From an uncultured Lachnospiraceae bacterium (lineage in GTDB: Bacteria; Bacillota; Clostridia; Lachnospirales; Lachnospiraceae), in NCBI GenBank assembly GCA_947630925.1, contig CANRJM010000006.1, forward strand, positions 1 to 64,000: DNA of 64,000 nucleotides, written 5' to 3'. Positions 1 to 64,000 of the stretch are shown one piece after another (the first letter of the stretch is position 1; each line of letters begins with the position of its first letter). The notes beneath the pieces are model-generated. The model was not told the DNA's origin and ran no database searches. It was given only the letters and a program-made list of their open reading frames with translations. Position numbers and translations under genes: made by a program.

Positions 1-133
1 ATGAGAGTTTTGTCAAAGAGAAAAAATTTACTGTTTTTTTAAATTTACCTCTTGACAAAAGTCACTTCATAACGGAGATTTGGATTTTTGAGGAGAAAGG
101 AAGCAGCTACTACATGACTGACAACATGGGAAC

Positions 134-861
134 GTGGTGCAGCTGACAGATGAGAAGGGAAAAGTCACCAAGACCTATGAGTACGATTCCTTTGGAAATG
201 AGGTAAACCAGGACAGCAAGGATGAGAATCCGTTCCGCTATTGTGGGGAGTACTATGATAAGGAGACGGAGGAAATCTATCTCAGGGCAAGGTACTACGA
301 GCCAGAAGTGGAAAGGTTCCTGACGAGGGATACCTATACCGGGGAAGAGGATGAGCCGGAGAGTCTGCATTTGTATACTTACTGTGAGAATGATGCAGTT
401 AATAGAATTGATCCAAAAGGTCATGATTGTTATGTGTTTTCTCTTAATGAATTTAATTTGGAATCAAAAGGAGTTAAGAAGATAATAAAAAATGTAAAAA
501 GATTAGTACTTCTAGGATGTAATGCTGGACATGATGACTATAGTTTTGAAAACATAGCATATTATTTTTGAGGAAAATTAATGGTCCTTGTATAGCTTCT
601 GATGGAACTGTTTACTCATTCTCAGATGTTCCCTGTACAAATAAATCTACTTTTACATCAAAAGGAGATAAAGAGTGGAGAAGTTGGAGAAATGCTACGG
701 GTAGCAAAAGAAAAAAGAATGAGGGTTGGTTAATGTATCATAAGCGTAAAGATATTAGTTATTTATTAAATAGAAAGGTCACACTAAAAATATTATTATC
801 TTTTAAGCGAGGAAAAGAGATGACATCTTTAATGGATCAACGAGTAATACTCTCATCTTAA
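134..861 (+). pseudogene. RHS repeat-associated core C-terminus plus toxin tip, split by a frameshift
   Basis: RHS core motif YDSFGN...NPFRYCGEYYDKETEEIYLRARYYEPEVERFLTRDTYTGE...NRIDPKGHD; tip LVLLGCNAGHDDYSFENIAYYF continues in another frame as RKINGPCIASDGTVYSF (ORFs 134-571 and 568-861). Confidence 0.8.
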
Positions 862-1033
862 AAGGATGACATAAACCCTGATGAAGCTGAAGGTATTTAA
901 ACTATCGTAAATGGTAGATAGCATGTACCTCGATTGATTCGGTAAAAAATAGGATAATAGACTATATTGATCTATTACGAGTATCAAAAGTATAAAACTT
1001 AATTTTTGATACTACAATACGGGGGTTAAGTCT

Positions 1034-1285
1034 ATGAGTTCAGAAACAACGATAGTTGTGGCACAATACCGCCTTCACGAATGGGAAGAACAGAGATCAG
1101 GGACTAACCGTCCGGCCAGTATGAGAGTGGCGGACTGGTGTGTCTGTAACGGCATTACAAAGGCGAGCTACTATTACCGACTCCGCCATGTAAGTTTCGG
1201 GCTCCATGCCCAGCTTTACAGCCACGGTGTTCCGGCTGGATACAACTGGGGCTGTGTGTTTCACGGACAGTTCGCAAATGCCTAA
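1034..1285 (+). pseudogene. IS66-type TnpA-like N-terminal remnant
   Basis: VAQYRLHEWEEQ...NRPASMRVADWCVCNGITKASYYYRLRHV resembles IS66 orfA N-termini; rest of IS absent. Confidence 0.5.
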
Positions 1286-1318
1286 ATAGTTTTTGACTTT
1301 GAGGAGGAAATTAAAGTA

Positions 1319-1711
1319 ATGAAGAAGTTAAAAAAAGGATTAATAATATTGTTAGGAGTATCTATTCAAATGAGTATGTATAATTATGTTAATGTTCAAG
1401 CATATAATTTTCAAAATAGAAACGTTAACATTAAAATTATTTCTGCAACACCCCAAAAAATTAAAATAAAAATTTTTAATAAGGGAGATGATATAGCACG
1501 ATATTCTGAAAGTTTTATATTATATAAATATAAAAAAGGTAAATGGAGAAAAGTAAAAAAAATTTCACAAACCCCAAAAACATTATATCTTATTAAAGGA
1601 AAAGGTAGTAAAACAAAAACAATAGTATGTAAAAAAACTTTTGGGAAAGTATTGCCAAAAGGAAAATATAGGTTTAAATGGATTCAAAGTAAAAAATTTA
1701 CAATAAAATAG
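1319..1711 (+). CDS. small secreted Big_14-like (Ig-like) protein, candidate immunity factor
   Basis: Signal peptide; YKYKKGKWRKVKKI...GKVLPKGKYRFKWIQSKKF pattern; paralogous to 36591-37070. Confidence 0.55.
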   Translation: MKKLKKGLIILLGVSIQMSMYNYVNVQAYNFQNRNVNIKIISATPQKIKIKIFNKGDDIARYSESFILYKYKKGKWRKVKKISQTPKTLYLIKGKGSKTKTIVCKKTFGKVLPKGKYRFKWIQSKKFTIK

Positions 1712-1802
1712 CATTAAATAAAAAAGATGAAAAACTAACTGAGTGTGCGTATGTTCAATAATAAAAATGAAAAAAAGATAGGTTATATTATTTATAAAAA
1801 AA

Positions 1803-1880
1803 TGCAACAGCAGATGATTATAAACATCAGTTTAAGGGCAAGGTCACAGCCTACCGCTACAACAAAAACGATGAACTGAT
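1803..1880 (+). pseudogene. short RHS-repeat fragment
   Basis: Translation ADDYKHQFKGKVTAYRYNKNDELIQ resembles an RHS/YD repeat. Confidence 0.35.
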
Positions 1881-1887
1881 TCAAATA

Positions 1888-2751
1888 TTGAAAGTGGAGA
1901 AAATGATGTTAAAAGAAAGAGGATGGAAAAAGGCATTTATGATTGCGATTGTTTGTATTTTTTTTATTACACCAATATGCTTCGGCTGTGGTAGTGATAA
2001 TGGAAAATTAAATAGTGATAAAAAAGAAGATGAAGAATGTATTAATAACTCTTACAAAATAGGATTTGAGTCAAATACGTCTTTTGGCGATAAGGTGTTA
2101 TGTCCCTATATTGAGTTTGAAGGAGGAAACAGCAGTTTGGAAGAAAAAATAAACGATAATTTGCGGCAGGCATCTACGTCATGGATAAACAAAACGTTTA
2201 TTAAAGAAAATAAAAACACCTACTACCCCGAAGTCTTTTGCCATACATCCAGATTCTTATCAGTAGGTCAATCTTATGAAACAGATAATTTTATTACTAA
2301 ATATAATTTTATTACTAATGATTATATTACCATGGACTTGGTGACGGGCAAGCGAATATTTTTGAAAGACATAATTACAGATGAAAAAAAACTGGCACAA
2401 GTTTTGCACGAAGGAAAGATTATGACTACATCAAGAAATGCTTTCACTTTAGATCAGGATGAGGCAGATGCTGCTGTGCGGCAGTGGTTGAGAAAGGTGA
2501 AACTGTCTAAAATTGAAAAGATACTTCAGCAATGTTCTTTAGAACAAAAAAAGTTTCGGCTATTTACAGATAAGAAAAATAAGAAAAAATCTTCATTGCC
2601 ATTTGTGCATGAAAGACCAAATTTTTATTTACAAAATGATGGATTGGTCATAGAGGAAGGAGAGTGGCATAGTCAAATAATTTTAAAATTTAAGGATATA
2701 GGTTATTTGCTTAACCCTCAATATAAAAAATATTTGACTACTGTCGGATGA
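1888..2751 (+). CDS. secreted/lipoprotein-like protein, possible DUF3298-like domain
   Basis: N-terminal hydrophobic segment followed by FGCGSDNG; next to RHS remnants. Confidence 0.5.
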   Translation: MKVEKMMLKERGWKKAFMIAIVCIFFITPICFGCGSDNGKLNSDKKEDEECINNSYKIGFESNTSFGDKVLCPYIEFEGGNSSLEEKINDNLRQASTSWINKTFIKENKNTYYPEVFCHTSRFLSVGQSYETDNFITKYNFITNDYITMDLVTGKRIFLKDIITDEKKLAQVLHEGKIMTTSRNAFTLDQDEADAAVRQWLRKVKLSKIEKILQQCSLEQKKFRLFTDKKNKKKSSLPFVHERPNFYLQNDGLVIEEGEWHSQIILKFKDIGYLLNPQYKKYLTTVG

Positions 2752-2903
2752 AAAAAGAAATATCCTACAAATATAAAGAATAAATATACAGATTTTAAGT
2801 TAAAGGATATCTTATCATCTGGTGGTAAAAATAAAAGCGAAGGTCGTCATAGTGCAGTAACAGAATGTATTATGGTATGGCTCCATTTGGGGTTGGATTT
2901 CAC

Positions 2904-2932
2904 TTGCGGATTGGGCAGAGGCATATTATAAT
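2904..2932 (+). promoter_or_regulatory. putative promoter TTGCGG-N17-TATAAT upstream of Rpn copy 1
   Basis: Same hexamers and spacing occur upstream of Rpn copy 2 (38179-38207). Confidence 0.6.
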
Positions 2933-2957
2933 AAAAGAGGAAGGATGTGACGAAAGA

Positions 2958-3889
2958 ATGGGGAATAAACTTTCCACGGAAAACAAGGATTCTATGGAAA
3001 AACCGTATTTTTCCAAAAAGCCATTTGAGGAACTGCAGATTAGCGACGATTTTATGTTCAGTGTCATTATGAGGAATCCCAAATACTGCAAGCCGTTTTT
3101 GGAGCGGATATTGGGCGTGAAGATTTCCCGCATTGAGTATCCGGAGTATCAGGACACAATTGACCTTACCTATGATGCGAAAAGCGTCAGGCTGGATATT
3201 TTTGTAGAAGGCGATGAAGATTCCGTGTACTGCATTGAGATGCAGACAACCGATAATAAAAACCTCCCGAAAAGGGCAAGATATTATGAGTCCATGATTG
3301 ACCTGAACATTTTGGAAAAGGGAGAGGACTACAGAAAACTGAAGAAGAATTTTGTAATCTTTGTATGTACGTTTGACCTTTTTGGCGAGGGACGGCATAT
3401 TTATAGCCTTGAAAAACGTTGTATTCAGAATCCGGAACTGCCTCTTGGCGATGAAACGACAACGATCATACTGAATACAAAAGGCACGTTGGATGATGTC
3501 TCGCCGGAGATGAAGATGCTGCTGGACTACATTGACGGGAAGGAACCGGGGGACAGTTATACAAAGGAACTGGACGAAGCGGTAGTGTCAACCAGAAAAA
3601 ATGAGAAATGGAAGGGCGCAAAACGTCCGGTGGACGTTTGTTCTGCGCGGACCGGAACGGAGTGGAGAAGAGTTATATGACTTTACAGATGCATTATCAG
3701 GAGAAATATGAGCAGGGGCTTGAGCAGGGGCTTGAACGTGGACGTGAGGAAGAAAGGGAGCAGTCGAAAAGGCAGTTTGCGTTACGGATGTTGGAAGCAG
3801 GGAAATTATCTGTGGAGGAAATTTCGATGTATTCCGGACTGAGTGCAGAACAAGTGCTCGAATTGGAAAAAGAGATGCAACCAGTGTGA
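2958..3889 (+). pseudogene. Rpn family recombination-promoting nuclease/putative transposase (PDDEXK_2), split by a palindromic insertion
   Basis: DDFMFSVIM...RLDIFVEGDEDSVYCIEMQTTDNKNLPKRARYYESMID core; C-terminal YMTLQMHYQEKYEQGLEQGLERG...YSGLSAEQVLELEKE in another frame; paralog 38230-39085 aligns across the insertion. Confidence 0.85.
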
Positions 3890-3969
3890 TGACGGCAGAA
3901 TTTAACATGTAATAAGCTGGAAAGACAGCACTCTTAGCATGGAATAGATGTAGGGGTGCTGTTTTTGTT

Positions 3970-4143
3970 GTGTCAGAGAAATTTGATACAGCAAGCATGG
4001 AGCAGAAAAAAATGATAGCCTGCCAGTTATTTGTTCGTATTGGATTAGGCAGGGATTATCAGCTTGTTATGCACATAAATGTCACTTACAAACAGTTTTG
4101 CCCCCAGTGGGAAATGAAGGAATGCAGTCAGAGGACAGCGTAA
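3970..4143 (+). pseudogene. C-terminal remnant of a large serine recombinase
   Basis: VSEKFDTASMEQKKMIACQLFVRIGLGRDYQLVMHINVTYKQFCPQW resembles recombinase C-terminal tails. Confidence 0.55.
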
Positions 4144-4437
4144 GATACAGGTAAACGCTTTACATTGAGTTATTGTGGAGTAGTCAAAAAAGAACCCAAA
4201 CCATAAAAGAAAGTGCTTGCAATCTGCTTTGAAATATGGTAAGACACATTTTGTTGTTGAATATGTTCAATGTAATTTGAGTCATATATTGTTTCCCCGT
4301 CTTTCGGTGTGCAAATGCAATGGTGGTAGAACGATGTTACGTTCGAACACCGGAGAAATCGAGGGCAAAAACTGAATATTCCTCGAAGGCTTTTTTTGAT
4401 GACTTCTATGTTCCTAGTAAAACAATGGTAGAGACAT

Positions 4438-4953
4438 TTGAAGATAATAGAAGGAATGCGGTTTCAGAGAAAAGTGGGAAAACAAAAATCTGATATTTAC
4501 AGTGCAGCATCTGATCAGGCAGATATTCAGAAGGTCGAGAAGGTATTAAGAGATGTAAAGATGCAGAAACGTGTAAATGCGATGCGGAATGGCATATATA
4601 CTTATATTAATTATGATTTTGACAACAATGGTGTGGAACTATCAGGTGGAGAAGCGCAGAAAATTGCAATTTCTAAAGCCCTGTATGAGGATTCGCCATG
4701 TTGCATTATGGATGAACCAGCTTCGGCTCTTGATCCAATGGCAGAAGCTGAATTATATAATCAATTTAGTACTTTGCTTTCAGAAAAAACGATTGTTTTT
4801 ATCTCTCATCGATTGTCAAGTTGTATTTTTTGTGACCGTATTCTTGTGTTTAAGGAAGGTAAGTTAGAAGGAATGGGGATTCATGAAGATTTGCTGAAAG
4901 AATCGGAATTTTATTATAAAATGTGGGAGGCGCAGGCAAAAAATTATACATAA
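4438..4953 (+). pseudogene. ABC transporter (exporter type) ATPase, 3' remnant
   Basis: Signature LSGGEAQKIAISKAL, Walker B CIMDEPASALDP, H-loop FISHRL; no Walker A or TM domain upstream. Confidence 0.75.
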
Positions 4954-5188
4954 TATTATAAGTGCGTGCTTTTCTGTTTAAAGTTAACAACAGGTAAAGA
5001 TAAACAGGTTCATCAACAAATGGTTATAAAATCAAAAAAGAAATGTAAAAGTATTAATTATAAACTTGCTTATTATGCTTGTTATTTATGCTGTTTTCAT
5101 ATATTATTTTTATATATATTATCCGATTTTTGAAATGATGCCGTGTAAGTGCGCATCAACAAGAATCAGAAGGTAAATTTTTTTCTTT

Positions 5189-5359
5189 TACAAGATTGTC
5201 GGAACCGTAAAAAATAGATGGAAGACTGCCTGGACAGACAAAAAGATCAAATCCGGGAAAACGTATTATTACAGGGTTGCGGCTTACAAAAAATTGAAGA
5301 AAAAAATCGTTCAGAGAAAGAGTGCGTGGGCGATGGTGTCAACAAAAGCTGCAAAAGTA
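5189..5359. repeat. 171-bp perfect inverted repeat, arm 1
   Basis: Exact reverse complement of 6394-6564, compared base by base. Confidence 0.9.
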
Positions 5360-5462
5360 TATTGATGAATTGAAATAAACAACTTCTTATCTGATGAAGA
5401 AGCGAAAGGACGCTACGATAACTACGCTCTTAAGGGAGAAAAAAGGGGAAGGAGGACTCTGT

Positions 5463-5678
5463 GTGAAAAAAGAAAAAATAATTGTTTTTTTCAAAAATTT
5501 TGCTGACTTTCTAATTACCATGATCATTCTATTATTTATTGAAAACAAATTAGGATGGATGGAGCCTGATCAGGAGATGATTGATACCATCATTGATAAT
5601 GCGATAGGATTGACAATTGGGTTGACTGTTTGGAAAATTATCGTGATGTTGATCAAGAAAAGGGGAAATTTAGAGTGA
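5463..5678 (+). CDS. small membrane protein
   Basis: GTG start after GGAGGACTCT; two hydrophobic helices. Confidence 0.45.
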   Translation: MKKEKIIVFFKNFADFLITMIILLFIENKLGWMEPDQEMIDTIIDNAIGLTIGLTVWKIIVMLIKKRGNLE

Positions 5679-5803
5679 TTAAAGTGTCTATATTTACAAA
5701 AATAGAGGGAAAATATACTTGGAAGATAATCGGTAAGCCGGTGTGCTTGGGCGGTGGGTTTATGCACAAGATGTATAAGTTCCCTGCCAAAATCATGATA
5801 TAG

Positions 5804-5874
5804 AGCAGCTGACGGGAGTCGAACCCGCCTCCTCAGCTTGGGAAGCTGATATACTACCGATGTACTACAGCTGC
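5804..5874 (-). tRNA. tRNA-Gly (CCC anticodon)
   Basis: Cloverleaf on minus strand: GCAGCTG/CAGCTGC acceptor, anticodon loop TTCCCAA, GGGTTCGACTCCC T-arm. Confidence 0.85.
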
Positions 5875-6140
5875 ATATTTATGGGCAGCACACTCTGCCA
5901 CACAGCCCCAAAACAGAACAGGCATTGTATCTATCCGCTCCGCAAGTTGCTAACGATATGGAAACCCGTTACCACTTCCTTACCAAAGCGACACTTTACC
6001 TTTACCGCCTGAACAAAAAAACAACATCCAACATTTAATATTGTATCTTAACTCAAAAGATAATGCAAGACTTTTTAAAAAAATGATTTTTTCTTTCGGT
6101 TGAATCTATTCAATCCCAAAGAAACCATAATACATTTTTG

Positions 6141-7412
6141 TTATTGAACTATAATTACTTTCGCCTTAGAACTATTTTTACCACTATATGACTTTGCCCA
6201 GACCTTGCGCGTTCCAGCCTTTACAAACGTAATCTTTCTTGTTTTTTGGTTCACTTTCACAATTTTTTTATTTGATGTATACCACTGACTTTTTGCCGAG
6301 CCGTTTGCCCGTTGTTGTTTTCACGGTCGCTTTCATTTGTGTGCTTTGTCCCACTTTGCCCCGGACAGATTTTTTGCTGAGTCTTACACTGTTTACTTTT
6401 GCAGCTTTTGTTGACACCATCGCCCACGCACTCTTTCTCTGAACGATTTTTTTCTTCAATTTTTTGTAAGCCGCAACCCTGTAATAATACGTTTTCCCGG
6501 ATTTGATCTTTTTGTCTGTCCAGGCAGTCTTCCATCTATTTTTTACGGTTCCGACAATCTTGTATTTCCCGTTCTTTTTCGTGGCTCTGTAGATTTTATA
6601 TCCTTTGCCTCCGATCATGCGGTTCCATCTGAGCTTTATTTTATTTTTTCCGGCTTTCTTTGTTACAAGTTGTGGCTTTTTGAAATTCGGTTTCCATTTG
6701 GCTGCAAAATATGCGTTGCACTTATCAGGCTCGTACTTATGAGGCTCGTTTGCGTAGACTGCCTGATATTTCTCTCCGGGTTTATATATTTTCCCGTCCT
6801 TTTCCCATCCAATAAAGGTATAGTCTTTCGTTTTGTATGTGCATTTCGGCAGGACGGAAGTATATTTTTCCGTATTCCAATCATAGGTTTCTCTGATATC
6901 CTTTGCGCCGGGCCTTCTTCCGGCAATTTTTCCATATTTAATTTTCCCCGGTTGACAGATACAGTATGTCTCACAATACCATGGATAGTGGAGTTGTTTC
7001 CAGGTATATCCCGAAATATCCGAATCGATTTTTGATGTGGCGGTAATCTTGTATTGCCCGGGAATGCTCCCATAAGGCATCCAAAAATCTATGGATTCCC
7101 CCTCCTGAATTTTTACGGTTGTATATGTTTTGCTGGCAGTATCGTATCTTTCAATTTTCCAGTTCATGTCCGTATAACTCTTATCGGTTGCTATTGTTCC
7201 GTCTGACATATGCACGATTGCACAGTAGGGCTCAACATCACAGCCTATAGCCGGCGGCCAATCCTTAACATAATATTCAGATGTTTTCTTCAATTCAATG
7301 TAATCTATGTACGTCTCATTTTCTGCATCAACATTTTTTCCTGCCCAATGATTACTGGCGCTGCTACAATGATGCATAGCATAAGGCTTATCTTTTTTAT
7401 AACTGCTTTCAT
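6141..7412 (-). pseudogene. secreted surface protein (fibronectin III-like and Big_2-like C-terminus) with two homopolymer frameshifts
   Basis: Signal peptide MKAVIKKISLMLCIIVAAPVIIG is out of frame with ORF 6268-7437; C-terminal WYTSNKKIVKVNQKTRKITFVKAGTRKVWAKSYSGKNSSKAKVIIVQ is in another frame. Confidence 0.75.
6394..6564. repeat. 171-bp perfect inverted repeat, arm 2 (within surface protein gene)
   Basis: Exact reverse complement of 5189-5359. Confidence 0.9.
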
Positions 7413-7881
7413 CTATTGTTCCTCCGCTTTGATACATTATAAAATTGTCCGTTCATTTTGGGTGACTTTTCCAACATTATACTCCCCTCCTTTTTAAAAA
7501 ACAAGAACCATATATGCTTTTTGAATGCTGTGCTTTCTTCTGCTATCTCACATAATCCGGTATTATATATCTGCTGTCATTCATGGAAGAAACCAGAAGG
7601 CGTCAGAATGGATAGATATGGCAAGGGTGTTGAGCGCGTGAATAGTTGAAATATACGAAGAAAATGAGCGGATAAAATGTTTTATTTGTCTGAAAATGAC
7701 GAAAAAATGTCATTTTATGTAAAATGCATTGACTTTGTAATAACGAATCATATATATTGGTAGTAAAATCAAAGATATTCATTGTATTATCAGGCTGAAA
7801 AATTTGCAATCATGCTCAAGTACTACGGCTATGGCGTCCGGTACCGCCGAAACGGCAGAAATGAAAGGAGTGGTAACCGTT

Positions 7882-8778
7882 ATGAAAAGATATATTTTAG
7901 CATTGATGCTCCTGCTGCTTTGTGTCATCGGTATGACCAGCAGGCAGGTGGAAGCGTATTCCGTGACAGTACAGAAGGATGGTGTATACGCTGATGTGAT
8001 TCCTGATTCCTTTGTCAATAATACTGCGGCAATTTTTAAAAAGTATGTAAAAAAGGCTATGAAATATTATAGCAAATACAAGGATGCGGATGATTATACC
8101 TACATTACAAAAGTGCCAGACGAATACCGGGATTTTATTTCGGTGGCAAAACAGATTCAGGATTCCGACAATATTACGATTAGAACCCCATTTTATATTT
8201 ATATTCCGGGGGACGATGCGGAAATATGTGAACGATATTGGTTTTTTGCAGAAAAAAATGGAGAAAAATTGTGTATGTTCCAGATTAATCTGGATACAGA
8301 AACAAAGAAGATTTCCGTTTGGTATAATAAAATGGAGGATAGCCATTTTGCATATGACGCAAATATTGTGAGAGAAACACTGTTTTATGAGATGAATAAC
8401 ATCATCTATGCAGAGACGCCGGATAAGATCAGTGTAGTGTGGGATAAGTCATCTTCTACGGGAGAGCTGATGGCAGGGGCTGATGGTACGACTGACTGGG
8501 CAAATGAGCCGGAAGAGGTAAATCAGAAGTTTCAAAAAAAGAGTTACCGTGAAAAAAAAGAGGAGATTATGGATTACCTGGCAGGTATCAAAGACGGAAA
8601 AGTATATAATAAAGTAGAAAAAAACTTAAAACTGGAGTTAAAGGATGAATATGTAGAGTCGAAAGAGGATGCAAAGGAGAGCAGCAGAACTGGCATTTAT
8701 ATATTGATTGGCATTGCTGTTTTGGTCGTTGTAGTGATTACTGGCGGACTCCTTTTACTGAAACGGCGAAAAGAGTAG
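7882..8778 (+). CDS. secreted, C-terminally membrane-anchored protein
   Basis: Signal peptide MKRYILALMLLLLCVIG; C-terminal TM TGIYILIGIAVLVVVVITGGLLLLKRRKE. Confidence 0.65.
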   Translation: MKRYILALMLLLLCVIGMTSRQVEAYSVTVQKDGVYADVIPDSFVNNTAAIFKKYVKKAMKYYSKYKDADDYTYITKVPDEYRDFISVAKQIQDSDNITIRTPFYIYIPGDDAEICERYWFFAEKNGEKLCMFQINLDTETKKISVWYNKMEDSHFAYDANIVRETLFYEMNNIIYAETPDKISVVWDKSSSTGELMAGADGTTDWANEPEEVNQKFQKKSYREKKEEIMDYLAGIKDGKVYNKVEKNLKLELKDEYVESKEDAKESSRTGIYILIGIAVLVVVVITGGLLLLKRRKE

Positions 8779-8793
8779 CGAGAGGAGCCGCTT

Positions 8794-9045
8794 ATGAAAT
8801 ATGTATTAAAAAACATACGGTCTTTTGCAAAGGATTATACCAGGATATTTATACTGCTGATTATCACGATTGCAGCATCGACATTGATTATTCATCTATC
8901 CTATGGGGTGTTCCGGGAGTATAAGGACAGAAAGGAATTAAGCCGCAATGGGACAAAACAGATTGTGCTCCGTCTGAAAAGATGGAAGGATTGTAAAAGA
9001 CGAGAAAAAAGCAGAGGAACCGACGGGGGCATAAATCATCCTTGA
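8794..9045 (+). pseudogene. ABC transporter permease N-terminal fragment
   Basis: MKYVLKNIRSFAKDYTRIFILLIITIAASTLIIHLSYGV; downstream KDGRIVKDEKKAEEPTGA lies in another frame. Confidence 0.5.
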
Positions 9046-9087
9046 AAAAGCTGTCAACTTGGGATAAGAAATATTTTAAAAAAATAC

Positions 9088-9116
9088 TTGCAATCTGTGT
9101 TCCAATATGATAGTAT
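9088..9116 (+). promoter_or_regulatory. promoter TTGCAA-N17-TAGTAT upstream of the tRNA pair
   Basis: Hexamers and spacing. Confidence 0.5.
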
Positions 9117-9257
9117 AGTCCTTGTCGTCGGGAATTGACGGCAGAGAGTAATGTCCTTATCTTTAGATATGGTTTAGAGTAGCGTCTGTTAATCGTAGGA
9201 TTGCAGGTGCGAGCATTGTTCGGGGAGTTATTCCAACAATGGAATAGTTTTATATAT

Positions 9258-9329
9258 GGCTCCATGGTCAAGTGGTTAAGACATCGCCCTTTCACGGCGG
9301 TAACACGGGTTCAAATCCCGTTGGAGTCA
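9258..9329 (+). tRNA. tRNA-Glu (TTC)
   Basis: GGCTCCA/TGGAGTC acceptor, anticodon loop CTTTCAC, GGGTTCAAATCCC T-arm. Confidence 0.95.
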
Positions 9330-9339
9330 TTTTCTGTAT

Positions 9340-9410
9340 GGCGACTTAGCCAAGTGGTAAGGCACGGGACTGCAACTCCCTGATCATCGGTTCAAATCCG
9401 GTAGTCGCCT
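9340..9410 (+). tRNA. tRNA-Cys (GCA)
   Basis: GGCGACT/AGTCGCC acceptor, loop CTGCAAC, GGTTCAAATCC T-arm. Confidence 0.95.
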
Positions 9411-9416
9411 TGTAAG

Positions 9417-9447
9417 AACCTTATAGAGCATTCTATAAGGTTTTTTT
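9417..9447 (+). terminator. Rho-independent terminator
   Basis: AACCTTATAG..CTATAAGGTTTTTTT. Confidence 0.85.
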
Positions 9448-9529
9448 CGTAGAAATAGGAATTGTTTGATATTTTGCTTCATTATGAATAAAACCATAGC
9501 GTGGGAAGGACAGTCATTAAGGAGAATAC

Positions 9530-10030
9530 ATGGATAACAGTAAGGATTTTTTGGGACAGATTGAGGAATATTTTGGTAAACCAAAAAGAAAACCGGAGCA
9601 ATATTCTGCCCTGGGACTGGCTTACATAGGAGATGCCGTATATGATATGATTATTCGGACGATTGTGATGGATATGGGAAATAAGAAGGTTAGTCAGTTC
9701 CATCATATGACAAGCAGCATGGTAAAAGCAGAATCGCAGGCAGAGTTAATGAAAGCAATTTTAGAAGAACTGACAGAGGAAGAAGAAGCGGTATTTCGTC
9801 ATGGAAGAAATGCAAAGTCGCCGACCTCTGCAAAAAATGCTTCTATTATAGATTATAGAGTTGCTACAGGATTCGAAGCCTTACTTGGCTATTTATATTT
9901 ACATCACAAATGGAATCGGGCGTTGGAATTGATTAAAAAAGGTCTGGATGCGACCGGTCAGTTGAAAAGGTGGCTGTACCCGGCTCTTAATGACTATAAA
10001 AAAGAGGGGATGGGGAAAAATGAGATATGA
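9530..10030 (+). CDS. mrnC: Mini-ribonuclease III
   Basis: ALGLAYIGDAVYDMIIRTIV...ATGFEALLGYLYL; precedes rlmB. Confidence 0.93.
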   Translation: MDNSKDFLGQIEEYFGKPKRKPEQYSALGLAYIGDAVYDMIIRTIVMDMGNKKVSQFHHMTSSMVKAESQAELMKAILEELTEEEEAVFRHGRNAKSPTSAKNASIIDYRVATGFEALLGYLYLHHKWNRALELIKKGLDATGQLKRWLYPALNDYKKEGMGKNEI

Positions 10031-10775
10031 AGAGCTTACGATTGAGGGAAGAAATGCTGTGATTGAGGCATTTCGTTCCGGCAAAACGATAGATAAGCTT
10101 TTTTTGCTGGATGGATGCCAGGACGGGCCGATTCGTACGATTTTAAGGGAAGCAAGAAAGACGGATACCATTATAACTTTTGTAAAGAAGGAACGTTTGG
10201 ATCAAATATCAGAGACAGGAAAGCATCAGGGGGTCATTGCTTATTCCGCGGCATATAAGTATGGAACGGTTGAGGAAATGCTGAAAAGAGCAGAGGAAAA
10301 AGGAGAACCGCCTTTTTTGATTGTTTTAGATAATATAGAAGATCCGCATAATCTTGGCTCTATTTTAAGAACGGCAAATCAGGCAGGCGCGCATGGCGTT
10401 ATCATTCCCAAAAGAAGGGCTGTTGGTTTGACGGCAACGGTTGCCAAGGTATCCGCAGGTGCGATCAATTATACTCCGGTTGCTAAGGTTACGAATCTCG
10501 TTCAAACAATAAGTGAGTTAAAGAAACGGGGAATATGGTTTGTTTGCGGAGATATGGAGGGGGAACAGATGTATCAGTTAGATCTGACCGGTCCGATTGG
10601 TGTTGTGATAGGCAGCGAAGGGGAAGGCGTAAGCCGTCTGGTCAGAGAAAAATGCGATTTTACAGCAAGGATACCAATGTTTGGGAATATTGATTCTTTA
10701 AATGCTTCTGTTGCAATGGGGGTACTCTCTTATGAAATTGTGCGTCAAAGACTTCAAAATGCAGATAAGAAGTAA
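10020..10775 (+). CDS. rlmB: 23S rRNA (guanosine-2'-O-)-methyltransferase RlmB
   Basis: SpoU motifs LDNIEDPHNLGSILRTANQAGAHGVIIPKRRA, IGSEGEGVSRLV, NASVAMGVLSYE. Confidence 0.95.
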   Translation: MRYEELTIEGRNAVIEAFRSGKTIDKLFLLDGCQDGPIRTILREARKTDTIITFVKKERLDQISETGKHQGVIAYSAAYKYGTVEEMLKRAEEKGEPPFLIVLDNIEDPHNLGSILRTANQAGAHGVIIPKRRAVGLTATVAKVSAGAINYTPVAKVTNLVQTISELKKRGIWFVCGDMEGEQMYQLDLTGPIGVVIGSEGEGVSRLVREKCDFTARIPMFGNIDSLNASVAMGVLSYEIVRQRLQNADKK

Positions 10776-10798
10776 TAGAGATTGCGAGGAAGAGAAGG

Positions 10799-11422
10799 AT
10801 GGAAACAGATTTTCAGAAAGCGGATGTATTGCAGGTGCTTAAGATGGCGCAGGAGGGAAATGGAGACGCGGTTACATACCTTCTGGAGAAATATAAAGGT
10901 ATGGTAAGGGCGCTTTCACGCCCGCTTTTTCTGATGGATGGAGAACAGGATGATCTGGTGCAGGAAGGAATGATTGGATTGTTTAAGGCAATTCAAACAT
11001 ATGATGTAGGGAAGGGAAGCTCTTTCGATACATTTGCAAATCTGTGTATTACGAGACAACTGTATTCAGCCGTAAAAATTTCAAATCGAAAAAAGAATCT
11101 TCCGCTAAATTCCTATGTATCGATTTATACGGCAGAGGGAGAGAAAGAAACGGGAGATGCCGATAAGATTTTTGCGTCTGGACATTCTTTTGCGTCATGG
11201 CAGCAGAATCCGGAAGAGATTGTTATCAGTGAGGAAAATGCGAGAAATATAAAGGTCAAGTTGTTTAGCCGGTTGAGCAGAATGGAAACACAGGTATTAA
11301 ATCTGTTTTTGAAAGGATTGACCTATCAGGAAATAGCGCAGCAATTGGGAAAACCACCAAAAACAATTGACAATGCGCTGCAACGGATCAAAAGCAAACT
11401 AAAGAAAATTAAGAAATTATAA
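10799..11422 (+). CDS. sigH: RNA polymerase sigma factor, SigH-like
   Basis: Sigma region 2 DDLVQEGMIGLFKAIQTYD, region 4 helix-turn-helix; mrnC-rlmB-sigH synteny. Confidence 0.88.
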   Translation: METDFQKADVLQVLKMAQEGNGDAVTYLLEKYKGMVRALSRPLFLMDGEQDDLVQEGMIGLFKAIQTYDVGKGSSFDTFANLCITRQLYSAVKISNRKKNLPLNSYVSIYTAEGEKETGDADKIFASGHSFASWQQNPEEIVISEENARNIKVKLFSRLSRMETQVLNLFLKGLTYQEIAQQLGKPPKTIDNALQRIKSKLKKIKKL

Positions 11423-11429
11423 AAAATGC

Positions 11430-11458
11430 TTGAAATGTTTCTGAGACTAAGTTATAAT
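11430..11458 (+). promoter_or_regulatory. promoter TTGAAA-N17-TATAAT for tRNA-Thr
   Basis: Near-consensus hexamers, 17-bp spacer. Confidence 0.75.
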
Positions 11459-11471
11459 ATTGTCTGTGATT

Positions 11472-11544
11472 GCTGCTATGGCTCAGGAGGTAGAGCGTCG
11501 CCTTGGTAAGGCGGAGGTCACGGGTTCAAATCCCGTTAGCAGCT
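11472..11544 (+). tRNA. tRNA-Thr (GGT)
   Basis: GCTGCTA/TAGCAGC acceptor, loop TTGGTAA. Confidence 0.95.
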
Positions 11545-11548
11545 TATG

Positions 11549-11587
11549 AAAAGCGGAGAGTTAGCAGAAATGCCTCTTCGCTTTTTC
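11549..11587 (+). terminator. terminator after tRNA-Thr
   Basis: AAAAGCGGAGAG...CCTCTTCGCTTTTT. Confidence 0.7.
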
Positions 11588-11620
11588 CCTTTATAGGATT
11601 CGGATGTTAAAAGAATTTTT

Positions 11621-11944
11621 GTGCAAGATCAAGAAAAAAGGATCAAGCAAAAGGATAAGGAGATAAAATTGAAAAAATATGGTATAATAATATATCTGAT
11701 AATCGTTAATGTTACTGCATTTACTTTGATGGGGGCAGATAAGGCAAAAGCCAGAAAGCATCTTTGGCGGATATCGGAAAAAACGTTATTTCTTTCTGCC
11801 CTGTTAGGGGGCAGTATTGGAACAAATATCGGAATGTATTTTTTTCATCATAAGACAAAGCATTGGTATTTTGTGATAGGAATGCCGGTTATTTTGTTGC
11901 TGCAACTGTTTTTCATATTTCAAGGGTATCATTATTTGAAATAA
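11621..11944 (+). CDS. DUF1294 family membrane protein
   Basis: MGADKAKARKHLWRISEKTLFLSALLGGSIGTNIGMYFFHHKTKHWYF. Confidence 0.85.
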   Translation: MQDQEKRIKQKDKEIKLKKYGIIIYLIIVNVTAFTLMGADKAKARKHLWRISEKTLFLSALLGGSIGTNIGMYFFHHKTKHWYFVIGMPVILLLQLFFIFQGYHYLK

Positions 11945-12043
11945 CAGGTTTGGGAAAACATGCGCATATTCTGCAGTGGGGGAAAATAAATTTTGATACA
12001 GTTCCAAACAATGGTAAACATATATAGATAAGGAGGGAATCGT

Positions 12044-12388
12044 ATGCCATTTATTAATTCAAAGGTTAGTATCACAATGACGCAGGAGGAAAAGGAGAAA
12101 ATCAAATCAAGATTTGGAGAGGCGATTCGTCTGGTGCCGGGGAAATCAGAAGACTGGCTGATGGTTGGATTTGAGGATTCTTATGATTTATATTTTCAGG
12201 GGAATCAAGATGCGCCAACTGCTTTTGTGGAAGTTAAAATTTACGGTGGGGCGTCACGCCAGGCATTTGACAAGCTGACGGAGGAAATTTGTGGAATTTT
12301 TGAAGAGGAGTTAAAAATTCCGAAAGAGCGGATTTACATTAAATATGAAGAGGTAGAAAATTGGGGTTGGAATGGCTCTAATTTCTAA
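12044..12388 (+). CDS. phenylpyruvate tautomerase/MIF family protein
   Basis: MPFINSKVS...RIYIKYEEVENWGWNGSNF. Confidence 0.85.
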   Translation: MPFINSKVSITMTQEEKEKIKSRFGEAIRLVPGKSEDWLMVGFEDSYDLYFQGNQDAPTAFVEVKIYGGASRQAFDKLTEEICGIFEEELKIPKERIYIKYEEVENWGWNGSNF

Positions 12389-12456
12389 AATCTGTTCATA
12401 AGATAAAGGAGTACTTTATTCTTCTTCCATTTTTTGGTATAATCTATTCATATAAA

Positions 12457-14334
12457 ATGAAGAAAGTAGGGACATTTATGAAAAGGAAATTAGCTGTAAT
12501 CCTGCTTGTGTTATTCAGCGTTACTTCAATCTTATGTACTTCTGCAGTTTCGCGGGCAGAAGTGATTCATGAGACCGATTTGGAAGAATATATTATGCAG
12601 GAAATTTCATCGGCAAATGTTTTAGGAATGGGAATGACAATTGTCAGTGCGGATAAAGAGTTATATTGCGCGGCATATGGTATGGCGCAGAAGACAGATG
12701 CTGATTATGTGATAGGAAATCTGAGCAAATCTATTACAGCGGCGGGAATTATGCGTATGTCAGAAGATTCAGAGATTTCTTTAGAGGATACGGTAGGCGA
12801 TTATCTTTCATCCTATCCGGGATTTCAGGATATAACGATTCAGGAGCTTCTGAACCAGACAAGTGGTATCGCATATCAGCAGACAGGGGAGGATTCTGGG
12901 CCAAAAGGTCATAGAGGAAGCTTTGAAGATGCCAATTTAAATTACACGTTATTGGGAGAAATCATAGAAAAAGTGTCCGGCATGGAATATGAAGAATATA
13001 TTTCGGATAATATTCTCGATCCTCTGGAGATGACTTCTACGTATTCATTGCGTCAAGATACTGAACTTTCAAAGGATATGCTGGCAGGATACCGAAATTA
13101 TTTTGGATTGCCGTTTTCCTCAAAATACAAGTATTCAGAGAACGATCAGTGGATGACGGCGCCTTCCTCCTATATGATATCTGATGTGAAGGATATGGGA
13201 AAATATCTCCAGATGTATTTGCAGGACGGAGGCGATGTATTTTCGCCGGAAAGTATTGAACAGATGCTTTCAGGCAACATAAAAGTTCCAAAGAAAGAAA
13301 TGTTGGCAAAATCCCTGTTCAGTGGAGATACCATGTACGGCATGGGTTGGGCAGAGAAGAAAGTTGACGGCAGGCAGATTCACTATACATTGGGCAGTAC
13401 GGAAAATTATACGGCTGCAATGATACTGCTTCCGGAAAAAAATCTTGGAATTGTAATGATGTTTAATTCCGCAGACGCATTAGTAGGAGAAAAACTGGTT
13501 CATAAGCTGATTGAAGGCGTGGTGTCGATTGAGTTAAATCGTACGCCGCAGAAAATCGGCGGTAATACGTATCTGATGCAGCATGGCTTGTATGATATAT
13601 TATTGATTCTCCTGATAGTGGCGGCATGGCTTCCAATTTTCCTGATGGGTATATGGTACAAAAATCGTCGACAGAAGTTAATTGGTGTTTGGGGGATTAT
13701 CTCGGATGGATTGATTCATATTGTATTGCCGACGATATTACTAATTGTATTCCTGCATAAATTGCCGGCATGTGTTGCGGTAAAAACAATCCCGGATGTA
13801 TATTATACAATTTGGTTTGCTATTCTTTCGCTATATCTTGGCGCTGTTATCAAACTTGTGGTCAGTATTATTCTGGGAATTATCGGCTCAAAGGAAGAGG
13901 AAGCAGAGATTGCTTTGACTCAGAAAGAAGACTCGGAAACGGAACCGGAGAATGTTGCTGAAAAAGATACGGAAATAAAGGCGGAAGTTAAACCGGAACC
14001 AAAGAAGGCAGAAGAAAAAGAAGCGGACGCTAAACCGGAACCAGAGAAGGCAGCAGACAAAGAGGCGGACGCTAAACCGGAACCAGAGAAGGCAGCAGAA
14101 AAGGAGGCGGACGCTAAACCGGAACCAAAGAAGGCAGCAGAAAAAGAGGCGGACGCTAAAACGGAACCAGAGAAGGCAGAAGAAAAAGAGGCGGACGCTA
14201 AACCGGAACCAAAGAAGGCAGCAGAAAAGGAGGCGGACGCTAAACCGGAACCAAAGAAGGCAGTGGGAAAAGAAGTGGACGCTAAATCGGAATCAGAGAA
14301 AGCAATCCAAAGGTTTGCAAAAGGGAAAAAATAG
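12457..14334 (+). CDS. serine hydrolase (beta-lactamase/PBP class C-like) with C-terminal TM region and charged tandem-repeat tail
   Basis: NLSKSITAAG (SxxK), LLNQTSGIAYQ, signal peptide, repeated KEADAKPEPEKAAE tail. Confidence 0.88.
   Translation: MKKVGTFMKRKLAVILLVLFSVTSILCTSAVSRAEVIHETDLEEYIMQEISSANVLGMGMTIVSADKELYCAAYGMAQKTDADYVIGNLSKSITAAGIMRMSEDSEISLEDTVGDYLSSYPGFQDITIQELLNQTSGIAYQQTGEDSGPKGHRGSFEDANLNYTLLGEIIEKVSGMEYEEYISDNILDPLEMTSTYSLRQDTELSKDMLAGYRNYFGLPFSSKYKYSENDQWMTAPSSYMISDVKDMGKYLQMYLQDGGDVFSPESIEQMLSGNIKVPKKEMLAKSLFSGDTMYGMGWAEKKVDGRQIHYTLGSTENYTAAMILLPEKNLGIVMMFNSADALVGEKLVHKLIEGVVSIELNRTPQKIGGNTYLMQHGLYDILLILLIVAAWLPIFLMGIWYKNRRQKLIGVWGIISDGLIHIVLPTILLIVFLHKLPACVAVKTIPDVYYTIWFAILSLYLGAVIKLVVSIILGIIGSKEEEAEIALTQKEDSETEPENVAEKDTEIKAEVKPEPKKAEEKEADAKPEPEKAADKEADAKPEPEKAAEKEADAKPEPKKAAEKEADAKTEPEKAEEKEADAKPEPKKAAEKEADAKPEPKKAVGKEVDAKSESEKAIQRFAKGKK
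13984..14310 (+). repeat. 42-bp coding tandem repeat (KPEPxKAxEKEADA)
   Basis: About seven near-identical units read by eye. Confidence 0.9.
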
Positions 14335-14338
14335 GAAG

Positions 14339-14367
14339 TTGACAGAGCAGCTAAAATCTGCTACTAT
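14339..14367 (+). promoter_or_regulatory. promoter TTGACA-N17-TACTAT upstream of T-box leader
   Basis: Consensus -35, 17-bp spacer. Confidence 0.75.
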
Positions 14368-14384
14368 TATCAAAAATTAAGATG

Positions 14385-14670
14385 AAAAATGCTAGGACGG
14401 GGAGGAGTACATATACTCTGACAGCGCAGAGAAAAGATGGTTGGTGAAAATCTTTGTGTCAGCTATATGGAAGTAGCCTCTGAGCAGTGAATGGAAAGGA
14501 AGAGTTTCCGAGTAGATTTCACCGGAGTTTCCGCCGTTATGAGGAAAACAATATAAATGACAGCGAAAGTCAGCGTATTGTAGAGTGCAAAAAGAAATTT
14601 TTGAAATTAGGTGGTACCGCGGAAAGTTATTCGTCCTAAACTAACCAATCGGTTAGTTTAGGACGTTTTT
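14385..14670 (+). promoter_or_regulatory. T-box leader of ilvB with terminator
   Basis: T-box AGGTGGTACCGCGG (14609-14622) then GTCCTAAACTAACC..GGTTAGTTTAGGACGTTTTT; specifier not assigned. Confidence 0.9.
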
Positions 14671-14827
14671 AACTATATAGGGACTATGTGCCAAAAGGTA
14701 TTTTTTATTTTTGCATTCGTCATTTTGCCAATCCCTTTTTTATCCTGATAAATTACCGGGAAATTGTGCAAAATGGCGAAATAAGGAAAAATTTAGCGGA
14801 TAAAAAAGGAAGAAAGGTGATTGTTTT

Positions 14828-16549
14828 ATGCTGAAAGGAACAGACATTATTGTAAAAGCGTTAAAGGAAGAGGGGGTAGATACGCTGTTTGCCTATCCGG
14901 GTGGTCAGGCGATTGATATTTTTGACGCCTTATACGATCAGAGTGATATTGAGCTGATTTTACCAAGACATGAGCAGGCCTTGATTCATGCAGCGGATGG
15001 ATATGCACGTTCTACCGGAAAGGTAGGCGTCTGCCTGGTAACAAGCGGACCGGGAGCAACAAATCTGGTTACCGGCATTGCAACTGCCAATTATGACAGC
15101 GTACCGTTGGTTTGCATTACCGGTCAGGTTTCTTTAGGATTGATGGGAAATGATGCCTTTCAGGAAGTAGATATTGTAGGTATTACAAATAGTATTTGCA
15201 AATATGCAGTAACTGTCCGCACAAGGGAAGAGCTTCCCAGAATTTTAAAGGAGGCCTTTTATATTGCCAGAACAGGCAGACCGGGACCGGTTGTTGTCGA
15301 TATTCCTAAAGATATTCAACAGGCAATGGGTAGCGAGGAATATCCGGCGGAGGTTTCCATTCGTGGTTATAAGCCGAATGAGGGAGTTCATATTGGACAG
15401 ATTAAAAAAGCTGCCGCAATGTTGAAAAAGGCAAAAAAACCGCTCTTCCTGATTGGCGGTGGCGTAAATATTTCAGGCGCAAATGAGCAGATGCGTTTGT
15501 TGGCTGAGGCAACAAGAGTACCTGTGATTACAACGATTATGGGAAGAGGGGCGATACCAACTTCACATGAGCTTTATATGGGAAATATTGGTATTCATGG
15601 AAGTTATGCGGCAAACCATGCTGTTGCGGAATGTGATTTGCTATTTTCGATTGGAACTCGATTTAATGACAGAATTACGGGTAAAATCAGCGAGTTTGCT
15701 AAAAATGCAAAGATTGTCCATATTGATATTGATTCCGCCTCTATTTCTAAAAACATTGTAGTGGATATTCCAATTGTGGCAGATGCCAAGATAGCAATCG
15801 AAAAGCTGATAGAATATATTCCTGAAATGAAAACCAATAAGTGGACGGAGCAGGTGCAGGCATGGAAAAAGGAATACCCGATTCACATGAAGCAGTATGA
15901 AGGGCTGACACCGGAAAAGGTCATTCAATATATCAATGAGAATTTTACCCATCCAATCATTACGACGGATGTAGGGCAGAATCAACTATGGGCAACACAA
16001 TATATTGCTTTGGAGAGCAATCGACAGTTTTTGACTTCCGGCGGGCTGGGAACGATGGGATATGGTTTTCCAGCGGCAATCGGCGCTAAATTAGGCAATC
16101 CGGACAGACCGGTCATTGCAATCTCCGGAGATGGCGGAATGCAGATGAATATTCAGGAGCTTGCAACGGCTGTTACATTAGAGCTGCCACTCATTCTGAT
16201 TGTATTTAACAATGGATATCTTGGTAATGTAAGGCAGTGGCAGGAAATGTTTTATAATAAAAGATATTCGTCAACCTGCCTTACGTATCGGAGAAGCTGT
16301 CAAAAAAACTGCATGGATGCGGAGAAATGCTGTCCAAAGTATGTACCGGATTTTGTAAAGCTTGCGGAAAGTTATGAGGCATATGGCATTCGTATTACCC
16401 GGGAGGAAGAGATTGCGCAAGCATTTGCCTATGCATTGGAGCATAAGCATGCACCGACTATTATTGAATGCGTGATAGAAAGAGAAGCCAATGTATTGCC
16501 TATGGTTCCGGTGGGAAAGGCTTTGGATGAAATGATTTTGGACTGTTAG
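14828..16549 (+). CDS. ilvB: acetolactate synthase large subunit
   Basis: GTDIIVKALKEEGVDTLFAYPGGQAIDIFDALY; ThDP motif GDGGMQMNIQELATA. Confidence 0.96.
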   Translation: MLKGTDIIVKALKEEGVDTLFAYPGGQAIDIFDALYDQSDIELILPRHEQALIHAADGYARSTGKVGVCLVTSGPGATNLVTGIATANYDSVPLVCITGQVSLGLMGNDAFQEVDIVGITNSICKYAVTVRTREELPRILKEAFYIARTGRPGPVVVDIPKDIQQAMGSEEYPAEVSIRGYKPNEGVHIGQIKKAAAMLKKAKKPLFLIGGGVNISGANEQMRLLAEATRVPVITTIMGRGAIPTSHELYMGNIGIHGSYAANHAVAECDLLFSIGTRFNDRITGKISEFAKNAKIVHIDIDSASISKNIVVDIPIVADAKIAIEKLIEYIPEMKTNKWTEQVQAWKKEYPIHMKQYEGLTPEKVIQYINENFTHPIITTDVGQNQLWATQYIALESNRQFLTSGGLGTMGYGFPAAIGAKLGNPDRPVIAISGDGGMQMNIQELATAVTLELPLILIVFNNGYLGNVRQWQEMFYNKRYSSTCLTYRRSCQKNCMDAEKCCPKYVPDFVKLAESYEAYGIRITREEEIAQAFAYALEHKHAPTIIECVIEREANVLPMVPVGKALDEMILDC

Positions 16550-16592
16550 GAAGGAATGTTCGTTAGTTGCATGGTAGAAAGGATGAAACGAT

Positions 16593-17099
16593 ATGGAGAC
16601 GAAAAAAAGATATATTTCTCTTTATGTAGAAAACAGGATTGGCGTATTGGCAAAGATTTCCGGTCTGTTAGCAGGGAAATCCTATAATCTGGATACGCTG
16701 ACGGTAGGGGAGACAGAAGATCCAACGGTGTCGCGTATGACAATCGGACTGACGATTGATGATATTACATTTGAGCAGGTAAAAAAACAGTTGAACCGCT
16801 GTGTGGTAGTAATTAAGGTAATTGACATATCTGAAATTCCCATTCATAAAAAGGAGCTGCTTTTTATTAAGGTATCAAGCTGTTCGGAAAAAGACAAAGC
16901 AGAAATCTTTCGGATTGCACAGGCGTTTGCGTTGGAAATCATTGATTATGACAGAAGTCATGTTATGGTTCAGTGTGTGAAAACGGAATGCGCCAACAAT
17001 GATATGATTGCTTTATTTAACAAGACATTTGTTAATCGGATTGAAGTAGTGCGTGGTGGAAGCGTGGCGATTGAAGCCATTTCTTCGCAGGATCAGTAG
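16593..17099 (+). CDS. ilvN: acetolactate synthase small subunit
   Basis: ISLYVENRIGVLAKISGLLAGKSYNLDTLTVGETEDPTVSRMTI ACT domain. Confidence 0.95.
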   Translation: METKKRYISLYVENRIGVLAKISGLLAGKSYNLDTLTVGETEDPTVSRMTIGLTIDDITFEQVKKQLNRCVVVIKVIDISEIPIHKKELLFIKVSSCSEKDKAEIFRIAQAFALEIIDYDRSHVMVQCVKTECANNDMIALFNKTFVNRIEVVRGGSVAIEAISSQDQ

Positions 17100-17112
17100 A
17101 TGGAAGGGACAG

Positions 17113-18543
17113 TTAATTCATAATACGAAGTCCTTTCGGATAATGGTTTTTTAATATGCCGTTTTGGGCTTTTCCCCATCCAAGCGATATATTTTGGTAA
17201 GATACCAGTGTCCACGAACGATAATCCGCAGAACAGGGAATCGTCTCCCCTTTCAGATAGCGGAGCGCTGTTTCAAAATCGCATTCATGGCATTGCACGA
17301 CGTCTTTTGGGGAAAGCGCTTTTGCAAGGGCATGCGCCGGTTTAAAACGGTTTTTTTGGCGGGTTCCCAGATGAAGTCCGGCGCGTACCAGTTTGATTCC
17401 CCGCAATGATTTCATATGCTCCGGTATCCGATAAAGTTCCTCCTTAAAATATTGGTAATTGGCATTTGGCGTCAATAGATCAGTAATAGTATAGGAACTG
17501 TCTGTTTGTCCTGTACAAAGAAAGTTTTGGATAAATTCAAAATAATCATCAAGATCTTCCGTTTTTTTTCTGCGGCCTTTTTTGGTATGAATCTGCAGGT
17601 TGTCCGTCAGTTTTCCTGTTTTTCGCAGTCGGGCGGCAAAATGACCTTCTCCCTTAAGTTTATGAGGCCAGAGCCGCAGTGTCTTTTGTATTTGTTCAGC
17701 AGATGCAAAAGAACCTGTACAAAATTCTTTTCTGCCTCCTTCCAAGCCGCAATGATTCGGAAGGATTGTGCGCCAGTCTTCTAACAGATAATCCGGATGG
17801 GTTTCTAAAAACCATTCGATGATATTTTCATCTTCTTCCGGAGAAAAGGTACAGGTAGAATAGACCATAACCCCGCCCGTACTCAGCATTCGGTCGGCAT
17901 CCTCCAGTATGCTTTTTTGACGTTCTGCACAGACGGATACCTGATTTCTTGACCATTCCTGTATTGCTGTATTGTCTTTGCGGAACATACCTTCTCCGGA
18001 ACAGGGGGCATCCACAAGGATTTTCTGGAAAAAGGATGGAAAATGTTCCGCCATGCGGTGGGGAGGTTCGTTGCAGACGATACAATTTCCAATACCAAAG
18101 CGTTCTATATTCTGAGACAGGACTTTTGCCCTGGAAGAAAAAATTTCATTGGCTGCCAAAAGTCCCTTGCCAGCGAGCCGCCCCGCAATCTGTGTTGACT
18201 TTCCTCCCGGCGCAGCACATAAATCGCATATGATTTCGCCGGGCTTGGGATCTAACAGGCTGACAACTGCCATGGCGCTGGGTTCCTGAATATAGTATGC
18301 GCCGGCTTCGTGAAGCGGGTGCCTGCCGGGGTGTTCCTCTGCAACAGCATAAAAGCCTTCCCTTGCCCAGCCGACAGGGGACAGGGTAAAGGGAAGGTCT
18401 TCCGCAAAAGAGTTATTGTAATCTTTCAGAGGATTTATCCGTAGTCCATAGGTTTTTGGTTCCTGATAGCTTTGAAAAAAGGAGCCGGCTTCTTCTCCAA
18501 GAAGTTCTCGCATATGATGTATAAAATCCTCAGGTAAATTCAT
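17113..18543 (-). CDS. RsmB/RsmF-family rRNA cytosine-C5 methyltransferase
   Basis: ICDLCAAPGGKSTQIAGRL, DAPCSGEGMFRK, VYSTCTFSPEEDENIIEWFL. Confidence 0.93.
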   Translation of the reverse strand: MNLPEDFIHHMRELLGEEAGSFFQSYQEPKTYGLRINPLKDYNNSFAEDLPFTLSPVGWAREGFYAVAEEHPGRHPLHEAGAYYIQEPSAMAVVSLLDPKPGEIICDLCAAPGGKSTQIAGRLAGKGLLAANEIFSSRAKVLSQNIERFGIGNCIVCNEPPHRMAEHFPSFFQKILVDAPCSGEGMFRKDNTAIQEWSRNQVSVCAERQKSILEDADRMLSTGGVMVYSTCTFSPEEDENIIEWFLETHPDYLLEDWRTILPNHCGLEGGRKEFCTGSFASAEQIQKTLRLWPHKLKGEGHFAARLRKTGKLTDNLQIHTKKGRRKKTEDLDDYFEFIQNFLCTGQTDSSYTITDLLTPNANYQYFKEELYRIPEHMKSLRGIKLVRAGLHLGTRQKNRFKPAHALAKALSPKDVVQCHECDFETALRYLKGETIPCSADYRSWTLVSYQNISLGWGKAQNGILKNHYPKGLRIMN

Positions 18544-18551
18544 GGCAGCTC

Positions 18552-19196
18552 CTATCCTTCAATGTAATCTGAAATATCAACATTTTCGCCAATAATGCCA
18601 ACGTGTGCGCCATCTTTTGCTTCTGCCGCATCTTTATGCGAGAGCAGCCATTTATTTGCCGCCCATAAATAGGTATCTTCTTCATTTTTTGGTGTAATTT
18701 CCGGCATCGCTTCATTGGTTCCTTTCGGAAGAACAATGATAACGCGGAAACCTTCGCCTTTCTTTGCGCTGCAAGGTGCATAATGCAGAGATGTTGCATA
18801 TAATTCGACTGCCGTTCCCTTTGGGCAGAGGAAAGCTTCTGTTTTTGAAGCGTCAATCTGTCCGTCCGTAATATCCTTTCTGTGTGCCAACAGCAGGATA
18901 ACGTCATCAGCGGCGATGTCAATTTCACTGTCTCTGTGGTATTCAAAACAATTTAATTTCGTGTTGGTTCCGTTGCAGTAACCAATCTGAATTGGCATTC
19001 CGCCGTAACAGTTATCCCGGAGTTCCGCATATACGTCAGTTGCTTCCAGTATATTTACGGAAGGAACATAGATAACAGAATCGGCAGGCTTTTCGGAATT
19101 TGCTTCCAGGGCGGATAACAGATTGGAAAAGTCATAACCCTCTACAACTTTTCCGTAGTTTGTAAATGCCTTGTCAAAAACGGATTGAATCTTCAT
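18552..19196 (-). CDS. DUF4867 family protein
   Basis: MKIQSVFDKAFTNYGKVVEGYDFSNLL...; start MKIQ preferred over upstream in-frame ATG. Confidence 0.7.
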   Translation of the reverse strand: MKIQSVFDKAFTNYGKVVEGYDFSNLLSALEANSEKPADSVIYVPSVNILEATDVYAELRDNCYGGMPIQIGYCNGTNTKLNCFEYHRDSEIDIAADDVILLLAHRKDITDGQIDASKTEAFLCPKGTAVELYATSLHYAPCSAKKGEGFRVIIVLPKGTNEAMPEITPKNEEDTYLWAANKWLLSHKDAAEAKDGAHVGIIGENVDISDYIEG

Positions 19197-19305
19197 AGTA
19201 ACCTCCATATACATTGTATTTATGCTGATTTGAAACCAAATCATGCATATTTCTTTGATTATATGTATTATAGCATACTTATATCAAATAGGAAACTTAA
19301 AAAAT

Positions 19306-19325
19306 GCCGGTCAATTTCGTGGAAC
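19306..19325. repeat. 20-bp direct repeat left of DUF3800 cassette
   Basis: GCCGGTCAATTTCGTGGAAC vs 20321-20340, one mismatch. Confidence 0.75.
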
Positions 19326-19484
19326 GACTCACACGGCTTTCGGTATTTCTGTCCGTTATTCAAACTCGACTTCAGCAACCATATATTGTATCCGATTAGC
19401 CCTTCATCCGCCTTATATTGTATAATCATTCTAAATATTCCATACATTATTTCTCGTTCCAGGACTTTTTGCAAGCATGCTTGT

Positions 19485-20159
19485 CTATAGTTTCTTTTTC
19501 TCAATACTTTTCAAAAATGTTTTCTTTAACTCTTGCGGCTTATAGAAAAAATGTTCTTCCGATTTACTCAATCGTTTTTCATCTCGCTTAATCCTCAACA
19601 ATTCCATAGAGCAAATAAAATCTGCTGACTGTAACAGCCGATATTTCTGCGGTTCAGCTTTTCTAAATTCTACATTCGAGAATTGTATTGAAAATACTGC
19701 ATTTAGAATTGTGCTAAGTTCAACCTATCCATTATCATAGTAAACAATAATCTTGTCAAAATCTGAGAAAAACTCAATATGTTCGCTTAACGCTCTATTG
19801 ATTATCTTTGCCAATTTACCAGACAAAGCAATTTTATCTGTTGCTTCTTTTCTATCGATAACAACTGTCAAATAAGATATGGGACAGCTATTCACAAAAT
19901 TAAGCATCTTATATAGTAACTTTCTTCGCTCATCTATAGAATATCTTTGAAATACTTCCTCTCGCCGAATCACTGGACCTGTATGTATATATTCCACATT
20001 AAATCCTGAAGCACGAACACTTTCATTCAATTTTGAAACCTGTTCTTCTATATCATTATCTTGATTATGAAAAACAAATGTTACCAAATAGTACGCTGGT
20101 CGCTCTTTCATTTCTCCAAAATCTCCTGATTCATCAATAAATATACTTAATTCTTTCAT
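19485..20159 (-). pseudogene. DUF3800 protein interrupted by an in-frame TAG
   Basis: ELSIFIDESGDFG...IIVYYDNG-TAG-VELSTILNAVFSIQFSNVEFRKAEPQKYRLLQSADFICSMELLRIKRDEKRLSKSEEHFFYKPQELKKTFLKSIEKKKL stays in frame for 225 codons including stops. Confidence 0.8.
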
Positions 20160-20320
20160 TATTATTTTCCTTTATAAATAATAGAAATGGCGGGAAATTC
20201 TTCCCGCCTACGGTGGTCCAAAGAGCTTTCGCCCAGACCAAAACTGTAACTAGTTACAATTTTATTTTATTCATAGCATATCATATCTATACGTGATTTG
20301 CAACCATTTTTCAGGTACGG

Positions 20321-20340
20321 GCCGGTCAATTCCGTGGAAC
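20321..20340. repeat. 20-bp direct repeat right of DUF3800 cassette
   Basis: GCCGGTCAATTCCGTGGAAC. Confidence 0.75.
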
Positions 20341-20426
20341 TTTTTTCAAAACTCAAGCATTCGAATTATTGTATTATGTGAAGAATCAAGGTATAATAGA
20401 TGAGATAATGTTTTAGGGGGGATTTT

Positions 20427-21242
20427 ATGCGAGTTGCATTGGGACAGCTAAGTATTGTGTGGAAGGATTGGGAACGTTCTTTGAAGAAGGCAAAGGAGAT
20501 GATCAGGGAGGCTTCACTGGCAGAATGTGATGTCATCCTGTTTCCTGAGCTGTCGTTTACGGGTTTTACGAAAGAGATTGATACAATCAGCGAAGTTCCT
20601 GAAACGTCAAAGACTGTCGAAGAAATAAGAAAACTGGCGGCAGCACATGGGATTGCGATTGGCTTTGGGTGGTCGGCATTCGGGAAAATACCGGGAGATA
20701 AGGCGACAAACCGTTTTACCCTTGTAGATGCAGGGGGGGAGATTGTTACAGAATATTCAAAACTTCATCCGTTTACCTATGGAGGGGAAGACGAGTGTTT
20801 TGAAAAGGGGAAAGAAATTGTGACTGTGCCGTTTTTGGGACATACAATCAGCTTATTTATTTGCTATGACCTTCGCTTTCCGGAAATTTTTCAAATTGCT
20901 GCATATAAAGCAGATGTTATCTTTGTGATTGCAAATTGGCCGGGAATACGCCGCGTCCATTGGGAAACGCTCTTGCGTGCGCGGGCGATTGAAACGCAGT
21001 CTTATGTGGTTGGGGTAAATTGTGTTGGTTCGTTTGATGGTATGGAATATACTGGGGACAGCATGGCGGTAGATTCCATTGGAAACATATTGGGAAAGAT
21101 TTCCGGCAGGGAAGGAATTTTGGTGTGCGAGTTAGACGACCGTGCATGGAGCCTGCGCAATAAATTTGCAACGGCAGCAGACCGTAGAGAGGATTTTTAT
21201 ATTACAGGTTTTCAGCAGAAAGATAGAGGGAGGATAAAATGA
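20427..21242 (+). CDS. nitrilase/omega-amidase family carbon-nitrogen hydrolase
   Basis: LFPELSFTGF, KLHPF, FICYDLRFPEIFQ (Glu-Lys-Cys triad). Confidence 0.92.
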   Translation: MRVALGQLSIVWKDWERSLKKAKEMIREASLAECDVILFPELSFTGFTKEIDTISEVPETSKTVEEIRKLAAAHGIAIGFGWSAFGKIPGDKATNRFTLVDAGGEIVTEYSKLHPFTYGGEDECFEKGKEIVTVPFLGHTISLFICYDLRFPEIFQIAAYKADVIFVIANWPGIRRVHWETLLRARAIETQSYVVGVNCVGSFDGMEYTGDSMAVDSIGNILGKISGREGILVCELDDRAWSLRNKFATAADRREDFYITGFQQKDRGRIK

Positions 21243-23779
21243 GACAGTACGAATTGGCAATCCGAATTGCACAGGTGCATCACTTGGTAGGAGAGAGAAA
21301 GTATAAAAAAGCTTTGGCGGTCATTCAGACATTAGATATGCGCCAGGTGCGTTCGCTCAGTGATTTAAAGGTGTTTGCCGAGGTATATATCAAGACAGAG
21401 CAGTATGAGGCGGCAAAGGCTACTTATTTGCGTATTTACAGACGCTCTCATACAAGACGTGTTTTATATCGTTTGATCTATTTATCGATACGGACCAATG
21501 CATTGGAGGATGCAGAGGCATATTACCGTGAGTTCGTGCGGATGAATCCAAATGTGAGAGATTCTCTGATTTTGCGCTACCGTATTGATAAGGCTTCTGG
21601 AGCGCCTATTGGGCAGTTGATTGATATTCTGCAGGAATTAAAGCAGGAGGAGTACATAGAAGAGTGGGCCTATGAATTAGCGAAGCTGTATCATCGTGCC
21701 GGAAGAAGGGAAGAGTGCAGAGAGGAATGTGAAGATATTCTGTTATGGTTTGGGACAGGAGAAATTGTCGAGAGGGCAAAGCTGCTTATTGAGCACTTGG
21801 AAGCCCGCGATCCAATGCCGTATTATGATGACAAAGATTTTACGATACCGAAGAAGGAAGAGCCAAATCCGGAAGATACCGGTTCATTGCCAGATTTGAA
21901 TGAATATATGAAAGAGCGTAAGGCGCAGAAAAAGGAGGAACGTCGTCAGGCAAAAGAAGCAGAGCGGGAAGCTGTGTATGAAGAGGAGTACGATGATCAA
22001 CTGTTAGAAAAAACGGAAAGAAGAGGGGGACAGACAGATTATACGGAAAAGAAAAAGCTGGCGGCAGCAGAAGATGAATTTATTGACGATTATGAAGAGG
22101 ATGACTTTGAGCAGGACGGTATGGACTTGTCGAAAAAAGCAATCGATGGGATTCAAAAGTTATCTGGGCTGTTGAAATTGGGCAAAAAGGAGGAAGAGCC
22201 AAATCCGGGTAAAAAGACGAAGGAAGGCAAGCGGGAGAAGGAAGAGGAATACCATCATTCACAGTCCGGCACCGGGATTACACAGGATTTAGCAAAAGAA
22301 ATTGCTGCTATCTATGAGATGGAGCATAAAGAACAGCTAAAAGAAAAGGCGGTTACCGTTATTAATGAAGCGCCTAATCGAACCAGCAATGTTGTAGAAC
22401 GCATGACACAGGCAATCCAGAAGTCAGCCAGCAGAACTTATATACCGTTAGATGTTGAAGAAATTCAAAGAGAAGTCTCTTTTGTCCCGAAAAAAGAGAA
22501 GATAACGACAGAAGCTGTACAGGGGAAAGAGATGGAGCATTTTGAAGAGAAAGAGAAGGATGTTTTAGAGGAAAAGCAGAAGGAAACGGCGGATTCTCCA
22601 GAGGGAATCAGGAAGAAGGATGCGGATTTACTACAGAAGTTATTGGAAGAGGAATTAGAAGCTAAAATCGCTGCGATGGAAGCGGCTAAAGCAGAACAGG
22701 AGGCTGAGGAGGCAAGGAAGAAGGAAGAGACTGCAGATAGGGAAAAGGCAGAATTACAGACGGAAGAACCGGAGATGGAGGAACTTACGGCGGAGGAAGA
22801 ACCGGAGACAGAAGAGCTTGTAGCGGAAGGAGAACCGGAGACAGAAGAGCTTGCGGCAGAGGAAGAACCGGAGCCGGAAGAACTTGCAGAAGAAGAACCG
22901 GAGCCGGAAGAACTTGCAGCAGAAGAACCAGAGCCGGAAGAGCTTACGGCGGAGGAAGAACCGGAGCCGGAAGAACTTGCAGAAGAAGAGGAACCAGAGC
23001 CGGAAGAGCTTGCAGAGGAAGAACCGGAGCCGGAAGAACTTGCAGAGGAAGAAAAACTGGAGCCGGAAGAGCTTGCAGCGGGGGAAGAACCGGAGTCGGA
23101 AGAACTTGCAGAAGAAGAAGAAGAACCGGAGCCGGAGGAACTTGCGGTAGAGGAAGAAGCTGTAACAGCAGAGCCTTCTCTCATGGTTTTGGAACCGGAG
23201 AAGTCAGAGATAACAGAACCGGAATGGGAGCAGACATCTTCCAATCTTGAGAATTATACGGCGCCGGATATTCCGGTAGTAGAAACAGAATATATGGAGA
23301 TGCCGGAAATTACATATGATGACTTGCCAACGACCAGAGCATTACACCGTTCTTTCCAGGATATTCTTACCCTGATCCGTGGGGAGTTAGATCCGTCGCA
23401 TTTTGTTTTGATAGGGGATGGAGATGAGCGTATCATTGGCGTTGCAAAACAAATTGTTCGCGTTATGAAAGAATCCGGCTATTTGTCACAGGGGCGCATT
23501 GCAAAAATTCGTGCCGGACAGTTAAATAAAATGGATTTGGTCCAATTCAAAAATCAATTAAAAGGAAATTGCCTGCTGATTGAAGAGGCGGCAGATTTGC
23601 TCTTTCCAACCATAACGAAATTGTTTTCTATGATGGATGAATATTATGGGGATGTCGTTGTTATTTTTTCTGACGAGGGAAATACGCTTGATCAGTTATT
23701 CCGCTTTATTCCGGCATTGGCTATGAAATTTAAGTATGTTATTGATATTTCAGAGTATACGCAAAAAGATTATGAATAG
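21239..23779 (+). CDS. TPR-containing protein with long acidic low-complexity repeats
   Basis: N-terminal TPR-like helices; EEPEPEELAEEEPEPEELAAEE repeats; ordered C-terminal domain. Confidence 0.8.
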   Translation: MRQYELAIRIAQVHHLVGERKYKKALAVIQTLDMRQVRSLSDLKVFAEVYIKTEQYEAAKATYLRIYRRSHTRRVLYRLIYLSIRTNALEDAEAYYREFVRMNPNVRDSLILRYRIDKASGAPIGQLIDILQELKQEEYIEEWAYELAKLYHRAGRREECREECEDILLWFGTGEIVERAKLLIEHLEARDPMPYYDDKDFTIPKKEEPNPEDTGSLPDLNEYMKERKAQKKEERRQAKEAEREAVYEEEYDDQLLEKTERRGGQTDYTEKKKLAAAEDEFIDDYEEDDFEQDGMDLSKKAIDGIQKLSGLLKLGKKEEEPNPGKKTKEGKREKEEEYHHSQSGTGITQDLAKEIAAIYEMEHKEQLKEKAVTVINEAPNRTSNVVERMTQAIQKSASRTYIPLDVEEIQREVSFVPKKEKITTEAVQGKEMEHFEEKEKDVLEEKQKETADSPEGIRKKDADLLQKLLEEELEAKIAAMEAAKAEQEAEEARKKEETADREKAELQTEEPEMEELTAEEEPETEELVAEGEPETEELAAEEEPEPEELAEEEPEPEELAAEEPEPEELTAEEEPEPEELAEEEEPEPEELAEEEPEPEELAEEEKLEPEELAAGEEPESEELAEEEEEPEPEELAVEEEAVTAEPSLMVLEPEKSEITEPEWEQTSSNLENYTAPDIPVVETEYMEMPEITYDDLPTTRALHRSFQDILTLIRGELDPSHFVLIGDGDERIIGVAKQIVRVMKESGYLSQGRIAKIRAGQLNKMDLVQFKNQLKGNCLLIEEAADLLFPTITKLFSMMDEYYGDVVVIFSDEGNTLDQLFRFIPALAMKFKYVIDISEYTQKDYE
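22770..23150 (+). repeat. degenerate tandem repeat coding (EEPEPEELAxE)n
   Basis: Iterated GAAGAACCGGAGCCGGAAGAACTTGC-type units. Confidence 0.9.
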
Positions 23780-23812
23780 CAGCTTGCAAAGTTTCAGACA
23801 GGAGGGTTTGCT

Positions 23813-25465
23813 ATGAAAAAAAATAGCAATTGCGCCATTAATGTGATCGGTCATATCAATCCGGACACGGATTCTCTGTGTTCAGCAATTGCATATGCCT
23901 ATTTGAAGCAAAAGATTACAGGTAATCATTATGTTCCGAGAAGAGCAGGACAAATCAATGCAGAGAGTAAATTTGTATTGGATTATTTTGATGCAGAGAT
24001 TCCGGACTATATCGGTGATGTACGGACACAGGTAATGGATATTGACGTAAGCCGCATAAAGGGGGTGGATCAGGAGATTTCCCTGAAGAAAGCATGGAGG
24101 ATCATGCAGGAGGGAATGCTCCAGACGCTTCCTGTGGTTAGTGAAGAGGGACAGTTGCAGGGGCTGATTACCATTGAGGATATTGCAAAATCTTATATGG
24201 ATGTCTACGACAGCCGGATTATTGCAACAGCGCGGACGCCGTTCCGCAATATTATAGAAACTTTGGAGGGGGAGCTGCTTCATGGCAATCCTGAGGAAAA
24301 AGTACAGTCTGGCAAATGCCTGATTGCAGCGGCAAATCCGGATTTGATGGAAAGTTATATTGAAAAAGATGATATCGTGATTCTCGGTAACCGGTATGAA
24401 TCACAACTCTGCGCCATAGAGATGGGAGCAAAATGCATTGTGGTATGCGATGGTGCAATGGTTTCCTATACGATTGGCCGTCTGGCTGAAAATCATGGCT
24501 GTTTTGTCATTAAAACACCATACGATACATTTACGGTTTCCCGTCTGATTAATCAGAGTATTCCCATTGGTTTTTTTATGAAGAGAGAGCATTTAGTTAC
24601 ATTTGGGCTTGGGGAATTTTTAGATGATATCCGTGAAACAATGACAAAGAAACGCTATCGTGATTTTCCAATTTTGGATTGGAACGGAAATTATTTTGGC
24701 ATGATTTCCAGACGAAGCTTATTGGGCGCGCGGAAGAAAAAAGTAATCTTAGTAGACCATAATGAGTTGGCGCAGGCAGTAGATGGTATTGAGGAAGCGC
24801 AGATTTTGGAAATTATAGATCATCATAGGATAGGAAGCATTGAGACGATGGGGCCGGTATATTTCCGAAACCAGCCTTTAGGATGTACGGCTACGATTAT
24901 TTATCAGATGTTTTTGGAGATGTCCGTGGATATTCCTAAAAAGATTGCGGGGCTGCTTTGTTCTGCCATTTTATCAGATACCTTGATTTTCCGTTCTCCA
25001 ACCTGTACGCAGATCGATAGGAATGCCGCTGATGAATTGGCGGAAATAGCAGGAATTATTCCGGAGGATTTTGCGGCTGAAATGTTTCAGGCCGGCAGTG
25101 ATCTTTCTGCGAAATCTCCGGAGGAAATTTTTTATCAGGATTTCAAGAAATTTGTTCTGGGCGACGTAGCTATGGGTGTGGGACAGATTAATTCCATGAC
25201 GGAAACAGAATTAGAGGCTATTAAGGATAAAATGATTCCGTATCTGCAGAAAGCGTTAGCAGACCATGAAGTCGGAATGATTTATTTTATGCTGACTAAT
25301 ATTATGGAAGAGAGCACGGAACTGTTATACGCCGGCAATGGTGCCAGAGAACTGGCAGTAGAAGCTTTTTCACTGCCGGCGGATACAGAGCAGATTATTC
25401 TAGAACATACCGTATCTCGAAAAAAACAAGTTATCCCTGCAATTATGATTGCTTTGCAGGAATAG
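23813..25465 (+). CDS. manganese-dependent inorganic pyrophosphatase with CBS/DRTGG insert (DHH family)
   Basis: IGHINPDTDSLCSAIAYAYLK, VDHNELAQAV, DHHRIGSIETM. Confidence 0.93.
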   Translation: MKKNSNCAINVIGHINPDTDSLCSAIAYAYLKQKITGNHYVPRRAGQINAESKFVLDYFDAEIPDYIGDVRTQVMDIDVSRIKGVDQEISLKKAWRIMQEGMLQTLPVVSEEGQLQGLITIEDIAKSYMDVYDSRIIATARTPFRNIIETLEGELLHGNPEEKVQSGKCLIAAANPDLMESYIEKDDIVILGNRYESQLCAIEMGAKCIVVCDGAMVSYTIGRLAENHGCFVIKTPYDTFTVSRLINQSIPIGFFMKREHLVTFGLGEFLDDIRETMTKKRYRDFPILDWNGNYFGMISRRSLLGARKKKVILVDHNELAQAVDGIEEAQILEIIDHHRIGSIETMGPVYFRNQPLGCTATIIYQMFLEMSVDIPKKIAGLLCSAILSDTLIFRSPTCTQIDRNAADELAEIAGIIPEDFAAEMFQAGSDLSAKSPEEIFYQDFKKFVLGDVAMGVGQINSMTETELEAIKDKMIPYLQKALADHEVGMIYFMLTNIMEESTELLYAGNGARELAVEAFSLPADTEQIILEHTVSRKKQVIPAIMIALQE

Positions 25466-26291
25466 GCGCTTTCTTTTCGATTTCCGCTATGGCTTCAGCA
25501 ATCCAGGTGCAGTCTAAGTTTTCGATCTCTCCGGCATCACTTGCCGCCGCAATGGCAGGTGTGATTGGGATTTTTCCAAGAACAGGGAGTTGATATTCTG
25601 CAGCAACTTTATCAATATGGCTTTTGCCAAATACCTCAATGTGTTTTTTGCAATCGGGACATTCGATATAACTCATATTTTCAATCATTCCAATGATAGG
25701 AATATTCATCAACTGCGCCATTTTAACGGCTTTTGACACAATCATGGAAACCAGTTCCTGTGGGGAAGTAACGATAATGATTCCATCAACGGGGATTGTC
25801 TGGAATACCGTCAGAGGAACGTCTCCGGTTCCGGGCGGCATATCGACGATCATATAATCAACATCTGTCCAGATCACTTCCTGCCAGAACTGTTTTACAG
25901 TGCCTGCGATAACCGGTCCCCGCCAGATGACCGGATCCGTGGCATTGTCCAGCAACAGATTGACGGACATGGTTTGGATACCGGTTTTTGTTATAACCGG
26001 GTAAATACCGGCTGAATCGCCTGTAGCATGTTCTGTGATACCAAAAGATTTTGGTATGGAAGGCCCGGTTATATCTGCATCCATTATGGCAGTATGATAT
26101 CCTTTTTTCTGAAAATACACTGCAAGCATAGATGAAATCATAGATTTTCCAACGCCGCCTTTTCCACTGACGACGCCGATTATCTTACGGATCGTACTTT
26201 GGTTGTGCGGCTTTTCCAAAAAACTTTTCGGATCCCTGCTGCTGCAATCGGTCGAACAACTGGAACAATCATGGTTGCAATTTTCACTCAT
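25443..26291 (-). CDS. mrp: Mrp/NBP35 family ATP-binding Fe-S carrier
   Basis: GVVSGKGGVGKSMISSMLA, DADITGPSIPKSFG, DMPPGTGDVPLT. Confidence 0.93.
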   Translation of the reverse strand: MSENCNHDCSSCSTDCSSRDPKSFLEKPHNQSTIRKIIGVVSGKGGVGKSMISSMLAVYFQKKGYHTAIMDADITGPSIPKSFGITEHATGDSAGIYPVITKTGIQTMSVNLLLDNATDPVIWRGPVIAGTVKQFWQEVIWTDVDYMIVDMPPGTGDVPLTVFQTIPVDGIIIVTSPQELVSMIVSKAVKMAQLMNIPIIGMIENMSYIECPDCKKHIEVFGKSHIDKVAAEYQLPVLGKIPITPAIAAASDAGEIENLDCTWIAEAIAEIEKKAPIPAKQS

Positions 26292-26493
26292 AATAATTCT
26301 CTCTCCTTTATATATGATTCCCTTTGTTTTAAAAATATTTCAGATAGAAAATCGGTCTGCTCCTAGTATTTTCCAAAACAAAAAACATTATAGCAATTTA
26401 TGTGTAAAAAGTCCAATTTCTTTTTCTTGTATCAATATAGTAAAGTTTTGTTCTATTTCAATAGGGACAGAATATAGATAGGTATAGAAGCGT

Positions 26494-27699
26494 TTGGAAA
26501 TCCAGTACAGAAATGGAGTGAAGCAAATGAGTCAATATGAGAGAATTGTATCATACATATACCGCTATAATCAGGGAGTAAAAGGAGCAAATGTAGGATA
26601 TGCCAGAGTAGAAAAACGAGGAAGGCTGTGCAGGTTGTTCGTGCAGATGCGGGCAGTACCAATCAGTCAGACGCCGCAGGTATATTTGTATCGGCAATTG
26701 GAAACGGGGATTGAGACGGTGTATGTGGGTTCCATGGCGGCACGAGGCAGTAATTTATTATGTAAAGCAGACAGCGACGCAGAACAGCTTTTTCAGACGC
26801 AGAATGCGATTGGCGATATGGAAGGGATTTTTATTTATGTTGAAGAGAACACATATTTTGTGACTTCCTGGAAAAATGATTCCTTCTATTTAGGAAATTG
26901 GCAGAGAGATATCTCTGCAGGGCATGTGGCTGAAAGCGAAAAAGAAATTGCCGCGGCCGATTTTGTGGCAGATACAGAACCAGGGTTACAGCAGGAGAAC
27001 AGTACGAAAAAGGAAAAAGGAGATAGTTCTATTGTCGTAGAGGAGAAAAAGGAGGAAGCGGAAATCATTTCAAAGGATGCAGAAGCATTAGAGAAGAAAG
27101 CCGTTGCAGTACATACGGCAGTAAATCATGTATCGGTTGAAAAGGTAATGCCGCAAAAACCGCAAGAGTCCGGTTCCGGTACGGCAGGTAAAATAGAAAC
27201 AGAGAAAAAGAAAGAATCCAAAGAACCGGAAGTACCGCAGGAACCTGCAGCAGAAGAAGGAAACTCACAAAGAGATGTTCAGATGCAGTCTATTTGCGGT
27301 GTATGCCCTTTTAAAAGGAGGGTATATGATTATGGGAAAAAAATATTGATGACATTTCCGTCTATGAAACCGTTTGAGCCGGGTGTAGCAAAAGCGTGCG
27401 TACGCATGGAACTGCAGGATATCGGATGTTTGCCGATTGCTTCCTGGTCATTGTCGGGCAACCGTTTCCTGTTGCACGGATATTATTGTTACAGACATTT
27501 GATCTTTGCCCAATTAGCAGATGGAAAGTATGTGCTCGGCGTTCCGGGAATTTACAGCGAAAAAGAAAAGAGCAATGCCATTCGGTTTGGTTTTTCCAAA
27601 TTCCAGTCCATTGGCGATTTTGGACCGAAGCAGGGTGCATTTGGTTATTGGATGCTGTCCCTGCCGGATAGCGGAAACTCAGATTTCCTTACAGTATAA
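26494..27699 (+). CDS. Lachnospiraceae-type DUF6128-like protein
   Basis: MSQYERIVSYIYRYNQGVKGANVGYARVE...; hydrophilic linker and C-terminal domain. Confidence 0.6.
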   Translation: MEIQYRNGVKQMSQYERIVSYIYRYNQGVKGANVGYARVEKRGRLCRLFVQMRAVPISQTPQVYLYRQLETGIETVYVGSMAARGSNLLCKADSDAEQLFQTQNAIGDMEGIFIYVEENTYFVTSWKNDSFYLGNWQRDISAGHVAESEKEIAAADFVADTEPGLQQENSTKKEKGDSSIVVEEKKEEAEIISKDAEALEKKAVAVHTAVNHVSVEKVMPQKPQESGSGTAGKIETEKKKESKEPEVPQEPAAEEGNSQRDVQMQSICGVCPFKRRVYDYGKKILMTFPSMKPFEPGVAKACVRMELQDIGCLPIASWSLSGNRFLLHGYYCYRHLIFAQLADGKYVLGVPGIYSEKEKSNAIRFGFSKFQSIGDFGPKQGAFGYWMLSLPDSGNSDFLTV

Positions 27700-27709
27700 A
27701 GTATTCTTA

Positions 27710-28279
27710 TCAGGGCAGCGTATTTACGATGTCCTGTTTTCTGATATAGGAAAATAGCAGATGATCTACCCATTTTCCATTGATTTGCGCATAGTCGGAC
27801 AGATATCCTTCTTCGATAAATCCAAGGCGGGTCAGCAGACGGATGGAAGAAAAATTATCCGGCTGCACATAAGCTTCGATTCTATGTAGATGAAATTCCT
27901 GCATGATCAATGGAATCATAAAAAGGAGAACTTCCCTCATATAACCGTTATGGCAATCAGTTTCGCCTAACTTATATCCTAACATGCATTTTTGGAAAGC
28001 GCCGTGTAAAAAATTATTGAAACATACGGAACCGATTGGGACATTGGGATGCGCTTTTGTAAAAATCCAGTATCGCATATGGGAAAGCTTTAAAAATGCT
28101 TTATACTCGCTGGCAAGATTTGAGGCATGAAAAGCCTCAGTATAAAAATTTTCGGGATGTTTTGGCTCAAATGGCTCTAAAAAGGCTTGATTTTCCTGAT
28201 AGAAATTGCAGATGAGGCCTGCCTGCCTGGAATCTAAAACCTTAAGCAATAACCGTTCTGTCTGATAAATGAATTGCAT
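27710..28279 (-). CDS. GNAT family N-acetyltransferase (RimJ/RimL-like)
   Basis: TERLLLKVLDSRQAGLI...RIEAYVQPDNFSSIRLLTRLGFIEEGYLSDYA. Confidence 0.9.
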   Translation of the reverse strand: MQFIYQTERLLLKVLDSRQAGLICNFYQENQAFLEPFEPKHPENFYTEAFHASNLASEYKAFLKLSHMRYWIFTKAHPNVPIGSVCFNNFLHGAFQKCMLGYKLGETDCHNGYMREVLLFMIPLIMQEFHLHRIEAYVQPDNFSSIRLLTRLGFIEEGYLSDYAQINGKWVDHLLFSYIRKQDIVNTLP

Positions 28280-28454
28280 TGTCCGCCTCCTGTAAATTCT
28301 TCTTGCATTTTAGTATTTCTTCCATTAGACTATTATACAGCAAAAGGTAAGAAAGAAGAAAGTGTTTTCTTATCTTTTGCATTTTTTGACGAGGATGTTG
28401 CACGCGGAAAAAATGATATATTGCGCTATCTATCGAAGGAAGAATGGGAGTATC

Positions 28455-28922
28455 ATGCAGATGGAAAAAGATGAAAAATATATGAAGGAAGCGATCCGTC
28501 AGGCAAAAAAGGCGGCGGCGATTGAAGAAGTGCCGATTGGCTGCGTTATCGTTTATCAGGATCAGATTATCAGCAGAGGATATAACAGACGTAATATCCA
28601 GGGGAGTACGCTGGCCCATGCAGAACTTTTGGCAATCCAAAAGGCAAGTCGGAAGCTTGGCGATTGGCGTTTGGAGGAATGTACGATGTATGTTACACTG
28701 GAACCCTGTCCGATGTGTGCGGGAGCAGTCGTGCAGGCGAGGATTCCAAAGATTGTCATTGGAGCGATGAATCCGAAAGCAGGATGTGCCGGAAGTATTT
28801 TAAATCTTTTAGAGGAAAAGCGTTTCAATCATCAGGTGAAAATAAAGCGTGGAGTGCTTGCAGAGGATTGTCGCAATTTAATGAAGGATTTTTTTAGAGA
28901 TCTGCGGGCAAAGAAGAAATAA
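28455..28922 (+). CDS. tadA: tRNA adenosine(34) deaminase
   Basis: AHAELLAIQ...LEPCPMCAGAVVQARI zinc motifs. Confidence 0.94.
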   Translation: MQMEKDEKYMKEAIRQAKKAAAIEEVPIGCVIVYQDQIISRGYNRRNIQGSTLAHAELLAIQKASRKLGDWRLEECTMYVTLEPCPMCAGAVVQARIPKIVIGAMNPKAGCAGSILNLLEEKRFNHQVKIKRGVLAEDCRNLMKDFFRDLRAKKK

Positions 28923-29008
28923 AGCGGCATGTGGCAGAGCTGATGGAGACGGCGGACGAGGCTGTACAAACAAGGGTGGGAAAGAGAGAGTTTTTGTAGA
29001 GAGAAAAC

Positions 29009-29037
29009 TTGACACATACGGCTGTAAACGATATAAT
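29009..29037 (+). promoter_or_regulatory. promoter TTGACA-N17-TATAAT for SRP RNA
   Basis: Perfect consensus hexamers. Confidence 0.85.
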
Positions 29038-29097
29038 AAAAAAACATTTGCAAAGACAAATCAGATGTAACAACAGGAATAGAAATTGTCATAAAAT

Positions 29098-29365
29098 TTC
29101 CGCGCTAGCCGGGGAGTTAGCGGTGCCCTGTACCTGCAATCCGCTATAGCAGGGGTAATGTTCTGTTTCGGATTTATTATTTGTAAAGCTGCCCGATGTA
29201 TGCGGCGTTGACGTTTTGGTCTTACGCAATGGAAACTCATGAACCGTGTCAGGAGGGGAACCTAGCAGCACTAAGTGAGAACTTCCGTGTGCCGTGAGGT
29301 TGCCGGAATTGAGCTGGCAGCATCGGTAACGTTTGCAGTGATATTTACAACACAGGATGCGCGGA
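29098..29365 (+). ncRNA. ffs: Signal recognition particle RNA, large Bacillus-like type
   Basis: GGGGAGTTAGCGGTGCCCTGTACCTGCAATCCGCTATAGCAGGG; TGTCAGGAGGGGAACCTAGCAGCACTAAGTG; ends pair TCCGCGC/GCGCGGA. Confidence 0.93.
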
Positions 29366-29455
29366 TTTATATAAATGAAAACAGGCCTTTTTGACTGGCA
29401 AACATTCTGCTGACCGTGTTTTGGATGGAGCTTTCCATGTGAAATATACGGTCAT

Positions 29456-30565
29456 TTATTGTATAATAATATTCGCACAGTCAAAATCATCTTTTAAATC
29501 ATATATTTTTCCGGAGGTTAAACCTACTACTACTGGACGAAGAACGGCTTCCGGGTAGTTTTTTACCACGCGCGCCTCTTCCCCATTGCTTAACTGGACG
29601 GTAGAATCTACCGGATAAAGAATCACGCTCCCCAAAAAACTTTTCATTGCCGTGATGTCTAATTCTTCTGTCATAGACATAATCATTTCTACAGCCGTAC
29701 GCTGCGAGAAAGACTTTTTGTACGGACGTTCTGTTACCAGAGCATCATAGACGTCCGCAACAGATAAAATCTTAGCGAAAGGGGTAATTTTATCAGCGGT
29801 TACGCCCATTGGATATCCTTTTCCATTCATCTTTTCGTGATGCTGTAATACCGCAAAAGAGATCGCATCCGGGAACTCATTTTTCTCCTTTAGGATTTGA
29901 TAACCCAATGTTGAATGTTGTTTCATAATGGCAAATTCTTCATCATTCAATTTGGCCGGTTTATTTAATATTTCAGGCGGAATCTTTGATTTTCCCATAT
30001 CATGGAGGAGACCGGCGATTCCAATATTATAAATATCCTCCTGTTTTAATTTCTGCTTTTGTGCGATAATCATAGACATGGTTGCCACGTCAACGCTGTG
30101 TTTAAAGGTATATTCATCACTTGCTTTCAGCGCAGTGATATCGACAGCAATCGCGTCGTTATCATGAATGGCTTTCATCAGATCTTTCGTAATACTGTTC
30201 GTCGCATTGGAAAAATCTTCCGCCTCAGAATGATTATAGAGATATTGGATTCCCTCGGACACTCTTTTTTTCACACTTTCTGACAATGTTACTTTGGCCG
30301 GATCAGCCGTCCGCAGTTTAGCAATATTATTACGGGCCATAGGAGACATTGGCTTTTCTTCTTCAACCGGGACCGGTTCGTCTTCCTCGCCTTCACATAT
30401 GTATACTCCGCCAATTCTTAATTTAAGCAAAGACTGGATTAGATATTCATCTAAAATGGTTCCCCGGGCAATCAGGACTCGATCCATTCTGTCTTTGATT
30501 GACTGGTCTATTTTCATTCCGGTTTCCAGGGAACGTGTTCTTACAAAATAACGTTTTATCACATG
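29456..30565 (-). CDS. HD-GYP domain phosphodiesterase
   Basis: AGLLHDMGKSKIPPEILNKPAKLNDEEF...HHEKMNGKGYPMGV; start region approximate. Confidence 0.92.
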   Translation of the reverse strand, partial: HVIKRYFVRTRSLETGMKIDQSIKDRMDRVLIARGTILDEYLIQSLLKLRIGGVYICEGEEDEPVPVEEEKPMSPMARNNIAKLRTADPAKVTLSESVKKRVSEGIQYLYNHSEAEDFSNATNSITKDLMKAIHDNDAIAVDITALKASDEYTFKHSVDVATMSMIIAQKQKLKQEDIYNIGIAGLLHDMGKSKIPPEILNKPAKLNDEEFAIMKQHSTLGYQILKEKNEFPDAISFAVLQHHEKMNGKGYPMGVTADKITPFAKILSVADVYDALVTERPYKKSFSQRTAVEMIMSMTEELDITAMKSFLGSVILYPVDSTVQLSNGEEARVVKNYPEAVLRPVVVGLTSGKIYDLKDDFDCANIIIQ

Positions 30566-30772
30566 AATCACCACTTTAAGTTTTTTTATATTATAATAAA
30601 ATATCGGCATATTTCCAATAAAAATTTGAATAAAGTGAAAATTTTCCTGTTTTTCCGGAAAATATTTGGAATTTACATTCCCATCGAAGCCTATGTCTGG
30701 CGTGCGGTCGCAAGATATGCTATACTATTGTTGGAACTGTGGGGATGTCCAGTACATAGGGGGCAAAAAGAT

Positions 30773-30891
30773 TTGAATTTAACATAGCTGTTTGTGAAGA
30801 TGAGGAATATTTCAGAGAGTACCTGAAGAAAAAAATGGAAGAATACCTGATGGGGAAAGGAGTTCCTATTCATATTCGCCTATTGCTATAA
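30773..30891 (+). pseudogene. N-terminal remnant of a receiver-domain (LytTR/AgrA-type) response regulator
   Basis: FNIAVCEDEEYFREYLKKKMEEYLMGKGVPIHIRLLL then stop. Confidence 0.5.
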
Positions 30892-30907
30892 CGGGAGGTG
30901 TGAAAGT

Positions 30908-31618
30908 TTGAAAAAAAGTTATGTAATTGTTATTTTGTTATTTGCTGTTTGTTTTTTTGTTACGGCTTGTTTGTCGAATGAGAATATTCATAAAAAAAGT
31001 GAAACCATTGCTGCTACACAAAGACCGGAAGAAACGGAAACCGTTACCGCTACACAAAGGCCAGAAGAAACGGATGAATTAGGTGCGTGGTTAAAACAAT
31101 ATAAAGCCTTCCTGCAGGATAGAGTCCCATCAGAAGAAAAAGAGGATAGGGAATTCTATTATTTGACTTTGACTGATTATTGTAACACTGTTGTTCCGGG
31201 AGAAACGGAAGATGGAATCCAGTATGCTTTGTTTGATATGACTGGTGACGGGATGCCGGAATTACATGTACTGACAGATGATTGCTATAGGATTCATACC
31301 ATAAAGAACCATCACCTTGTAGTATGGTATGGGGGAGACCGATATAACAGGCCGCTCAATAATAGGATGATACTTTGGAAAGGAGACTCGGAATCGGCCG
31401 GTGAGAGTTATACAGTTCTTGATAGTGAAGGGAAGGAAGTTGTTTTTATCTCGTTCACACGATCATTCCCAACTAGTAGAAACGACTATGGATACTTTAG
31501 CACTGGAGATGATGATATTAAGGTGTCAAAAAAACAGTGGAAAAAATTGAGAAAACCATTTTTAGCAATTGGTTCGGATAAGATTATTTGGAAAAATATA
31601 GGAGATTTGGATTTTTGA
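30908..31618 (+). CDS. lipoprotein, candidate RHS immunity protein
   Basis: TTG start after GGGAGGTG; lipobox FVTACLS; ATQRPEETE twice; next to RHS fragment. Confidence 0.6.
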   Translation: MKKSYVIVILLFAVCFFVTACLSNENIHKKSETIAATQRPEETETVTATQRPEETDELGAWLKQYKAFLQDRVPSEEKEDREFYYLTLTDYCNTVVPGETEDGIQYALFDMTGDGMPELHVLTDDCYRIHTIKNHHLVVWYGGDRYNRPLNNRMILWKGDSESAGESYTVLDSEGKEVVFISFTRSFPTSRNDYGYFSTGDDDIKVSKKQWKKLRKPFLAIGSDKIIWKNIGDLDF

Positions 31619-31633
31619 GGAGAAAGTAAACTG

Positions 31634-31954
31634 TACTACGTCACCGACCCGCATGGGAGCGTGGTGCAGTTGACGGATGGGAAAGGCAAGGTCATCAAGA
31701 CCTATGAATATGATTCTTTCGGCAATGAGATAACCCCGGACAGTAAGGACGAAAACCCGTTCCGCTACTGCGGGGAGTATTATGATAAGGAGACGGAGAG
31801 TCTGCATTTGTATACATACTGTTACAATAACCCAGTTGTTTATTTCGATAATGGTGGAAATTGTCTGTTAGTTGATTGGGCTAAATCAAAAAAAGTTAAC
31901 TATCAACGTTTGGAAAAAGGAGAAAAAATTATTATAAATGTTGTAAAATTATAA
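31634..31954 (+). pseudogene. RHS C-terminal fragment with 90-bp internal deletion
   Basis: YYVTDPHGSVVQLTDGKGKVIKTYEYDSFGNE...YYDKETESLHLYTYCYNNPVVYFDNGG lacks EIYLRARYY...TGEEDEP seen at 134-571. Confidence 0.8.
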
Positions 31955-32015
31955 AATAAAATAGGGATTGTAGTTCGTGGAGATGGGGTCCTATATTTAG
32001 AAGAGGTGAGGATCA

Positions 32016-32684
32016 TTGAAAAAGAATATTGTGTTTTTTTGTGTGTTGAGTATATTTGTTTTTGGATTAATATACCATTTGATCAGTAATGCGACAAAGG
32101 ATAATGACAGTATTAAAGAAGAGGAAAATATTGGTATTGAGATTATAGATAAAAATATGGATATTAAAGGTCATGATATTTTAGTGCCACAGATATCAGG
32201 AGATAACGACACTGTCCAATACTTAAATAAAAAAATAATTGAAAAAATCGAATGCCATATAGACAGGAAATCTAGTTTATACAATTATCATTATATTGTT
32301 AAATATAATGATGGGAGATATGTAAGTATCATAATTGAAATGGAACAATATAACAAAACATTACCACATCCAGCAAAGAGAGCTGATGCAATAAATATAG
32401 ATTATAAGAAGAAAAAATTTTTGGACAATAATGATCTTATGCCAAATGTAAAACAATTTTGTGAAGATGTAAAGGGTGGCAGATATAAATTGTTATCTGA
32501 GAATGAAATTCCAAATAATGTTGCATATCTTTCTGGCTATATTGAAAATAAAAAAAAGACAGAAATAAAAGAAATGTATGATAGTACTGAAATAGAGATA
32601 TTTATATCAAATCAATCTTTAGGTTTTATTCTTACAGAGCCTTATGCTATGGGGGGATATGCTATATTCGAGAAGAGGGGGTAA
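32016..32684 (+). CDS. membrane-anchored/secreted immunity-like protein
   Basis: TTG start; N-terminal hydrophobic anchor; between RHS fragments. Confidence 0.5.
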   Translation: MKKNIVFFCVLSIFVFGLIYHLISNATKDNDSIKEEENIGIEIIDKNMDIKGHDILVPQISGDNDTVQYLNKKIIEKIECHIDRKSSLYNYHYIVKYNDGRYVSIIIEMEQYNKTLPHPAKRADAINIDYKKKKFLDNNDLMPNVKQFCEDVKGGRYKLLSENEIPNNVAYLSGYIENKKKTEIKEMYDSTEIEIFISNQSLGFILTEPYAMGGYAIFEKRG

Positions 32685-32860
32685 AACGTTGGAGTAAAGA
32701 CATCGCCAGTTGATCAAAAATAAATAAAAAGAGTAATGGTGCTAAACGGCATAAATACCATTTATGGATGCCAGAAAGCCGTACAGGATGGCAGACTGGA
32801 CATTGGTCCCAGCGCACATGCCGTAGATAGCCATGACTTTACGGAGGAACTTAACGCTCT

Positions 32861-33387
32861 GTGCCGGAAAGACAAGGAACAGGAGAAAGAGATTTGGCGT
32901 ATCTGGGAGGAAAACGAATTCTGTATGCGTACTGTGGGAATGATGGGGTGAATGCTTGGGATCTAAGTGGGCATAAAATTAAGTCAAGTAGTTCTGGCAA
33001 GAAATGGACAAAAAATAATGAATTGTCTCCTTCATATGCTAAACAAAAAGGTTATGCAAAAGTAAAAAAGGGGAAAATTACTAAAATAAAGTTTCATTAT
33101 AATGGTAAAGATCGTAATATTAATTTTGGATATGGTCATGTTATTGCATTAGGAGAAAAGGATATACATAAAGATGACAAGAAAATTTGGAAAAAATATT
33201 TGAAAGGGAAAGATGCACACTGTTGGAATATTAATAAAAAAATATATGGGTGTCAGTAAAGGAATGTAATCGGCGTTTTAATAAAGATATCAAGTTTATT
33301 GTGAATAAAATTAATACTGATTTACCTAATTTAAAGGTAAATCAAAACCAGGCAGATGCGTTAATTGATTTCAGGTATAATATTTAA
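32861..33387 (+). pseudogene. RHS C-terminal fragment with GH24 lysozyme-like toxin tip, frameshifted
   Basis: ILYAYCGNDGVNAWDLSGHKI then INFGYGHVIAL; other frame VKECNRRFNKDIKFIVNKINTDLPNLKVNQNQADALIDFRYNI. Confidence 0.6.
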
Positions 33388-33416
33388 AAAAGGGCCCAAA
33401 AAAGGGGGATGATACT

Positions 33417-34202
33417 TTGAAAATCAAAATTATTTGTTTTTTAATTTGTTTTTTGTTTTCCATTACGGCCTGTGCTGTACACGACAATCAAAAAGAGGAT
33501 GTCCCCAAAAATAGAAAGGAAATAGGCAGTACATATCATGCAGGTAATACGACAAACGGTTCTATTATTTATGATAGTTTTGTTCAGTGCCAAGACTATA
33601 GCTGGTTAAAACAAATAGGGTTCTTGCCCTGTCAGGCAGTGGAGAAGAAGATCGGGGAAATTCAAGAAAATATGACAATTAAAAAAATGGAGGATATATC
33701 TTTCATAAATTGCAATATAACAGGGGGAAATAGAGACGTTATAATGAGAGCATCTGTTTTTACAGATATATTTGATTTTGATATCATGCTCTTGTTTGTT
33801 GATTATAATGAGGAGGCTGTATTTGATTTTATAGCACAGAAAAGAACATTAGATTATCAACTGGTTGATTTGGATGGCAATGGGATTTCGGAAATAGTTA
33901 TAGAGTGTTTGGGTCTCAATAAGTCGAGAAAGCATATGGGAATCTATTGTTTTGAAAGAGAAATTGTTCCGATTTTAGAAAAAAATGTTGACTCATTTCA
34001 ATATGACCTTTCCTATCAGATTGTAGATGGACAGGTGAAGGTTAGAAAAACAAAATATTACTATAATAAGAACAACAAAAAGAAAAAGGCAAGAGTTGTA
34101 GAATATACATATATGTATAATGGCAATAACATGAAACAGACGGACAAAAAAGTGGTATGGAAATCAAAACGAAAGGATTTTAAAGCATGGACGCTTGGGT
34201 AA
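33417..34202 (+). CDS. lipoprotein, candidate immunity protein
   Basis: TTG start; lipobox SITACAV; between RHS fragments. Confidence 0.55.
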   Translation: MKIKIICFLICFLFSITACAVHDNQKEDVPKNRKEIGSTYHAGNTTNGSIIYDSFVQCQDYSWLKQIGFLPCQAVEKKIGEIQENMTIKKMEDISFINCNITGGNRDVIMRASVFTDIFDFDIMLLFVDYNEEAVFDFIAQKRTLDYQLVDLDGNGISEIVIECLGLNKSRKHMGIYCFEREIVPILEKNVDSFQYDLSYQIVDGQVKVRKTKYYYNKNNKKKKARVVEYTYMYNGNNMKQTDKKVVWKSKRKDFKAWTLG

Positions 34203-34284
34203 ACTGGTTGATTAAGGATGTCGCAAGGAACTATAGCAATGAAAATGTCGGAAACAGGACAACATTTTTGGTACAGGCAGTGGA

Positions 34285-34440
34285 TATGTGACCGATCCAC
34301 ATGGGAACGTGGTGCAGATGACGGATAAAAATGGCAAGGTCATCAGGACCTATGAATATGATTTCTTCGGGAATGTTTGTTAAAACGAAGAAAAAAGAGG
34401 CTAAAATATTTAATACTGAAAAATATCCTAAAAATTAAAA
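34285..34440 (+). repeat. 156-bp direct repeat copy A: truncated RHS core fused to a toxin-tail-like sequence
   Basis: YVTDPHGNVVQMTDKNGKVIRTYEYDFFGN followed by tail also present at 35546-35701. Confidence 0.85.
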
Positions 34441-34556
34441 ATGGAGAGGAATGGAAATGAAAAAGAACTATCTAAATTAAAAGAATAAAACAATACGGCA
34501 ATACATGGTTTTATACTTATTGAGATTAAAAAATACATTAGAGGGGGGAATATAAT

Positions 34557-35377
34557 TTGAAACGTATGTTATTATTTTTAATATTAACATCTTTGTGTTT
34601 GACATCATGTAAAATAGAAGAAAAACAAAAATATATGGGTGAGGGAAGCAAATTGATTTTTGATGATTCAACAATAATTGAAGATGTAGAATATGGACTT
34701 AAAATGCCCTCTATAAAGAAAATTTTAGAACAATTACGATATAATTTATGTTTACAAAAATACATATTTAATATAGATTTATATAGTTCTTTTTATAATA
34801 AATATCATAATATTTCAGTTTATTATGAGGAGAGGGATTATGCTCAAGATGGTAAGGCATATCAAATTGTATATGTAGTAGAGGGCAGAAAGAGGTGTGA
34901 GTATTATACGGTAGTTTACACTTGTAAGGGATTTTTGTCTTATGTTGAGAATGTGGGTTCTGGTTTAAATGAGGTTAAATCAGTGAATGACTGTCTTGAT
35001 GGAAAATTTGTTTATTTTGGGAAAGGAGAGTTATTAATTACAAAAGAAGAAACGGAAGATTTTGTACCAAATTTTCAAGATGCATATAATGATAAAAGTA
35101 TAATGAAGGAAATAAAGAATGTAGTTAAAAGGGAAATGAATAAAAAGCATGGAATTAAACATTGTGAAATATATATGATGTACATGCTTCCAGCAGATTG
35201 TGAAACAAAATATATGTTAAGGACAATAAAAAAAATTATTATGAAGGAGATTTAAAATTATTGTATTCGGGTAAAAAATTAAATGATTTTGCGGGAGTGT
35301 TGTATGAAAAAATTAAAGGTCCAACTAAAATAGTAAAGGATGATGAAATAGCAATAGAAAAAAGTTTGAAATTATAA
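34557..35377 (+). pseudogene. lipoprotein/immunity-like gene with A-run frameshift near 35209
   Basis: ORF 34557-35255, TTG start, lipobox LTSCKIE; continuation VKDNKKNYYEGDLKLLYSGKKLNDFAGVLYEKIKGPTKIVKDDEIAIEKSLKL in another frame. Confidence 0.6.
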
Positions 35378-35545
35378 AAGAATAAGTCTGCCTTTTCAAT
35401 ACGGGTGGGGGAAATGATACCAAACTGCTCCGCACTGACACATTGAATACCGACACGGAGGAAGATTCCGTTGTCATCTAAAAAAGCGACAAGAACGGGT
35501 ACCAGTTGGCTATTGTCAACCGTTATGAAATCGGAGAAACAGTAC

Positions 35546-35701
35546 TATGTGACCGATCCACATGGGAACGTGGTGCAGATGACGGATGAGAAAGGCAAGG
35601 TCGCCAAAACCTATGAATATGATTCCTTCGGGAATGTTTGTTAAAACGAAGAAAAAAGAGGCTAAAATATTTAATACTGAAAAATATCCTAAAAATTAAA
35701 A
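35546..35701 (+). repeat. 156-bp direct repeat copy B
   Basis: See 34285-34440; roughly the last 75 bp identical. Confidence 0.85.
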
Positions 35702-35713
35702 AGAGGTGGTAAA

Positions 35714-36304
35714 ATGAAAAAGAAATTAATATTATTGATTTTTGCAGTATTACTTACATCATGTAACTACGATAATGCCAATGATCAGGCTTTGGACAAT
35801 GAAATTAATACATCTCAGAATTTACAGCAAGAATTTACTGTAAAGGCAAATGAAAAAATTGGAAATATTTTTGTAGAAGGGGAAAAAATCCAAAAATCCG
35901 GAGTGGAAATAGTGGATAATTATTTTCCTGGAGCAATGACGAAAGGCGAGGATGGATCTTGTTACTATTTTAGAACAGTAAAAGAGGGAGAAAGAGAGAC
36001 ACTTACTTTTTATAAAAATAACAATCAAAAAGTGTGTGAGACAGAGATGCCATCAAAGATACGAAAAAAGGCTGGTATAAATAGTTTTGTACAATATCAG
36101 GGGTATTTTTTTGTTGAAATATATGGAGAATTACATGGAGAAGCTAAACACTATTTGTCGGCTATCAATATAAAAGATGGTACTTGGGAAAAAATAATAG
36201 AAGGCCCAGGACCAGCACATAAAATATTTATATATGACAATAAATTTATATGTGCATATGGTGAAGACATTAAGGTTTATGATTTGACGGGAGGATACTG
36301 TTAA
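35714..36304 (+). CDS. lipoprotein, candidate immunity protein
   Basis: ATG start, lipobox LLTSCNY; directly follows RHS repeat B. Confidence 0.55.
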   Translation: MKKKLILLIFAVLLTSCNYDNANDQALDNEINTSQNLQQEFTVKANEKIGNIFVEGEKIQKSGVEIVDNYFPGAMTKGEDGSCYYFRTVKEGERETLTFYKNNNQKVCETEMPSKIRKKAGINSFVQYQGYFFVEIYGELHGEAKHYLSAINIKDGTWEKIIEGPGPAHKIFIYDNKFICAYGEDIKVYDLTGGYC

Positions 36305-36309
36305 AGGAA

Positions 36310-36368
36310 TTCATTTATCGGATAAAAAGTATAAAAAGATAAGGGATAAACTCAAATCCTTAAACTGA
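36310..36368 (+). repeat. 59-bp repeat upstream of IS200/IS605 tnpA remnant
   Basis: TTCATTTATCGGATAAAAAGTATAAAAAGATAAGGGATAAACTCAAATC matches 37098-37156. Confidence 0.8.
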
Positions 36369-36381
36369 GGAGGTATCCAAA

Positions 36382-36591
36382 ATGGATAATCAAAGTATAC
36401 AACATATACGATGGAATTGCCTGTATCATATTGTATTTATTTCAAGATGCCGAAGGGAAATTATGCACGGAGAGACAAAAAGGGATCTGGTGGAAATAAT
36501 CAATAAACTTTGTGAGATGAAACAAGTAGAGCCTATCCTGATTTTGCAACAAAAATATGCTGTATTAATGCAACTTATGGTGTTTCGCTAA
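36382..36591 (+). mobile_element. IS200/IS605 TnpA N-terminal remnant
   Basis: MDNQSIQHIRWNCLYHIVFISRCRREIMHGETKRDLVEIINKLCEMKQVE. Confidence 0.7.
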
Positions 36592-37070
36592 TGTCTAAAA
36601 TTTTTCTAAAAGTGAAAGGAGATGAGTTAGTGATTAGGAGGAGAATTTGGATATATATATTTTTGATTGTATTGTTTAATATCATATATTCTGACACAAA
36701 ATGTATTGCTGCATCAAAGGATTCATATGTTACATATGGAAATAAAAGTTATACTAAAAAGTATATATCAGTAAAGGTGATATCTGCAAACAGTAAAAAG
36801 ATTAAAATAAAACTAAAAAATCGAGGAAATAAAACATATTTGTATTCAGAAGTATTCAAAATACGTAAATATAAAAAAGGAAAGTGGAGAAAAATAAATT
36901 ATAGGAAGGATGCAAAATTTGCTAAATGTTTATATAAATTAGAACCAAATGATAGTAAAATTATAAAAATAGCATGGAAAAAATATTTTGATACAGAAGA
37001 TTTTAAGCGAGGAAAATACAAAATTATCTGGATGTCAAATTGTAGCTTTAGGATAAAAAATGACAATTAG
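36591..37070 (+). CDS. small secreted Big_14-like protein, paralog of 1319-1711
   Basis: KIRKYKKGKWRKINYR...LEPNDSKIIKIAWKKYFDTEDFKRGKYKIIW; start uncertain. Confidence 0.55.
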   Translation: MSKIFLKVKGDELVIRRRIWIYIFLIVLFNIIYSDTKCIAASKDSYVTYGNKSYTKKYISVKVISANSKKIKIKLKNRGNKTYLYSEVFKIRKYKKGKWRKINYRKDAKFAKCLYKLEPNDSKIIKIAWKKYFDTEDFKRGKYKIIWMSNCSFRIKNDN

Positions 37071-37097
37071 CTTGCTACAATTAATCATTACACAGAC

Positions 37098-37156
37098 TTC
37101 ATTTATTGGATAAAAAGTATAAAAAGATAAGGGATAAACTCAAATCTTTACACTGA
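37098..37156 (+). repeat. second copy of the IS200-associated 59-bp repeat
   Basis: See 36310-36368. Confidence 0.8.
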
Positions 37157-37227
37157 ATAAGTCAGATTCATCGAGAGGATATGATAATCATACGGGATTT
37201 TTCTGTGGTATCTTTTTTATCCCTTAT

Positions 37228-37992
37228 ATGAAAAGGAGAGGTATGTGCATGGGAATGAAAGAATGTGAAAGAATTGACAAAAAAATACGTATATTTTGTC
37301 TGGCATTGCTGGCGTTATTTTTACTCTTTACGCATACGGCATGTGGCAAGGAGGGGAGGAATGCTGGTTCGGACGAGAAGGATGTGGAGAGTATGGCACC
37401 AGAAAATTTGTTAGGTGGAGAAATGACGTTTCAGAGTGTTTTGAATGGGGAAGCGCTGAAAGTGGAGAAAGCGGAAAATCCATGTATGAATATTTTGGAG
37501 GGGATACTGCGGGGAGATAAAAATTACCGAAAAGAACATAAAGAGATGGAGAAGAGCATATTGGAATATGTAAAGGATTCGACGTCTGGTTTTCTGAAAA
37601 ATGAAAAAGTATACCTGTCACTCCATCCAGTCTTTTCTTGGGATGCCATGGAGAATACGGTTATTTTTTCTAACCCCAGTGCGCTTTTTTTTACCAAGAA
37701 TATGGATGCGGCTGGAGTGTGTAGTTTTTACAGTGATGATGAGAAGCATTTTGAAATCATTACGATTGGATCTCTGGATGAGCCGGTGCGGCGTGTTCTT
37801 CAGGAAAATCCTGCGGAGCGTCTTCTTTTTATAGGAAACGGTAATAAGGAAATTGTCTTAAAAGAAGATAATACTGTGCTGGGCGGAGATTTGGATATTC
37901 AGGTAAAAGGGGAATATTTTCAAAGGGTAGACATCAGGGAACTTTCTTTCTCTTATGAGACAATTTCTGCGGATACAAAATTGTTGAAATAA
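37228..37992 (+). CDS. lipoprotein of unknown function
   Basis: Lipobox THTACGK after hydrophobic segment. Confidence 0.6.
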   Translation: MKRRGMCMGMKECERIDKKIRIFCLALLALFLLFTHTACGKEGRNAGSDEKDVESMAPENLLGGEMTFQSVLNGEALKVEKAENPCMNILEGILRGDKNYRKEHKEMEKSILEYVKDSTSGFLKNEKVYLSLHPVFSWDAMENTVIFSNPSALFFTKNMDAAGVCSFYSDDEKHFEIITIGSLDEPVRRVLQENPAERLLFIGNGNKEIVLKEDNTVLGGDLDIQVKGEYFQRVDIRELSFSYETISADTKLLK

Positions 37993-38008
37993 ATTACCTT
38001 CAAAAGCT

Positions 38009-38080
38009 GAGGTAAACCTGGACAGTAAGGATGAGAACCCGTTCCGCTACTGCGGGGAGTATTATGATAAGGAGACGGAG
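38009..38080 (+). pseudogene. RHS core fragment
   Basis: EVNLDSKDENPFRYCGEYYDKETE. Confidence 0.7.
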
Positions 38081-38178
38081 AAAGTCAGGCGGGTAATAAA
38101 GAAAAATTTATAGATAGAAAATTGCTTAACTATGCCCCTGTTTACAGTTCGTTTACTTCATCATGCGGAAGTTGATGC

Positions 38179-38207
38179 TTGCGGTTTGAATGACGGCATA
38201 TTATAAT
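38179..38207 (+). promoter_or_regulatory. putative promoter TTGCGG-N17-TATAAT upstream of Rpn copy 2
   Basis: Matches copy-1 promoter hexamers and spacing. Confidence 0.6.
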
Positions 38208-38229
38208 GAAAGAAAAAGGAAGTGAATAA

Positions 38230-39085
38230 ATGGGAAATCGACAATTTCAATCGGCAATTATCAAGGCAGAGGCAAAGGCGTATGAAGAATTACAGCTCAA
38301 GGGACGATAAAGCCTCTCTTCGAGAGGCTTTTATGTTTAGCGTCATCATGAGAGATTCCAGGTATTGCAAGCCGTTCTTGGAGCGTGTGTTGGGAGTGCG
38401 GATTGCGCGGATGGAATACCCGAAATCGCAGGAAACAATCGACCTTGCTGCGGATGCCAAAAGTGTCCGGCTGGATATTTATGTTGAGGATGGAAATAAT
38501 ACGGTCTATAATATTGAAATGCAGACCACGGAGAATAGAAATCTTCCGAAGAGGACGCGATATTATGGCGGGATGATTGATCTAAATCTCTTGGAAAAGG
38601 GAGAAAACTATAAGGAGTTGAAACGCTGCTTTGTCATATTTGTATGTACCTTTGACCTGTTTGGTAAAGGGCGGCATATCTACAGTTTTGAGAACCGGTG
38701 CATTCAGGAGCCTGACCTGTCTCTTGGCGATGATGTGACAAAGATTATATTGAATACGAAGGGGACAATGGATGACATCTCGCCGGAGATGAAAAAACTA
38801 CTGGATTATATTGACGGGAAAGAACCGGAGGACGATTACACCAGGGAACTGGATGAGGCGGTACAGTCCGCAAGAAAAAATGAGAAATGGCGGTTGGACT
38901 ATATGACTTTGCAGATGCATTATCAGGAGAAGTTCGAGCAGGGAATTGAGCAGGGAAATAAACAGGCGGCGAGACGGATGCTGAGGGATGGAGATTTGCC
39001 ATTGGATAAGGTTGCACTGTATTCCGGTCTGACAGTGGAAGAGGTGCTTGAACTGGAAAAAGAAGAAGCGTCAAAACCGGTGTGA
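38230..39085 (+). pseudogene. Rpn/PDDEXK_2 nuclease copy 2 with N-terminal frameshift and hairpin insertion; catalytic ORF retained from about 38282
   Basis: MGNRQFQSAIIKAEAKAYEELQLKGR* then other-frame FMFSVIMRDSRYCKPFLERVLG...RLDIYVEDGNNTVYNIEMQ. Confidence 0.8.
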
Positions 39086-39122
39086 TAAGGTAAGAAAAGA
39101 ATTTTCACACATTTGAGATGGG

Positions 39123-39287
39123 ATGCTGTCCGCACCACTGGCAAGAGGTTACACCAAAGAGTGGGACTTCGGAAGGCTTGCAGATATTGCTCAATATAAA
39201 AATGCTATGGTGGAAGCGATACAGGAAATGGAAGAAAAAGATATTGCAAGGAAAGTCATAAAGTACAATGAAGAGTGGTATGAATGA
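39123..39287 (+). pseudogene. short ORF, probable gene remnant
   Basis: MLSAPLARGYTKEWDFGRLADIAQYKNAMVEAIQEMEEKDIARKVIKYNEEWYE. Confidence 0.25.
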
Positions 39288-39314
39288 TTACTACTTAAAA
39301 AGGAGAACTATTGC

Positions 39315-39872
39315 ATGAGTACAAAAAGGAATGTACAAAAACGTATTATTTCAGTTGTTTTGTTTCTTTTCATGTCCGCAATCCCTATTTTACTTTGTAT
39401 GTACTTTGAAAAACCGTCGCTTAATGTTTCTGAATTGATTGAAAAGGAAAATATTAACGATATGAGTTTAACAATTTATTATCAGCATCCATATGCCCTT
39501 ATGTTTTATCCTATTTCAAGTGTTAGAGATTTAATGCGCCGATGCGATAAAAAAATTGTTATTCATGGGAGTGACTTGGAAGAACATATTGATTTACTTA
39601 AGCAGATCAGTAATGATGATTTGAAGCCAGTTATGATGAAATCATCAGATTTGGATTTACGAGTGTATTATGTGCTTGAAAGTAAGAAAAATGGCAAATT
39701 ATTCGATGTCGCTATGTGGGGAGATGATGATGACAGCATATTTGTCAATGGGGTTGAAGTGAAAGTGAATCATATTTTCTATGATGTAATATTACCTTTT
39801 ATACCCAAAAATGAAGTTGAGGAATTGGAAAATTTCATAATACATGGCAGGAATTTACCAGATAATTCATAA
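39315..39872 (+). CDS. membrane-anchored protein of unknown function
   Basis: N-terminal TM VVLFLFMSAIPILLCMYF. Confidence 0.45.
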   Translation: MSTKRNVQKRIISVVLFLFMSAIPILLCMYFEKPSLNVSELIEKENINDMSLTIYYQHPYALMFYPISSVRDLMRRCDKKIVIHGSDLEEHIDLLKQISNDDLKPVMMKSSDLDLRVYYVLESKKNGKLFDVAMWGDDDDSIFVNGVEVKVNHIFYDVILPFIPKNEVEELENFIIHGRNLPDNS

Positions 39873-40275
39873 AATGCAAAAAAGGTTGATTTTTTATTTA
39901 TAGGATTTATGGGAGTGTTTACCAATGGAATCGTGTTGTTGACTGATTTTTATGATTATAAATTGAATGAGGAAGATACAGAATATGGTTGGTTTTTTGT
40001 CAGGAAAAGTAAATCTTTAAAATGGACATTAAAATACTGGGGATATGCATAAATGTTAGTACAGTCCGAGGGCAGATCGGGAATATTTAAACTTGAAAAA
40101 ACAAAAAGACAGGCATATGATGAAGAAAACCAATCTGAAGTCATTTACTTTAGGGACAGCCTTTCTCATTTAACTGACAATTCGTTTGCTTCATCCAAAG
40201 AAGGAAAGTAAATTGACTGAACGGCCAGAACAAGGTATAATGTAATATATTGTAAGTCAGGTTGGAGGATATGAA

Positions 40276-42606
40276 GTGAAAACGGAATTGAAAAAGAACA
40301 ATGTGAATCAGATTATAAAAGGAATGACGATATTTGAAGCCGGAAATCCGGTTGAAGAGATTGGGTTGGTAATTAAGGGGAGAGTGCGCGTACAGTCAGA
40401 CGGCGCAACTTTGGTTTTAGGCTCCGGTAATTTTCTGGGACTTTGTGACTTGCCGGGTGGGGAGTACAACGCGACATATACGGCAGAAACCAATTTAGCC
40501 CTGTTTGCTTTTCCCGTTTCCGATTTGCAGTCAGAAATCCATAATCTGATTTCTACAAATAAAGATTACGCACCGTTATTGGTATCAACATTAAGCAGAT
40601 ATATCCGTGAACTTTCCGGAATCTTTACGGCTATGGAAGAGATAGCCGGCTCCTCCTGTCAGTGCATGAAAGACTCCTATCGGATTTATTTTGATTTGGG
40701 AGAGCGTTTTGGCGTCAATACGACTTCGCTTCGGGAGATGGAGGAGTTAGAAGAATATGTAAGACAGGACTTTCCGTGGCGCAAGAAAATAGCCTATTAC
40801 TGCGCCTGCGCAGGCTTGTCTTCGGAAGTACAGAAGACATACTTTGGTTCTGAGGAAGTCATTGCAGTTTATCATATTACGGAAGAGGTTTCTTTGATCA
40901 ACGCGCTGTTAAAAGAATGCAGCCGGGTGGCGGCATATTTGAAAGGACTTGCGGAATTGTTGATTATTAACGACAGAAGCCTGTATGCGCTTGTATTAAA
41001 GCAGGCGGTTGTACTGCAGCATATGAGCGACAATATTTCCGAGGCTACTTCCCTGCTTGATGATGTGATTGACTGCATCAACTCGTTAGAAAATCTTCTT
41101 GCGGATAAAGCGGGGATTCAGTTGGAAGTCGATCATGAGTTTATGGAGGAAGCATATTTTGAATTACTGAATCGAAAAGGTTCCGATGCGGATGACAGCA
41201 GTTTGGCGTTGGTAGAAGAGCAACATGTCGATACAGATGAACTGATAGGCGCATTGGATCAGATTCTTGCATTTGGCGGATTGGAGCAGGAGGAAGAAGC
41301 CAGGTTCAGAGAAGACGTCGATGCTTTTTTGGTTATGCCGGATAAATATGCAACAGATGATACTGCCAGAAATCTTCGCAGAAGTTTGCAAAAAGTTTAT
41401 TATACCCTATACCGGAATGTATTTTTAAAAGATTTTCATTCAAAACAAGAGACGCCGATAGTGATTGATTTGTTTTTGCGATATGGTTTTTTGAGTGAGA
41501 AGCTGGTTTCTGCAGAGATTCAGGAGGAACTGCTGACAATTGATACTTTTAATTCCAATACGGGTCCTTGTTCGGTATATGATATGAAGGAATGGCTGAC
41601 GCTGATTTTAAAAGGAGAGAAAGAGCCTTCGAAAAGCGAGTTTGATTTGGATTATGACGAAAATCTGCGCGAATTGCGCAAGACAGGACATATTACTGCA
41701 GCGCAGCAGCAGGATATGTCAGGCGACGTCAATGCAAAGTTAGATTATGAATTGCAAAATATGTTTAAAACGAACCATAGGATTGTATTTGGGCAGATTT
41801 CTGCATTTGTTCCGTTTTTGTTTACAGAGGGCTGTACAAGTTCCATTAATCGCGGCTATCTGTCAAAAGACAAAGTCAATGCCTCAGTGCGCCGTCTGTT
41901 ATATATTGACTATTCGGCATTTTATCGGGAAGGTCTTTATGCAAAAAATGACAGCAGCTTTGCAAAAGAATACGTGCAGCAGGAGGTATTTCCGGATATT
42001 ATCATGATGCCGGCTTATGGAAGTAAAAGTGTCATGTGGCAGGAATTGAGCGGCAGACGAAGAAACTCAAAGGGAAGATTTCTGTTTCCGGTTTTCATGG
42101 AGGGCGATTTAGACAGTGAAATGATTAAATTGTTTGGACGTTTTCGTTGGGAGCTCTGCCGGACGATTCAAGGGGCTTCGTGGAATAATATACAGAGCAG
42201 GTCGCTGACAAGTGAATATTTTGATTTTGTACAATTCTATAAGAAAAATCGGGAACTGTCAGAAGATAAAAAGGAAAAACTCAAGCTTCAGATTCAGAAG
42301 AGCCGCAATAATACAAGAGAGGTATTTGTGATTGATTATGAGAACTGGATCAAGCATGAGGCGCAGGGGGGAATCTGCCTGAGCAAACCTGTCAGGGAAA
42401 TTTTAGCCACATATTGCCCATTTCCGAAAAAATTGCGGGAAAAGGTAAGCGATCAGCCGATATTCCGCGATGCAATGGCGCGGTTTCAGAGAGAACGCGG
42501 CAAAAAGATCAAAGAATACGATTTGAAATTCAAAGTATGGGAACGGGACGGGCTTGATATTCCGGAGGAGATTATAGAAACGAAACGTTTCTATACAGAG
42601 TATTAA
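40276..42606 (+). CDS. cyclic nucleotide-binding-like domain protein, 776 aa
   Basis: N-terminal cNMP-like IIKGMTIFEAGNPVEEIGLVIKGRVRVQ...GNFLGLCDL. Confidence 0.75.
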   Translation: MKTELKKNNVNQIIKGMTIFEAGNPVEEIGLVIKGRVRVQSDGATLVLGSGNFLGLCDLPGGEYNATYTAETNLALFAFPVSDLQSEIHNLISTNKDYAPLLVSTLSRYIRELSGIFTAMEEIAGSSCQCMKDSYRIYFDLGERFGVNTTSLREMEELEEYVRQDFPWRKKIAYYCACAGLSSEVQKTYFGSEEVIAVYHITEEVSLINALLKECSRVAAYLKGLAELLIINDRSLYALVLKQAVVLQHMSDNISEATSLLDDVIDCINSLENLLADKAGIQLEVDHEFMEEAYFELLNRKGSDADDSSLALVEEQHVDTDELIGALDQILAFGGLEQEEEARFREDVDAFLVMPDKYATDDTARNLRRSLQKVYYTLYRNVFLKDFHSKQETPIVIDLFLRYGFLSEKLVSAEIQEELLTIDTFNSNTGPCSVYDMKEWLTLILKGEKEPSKSEFDLDYDENLRELRKTGHITAAQQQDMSGDVNAKLDYELQNMFKTNHRIVFGQISAFVPFLFTEGCTSSINRGYLSKDKVNASVRRLLYIDYSAFYREGLYAKNDSSFAKEYVQQEVFPDIIMMPAYGSKSVMWQELSGRRRNSKGRFLFPVFMEGDLDSEMIKLFGRFRWELCRTIQGASWNNIQSRSLTSEYFDFVQFYKKNRELSEDKKEKLKLQIQKSRNNTREVFVIDYENWIKHEAQGGICLSKPVREILATYCPFPKKLREKVSDQPIFRDAMARFQRERGKKIKEYDLKFKVWERDGLDIPEEIIETKRFYTEY

Positions 42607-43334
42607 ATCCAACCCCCGTCTAAAATGATTACCTGACCGGTGAGGTAATCATTTTTTTCGTTTATGTCATAGGCAAGTTTTGCGACATCCTGAACCGTTC
42701 CCATTCTGCCGGCGGGGATTTCTTCTACGATTCGCTCTGATTCTTCCTGGGAGAGAAAGGCATTCATATCGGTATCAATGATGCCGCAGGCGATGGCGTT
42801 TACCTGGATATTACTTGGAGCCAGTTCTTTGGCCAATGCCCGGGTAAAGGCGTTAACGCCGCCTTTTGTCGCAGAATATGCCACTTCTGCAGAGGCGCCG
42901 ACACAACCCCAGACGGAAGAAATAGAAAGAATTTTTCCCGCTTTTTTGGGCAACATCATTTGTATAGCTGCTTTGCTGCAGTAAAAAACAGAGCTTAAGT
43001 TGGCTGAAAGGATAGAATTCCATTCCTGCGTTGTCATATCCTGCAATAGTCCGATATGGGAGACGCCGGCATTATTGATTAAAACATCAAGACTGCCGAA
43101 TCTGCTTTGGATTTGTGTAAAAAAGGCGGCAGCTTCTTCCGGATTCCCCATATCGCCGATAAATGAGAGGCATTCCGAGTGCAGACGTTCAATTTCGTTT
43201 CTGACGGTTTCCAATTCCCTGTCATGTTTTCTGCAGCAGATGGCGACATGGTATCCTTTCTGTGCATATTGCAATGCAATTGCTTTTCCAATACCGCGGG
43301 AAGCGCCGGTTACGGCAACAACTTTTTGGGCCAT
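42603..43334 (-). CDS. short-chain dehydrogenase/reductase, FabG/YmfI-like
   Basis: TGASRGIGKAIA, NNAG, YSATKGGVNAFTRALAKELAP. Confidence 0.92.
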   Translation of the reverse strand: MAQKVVAVTGASRGIGKAIALQYAQKGYHVAICCRKHDRELETVRNEIERLHSECLSFIGDMGNPEEAAAFFTQIQSRFGSLDVLINNAGVSHIGLLQDMTTQEWNSILSANLSSVFYCSKAAIQMMLPKKAGKILSISSVWGCVGASAEVAYSATKGGVNAFTRALAKELAPSNIQVNAIACGIIDTDMNAFLSQEESERIVEEIPAGRMGTVQDVAKLAYDINEKNDYLTGQVIILDGGWI

Positions 43335-43550
43335 AGAAATACTCCTTCCTATTCTGTTTTTTCAGGCGGTTGGAAATGCAGGGCTGCTCTCTGCCCGTTC
43401 CGTCATTGCCTGTTGCTTTTTGTCGTTCTACGCAATAGTATAGCATGAATGGGGAAAAACGTAATACTTTACATATTTTCCTTTTTTTGGTATAATAAGC
43501 TGTATGCTTTGAAGTTTCAAATACAATTTGAAAGAGAGAAAGGTACTGCA

Positions 43551-44816
43551 ATGAAGAAAAATGTTATCAAAATGTTTTTTACGAGTTTACTGAAATCTTT
43601 ACTCTGCATCGCTATTATTCTGGGAGTCGGCGTTGCCAGCTATAAGATTTCATATACTATATTATCGAAAGGAAGTTCAAATGTTAATATAGATAGCGAC
43701 AGCCTGCAGGATATCATGGATGAGGCCAGCACGGATGAAATTTCAAAAAATTTAATTTATGTATCGGATGATAAAAACAAGATTACGCATCTCATGCTTG
43801 AGATTTGCAATACAAAGACCTGTAATATGGATTATATTACGATTCCTGTCAGGACAGATTACACGATTCCGTCTGTGATGTATCGTAAACTGTGCCAGAT
43901 CAATCAGGAGCTTCCGCAGGTCATTCGTTTGTCCAAGCTAAAGCAGTATTTTGAAGATGAGGATGATGCATATGGATACGGAGTGCTGATCTTTGAAAAA
44001 ATGCTGGGTATAGATATTAGCTACTATACAGCAATTTCGCAGGAGATTTACAACAATCATTATGTAGAACAGAAAGTAAAAACGGCATACAAGACGAAGA
44101 GTTCTGTGAATAATACACCGGCGCCTGATGGGACAACTCCGGAGTCGGATACAACAGTAAAAACAAAGATAAAGATTTCTGTCTTAAGTGAAGCATATAC
44201 CAATCAGCTTAAGGATTTGGGCTCTGATCAGGAAAAGATTGCAGATTACATTAAGGATCAATATGAGCGGGTAACTTCGAACCTGACGGTCTACAATAAG
44301 ATTGGGTATCTGGAAGCGTATCAGAAAATGAATGTGGAGTTCTACCATTATTGGGGGATTCCGGGTATGTATTCCGAAAATGTCTTTGAGGTAGATACCA
44401 AGGCGGCAAAAAAAGCATTAAATCAACTGATTGAGGATGAAACCACCTATACGATGGCACAAGATTTGACGAAGACAAATATGATTTCTGTTTCGAAGTC
44501 TTCCGGGAAGGATACCAAAAAGAGCACAAAAGAGGAGGAAGAAAGTTCAAAGGGGCTTAGGATTTACGTATTAAACGGCAGCCAGATTGCAGGACTTGCT
44601 TCCAAGACAAAGGAAAAGTTAGAAAATGCAGGTTATACTGTATCGAAGATTGGAAATTATACCGATGAAACGTTGACGAGAACGAAGATTATTGTTGCAA
44701 AAGAGGGACAGGGGGAAGATTTAGCAGAGTATTTCAGTGATCCGAAAATAACCGTTGGAGATGTGGCTTCAGGATATGATATTGAAATTATTCTCGGTAC
44801 GGCGGATGCAAATTAG
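43551..44816 (+). CDS. LytR C-terminal domain protein
   Basis: TM N-terminus; LRIYVLNGSQIAGLASKTKEKLENAGYTVSKIGNY. Confidence 0.8.
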   Translation: MKKNVIKMFFTSLLKSLLCIAIILGVGVASYKISYTILSKGSSNVNIDSDSLQDIMDEASTDEISKNLIYVSDDKNKITHLMLEICNTKTCNMDYITIPVRTDYTIPSVMYRKLCQINQELPQVIRLSKLKQYFEDEDDAYGYGVLIFEKMLGIDISYYTAISQEIYNNHYVEQKVKTAYKTKSSVNNTPAPDGTTPESDTTVKTKIKISVLSEAYTNQLKDLGSDQEKIADYIKDQYERVTSNLTVYNKIGYLEAYQKMNVEFYHYWGIPGMYSENVFEVDTKAAKKALNQLIEDETTYTMAQDLTKTNMISVSKSSGKDTKKSTKEEEESSKGLRIYVLNGSQIAGLASKTKEKLENAGYTVSKIGNYTDETLTRTKIIVAKEGQGEDLAEYFSDPKITVGDVASGYDIEIILGTADAN

Positions 44817-44831
44817 TGTTAGGTAGGAAAA

Positions 44832-45587
44832 ATGCAGGCTTTAGTTAAAATCATGGATATCGATGTTGATATGTTATCCAATGACGTTTTTATTGAAAAA
44901 ATAAATAAATATCTGACGGGCGACAGGCTGTATGTGATTTTATTTGCCTCAACGGAATTGCTGAATCGGGCGGCTGCAGAGGAGGAATATCGGCAGTTGA
45001 TCGATATGGCTGAATTGTTCCTGCCGGGGGAAGAAGCCTTGCTTAGCGCATACCATGCTGACGTATTGGAAGCAGGGAATATTGTTGTGAATTGCAATAG
45101 CCTGGGTCTCGTATTGGAGAAACTGAAAAAAGAAAACAGGTCTCTTTATATTCTCTCTAAAAGCAAAAAAGACATCAAACTTTTGAAAGGATATTGTCTG
45201 CGGATGCAGCCGGAGCTTAAGATTGCCGGGTTCTGTTCTTATGAAGAAGCGTTAGATGATGCGGCTATTGTAAATGAGATTAACGGCAAGACGCCGGACA
45301 TCCTATTACTGGATTTAGAGACAGGCGTGCAGGAAAAATGGATTATGGAACATGTATCCAAGCTGAATGCAAAGCTGTGTATTGCGATTGGCGGCGTGGC
45401 AAATCTTATTATGGCGCAGGAAAAGAAAATACCCGCATGGGTTGAACGATTGCATTTATCTAATCTGTACCGGAAACTGGTATGGGAGCAGAAAGTGAAA
45501 AAAGATGTACGTGCGCGCATATTTCGGAAAAAAGTTGTGCAATATAACAATCAGATAGAAGAACAACAAAAAGATAATAATCAATAG
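44832..45587 (+). CDS. WecG/TagA/CpsF-family glycosyltransferase
   Basis: NCNSLGLVLEKLKKENRSLYILSKS...PDILLLDLETGVQEKWI...GGVANLIM. Confidence 0.7.
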   Translation: MQALVKIMDIDVDMLSNDVFIEKINKYLTGDRLYVILFASTELLNRAAAEEEYRQLIDMAELFLPGEEALLSAYHADVLEAGNIVVNCNSLGLVLEKLKKENRSLYILSKSKKDIKLLKGYCLRMQPELKIAGFCSYEEALDDAAIVNEINGKTPDILLLDLETGVQEKWIMEHVSKLNAKLCIAIGGVANLIMAQEKKIPAWVERLHLSNLYRKLVWEQKVKKDVRARIFRKKVVQYNNQIEEQQKDNNQ

Positions 45588-45602
45588 ATTATTATCTTTT
45601 TT
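45568..45602 (+). terminator. Rho-independent terminator overlapping the ORF end
   Basis: AAAAAGATAATAATC..GATTATTATCTTTTTT. Confidence 0.85.
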
Positions 45603-45617
45603 CAGTTAGGAAAAACA

Positions 45618-46484
45618 TTGGGAGAAAATATGCGGCGGATGTTTTTTAGAATGGGGAAAATCATTGCAGGGACTTTACTCATGGCAATGGCAGTTAACTT
45701 TGTATTTGAACCTATTAATATGGTAACTGGAGGGGTATCCGGTCTGTCAATCCTGATCAAGGAGGTTACAAGGCCGTATTATACCGGTGGTTTTCCGGTC
45801 TGGCTGTCGAACCTGATAATCAATGTTCCCATCTTTCTTTGGGGGTATTTTGTAAGAGGAAAATCGTACCTGGGCTATACTCTTTTTGCTAACCTTTGTT
45901 TTTCTGCTTTCCTCTGGGCGCTCCCGATTACTGCCATACAGGAAAAGGATTATTTTCTGGCAGCTCTGTATGGTGCGGCGCTTACCGGATCCGGTCTCGG
46001 TCTGATATTTGCAACCGGTTATTCTACAGGCGGCACGGATTTGCTCGGCAGCATTTTGCACCGATATTTCAGAAATATTTCCGTAGCAACGTTTTTGTTT
46101 GTACTTGACGCCATTGTCATTACCCTTGGCGCGGTTACGTTCGGCCTTACCATTACCGGATACGCAATTATTGCCGTTTTTTTGTCATCAAAGATTATGG
46201 ATACGATTTTATCGGGTTTAAAGGTAGGAAAACAGGTTTGGATTATTTCAGAAAATTATCAGGACATCAGCAATGAGATTATGCGGCGTTTGGAGCGGGG
46301 CGTAACCTGCGTGCAGGCAAAGGGCATGTATAGTCATGATACAAAAAATGTACTATTGTGTGTCGTCGGTAAAAGGGAAATTGTGTCTGTTATTAAAATT
46401 GTACGAAAATATGATGCCTCCGCTTTTTTGATTGTACAGGACGCAAAAGAAGTCATGGGGGAAGGTTTTAGTGAGATAGAATAG
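45618..46484 (+). CDS. YitT family membrane protein
   Basis: FEPINMVTGGVSGLSILIK...STGGTDLLGSILHR; C-terminal DUF2179. Confidence 0.92.
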   Translation: MGENMRRMFFRMGKIIAGTLLMAMAVNFVFEPINMVTGGVSGLSILIKEVTRPYYTGGFPVWLSNLIINVPIFLWGYFVRGKSYLGYTLFANLCFSAFLWALPITAIQEKDYFLAALYGAALTGSGLGLIFATGYSTGGTDLLGSILHRYFRNISVATFLFVLDAIVITLGAVTFGLTITGYAIIAVFLSSKIMDTILSGLKVGKQVWIISENYQDISNEIMRRLERGVTCVQAKGMYSHDTKNVLLCVVGKREIVSVIKIVRKYDASAFLIVQDAKEVMGEGFSEIE

Positions 46485-46725
46485 AAATTGCATAGAAATT
46501 TTGGGGATTTTGTTCAAATCCGACAGTATTTTTCTTGTTTTTCTCCAACATTTTCTACGTTTTGAACGAAAAAAAATAAAAATATACGGTTTGCACAAAA
46601 CAAGAATTATTTCTTTGTCAATTTGTGCTATGGTCAAGTTATCAGCTATGGTGTATTATTAGTCGTAGATGAGCGTAATGTCTTATTACGCGCAAGAATT
46701 TATAGATTATGGGAGGATACATAAT

Positions 46726-47838
46726 ATGGCAAGTTTATCTTTAAGGAACATTTCTAAAACTTATCCGAACGGATTTCAGGCTGTTAAAAATTTCAATCTC
46801 GATATTGCAGATAAGGAATTTATTATTTTTGTAGGTCCTTCAGGATGCGGTAAGTCTACAACGCTTCGTATGATTGCCGGCTTGGAAGAGATTACAGAAG
46901 GCGAATTGTGGATTGGCAACAACATGGTAAATGACGTAGAGCCAAAGGATCGGGATATTGCGATGGTATTCCAGAACTACGCGCTTTATCCTCATATGAC
47001 AGTTTATGATAATATGGCTTTTGGCCTCAAGTTAAGGAAGACGCCAAAGGAGAAGATTGATAAGCTGGTTAAGGAAGCTGCCAAGATTCTTGATATTGAG
47101 TCATTGTTGGATCGTAAGCCAAAGGCTTTATCCGGCGGTCAGAGACAGCGTGTGGCAATGGGGCGTGCCATTGTGCGTAATCCGAAGGTATTCCTTATGG
47201 ATGAGCCTTTATCTAATCTGGACGCAAAGCTTCGTGTACAGATGCGTATTGAGATTTCCAAGATTCATCAGAGCCTGGAAGCAACTATTATTTACGTAAC
47301 GCATGATCAGACAGAGGCTCTTACGCTTGGTACACGTATTGTTGTTATGAAAGATGGCGTTATGCAGCAGGTGGCAACTCCGATTGATCTTTATACAAAG
47401 CCTTGCAACATCTTCGTTGCAGGATTTATTGGATCTCCTCAGATGAACTTTATTGATTGTAAAGCAGTTCAGGATGGAAATGATGTAAAACTTCAGTTTG
47501 GTTCCTATGCTATCAAGCTTCCTGAGAACAAAGCAGAGAAGATCATTGAGGGAGGATTTGTAGGTAAGGAAGTTGTATTAGGTATCCGTCCGGAGGATAT
47601 TAAAGATGAAGAGCTCTTTATCAATGCAGGTACGGATAACATTCTGGAAGCTACTGTTAAGGTATATGAAATGCTTGGTGCAGAGGTATTCTTATACTTC
47701 ACAGTAGAAGGTCATGACATTACGGTTCGCGTTAACCCGCGTACCACTGCACGTCCGGGAGATACAATTAAGCTTGCACTGGATACAAGTAAGATTCATG
47801 TATTTGATAAGGAATCCGAGGTTACTATTACAAACTAG
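46726..47838 (+). CDS. ugpC: sugar ABC transporter ATPase, UgpC/MsmX-like
   Basis: GPSGCGKSTTLRMIAGLEEITEGELWIG, LSGGQRQRVAMGRAIVRNPKVFLMDEPLSNLDAKLR. Confidence 0.93.
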   Translation: MASLSLRNISKTYPNGFQAVKNFNLDIADKEFIIFVGPSGCGKSTTLRMIAGLEEITEGELWIGNNMVNDVEPKDRDIAMVFQNYALYPHMTVYDNMAFGLKLRKTPKEKIDKLVKEAAKILDIESLLDRKPKALSGGQRQRVAMGRAIVRNPKVFLMDEPLSNLDAKLRVQMRIEISKIHQSLEATIIYVTHDQTEALTLGTRIVVMKDGVMQQVATPIDLYTKPCNIFVAGFIGSPQMNFIDCKAVQDGNDVKLQFGSYAIKLPENKAEKIIEGGFVGKEVVLGIRPEDIKDEELFINAGTDNILEATVKVYEMLGAEVFLYFTVEGHDITVRVNPRTTARPGDTIKLALDTSKIHVFDKESEVTITN

Positions 47839-47872
47839 TAAATGCTGATTGTAAGAATTACGATATGATATC

Positions 47873-47907
47873 AAAAAGGGTACTGCCTGTTGGCGGGTAC
47901 CCTTTTT
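47873..47907 (+). terminator. Rho-independent terminator
   Basis: AAAAAGGGTAC..GTACCCTTTTT. Confidence 0.95.
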
Positions 47908-48060
47908 GCGTGAAAAATATTTATATCCGTAGATATTTATTATCGAAAAAAAGTGCAGAAAATTATTTCTATGGGGTGGATTCAATATTTACATTTGTAT
48001 GATATAATGTTAAGATATATTATAATATGGGAAAAATGTGGATATGACAGGAGGGATGAT

Positions 48061-49149
48061 ATGATATCAAATCAGGTATTGCAGACAACGATAGATGGTT
48101 TGAAAAATATTACGCGAGTGGATATTTGTGTAATGGACATTGAAGGCAAAGCGCTTGCAACTACGATTAATAATGTGGAAGAATATGAAGAAGCTGTCAT
48201 GGCATTTGTAGACTCTCCGGCAGATAGTCAGGTATTACAGGGATATCAGTTCTTTAAGGTATCGGACGAACACCAGTTAGAATATGTGATTTTAGCCAAG
48301 GGCGATAGTGATGATGTATATATGGTTGGTAAGCTTGCGGCATTTCAGATAAAAAATCTTTTGGTTGCTTATAAAGAGCGTTATGACAAAGACAACTTTA
48401 TTAAAAACCTGTTATTGGATAATCTTTTACTGGTCGATATTTATAATCGCGCAAAAAAACTGCATATTGAAACGAGCGTGCGGCGTGTTGTATTTTTGAT
48501 TGAGACAAAAAACGAAAAGGATACCGGCGCCCTGGAAACGGTCAAGGGACTTTTTGCAGGGAAGAAAAAAGATTTTATTACGCAGGTTGATGAGAAAAAT
48601 ATTATTCTGGTAAAAGAAGTTGAAGAAGATGAAGATTACAACGATATGGAAAAGACGGCCAGAGTGATTTTGGATATGCTCAATACAGAGGCAATGACAA
48701 CCGTTCATGTAGCTTACGGGACAATGGTTCGGGAAATTAAGGATGTTTCCCGCTCATACAAAGAAGCAAAAATGGCATTGGATGTAGGAAAAATCTTCTA
48801 TAGTGACCGTAATGTGATTGCGTATAGCAGTCTGGGGATTGGAAGGCTGATTTATCAGCTCCCGATGCCGCTTTGCAAAATGTTTATCAAAGAGATTTTT
48901 GGCGATAGATCTCCGGATGAATTTGATGATGAGACCATTGCCACGATTAATAAGTTCTTTGAAAACAGCCTGAATGTTTCCGAAACTTCAAGACAGTTAT
49001 ATATTCACAGAAATACATTGGTTTATCGCTTAGATAAATTGCAAAAAAGTACAGGTTTAGATTTGCGGGTATTTGATGATGCCATTACCTTTAAAATTGC
49101 TTTAATGGTAGTAAAATATATGAAATATATGGAAAACTTTGAATATTAG
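48061..49149 (+). CDS. CdaR/PucR-like transcriptional regulator
   Basis: C-terminal HTH FFENSLNVSETSRQLYIHRNTLVYRLDKLQKSTGLDLR. Confidence 0.85.
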   Translation: MISNQVLQTTIDGLKNITRVDICVMDIEGKALATTINNVEEYEEAVMAFVDSPADSQVLQGYQFFKVSDEHQLEYVILAKGDSDDVYMVGKLAAFQIKNLLVAYKERYDKDNFIKNLLLDNLLLVDIYNRAKKLHIETSVRRVVFLIETKNEKDTGALETVKGLFAGKKKDFITQVDEKNIILVKEVEEDEDYNDMEKTARVILDMLNTEAMTTVHVAYGTMVREIKDVSRSYKEAKMALDVGKIFYSDRNVIAYSSLGIGRLIYQLPMPLCKMFIKEIFGDRSPDEFDDETIATINKFFENSLNVSETSRQLYIHRNTLVYRLDKLQKSTGLDLRVFDDAITFKIALMVVKYMKYMENFEY

Positions 49150-49370
49150 TACTGTGCGTGGGCAGAACAGAGGGATGTCTGCGCACATTCTTTGTGGAAG
49201 GAAAAATAGATTGCAAAATAAGCGTGATAGCTTATTTTGCACAATTGAGCGTACGCTCGTTTTGGCTATTTGTGTTGGGGCGTCGCAAATAGCCCTGACG
49301 ACCGATGAGAATCCATCTTTGCCAATTTCTCATCAGTCCGTCGCATCAACGTTCCGGAATGGAGATTAAA

Positions 49371-50069
49371 ATGAGCAAACAGGAAACTTTGATCCGTCTG
49401 CAGGATGTTACCGTCCGTTATTCGAAGGGGACGGAAGCACTAAGGGAAGTCAGTCTTTCAGTGGAAAAAGGCGAATTTGTATTCGTGGTGGGCTGCAGCG
49501 GTTCTGGCAAATCTACTTTTATTAAAACATTGTTAGGCGAGGTGCCGGTATCTTCGGGGAATATTATAGTATCCCAGAAACGTTTAGATAAGCTGAAACG
49601 AAAAGAACTGCCGTATTATCGACGTACCTTAGGGGTAGTATTCCAGGAGTTCCGCCTGTTAGAGGATCGCAATGTATATGAAAATGTTGCGCTGGCACAG
49701 CGGGTCATTGGCGTTGAAAATGAACGTATGAAAAGAAATGTTTCCATTATGTTGGAAATGGTTGGATTAGCTCAGAAAAGCAAGGCGTATCCCAAAGAAC
49801 TGTCAGGCGGGGAACAGCAGCGCGTAGCGATTGCCAGGGCTATGGTAAACCGACCGGGGATTTTACTCGCTGACGAGCCGACCGGAAATTTGGATCCTGA
49901 AAACTCATGGGAAATCATGGGACTATTAGACGAAATGAACAAACTGGGAACTACAGTCGTAGTTGTTACTCATAACAATGAGATTGTAAATAGAATGCAA
50001 AAAAGAGTCATAACCTTAAATAATGGTAATTTAATAAAGGATGAAGCACAGGGAGGGTATGTACAGTGA
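49371..50069 (+). CDS. ftsE: cell division ATP-binding protein FtsE
   Basis: GCSGSGKSTFIKTLLGE, LSGGEQQRVAIARAMVNRPGILLADEPTGNLDPENSW; followed by ftsX. Confidence 0.95.
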   Translation: MSKQETLIRLQDVTVRYSKGTEALREVSLSVEKGEFVFVVGCSGSGKSTFIKTLLGEVPVSSGNIIVSQKRLDKLKRKELPYYRRTLGVVFQEFRLLEDRNVYENVALAQRVIGVENERMKRNVSIMLEMVGLAQKSKAYPKELSGGEQQRVAIARAMVNRPGILLADEPTGNLDPENSWEIMGLLDEMNKLGTTVVVVTHNNEIVNRMQKRVITLNNGNLIKDEAQGGYVQ

Positions 50070-50968
50070 AGACATTTCAGTATGGCCTGAAACAGGGGAT
50101 CAAGAGCATATGGCAGAACAGATTGTTTTCTCTGGCTGCCATCGGCACGATTGCAATCTGTTTATTCCTGTTAGGTCTGTTCTATGCCATCATCAGCAAT
50201 TTTGAGCATATGGTTTACAACGCGGAAAGTTCTGTGGGGGTTACTGTTTTCTTTGATGCAGGTATTTCGCAGGAACAGATTGACCAAATCGGCAGAGAGA
50301 TCCGTGCATATAAGACCGTTGATAAAGTTACCTATGTGTCTGCTGAGGAAGCATGGAAAAAATTTCAGAAGGAAATGAATGCAGAGGGCGGAGAATTGGA
50401 GGATACGTTTGGCGAGGAAAATCCGTTAAAGGATTCTGCTTCTTATGAAGTATATCTGACAGATGTGTCAAATCAGGAAAACATCGTCCGGGCCATACAG
50501 GATATAGATGGCGTCAGGAAAGTCAATAGTTCCAACACGGTAGCCGATGGCTTGAGCAGTTTTAACGCGTTGATTGCATATATTTCGGCAACGATTATTC
50601 TTCTGCTGATTCTGGTATCGGTTTTTCTGATTAGTTCGGCTGTTGCTGCGGGTATCCGGGTGCGTAAGGATGAGATTTCTATTATGCAATATATCGGCGC
50701 AACGGAAACCTTTGTAAAAATGCCATTTATTATAGAAGGAATATTTATTGGCATGATAGGGGCGGTTGTTCCGTTGGTTGTGTTCTGGTTTGTCTATGAA
50801 AAATTAATTGATTTTATATTGACGCACTTTTCTGCATTGTCGCAGTGGCTTACCTTTGTCGGGGCATCCGAAGAGTTTCGTGTATTGATACCGATGTCAT
50901 TATTAGTCGGCGTAGGGATTGGATTTGCAGGAAGCGCAATGTCAGTACGTAAACATTTAGTGAGGTAA
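50066..50968 (+). CDS. ftsX: permease-like cell division protein FtsX
   Basis: FtsX topology; overlaps ftsE. Confidence 0.95.
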   Translation: MKTFQYGLKQGIKSIWQNRLFSLAAIGTIAICLFLLGLFYAIISNFEHMVYNAESSVGVTVFFDAGISQEQIDQIGREIRAYKTVDKVTYVSAEEAWKKFQKEMNAEGGELEDTFGEENPLKDSASYEVYLTDVSNQENIVRAIQDIDGVRKVNSSNTVADGLSSFNALIAYISATIILLLILVSVFLISSAVAAGIRVRKDEISIMQYIGATETFVKMPFIIEGIFIGMIGAVVPLVVFWFVYEKLIDFILTHFSALSQWLTFVGASEEFRVLIPMSLLVGVGIGFAGSAMSVRKHLVR

Positions 50969-50972
50969 TGGG

Positions 50973-52289
50973 ATGAAGAAAAAGATAATTTGCATGGCAA
51001 TGGCATGGGCAATTGGAGCCTGTTTGATTGGAAGCGGCAGTTTTCCGGAAATTTTGCCACATATTTCAAAGGAAAATTTTAAAAATGTATATGCGGGAAA
51101 AAGTATGGAAAGTGAAATTCAGGATGCCAATAAGGAAAAGCAGTCATTGGAACAGGAAAAAAAGCAGTTGGAAAGTGAAATTGCAGCAATAGAAGCAAAG
51201 AAGGACAATGTTGTCGATTATATACAGATCATGGATGAAAAACTGACGAATCTGTCGGAAAAAATAGGACGGAATCAGGAGGAACGGAGTAAGGTTAAAG
51301 TGCGGATTCGTATCCTGCGGAAGGAAGAAAAGAAAGCGAAAGCGGATAAGAAAAAGCAGTATGATACAATGAGCAGACGCATAAAATACATATATGAGAA
51401 TGGAAATACAGGCTATCTGGAGATTTTATTTGGAGCCGACAGCCTGTCGGATTTATTTAACCGTGCGGAATATGTGAGTAAGGTGACCGGTTATGACAGG
51501 CAGATGTTCAAAAACTATCAGAAGGTATGCGAAAAACTGGTCAAGTCGAAGAAACAGTTAAATGAAAAACTGACCAGGCTTGCGGAACTGCGGGATAGTC
51601 TGCAGTTAGAGCAAAATTCGGTAAATACATTAGTAGAAAAAAAGACGGCAGAGTTGAGTCGGTATCAGCTATTGGCAGACGATAAAACAAGCCAGCTAAA
51701 CAGGAACCACAGCTTGTTAAAGCAACAGGAAGAGTCATTGGAACAGTTAATGGAGGAACAGAGGAAACAGGCGGAAGATGCTGAGAAAAAAAAGCAGGCG
51801 GCACAAAAGAACAAATCACAGTCAACGACAGATTCTTCCAAAAATACCCATAATTCCGGTACAAACAATAATATAACGAGACATACGGTTACCGTGGGGG
51901 GATATGGATGGCCGTTATCTGTATCTGGCAGGATTACTTCTTACTTTGGCTATCGAAATGCTCCAACGGCCGGTGCAAGCTCCTATCATAAAGGAATTGA
52001 TATTTCTGTTCCGTCTGGAAGCAGTGTCCTTGCGACAAAAAGCGGAACCGTTGTAACGTCAACATATTCGTCTTCTGCCGGGAATTATATTGCGATTTCT
52101 CACGGAAATGGAGTATATTCATATTATATGCATTGTTCAAAACGTCTGGTAGGCGTTGGAACAAAAGTATCCAAAGGGCAAAAAATTGCGTTGTCCGGGA
52201 ATACCGGAGTCTCAACCGGACCACATCTGCATTTTGCAATTTATGCAAATGGTAGTTATGCGGATCCGCTGAATTATGTATCAAGATAA
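50973..52289 (+). CDS. coiled-coil M23 peptidase, EnvC/PcsB-like
   Basis: N-terminal coiled coil; SYHKGIDISVPSGSSVLATKSG...HGNGVYSYYMHCS...GPHLHFAIY. Confidence 0.93.
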   Translation: MKKKIICMAMAWAIGACLIGSGSFPEILPHISKENFKNVYAGKSMESEIQDANKEKQSLEQEKKQLESEIAAIEAKKDNVVDYIQIMDEKLTNLSEKIGRNQEERSKVKVRIRILRKEEKKAKADKKKQYDTMSRRIKYIYENGNTGYLEILFGADSLSDLFNRAEYVSKVTGYDRQMFKNYQKVCEKLVKSKKQLNEKLTRLAELRDSLQLEQNSVNTLVEKKTAELSRYQLLADDKTSQLNRNHSLLKQQEESLEQLMEEQRKQAEDAEKKKQAAQKNKSQSTTDSSKNTHNSGTNNNITRHTVTVGGYGWPLSVSGRITSYFGYRNAPTAGASSYHKGIDISVPSGSSVLATKSGTVVTSTYSSSAGNYIAISHGNGVYSYYMHCSKRLVGVGTKVSKGQKIALSGNTGVSTGPHLHFAIYANGSYADPLNYVSR

Positions 52290-52331
52290 AAGGATTTCTC
52301 ATATTTTATCAATGAAGATGGAAGGGCTTAT

Positions 52332-53555
52332 ATGAAAAACAAAAATTTTATAAAAGGACTTTTAATGGGAGTATCGGGATGCCTGTTGGCGCTTGTTCTT
52401 CTTACATTGGCTATGGGCAATGCAGGAGTATTGGATTTGACGCAGGTGCTAGGCGGCGTTTCCAACAGCCATGTTGCATTGCGGCAAAAGATCAATGAAA
52501 AAGTGAATTTGTTGGAAGGTTATATTGACGAGTACTTCCTGGATGAGATTAATGATGAAAAGATGGCAGATTCCGTATACAAAGGAGTCATAAATGGTCT
52601 TGGAGATGAATATGCAGCTTATTATACCGCTGATGAGTACAGGGAGATTATGGAAAAAACAGATGGTATTTATTGCGGCATTGGCGCTTATATTTCTGCA
52701 GATACTGCGACGGGGATTATTACTATCGTAAAGCCGATGAAAAACAGCCCCTGTGAAAAGGCGGGAGTAAAAGCCGGCGATATTATATATGCAGTCGACG
52801 GCAAGGAAGTAACCGGCGAAGAGATATCAAAGGTGCAGGCTCTGGTAAAAGGGAAGCAGGGTTCAAAGGTCACTTTAACGATTATAAGAAATAAAGAGCA
52901 GATGGATATTTCGGTTACCCGGGACAAAATTGAAGAGGATACCGTGGGATATCAGATGTTGGACAGCAAAATCGGATATATACAGGTAACCGGTTTTGAA
53001 GCGGTAACCCCGAAACAATTTGAGAATGCAATTCATAAGCTGGAAGAAGAGAAAATGCAGGCATTGATCATCGATTTAAGAGATAATGGCGGCGGACTGT
53101 TAGATTCAGCAGTTGAGATGCTTGACACCATGCTGCCAAAAGGCCTTGTGGTTTATAGTAAAGATAAAAGCGGACAGAAACAGGAGTATTATGCAGAAGA
53201 TGACGGCTGCTTTGAGAAACCGCTTGCGGTACTGGTAAACGGTAATTCTGCCAGCGCATCGGAAGTGTTTGCAGGAGCCATTCAGGATGACCAGGCGGGG
53301 AAACTGATTGGTACGACAACTTTTGGAAAGGGCATTGTGCAGGGCTTATTTGAACTGGGGGATGGCTCTGCCGTTAAGATGACAACTGCGAAGTATTATA
53401 CTCCAAAAGGAAGAAATATTCACGGGAAAGGGCTGACGCCGGATATTCCTGTTGAACTCTCTAAGGAAGTGACAGAGCTGCCGGATGGTCGGAAGAAAGT
53501 GGATAACCAGACAAAAGCAGCTTATGATTACCTGATACAGGAAATCTCCAAATAA
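52332..53555 (+). CDS. S41 family C-terminal processing peptidase
   Basis: PDZ; DLRDNGGGLLDSAVEM, NGNSASASEVFAGAIQD, TTFGKGIVQ. Confidence 0.94.
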   Translation: MKNKNFIKGLLMGVSGCLLALVLLTLAMGNAGVLDLTQVLGGVSNSHVALRQKINEKVNLLEGYIDEYFLDEINDEKMADSVYKGVINGLGDEYAAYYTADEYREIMEKTDGIYCGIGAYISADTATGIITIVKPMKNSPCEKAGVKAGDIIYAVDGKEVTGEEISKVQALVKGKQGSKVTLTIIRNKEQMDISVTRDKIEEDTVGYQMLDSKIGYIQVTGFEAVTPKQFENAIHKLEEEKMQALIIDLRDNGGGLLDSAVEMLDTMLPKGLVVYSKDKSGQKQEYYAEDDGCFEKPLAVLVNGNSASASEVFAGAIQDDQAGKLIGTTTFGKGIVQGLFELGDGSAVKMTTAKYYTPKGRNIHGKGLTPDIPVELSKEVTELPDGRKKVDNQTKAAYDYLIQEISK

Positions 53556-53621
53556 TTGCAGGCAAAGCAGCAGTACATGAACAGGAAATGCAAAAGTTGA
53601 ATTGTTTAAAATTATATGATA

Positions 53622-53666
53622 AAATTACCAATAATTTACAAATATGGAAATTATTGGTAATTTTTT
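53622..53666 (+). terminator. 16-bp perfect-stem terminator/attenuator-like hairpin
   Basis: AAATTACCAATAATTT (53622-53637) / AAATTATTGGTAATTT (53648-53663) then T run. Confidence 0.75.
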
Positions 53667-53683
53667 GGTTTGGAGGAAAGTGT

Positions 53684-55015
53684 ATGGAGAAGAAAGAGTT
53701 ATCTCTGAATGTATATGAGGCGCTGCAACAGAGACTGCATTTCCTCTTTCGTGAGTTCCGCAATATTTTTGTTTCTTTTTCCGGTGGAAAAGATAGCGGA
53801 CTGCTCCTGAATCTGGTATTGGATTTTCAAAAAAAATATTATCCGGATAGGCGGATTGGGGTATTTCATCAGGATTTCGAGGCGCAGTATACGTTGACAA
53901 CAGAATATGTGGAAAGAACATTTACGCGTATTGAAAATGAAGTGGAACCCTATTGGGTGTGTCTGCCCATGGCGACCAGAACAGCGTTAAGCAATTATGA
54001 AATGTACTGGTATCCTTGGGATGATACAAAAGCAGATATATGGGTGCGTCCTATGCCAGAGCGTCCGTATGTTGTAAATTTGGAAAACAATCCTATCACA
54101 ACGTATCACTATAAAATGCATCAGGAAGATTTGGCAAAACAATTTGGCAGATGGTACCGCATTTCCCATGGGAATCAAAAAACGGTCTGCCTGTTAGGCG
54201 TACGGGCGGATGAGTCCCGTCAGCGCTATAGCAGTATTATGAACAAGAAATATGGTTATAATGGGACTTGCTGGATCAGCAGGCAGTTTAAAGACGTCTG
54301 GTGCGCGTCGCCTATCTATGACTGGTCTTCTGCAGATGTTTGGCATGCAAACTATCTTTTCCAGTATGATTATAACGGTTTGTATGATCTGTATTACAAA
54401 GCGGGGCTTGCGCCGGATCAGATGCGGGTTGCTTCGCCGTTTAACGATTATGCCAAAGACAGTTTAAATTTATATCGTGTCATTGATCCGGAAATATGGG
54501 TCAAACTGATTGGACGGGTCAGAGGTGCGAATTTTACCGCAATTTACGGCAAGACAAAGGCGATGGGGTATCGGAACATTACCTTGCCGGAGGGACATAC
54601 CTGGGAATCCTATACCCGTTTTCTGCTTGCTACTCTTCCGGCAAGGCTGCGGGAAAATTATATTAAAAAGTTTCAAACATCAATTTATTTCTGGCATAAT
54701 GTGGGAGGAGGCTTAGAAGAGGAGACCATACAGGAACTTGAGGAACATGGTTATCGAATCCGGCGAAATGGGGTTTCCAATTATACGGTAATGAAAAATT
54801 CAAGAGTTGTCTTTCTGGATAAAATTCCAGATCATACGGATGATATCAAATCCACAAAGGATATCCCAAGTTGGAAACGTATGTGTTTCTGTATTTTAAA
54901 AAATGATCATATTTGTCGTTTTATGGGATTTAGTCCAAGCAAAACACAGCGGGAAAATGTAAGATTCCTCAAAGAAAAATACAGTAAGGTTGTGAGTAAA
55001 GATGGAATTTCATAG
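53684..55015 (+). CDS. PAPS reductase-like DUF3440 protein (IbrA-like)
   Basis: FVSFSGGKDSGLLLNLVLDF, GVRADESRQRYSSI, IYDWSSADVWHAN. Confidence 0.88.
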   Translation: MEKKELSLNVYEALQQRLHFLFREFRNIFVSFSGGKDSGLLLNLVLDFQKKYYPDRRIGVFHQDFEAQYTLTTEYVERTFTRIENEVEPYWVCLPMATRTALSNYEMYWYPWDDTKADIWVRPMPERPYVVNLENNPITTYHYKMHQEDLAKQFGRWYRISHGNQKTVCLLGVRADESRQRYSSIMNKKYGYNGTCWISRQFKDVWCASPIYDWSSADVWHANYLFQYDYNGLYDLYYKAGLAPDQMRVASPFNDYAKDSLNLYRVIDPEIWVKLIGRVRGANFTAIYGKTKAMGYRNITLPEGHTWESYTRFLLATLPARLRENYIKKFQTSIYFWHNVGGGLEEETIQELEEHGYRIRRNGVSNYTVMKNSRVVFLDKIPDHTDDIKSTKDIPSWKRMCFCILKNDHICRFMGFSPSKTQRENVRFLKEKYSKVVSKDGIS

Positions 55016-55544
55016 TCCGGTATATCAGATTATTTCTGTGCCAATCGAAAAAATAGAGCCAAATACATATAATCCCAATACAGTTGCTCCGCCGGAGATG
55101 AAGCTTTTGTATGACAGCATTCGGGAGGATGGCTATACGATGCCAATCGTATGTTATTATCAGGCGGAAAGCGACCGATATATTATTGTGGATGGTTTTC
55201 ATCGGTATCGGGTCATGTTAGAGTATCCGGATATTTATGAGAGGGAGGGCGGTAAACTGCCGGTTTCCGTTATTGACAAGTCTTTGGATTGCCGTATGGC
55301 AAGCACGATCCGCCATAATCGGGCGAGGGGTTCTCATGATGTCGATTTAATGAGTAATATTATCAATGAACTGCATGAGTTGGGCCGGTCTGACGCATGG
55401 ATTTCAAAACATCTGGGAATGGATAGGGATGAGATTTTGAGATTAAAGCAGATTACGGGGCTTGCCGCATTGTTTCGTGATGTAAATTTTGGCAAGGCGT
55501 GGCAGGTAGTAAATAATGAATTGAAAGACGAGGAGAAAAGTTGA
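55002..55544 (+). CDS. ParB/sulfiredoxin-fold protein (IbrB-like)
   Basis: PIEKIEPNTYNPN...IIVDGFHRYRV...IRHNRARGSHDVDLM; overlaps IbrA-like ORF. Confidence 0.87.
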   Translation: MEFHSPVYQIISVPIEKIEPNTYNPNTVAPPEMKLLYDSIREDGYTMPIVCYYQAESDRYIIVDGFHRYRVMLEYPDIYEREGGKLPVSVIDKSLDCRMASTIRHNRARGSHDVDLMSNIINELHELGRSDAWISKHLGMDRDEILRLKQITGLAALFRDVNFGKAWQVVNNELKDEEKS

Positions 55545-57115
55545 AGAATTTTGAAGAATTATGTCTTGACCCAAGGCTATTAAGGGCAGTTACAGAGATG
55601 GGGTTTGAGCAGGCAAGCCCGATTCAGGAAAAATCAATTCCTATTGCAATGGAAGGCAGGGATATGATTGGACAGGCACAGACAGGTACCGGCAAGACGG
55701 CTGCCTTTGGGATTCCGATGCTGCAGCGGGTAGATTCCCATAATAAAAAATTACAGGCAATTGTGCTTTGCCCAACGCGTGAACTTGCAATCCAGTCTGC
55801 GGATGAGATACGAAAGCTGGCAAAATTTATGCATGGAATTAAAGTGCTGCCGGTATATGGAGGTCAGGAGATCTCAAAGCAGATTCGTTCCCTGAAAGGC
55901 GGCGTGCAGGTGGTTATTGGGACGCCGGGCCGTGTGATTGATCACATCAATCGTCATACGCTGAAACTGGATCAGGTTGGAACGGTTGTGCTAGACGAGG
56001 CAGATGAAATGTTAAATATGGGATTTCGGGAGGATATTGAGACTGTGCTGAACAGACTGCCTGAAGTGCGGCAGACATTGTTGTTTTCGGCAACTATGCC
56101 AAAACCGATTCTGGAAATTGCCAGACGGTATCTGCATCAGCCGGAAATGGTCAAAGTTGTCAAAAAGGAGCTGACGGTTCCTAAAATTGATCAGTTCTAT
56201 TATGAAGTCAATCCGAGAAAGAAGAGCGAAGTATTGTCCAGATTATTGGACATGTATGATCCAAGGCTGTCACTTGTTTTTTGCAATACGAAGAAGAAAG
56301 TAGATGAACTGGTTGAGGATCTGAAAGGCAGAGGATATTTTGCGGCAGGGCTGCATGGTGACATGAAGCAGTCGCAGAGAGATCGCGTCATGAACGGCTT
56401 TCGAAATGGGAAGACAGAGATTCTGGTGGCAACCGACGTAGCGGCGCGCGGGATTGATGTAGATGATGTGGAGGCGGTATTCAATTATGACGTACCGCAG
56501 GATGATGAATACTATGTACATCGTATTGGAAGGACAGGACGCGCCGGAAAAAGCGGCAAAGCCTTTACTCTGGTGGTTGGAAGGGAAATCTATAAGTTAA
56601 AGGATATTCAACGTTACTGTAAAACAAAAATCAGGAGACAGCCTATTCCTTCGGTGGCAGATGTAACAGATATTAAAGCGGAAAAAATTCTGGATTTGGC
56701 CGGAAACCTGATTGAGACGGAAAATCTTGGAAAAATGTTAGATATTCTGGAGGAACATCTGGACGAAAAGGATTATTCTTCCCTGGAAATGGCAGCAGCG
56801 CTTTTAATGCTGCAGATGGGAGAGAATCCTTCTGAGACGCCGGAGGAAGAATTTGGAGATACCGGAGCAGAACCGGGGATGGTACGTCTCTTTATCAATA
56901 TTGGCAAAAAGCAAAAAATCCGGATTGGCGATATTCTTGGTGCAATTGCCGGAGAGTCCGGGATGGAAGGCGATTTGGTCGGTACCATTGACTTGTATGA
57001 CAATTATACTTTTGTGGAAGTGCCAAGAGAGTATGCGTCTGAAGTGATTGAGGCGATGAAACATGCAAAAATTCGCGGCAAATCTGTCCGCTTAGAACCG
57101 GCGAACCGAAAATAA
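55541..57115 (+). CDS. DEAD-box RNA helicase with DbpA-like RNA-binding C-terminus
   Basis: AQTGTGKTAAFGIP, PTRELAIQ, LDEADEML, SATMP, HRIGRTGRAG. Confidence 0.95.
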   Translation: MKNFEELCLDPRLLRAVTEMGFEQASPIQEKSIPIAMEGRDMIGQAQTGTGKTAAFGIPMLQRVDSHNKKLQAIVLCPTRELAIQSADEIRKLAKFMHGIKVLPVYGGQEISKQIRSLKGGVQVVIGTPGRVIDHINRHTLKLDQVGTVVLDEADEMLNMGFREDIETVLNRLPEVRQTLLFSATMPKPILEIARRYLHQPEMVKVVKKELTVPKIDQFYYEVNPRKKSEVLSRLLDMYDPRLSLVFCNTKKKVDELVEDLKGRGYFAAGLHGDMKQSQRDRVMNGFRNGKTEILVATDVAARGIDVDDVEAVFNYDVPQDDEYYVHRIGRTGRAGKSGKAFTLVVGREIYKLKDIQRYCKTKIRRQPIPSVADVTDIKAEKILDLAGNLIETENLGKMLDILEEHLDEKDYSSLEMAAALLMLQMGENPSETPEEEFGDTGAEPGMVRLFINIGKKQKIRIGDILGAIAGESGMEGDLVGTIDLYDNYTFVEVPREYASEVIEAMKHAKIRGKSVRLEPANRK

Positions 57116-57127
57116 CGAAAACACCTA

Positions 57128-57156
57128 TTGACAGATTCCATCTGTAGAGCTATGAT
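57128..57156 (+). promoter_or_regulatory. promoter TTGACA-N17-TATGAT
   Basis: Consensus -35, 17-bp spacer, upstream of SAM riboswitch. Confidence 0.8.
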
Positions 57157-57167
57157 AATACAGGTAA

Positions 57168-57267
57168 CTCTTATTCAGAGTGGTGGAGAGTGAAGGCTCT
57201 GTGAAACCACGGCAACCCCATTGCGAATGGAAGGTGCCAATCTCAGCGAGAAATCGATCAATAAGAG
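57168..57267 (+). promoter_or_regulatory. SAM-I (S-box) riboswitch
   Basis: CTCTTATTCAGAGTGGTGGAG...CTCTGTGAAACCACGGCAACC...AAGGTGCCAATCTCAGCG...AATAAGAG. Confidence 0.95.
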
Positions 57268-57287
57268 GAATGGGTAAAGCATGTTCC

Positions 57288-57321
57288 AATCCATCTTATC
57301 GTATCGATAAGGTGGATTTTT
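57288..57321 (+). terminator. riboswitch expression-platform terminator
   Basis: AATCCATCTTATCG..CGATAAGGTGGATTTT. Confidence 0.85.
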
Positions 57322-57438
57322 AACTTGCAGAGAAAGAAGAAAGAGCGGCTTTCCCCTCCGCTCGACGAGTTTGTGTCTGTGCGCTGCTTGTCACAAACAT
57401 CGGTTATGCGCAGAAGCAGCGCAGAAATGAGGTTAACT

Positions 57439-58629
57439 ATGGAGAAACGTTTATTTACATCAGAATCTGTTACGGAGGGACATCCGGATAAAATTTGCGA
57501 CAATATTTCAGATGCGATTTTAGACGCTCTGATGGAGCAGGATCCGATGAGCCGTGTGGCATGTGAAACAGTTATTACAACAGATTTTGTAATGGTAATG
57601 GGAGAAATTACGACAAAAGCAAAGGTGGATTATGAGCAGATAGTACGGGATACCATCCGTGCCATTGGTTATGATGACCCGGAGAAAGGCTTTGACTGCA
57701 ACACTTGTGAAGTGAAAATTTTGTTGGACAGCCAGTCGGCTGATATTGCAATGGGAGTGGACAAGGCTTTGGAAGCAAAGGAAAAGACGATGTCAGAGGA
57801 AGAGATTGAAGCGATTGGCGCGGGCGACCAGGGTATGATGTTTGGTTATGCCACAGACGAGACAGAAGAGTATATGCCATATCCGATTGCACTTGCTCAT
57901 AAACTGACAAAGAAACTGACAGAAGTTCGCAAAGATGGGACGCTTCCGTATCTGCGCGCAGATGGAAAAAGCCAGGTTACCGTGGAGTATGATGAAACAG
58001 GAAAACCGATTCATATCAATGCAGTGGTTATCTCTTCACAGCATGCAAAGGAAATATCGCAGGAACAGATTTATGCTGATATTAAAAAATATGTTATAGA
58101 TGCGGTGCTTCCGGAAGAATTGGTAGATGAGGATACCCGAATCTTTATCAATCCGACGGGACGCTTTGTGATTGGAGGACCAAATGGCGACAGTGGTCTG
58201 ACAGGCCGTAAGATTATCGTCGATACATATGGCGGTTATGCGCGGCATGGCGGGGGCGCATTTTCCGGAAAGGATTGTACGAAAGTGGATCGCAGCGCAG
58301 CATATGCGGCGCGATACGTTGCAAAAAATATTGTTGCGGCAGGTCTGGCAAAGCGTTGTGAAATCCAGTTATCCTATGCTATCGGCGTAGCACAGCCAAC
58401 ATCTGTCATGGTGGATACCTTTGGAACCGGAAGCGTATCTGACAGCCGGTTGGTTGAAATCATCAGGGAAAACTTTGATCTTCGTCCTGCAGGCATTATC
58501 CGGATGTTAAATCTCAGACGGCCAATCTATAAGCAGACAGCGGCATATGGACATTTTGGACGAAACGATCTGAAACTTCCCTGGGAAGAGTTGGACAGGG
58601 TTTCTGTTTTGGAAAAATATAAGAATTAA
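57439..58629 (+). CDS. metK: S-adenosylmethionine synthetase
   Basis: [60 protein letters not shown]. Confidence 0.97.
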
Positions 58630-58654
58630 CCGTTCATATAGAGCGGAAAGTGAT

Positions 58655-60142
58655 ATGCAGGAGCGAGGTTTTATGGAAACGGGGAGAATAGAATTACCTC
58701 AAGCGGTATCTTTCATTATTCATACGTTAGAGGAAGCGGGTCATGAGGCATATGCGGTAGGCGGATGCGTGCGTGATACTATTCTGGGAAGAAAGCCACA
58801 GGACTGGGATATTACTACTTCTGCAAAGCCGGAGGAAGTAAAACGGCTGTTTCGCAGAACCATTGATACAGGAATTCAACATGGAACCGTGACGGTTATG
58901 TTGAACCATATTGCTTATGAAGTGACTACCTATCGGATTGACGGGGAATATGAAGATAGCCGTCATCCGAAAAGTGTAGAATATACGAAAAATCTGAAAT
59001 TGGATTTAGAACGCAGGGATTTTACCATCAATGCCATGGCGTATAATGACACCAGAGGTTTGGTGGATGAGTTTGAAGGGATTCGCGATTTGGAGAGGCG
59101 AGTGATTCGATGCGTTGGGGATCCAGGGGAGAGATTTGATGAAGATGCACTTCGAATGTTACGAGCTGTCCGATTTTCAGGACAGCTCGGTTTTGACATA
59201 GAGGAAAAAACAGAACAGGCAATTATTGAGAGAGCGGTACATCTGAAACAAATCAGCGCAGAAAGGATACGGGTAGAGCTTACCAAACTGCTAATTTCCA
59301 AGAATGCCGGCAAACTGCGCGTGGCATATCGGACAGGAATGACACAGATGTTTTTGCCGGAGTTGGACCGCATGATGTGTCTGGAGCAGAAAAATCCGCA
59401 TCATATTTATACGGCTGGGGAGCATACAATCCGCAGCGTAGAAGTTATCAATGCTTTTTTTTACGGAAAGGCTGAGGAAGTTTTTCGGGAAATGATTTCT
59501 GATACGGCAATAGCGGAGGAGGCAGTTAACCATCTCAGAGAATGGTTGAAAGCATTAACCGGGAAACAACATAAGATTCTTTGTATGACTATGCTGCTGC
59601 ATGATACAGGGAAGCTGGAAACGATGACGGTGGATGAGCAGGGGATAGGACATTTTTATGGGCATCCGTCCGTCAGCGAAAAAATAGCTTCTAAAATCAT
59701 GAAACGCCTGACTTTTGACAATGAATCCATAGCTTTGGTCAAACGTTTAATCCGTTGGCATGATTATAGCTTTGGCCGCCAGTTAAAATCGATGCGCAAA
59801 GCTGTGTCAAAAATCGGAAGAGATTTGATGCCATTGTTGTTTTTTGTACAATATAGTGATATACTGTCACAGAATCCTCAAACTGTTGCAGAAAAGGTTG
59901 ACCGCATCAATCAGGCAGTTTTGCTTTGGGAGGAGGTTATGGCTTCCAAAGCGGCTCTGGAGTTAAAGGATCTTGCAGTAACCGGAAGGGATTTGATAGA
60001 ACTTGGGATACAGCCCGGACCGGAGATTGGCAATATTTTAACGCTTATATTAGAATATGTATTGGAACATCCGGAGAAAAATCAAAAAAAATGGCTGCTT
60101 GCTTATGCTGAGGAGAAGATGCAAGGAAGTGGAGGGAAATAA
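58655..60142 (+). CDS. cca: CCA tRNA nucleotidyltransferase with HD domain
   Basis: AYAVGGCVRDTILGRKPQDWDITT, RRDFTINAMAY, HDTGKLE. Confidence 0.95.
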   Translation: MQERGFMETGRIELPQAVSFIIHTLEEAGHEAYAVGGCVRDTILGRKPQDWDITTSAKPEEVKRLFRRTIDTGIQHGTVTVMLNHIAYEVTTYRIDGEYEDSRHPKSVEYTKNLKLDLERRDFTINAMAYNDTRGLVDEFEGIRDLERRVIRCVGDPGERFDEDALRMLRAVRFSGQLGFDIEEKTEQAIIERAVHLKQISAERIRVELTKLLISKNAGKLRVAYRTGMTQMFLPELDRMMCLEQKNPHHIYTAGEHTIRSVEVINAFFYGKAEEVFREMISDTAIAEEAVNHLREWLKALTGKQHKILCMTMLLHDTGKLETMTVDEQGIGHFYGHPSVSEKIASKIMKRLTFDNESIALVKRLIRWHDYSFGRQLKSMRKAVSKIGRDLMPLLFFVQYSDILSQNPQTVAEKVDRINQAVLLWEEVMASKAALELKDLAVTGRDLIELGIQPGPEIGNILTLILEYVLEHPEKNQKKWLLAYAEEKMQGSGGK

Positions 60143-60145
60143 CAG

Positions 60146-62290
60146 ATGAATCTTAATATGCAGTGGCATCAGATGTCCAAGTCCATGAAAACACAGGTAT
60201 ATCTAGATAATCTTACGGTAATTTTTAATCCACAGGCGTTGTTTAGTGATGGTACGGAGAGTTATCGAATACCGCCGGAGCCGAAAGCTAATGAGAATGT
60301 AAAAATACGTTTTCGCGCAGGAAGGGAAAATATAGATGAAGTATATTTGATCTTTGACGGCAACAGCCAGATCATGTCGAAGGTATCCAGCGATAGAACA
60401 TTTGATTATTATGAGGCGGAAATCCATTTAGGAATCAGTCGTGTGGAGTATTATTTTGAAGTCCATTGCGGACCGTTTGTCTGCTATTATAATAGCGTTG
60501 GCGTTTGCGCCAGTGTTGAGAACCATTATAATTTTTGGATTACCCCATCTTTTTCTACGCCGGAATGGGCAAAGGGCGCCATTTTTTATCAGATTTATAC
60601 CGATCGTTTTTATAATGGCGATACCGGAAATGATGTAGAGGATAATGAGTATTTTTATATTGGGGAAGGAACGTCTAAAGTAACGGATTGGAATAAGTAT
60701 CCTGCGGAAATGGGAGTTCGTGAATTTTACGGCGGCGATATTGCCGGAATTATGCAGAAGTTAGATTATTTACAGGATTTAGGAGTAGAAGTTATCTATT
60801 TGAATCCGATTTTTGTTTCGCCATCGAATCATAAATACGATATTCAGGATTATGATTATGTGGATCCGCATATTGGAAAAATCGTAAAGGAGGAAGGCGA
60901 ATTTCTAAAACGGGATGAATATGGTAACTGGCAGTTTGATCCGGAACATCCGAATAAATCGGCAACACGTTATATCTGCCGCGTGACGGACAGAGAAAAT
61001 CTGGAGGCAAGTAACCAGCTTTTTATTGAATTTGTTGAAGAAGTGCATCGGCGCGGTATGCGCGTTATTCTGGACGGCGTTTTTAATCATTGCGGTTCGT
61101 TTAATAAATGGCTCGACAGAGAGTGCATTTATGAGGATGCTCCCGGTTATGCGAAAGGTGCGTTTGTATCGTCAGACAGCCCGTATCGGAGCTATTTTAA
61201 ATTTTGGGAAGAAATGTGGCCGTATAATACGTATTATGATGGATGGTGGGGACACGATACCCTGCCCAAGTTAAACTATGAAGAATCTTCTGAGCTTTTT
61301 CACTATATCATGTATATTGCAAGAAAGTGGGTGTCTCCGCCGTTTAATGCCGATGGCTGGCGGTTGGACGTTGCTGCAGATTTGGGATACTCCGGCGAAT
61401 ATAATCACTATTTCTGGAAGGAATTTCGTAAAAATGTAAAAGAAGCCAATCCTAACGCCCTGATTCTGGCGGAGCACTATGGAGATCCAACCGAGTGGCT
61501 GCAGGGCGATCAATGGGATACCGTTATGAATTATGATGCTTTTATGGAGCCGATTACATGGTTTTTGACCGGTGTAGAGAAGCATAGTGATGAATACCGT
61601 GATGATATGAAGGGAAATGCAGATGCTTTCTTTGGTTCCATGCGCCATTATATGACGCGTTTTTGTACACAGTCGCTGCATGTAGCGATGAATGAATTAT
61701 CCAATCATGATCATTCTCGTTTTTTAACGCGTACGAACAGTCAGGTTGGGCGTACGAACAGCCGTGGAGCTGAGGCGGCAGGCATCGGTATTGATAAGGC
61801 GGTATTCCGCCAGGCGGTCATGATCCAAATGACATGGCCGGGAGCGCCAACCATTTATTATGGAGATGAAGCAGGTATGTGCGGCTGGACGGATCCGGAT
61901 AACCGCCGTACATATCCTTGGGGACATGAGGATAAAGAACTGATTGCCTACCATAAGGCGCTGATAAAGATTCATAAGGATTATCAGGTTTTTAAGACCG
62001 GCTCTATTTTATTTTTGTTAGGAGAATATAATCTGATCAGCTATGGCCGTTTTAACGATAAAGAAAGAGCAGTAGTCGTTATTAACCGCAGTGAGGAAGA
62101 GCGTCAGGTGGATATACCGGTATGGAGACTTGGCGTGATAAGTCAGCAGCGTATGGCAAGCCTGTTTACTACAAACAGGGGAGGCTATTCGGAGGAAACA
62201 CAGACATACGCAGTAGATAATGGTTTTATTCATGTCACTTGTCCTCCGGTATCAGGGATTATCATTAAGGATATGGAAACTTTCGTATAG
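60146..62290 (+). CDS. GH13 alpha-glycosidase (neopullulanase/cyclomaltodextrinase-like)
   Basis: GVEVIYLNPIF, VILDGVFNHCG, DGWRLDVA, ILAEHYG, NHDHSRFLTR. Confidence 0.94.
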   Translation: MNLNMQWHQMSKSMKTQVYLDNLTVIFNPQALFSDGTESYRIPPEPKANENVKIRFRAGRENIDEVYLIFDGNSQIMSKVSSDRTFDYYEAEIHLGISRVEYYFEVHCGPFVCYYNSVGVCASVENHYNFWITPSFSTPEWAKGAIFYQIYTDRFYNGDTGNDVEDNEYFYIGEGTSKVTDWNKYPAEMGVREFYGGDIAGIMQKLDYLQDLGVEVIYLNPIFVSPSNHKYDIQDYDYVDPHIGKIVKEEGEFLKRDEYGNWQFDPEHPNKSATRYICRVTDRENLEASNQLFIEFVEEVHRRGMRVILDGVFNHCGSFNKWLDRECIYEDAPGYAKGAFVSSDSPYRSYFKFWEEMWPYNTYYDGWWGHDTLPKLNYEESSELFHYIMYIARKWVSPPFNADGWRLDVAADLGYSGEYNHYFWKEFRKNVKEANPNALILAEHYGDPTEWLQGDQWDTVMNYDAFMEPITWFLTGVEKHSDEYRDDMKGNADAFFGSMRHYMTRFCTQSLHVAMNELSNHDHSRFLTRTNSQVGRTNSRGAEAAGIGIDKAVFRQAVMIQMTWPGAPTIYYGDEAGMCGWTDPDNRRTYPWGHEDKELIAYHKALIKIHKDYQVFKTGSILFLLGEYNLISYGRFNDKERAVVVINRSEEERQVDIPVWRLGVISQQRMASLFTTNRGGYSEETQTYAVDNGFIHVTCPPVSGIIIKDMETFV

Positions 62291-62341
62291 GGAAAAAGAA
62301 TGATATAATAAATGGGAATGTAACACGATATAGAAAATGAG

Positions 62342-62388
62342 AACAATGGAGCGGTACGCCAACTGTTGGTATACCGCTCCATTGTTTT
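62342..62388. terminator. bidirectional terminator between convergent genes
   Basis: AACAATGGAGCGGTACGCC..GGTATACCGCTCCATTGTTTT. Confidence 0.9.
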
Positions 62389-62403
62389 ATGAAAAGGATT
62401 TGG

Positions 62404-63156
62404 TTAATGATTTATCTGTAAATTATTGTCCGTATTTTTCTTTTTCTTTCGTACAATGATTTTACACCGGGCAGTTTTACCGTTTGCAATCCGTGCCATA
62501 ACGTATGTGCTGCCGATTTTTTTCCCGTGAATCACACCACGCTTTCCAATGGATACGATTTTGGGGTTTAGAGACCAGAATATCGGTCTTTCTTTTGTGA
62601 TGCTTGGCCGGATTGTTACAGATAATTTAGCCTTTTGCCCCTTTCTTATCTTGCGTACGGATTGATGGAACATAATACTCGCCGCATGAGGGGAAACGGT
62701 AATTCTGGCTCTTAAAGTTCTTTTTTCTTCAAAAAAGAAAAAAGGGCTCCTTGATATTTTTATGATAATTTTAGCAGTCCCCGAGCGGATACCCGTATAC
62801 CGGCATGTGGTATCTGTCTCCTGTTCTACAGAGAGGACAGAAGGATTGTTGCTTCGAAAGGAAATGTTACAGTCTTTTGGGAGATCCGATATAGATAAGA
62901 TCTCGCTATCGTCCTGGAAGATATTCCTTGGGTGTTTTTCGATATGGGCGTCGCATGCAAACTTCTTCTGCTTTAAGCGCAGGGAACGCACAGAGGCTTT
63001 CAGAGAAGTTTGTACTGCCGTTTTCTTTATAGCCGTTTTTGTTTTAGCAGCCGAACTTGTCTTTGCCGGCGCAAAAATGAGAAGCAGTATCATACTTCCC
63101 AAAAAAAGTTGTAATTTTTTATTCTTCATCAAAACTCCATTCTCGTATTTGATCAT
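62404..63156 (-). CDS. secreted Big_2-like (Ig-like) domain protein
   Basis: Signal peptide KKLQLFLGSMILLLIFAPAKTSSA; IFWSLNPKIVSIGKRGVIHGKKIGSTYVMARIANGKTARCKIIV. Confidence 0.75.
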   Translation of the reverse strand: MIKYENGVLMKNKKLQLFLGSMILLLIFAPAKTSSAAKTKTAIKKTAVQTSLKASVRSLRLKQKKFACDAHIEKHPRNIFQDDSEILSISDLPKDCNISFRSNNPSVLSVEQETDTTCRYTGIRSGTAKIIIKISRSPFFFFEEKRTLRARITVSPHAASIMFHQSVRKIRKGQKAKLSVTIRPSITKERPIFWSLNPKIVSIGKRGVIHGKKIGSTYVMARIANGKTARCKIIVRKKKKNTDNNLQINH

Positions 63157-63349
63157 ACATGTTATATAATTTATTATAACGGAAATTATATTTATTGTAA
63201 AATACTCTGATGGCAGAAACTTGTCAAAAAAATCTTTTTTTTGACATAAATTTATGATAGCTTACGGTATGATAAAGATCATATATTGTTGTTACCATGA
63301 AGTGAAGAGATATCGGTTCAATGGTTCAGGAAAGCGAGGAAATTATCGG

Positions 63350-64000
63350 ATGGAGTATATTTTAATTGCAGATGATAATCAGAATATTATTGATATCCTG
63401 ACTACATACGTTAAGAAAGAGGGATACGAGCCGATTGTGGCTAAGGACGGAGTAGAAGCAGAGCGTATGTATGAGGAATATTTACCGGCAGCGATTCTTT
63501 TAGATGTTATGATGCCGTTTAAGGACGGATATGAGGTATGCCGTAGTATCCGTAAAAAATCAAGCGTACCGATTATTCTGATTACGGCGCGGGGAGAAGA
63601 TTTTGATAAGATTATGGGATTGGATATCGGAGCAGACGACTATATTGTTAAGCCGTTTAGCCCGAATGAGGTTATGGCAAGGCTGCGCGCCGTACTTCGC
63701 CGGATTAACCGTTCCGGAGAAGGGGCGGAAGATGGCAATGTAGTGAAGATTAGCAATATGATTGTCAATTTGGAAGAATATTCCTTTTGCATTGATGGAA
63801 AAAGGATTCCTCTTACAAAAAAAGAGATTGAGACGATGTGGACATTTGCGTCCAATCCAAATAAGGTTTTTACAAGAGATAACCTGTTAGACAGTTTGTG
63901 GGGATATGATTATTATGGAGACAGCAGAACGGTAGATTCCCATATTAAGCGTTTGCGGGCAAAATTAGATACCATGGAACATCCCAACTGGTCTATAAAA
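63350..64000 (+). CDS. OmpR-family response regulator, truncated by window end
   Basis: MEYILIADDNQNIIDILTTYV...LLDVMMPFKDGYEVC...GADDYIVKPFSPNEVMARLRAVLRR...DSRTVDSHIKRLRAKLD; absent from ORF track because no stop in window. Confidence 0.93.
   Translation, partial: MEYILIADDNQNIIDILTTYVKKEGYEPIVAKDGVEAERMYEEYLPAAILLDVMMPFKDGYEVCRSIRKKSSVPIILITARGEDFDKIMGLDIGADDYIVKPFSPNEVMARLRAVLRRINRSGEGAEDGNVVKISNMIVNLEEYSFCIDGKRIPLTKKEIETMWTFASNPNKVFTRDNLLDSLWGYDYYGDSRTVDSHIKRLRAKLDTMEHPNWSIK

Follow-up and report, generated by a model that had tools for sequence, protein, structure and literature searches.

In the DNA analysed here, the 30.9-38.1 kb region likely represents what is left, after decay, of an array that formed through repeated C-terminal displacement at a Lachnospiraceae locus for a secreted, WapA-like RHS toxin; genes that survive in it may still be protective. 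The analysis covered 64,000 nt of an uncultured Lachnospiraceae bacterium (GCA_947630925.1, contig CANRJM010000006.1, positions 1-64,000, forward strand), all of which is referred to as the window, with coordinates counted from its first letter and all features given below on the + strand. Core fragments were located by tblastn with a full-length relative and with an HMM of the relatives' cores. Five RHS core fragments, with significance far above chance, are interleaved in this main array with secreted or lipoprotein genes; a first-pass annotation had reported at least five, and these searches recovered all five. The fragments repeat core-homologous sequence without the N-terminus of a full-length RHS. 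At the sequence level, we observe homologies to other loci, lesions, an adjacency of tips and partner genes in relatives, and homologues that persist in RHS-negative genomes.

The same core does occur in full-length RHS genes of related genomes, where the first-pass annotation had proposed to look for such genes. These encode secreted RHS proteins of ~2040 aa with RHS_repeat and DUF6531 domains and a variable tip, followed by a lipoprotein or membrane-anchored gene, and the relatives hold orphan core cassettes besides the full-length RHS and its downstream secreted gene. A secreted-type gene lies behind 17 of the 19 complete tips in the relatives' clade, and a lipobox gene behind 12 of the 19; among background ORFs, lipobox genes number 15 of 184 (P=7e-8). 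The tips match Phage_lysozyme, Phage_lysozyme2, Zn_dep_PLPC, Glyco_hydro_75 and DUF4474. Those that can be recognised comprise lysozymes, zinc phospholipases C, a hydrolase of the GH75 type and possibly a metalloprotease, and every one of these activities would suit a site of action outside the cytoplasm. Like tips are accompanied by like partner families, as for the Zn-PLC tips of L031, L033 and L042 and the DUF4474 tips of L027 and L032. An earlier suggestion of extracytoplasmic toxin action is supported by the lysozyme and phospholipase C tips of the relatives and by their partners, which are mostly lipoproteins. The proposed likeness to a Gram-negative CDI-type locus was not borne out, the kin being WapA-like secreted RHS proteins of Lachnospiraceae, and no CdiA/CdiB two-partner secretion genes were recognised among the annotated genes around the RHS loci.

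In the main array, an immunity-type gene again stands directly behind each tip, in the order seen in the relatives, and the RHS sequence itself is heavily damaged. The remnant at 31628..31954 (core 31628-31888, core HMM/tblastn E 8e-26) carries a 90-nt internal deletion and a truncated tip, and within it 31799-31888 and the full-length RHS of L036-L039 share 94% identity. At 32840..33384, a core end (32920-32976, matching the DNA of relatives at 83-89% identity) runs into a decayed and truncated phage-lysozyme tip with a frameshift near 33250; positions 33250-33384 match PF00959 (E 4.6e-6), identifying a lysozyme remnant whose N-terminal half gave no clear alignment. The remnants at 34214..34441, 95% identical to 35546-35702, contain core positions 1-31 (34285-34374, E 2e-9) joined by a deletion to the last tip residues, with an additional RHS trace at 34214-34276. 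Those at 35422..35702 retain core sequence in two pieces (35422-35635) and show an internal deletion, followed by a tip C-terminus and then the lipo5 RBS, while the fragment at 38008..38086 (core positions 32-57, E 1e-9) picks up where 35635 ends. An IS200-type transposase fragment (36382..36591, PF01797, E 1e-6) lies within the array, which is ended by a PDDEXK_2 (Rpn-type) gene at 38222..39085 (PF12784, E 1e-13). Tip sequence after the orphan cores is limited to the one lysozyme remnant and to tip ends before lipo5 and in a second array described below, the others having been deleted. Most of what survives in the pieces is core, with little of the tips left, and the region stands as orphan RHS core and immunity remains rather than as an array of usable tip-immunity cassettes, since all main-array tips are destroyed and two of the lipoproteins are pseudogenes. 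Upstream, 30775-30856 reads like the start of a putative AgrA-type regulator. A search for an empty site by flank synteny (HD-GYP gene at 29456, cNMP gene at 40276; 28 congeners) was uninformative because the flanking genes are not adjacent elsewhere.

Among the partner genes, the intact lipoprotein lipo1 (30908..31618) is, from its sequence relationships, probably the immunity to a lysozyme-type tip. Its family profile matches the lipoprotein directly after the full-length lysozyme-tipped RHS of L041 (hhalign prob 96, E 2.5e-9), as compared with a prob of only 7-31 for other lipoproteins in comparable profile comparisons. From lipo1 through the following core, 942 bp align with L029 at 90% DNA identity, and lipo1 has a dN/dS of 0.45 against L029, indicating mild constraint only; its AlphaFold model (pLDDT 62) found no PDB match. 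Lipo3 (33417..34202), an intact lipoprotein directly 3′ of the lysozyme remnant and a candidate lysozyme-tip immunity, is 46% identical to the C-terminal half of the L126:681-2243 product (dN/dS 0.14). A common lysozyme-inhibitor family, considered from a D-x-D/N-G-x-x-E motif in lipo1, lipo3 and the L036 and L041 partners, is not claimed because the profile comparison ties lipo1 to L041 only, and not to lipo3 or L036. Lipo2 (32016..32684) is predicted to be a membrane-anchored secreted candidate immunity protein, for which no homologue was found and a sequence search against the PDB gave nothing useful. A secreted Big_14 protein, the second family member in the window and likewise a candidate immunity, is encoded at 36591..37070 (PF20251, E 1.7e-13).

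Two partner genes are themselves broken. Lipo4 (34557..35374) is frameshifted and truncated; in two frames, it matches the N-terminal half of the intact L126 protein (520 aa) at 73-77% identity. Lipo5 (35714..36362) is a truncated lipoprotein gene followed by its own 3′ end; against the intact L125 protein (426 aa), its identity is 89% for residues 1-194 and 62% for residues 383-424. The 3′ remnant of a second lipo5-family gene lies at 37085..37199 (102 nt at 86% identity to the end of the L125 gene); a 62-nt repeat at 36307 and 37095, considered as an IS200 end, was rejected as such because a lipo5-family gene ends in this sequence. The first-pass list of lipoprotein and secreted ORFs therefore holds for their alternation with the cores, with the corrections that those at 32016 and 36591, although bearing a membrane anchor or signal, have no lipobox and those at 34557 and 35714 are truncated. 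The immunity label that it gave lipo6 (37228..37992), a lipoprotein gene ending 16 bp before a core fragment, is putative; we do not claim lipo6 as proven immunity because its homologues in G022, G010, G014 and G011 lie in ordinary contexts outside RHS loci. These unrelated neighbourhoods, together with lipo1-family members that have no adjoining RHS (L108, L109), would suit ordinary surface proteins with no tie to the RHS relics around them, a reading we consider very improbable given the tip-lipoprotein adjacency in relatives, the matched tip and partner families, and the homology of lipo1 to the cognate partner at L041.

A second, smaller array, overlooked in the first-pass annotation, occupies positions 1-2751. 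The tail of a lipo1-like gene, an RHS core (122-424; core HMM E 8e-50, TIGR03696 1.5e-21) and a broken tip are found at 74..571, with 86% identity of 74-403 to L029:1066-1395; the tip meets a stop at 571 and continues in another frame at 568-861. At 1319..1711 lies a gene for a secreted Big_14 (Ig-like) protein and candidate immunity (PF20251, E 2e-10), whose product is 50% identical to that of L028:17112-17528, directly upstream of an RHS core there. An RHS trace (1840-1884) just precedes a membrane-anchored or lipoprotein gene at 1888..2751, also a candidate immunity, for which Foldseek returned RsiV-lysozyme 5jen (E 4.7e-6, prob 1.0), 3cyg (1.3e-6) and 4e72 (3.4e-3), consistent with a DUF3298/RsiV fold that Pfam detected just marginally on relatives; a sequence search of this family against the PDB found nothing useful. 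A paralogue of this gene adjoins a small RHS fragment on contig C26, likewise overlooked. The second array is ended by another PDDEXK_2 (Rpn-type) gene at 2865..3680 (PF12784, E 6e-12), so that two of the four copies in the genome close the two window arrays.

The window contains no full-length RHS gene, as had been stated before, and neither does the draft assembly (93.5% complete), in which only small RHS fragments were found. Relatives have a companion gene in front of RHS; its counterpart here (76% identity) is cut at the end of the 3-kb contig C50, and contig C6 begins inside an RHS cassette, so that an intact toxin gene may have escaped the draft. An active locus split by assembly, in which a full-length RHS gene persists with the arrays as its normal downstream orphan reservoir for tip switching, is a possibility of somewhat less than even weight, tempered by the near-completeness of an assembly with so little RHS, by orphan tips too damaged for swapping back in, and by the position of the main array ~31 kb from the contig start.

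A further rival reading is that the array as a whole, its lipoprotein genes with it, is neutral wreckage being lost and protects against nothing. The shredded cores, the IS fragments, the frameshifted and truncated lipo4, and lipo5, half gone and without significant constraint (P=0.10), would all be expected of plain debris, and the breakage of lipo4 and lipo5 means that selection for keeping immunity is not uniform. We nevertheless regard plain debris as unlikely. Every tip is broken, but lipo1, lipo2, lipo3, lipo6 and both Big_14 genes are open in AT-rich DNA; dN is below dS for lipo1, lipo3 and lipo4 against their homologues, a signal that mostly reflects the homologues' own history; and intact homologues are kept in RHS-negative genomes. 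Homologous partner genes are present without cores in G022, where a 3′ piece of the L032 immunity gene precedes an intact lipo5 homologue, and in G135, where at least five homologues of RHS immunities, fused in some cases, stand in a row and no RHS was found in the genome; therefore, the window survivors may act as orphan immunity. Lipoproteins without RHS neighbours, which the first-pass annotation had weighed as contrary evidence, thus occur in part (G022, G135 and G193), but in G022 and G135 further homologues of RHS immunities are among the neighbours, and orphan immunity accounts for this better than unrelated lipoproteins would.

We infer displacement as the route to these arrays, as well as expression, toxin neutralisation and a present-day benefit of the survivors. 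With a variable tip such as a lysozyme, a phospholipase C or a GH75-type hydrolase, the RHS protein would target the envelopes of cells nearby, and the lipoprotein or membrane-anchored product of the gene directly behind the RHS gene would protect the producing cell at a site outside the cytoplasm. A new core-tip-immunity module recombining into the core would displace the previous module (core end, tip and immunity gene) downstream, where several displaced modules in the window would have lost their toxins through deletion, frameshift and IS debris. The open immunity genes (lipo1, lipo3 and probably lipo2 and the Big_14 pair) could then still protect against the incoming RHS toxins of neighbours, with lipo4 and lipo5 as immunity genes broken in turn.

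Acquired interbacterial defence (AID) clusters of Bacteroidales hold orphan immunity genes that are kept without the toxin, against T6SS effectors. Such clusters, mentioned in PMC10470768, resemble the present case in having orphan immunity genes within toxin-less genomes, and differ in targeting T6SS effectors in Bacteroidales. AID clusters lie on mobile elements with a recombinase; such an origin is no more than a possibility for the window arrays, both of which end in Rpn-type PDDEXK_2 genes. Orphan Rhs C-terminal displacement arrays of E. coli, Salmonella and bee gut bacteria (PMC8125069, PMC3967940) also have a shared core, core fragments lacking the N-terminus, immunity genes between these, and a location downstream of rhs; here, however, the host is Gram-positive, the RHS has a signal peptide and is not a T6SS effector, the partners are mostly lipoproteins, the tips are nearly all lost, and the assembly is without an intact rhs. 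Polyimmunity loci and proteins (Zhang et al. 2012, PMC3482391) share tandem unrelated immunity genes and fused two-domain proteins with the G135 array and the 520-aa L126 protein, although the known ones are nearly all cytoplasmic and those here are anchored or are lipoproteins at the surface; the window array is broken up by RHS fragments, while the run on G135:C21 is uninterrupted by toxin cassettes. TelC-TipC of Streptococcus (PMC6193138, PMC9484751) similarly combines a toxin acting outside the Gram-positive cytoplasm with outward-facing, membrane-anchored immunity and several paralogous immunity genes, but with an LXG/T7SS toxin and one immunity family in place of RHS and many unrelated families. 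The RsiV/DUF3298 lysozyme-binding anti-sigma factor (PDB 5jen) has its fold, as predicted, in common with the 1888-2751 protein, whose gene lies in RHS-immunity arrays with no sigma-factor context seen and whose sequence similarity is very low.

The immunity proteins of polymorphic toxins are described as nearly all cytoplasmic, one lipobox family (Imm65) having been singled out in a 2012 survey (PMC3482391). In one RHS lineage of gut Firmicutes, putatively envelope-attacking tips are coupled with many unrelated lipoprotein partners, homologues of which remain in genomes without RHS. We tentatively suggest that gut Lachnospiraceae might possess a surface-facing form of orphan immunity, in which arrays of unrelated, sometimes fused, lipoprotein or membrane-anchored inhibitors derived from RHS loci are kept after toxin loss and guard wall and membrane against the envelope-degrading RHS toxins of neighbours. 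If the partners do protect, this would give a testable view of Lachnospiraceae competition and defence at the cell surface and functions for many lipoproteins of unknown role, and the RsiV-like case would tie lysozyme binding to toxin immunity. If true, it would represent an extracytoplasmic Gram-positive counterpart of the acquired interbacterial defence of Bacteroidales.

The draft genome that holds the window comprises 2.42 Mb in 55 contigs and is 93.5% complete, with its Lachnospiraceae affiliation indicated by the nearest relatives; the window is the opening 64 kb of its contig C6. A core HMM made from the cores of 46 relatives, together with BLAST, confirmed that the array of RHS fragments and lipoproteins marked at 30773-38207 in the first-pass annotation is real and correctly placed; its kind had been well guessed. 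From 30.9 to 38.1 kb, secreted genes alternate with RHS core remnants, all on the plus strand, with HMM matches at 31634-31801 and 31793-31858, 34285-34374, 35543-35635 and 38009-38086, and with additional core pieces (32920-32976 and 35422-35532) and a trace (34214-34276) from BLAST. The region is AT-rich, with a GC content of 0.30-0.33 compared to about 0.42 in the surroundings. Just upstream of the first lipoprotein gene, lipo1 (30908-31618), lies the start of a putative AgrA-type regulator, apparently fused to a tip-end remnant (30775-30890). The earlier reading as a tip-immunity array stands as to its RHS/immunity kind, but the toxins are broken, and a more fitting name for the region is a decayed RHS displacement array, one whose probable immunity genes have outlasted the toxins.

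Lesions are found throughout. The core at 31.6 kb has lost 90 nt internally and its tip is shortened, while a lysozyme remnant (PF00959, E 4.6e-6) preceding lipo3 (33417-34202) carries a frameshift near 33250, with the last third and much of the first part missing. Two duplicate cores, at 34285 and 35543 (95% identity over 157 nt), both end with profile position 31, after which the sequence skips to the tip end, and the 38.0-kb piece picks up at position 32. The halt at position 31 (35635) and the restart at 32 (38008) are ~2.4 kb apart, as though a single block had gone in at precisely that point. Among the immunity candidates, lipo4 (34557-35374) is frameshifted and shortened, lipo5 (35714-36362) lacks its middle, and the end of a second lipo5-family gene remains at 37085-37199. 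The junctions, where an immunity stop and the core fragment behind it lie about 0-16 bp apart, fit the C-terminal displacement model (PMC8125069).

Scanning with the core gave 48 loci, many in Lachnospiraceae, and the full-length RHS genes sought there were found at several, in the order ~1046-aa Kelch/CBM96 secreted protein, ~225-aa anchored protein, ~2040-aa secreted RHS, lipoprotein or anchored protein, and orphan core-tip-lipoprotein cassettes. Tips matched Phage_lysozyme (L021, L046), Phage_lysozyme2 (L036-L039, L041), Zn_dep_PLPC (L031, L033, L042), Glyco_hydro_75 (L023; weakly L024), DUF4474 (L027, L032) and, weakly, Peptidase_M43 (L035). A secreted-type gene stands directly behind 17 of the 19 complete tips and a lipobox gene behind 12, compared to 15 of 184 background ORFs (P = 7e-8), and tips that resemble each other go with partners that do so too. 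Loci L037 and L039, on two contigs of assembly A29_21, carry what looks like the same 20-kb RHS region twice, through either real duplication or an artefact of assembly.

Several window lipoproteins are tied to these systems. Locus L029 matches lipo1 and the next core at 90% DNA identity over 942 bp, L037/L039 carry a 53%-identical copy, placed after an orphan core, and the lipo1 family profile aligns with the L041 partner (hhalign probability 96, E 2.5e-9; other lipoproteins 7-31), which begins at the stop codon of a lysozyme-tipped full-length RHS gene. The two halves of a 520-aa lipoprotein of the congener G022 are the counterparts of lipo4 and lipo3; lipo5 comes after the final residues of a tip otherwise deleted, with a good RBS in front; and the Big_14 proteins (1319-1711 and 36591-37070) are kin of an L028 protein that abuts an RHS core. 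No homologue of lipo2 (32016-32684) was found, and the tie of lipo6 (37228-37992) to RHS is doubtful. The dN/dS values were 0.45 (P = 0.006, against L029) and 0.27 (against L037) for lipo1, 0.33 for lipo4, 0.14 for lipo3, with synonymous sites near saturation, and 0.56 for lipo5, which was not significant; since these pairwise values mix the histories of both genes, they indicate past constraint, not present function.

As first noted, the window has no full-length RHS gene, and only small fragments of other RHS sequence were found across the 55 contigs. The Kelch/CBM96 companion gene is present (76% identity) on the 3-kb contig C50, behind a membrane gene, and the contig end truncates it at residue ~610. 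Given this truncation, and that C6 begins inside an RHS cassette, a full-length RHS gene may lie in an assembly gap.

That cassette belongs to a second array at 1-2.75 kb, of the main array's kind. The tail of a lipo1-like gene comes first; the complete core (122-424) and broken tip after it lead to genes for a Big_14 protein and an RsiV-like protein (1888-2751), followed by a PDDEXK_2 gene. A paralogue of the RsiV-like gene adjoins an RHS trace on contig C26 (25153-25275). The predicted model of the RsiV-like product (four sequences, pLDDT 68) matches RsiV with lysozyme (5jen, E 4.7e-6), as well as other DUF3298 structures. Since lysozyme is bound by RsiV, immunity to a lysozyme tip is plausible as a lead; the adjoining tip is not recognisable as lysozyme. 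The genome has only four PDDEXK_2 (Rpn-type) genes (2865-3680, 38222-39085, C29:20011 and C31:15728). The first two close the RHS arrays, at 114-136 bp, and have in common a short segment with TATAAT upstream of them; another lies behind a serine recombinase. These genes may have a part in moving cassettes.

Putative immunity homologues also occur apart from RHS. In G022 (87% complete) the core matched nothing and RHS was confined to a single small fragment; nonetheless this genome has an intact lipo5 and the lipo4-lipo3 protein. Upstream of this lipo5 is a 3′ fragment of the partner of the DUF4474-tipped L032 RHS (76% over 308 bp). In G135 (99% complete), RHS was absent from the matches of two separate searches, and a reverse-strand run on contig C21 (L110) carries at least five RHS-partner homologues up to the contig end, including fusions, one of an L020-type partner with an RsiV-like domain. 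This run illustrates surface polyimmunity better than the window does. L027-type homologues are present in G010 and G011, both without RHS cores, and G193, which has RHS elsewhere, carries the lipo1 family in tandem. In the literature covered, no publication was found describing such an array for Lachnospiraceae, and the polyimmunity proteins known from publications are for the most part cytoplasmic (PMC3482391). What is unusual here is that the system is Gram-positive, extracytoplasmic and lipoprotein-based, and that runs of such genes occur in RHS-negative relatives.
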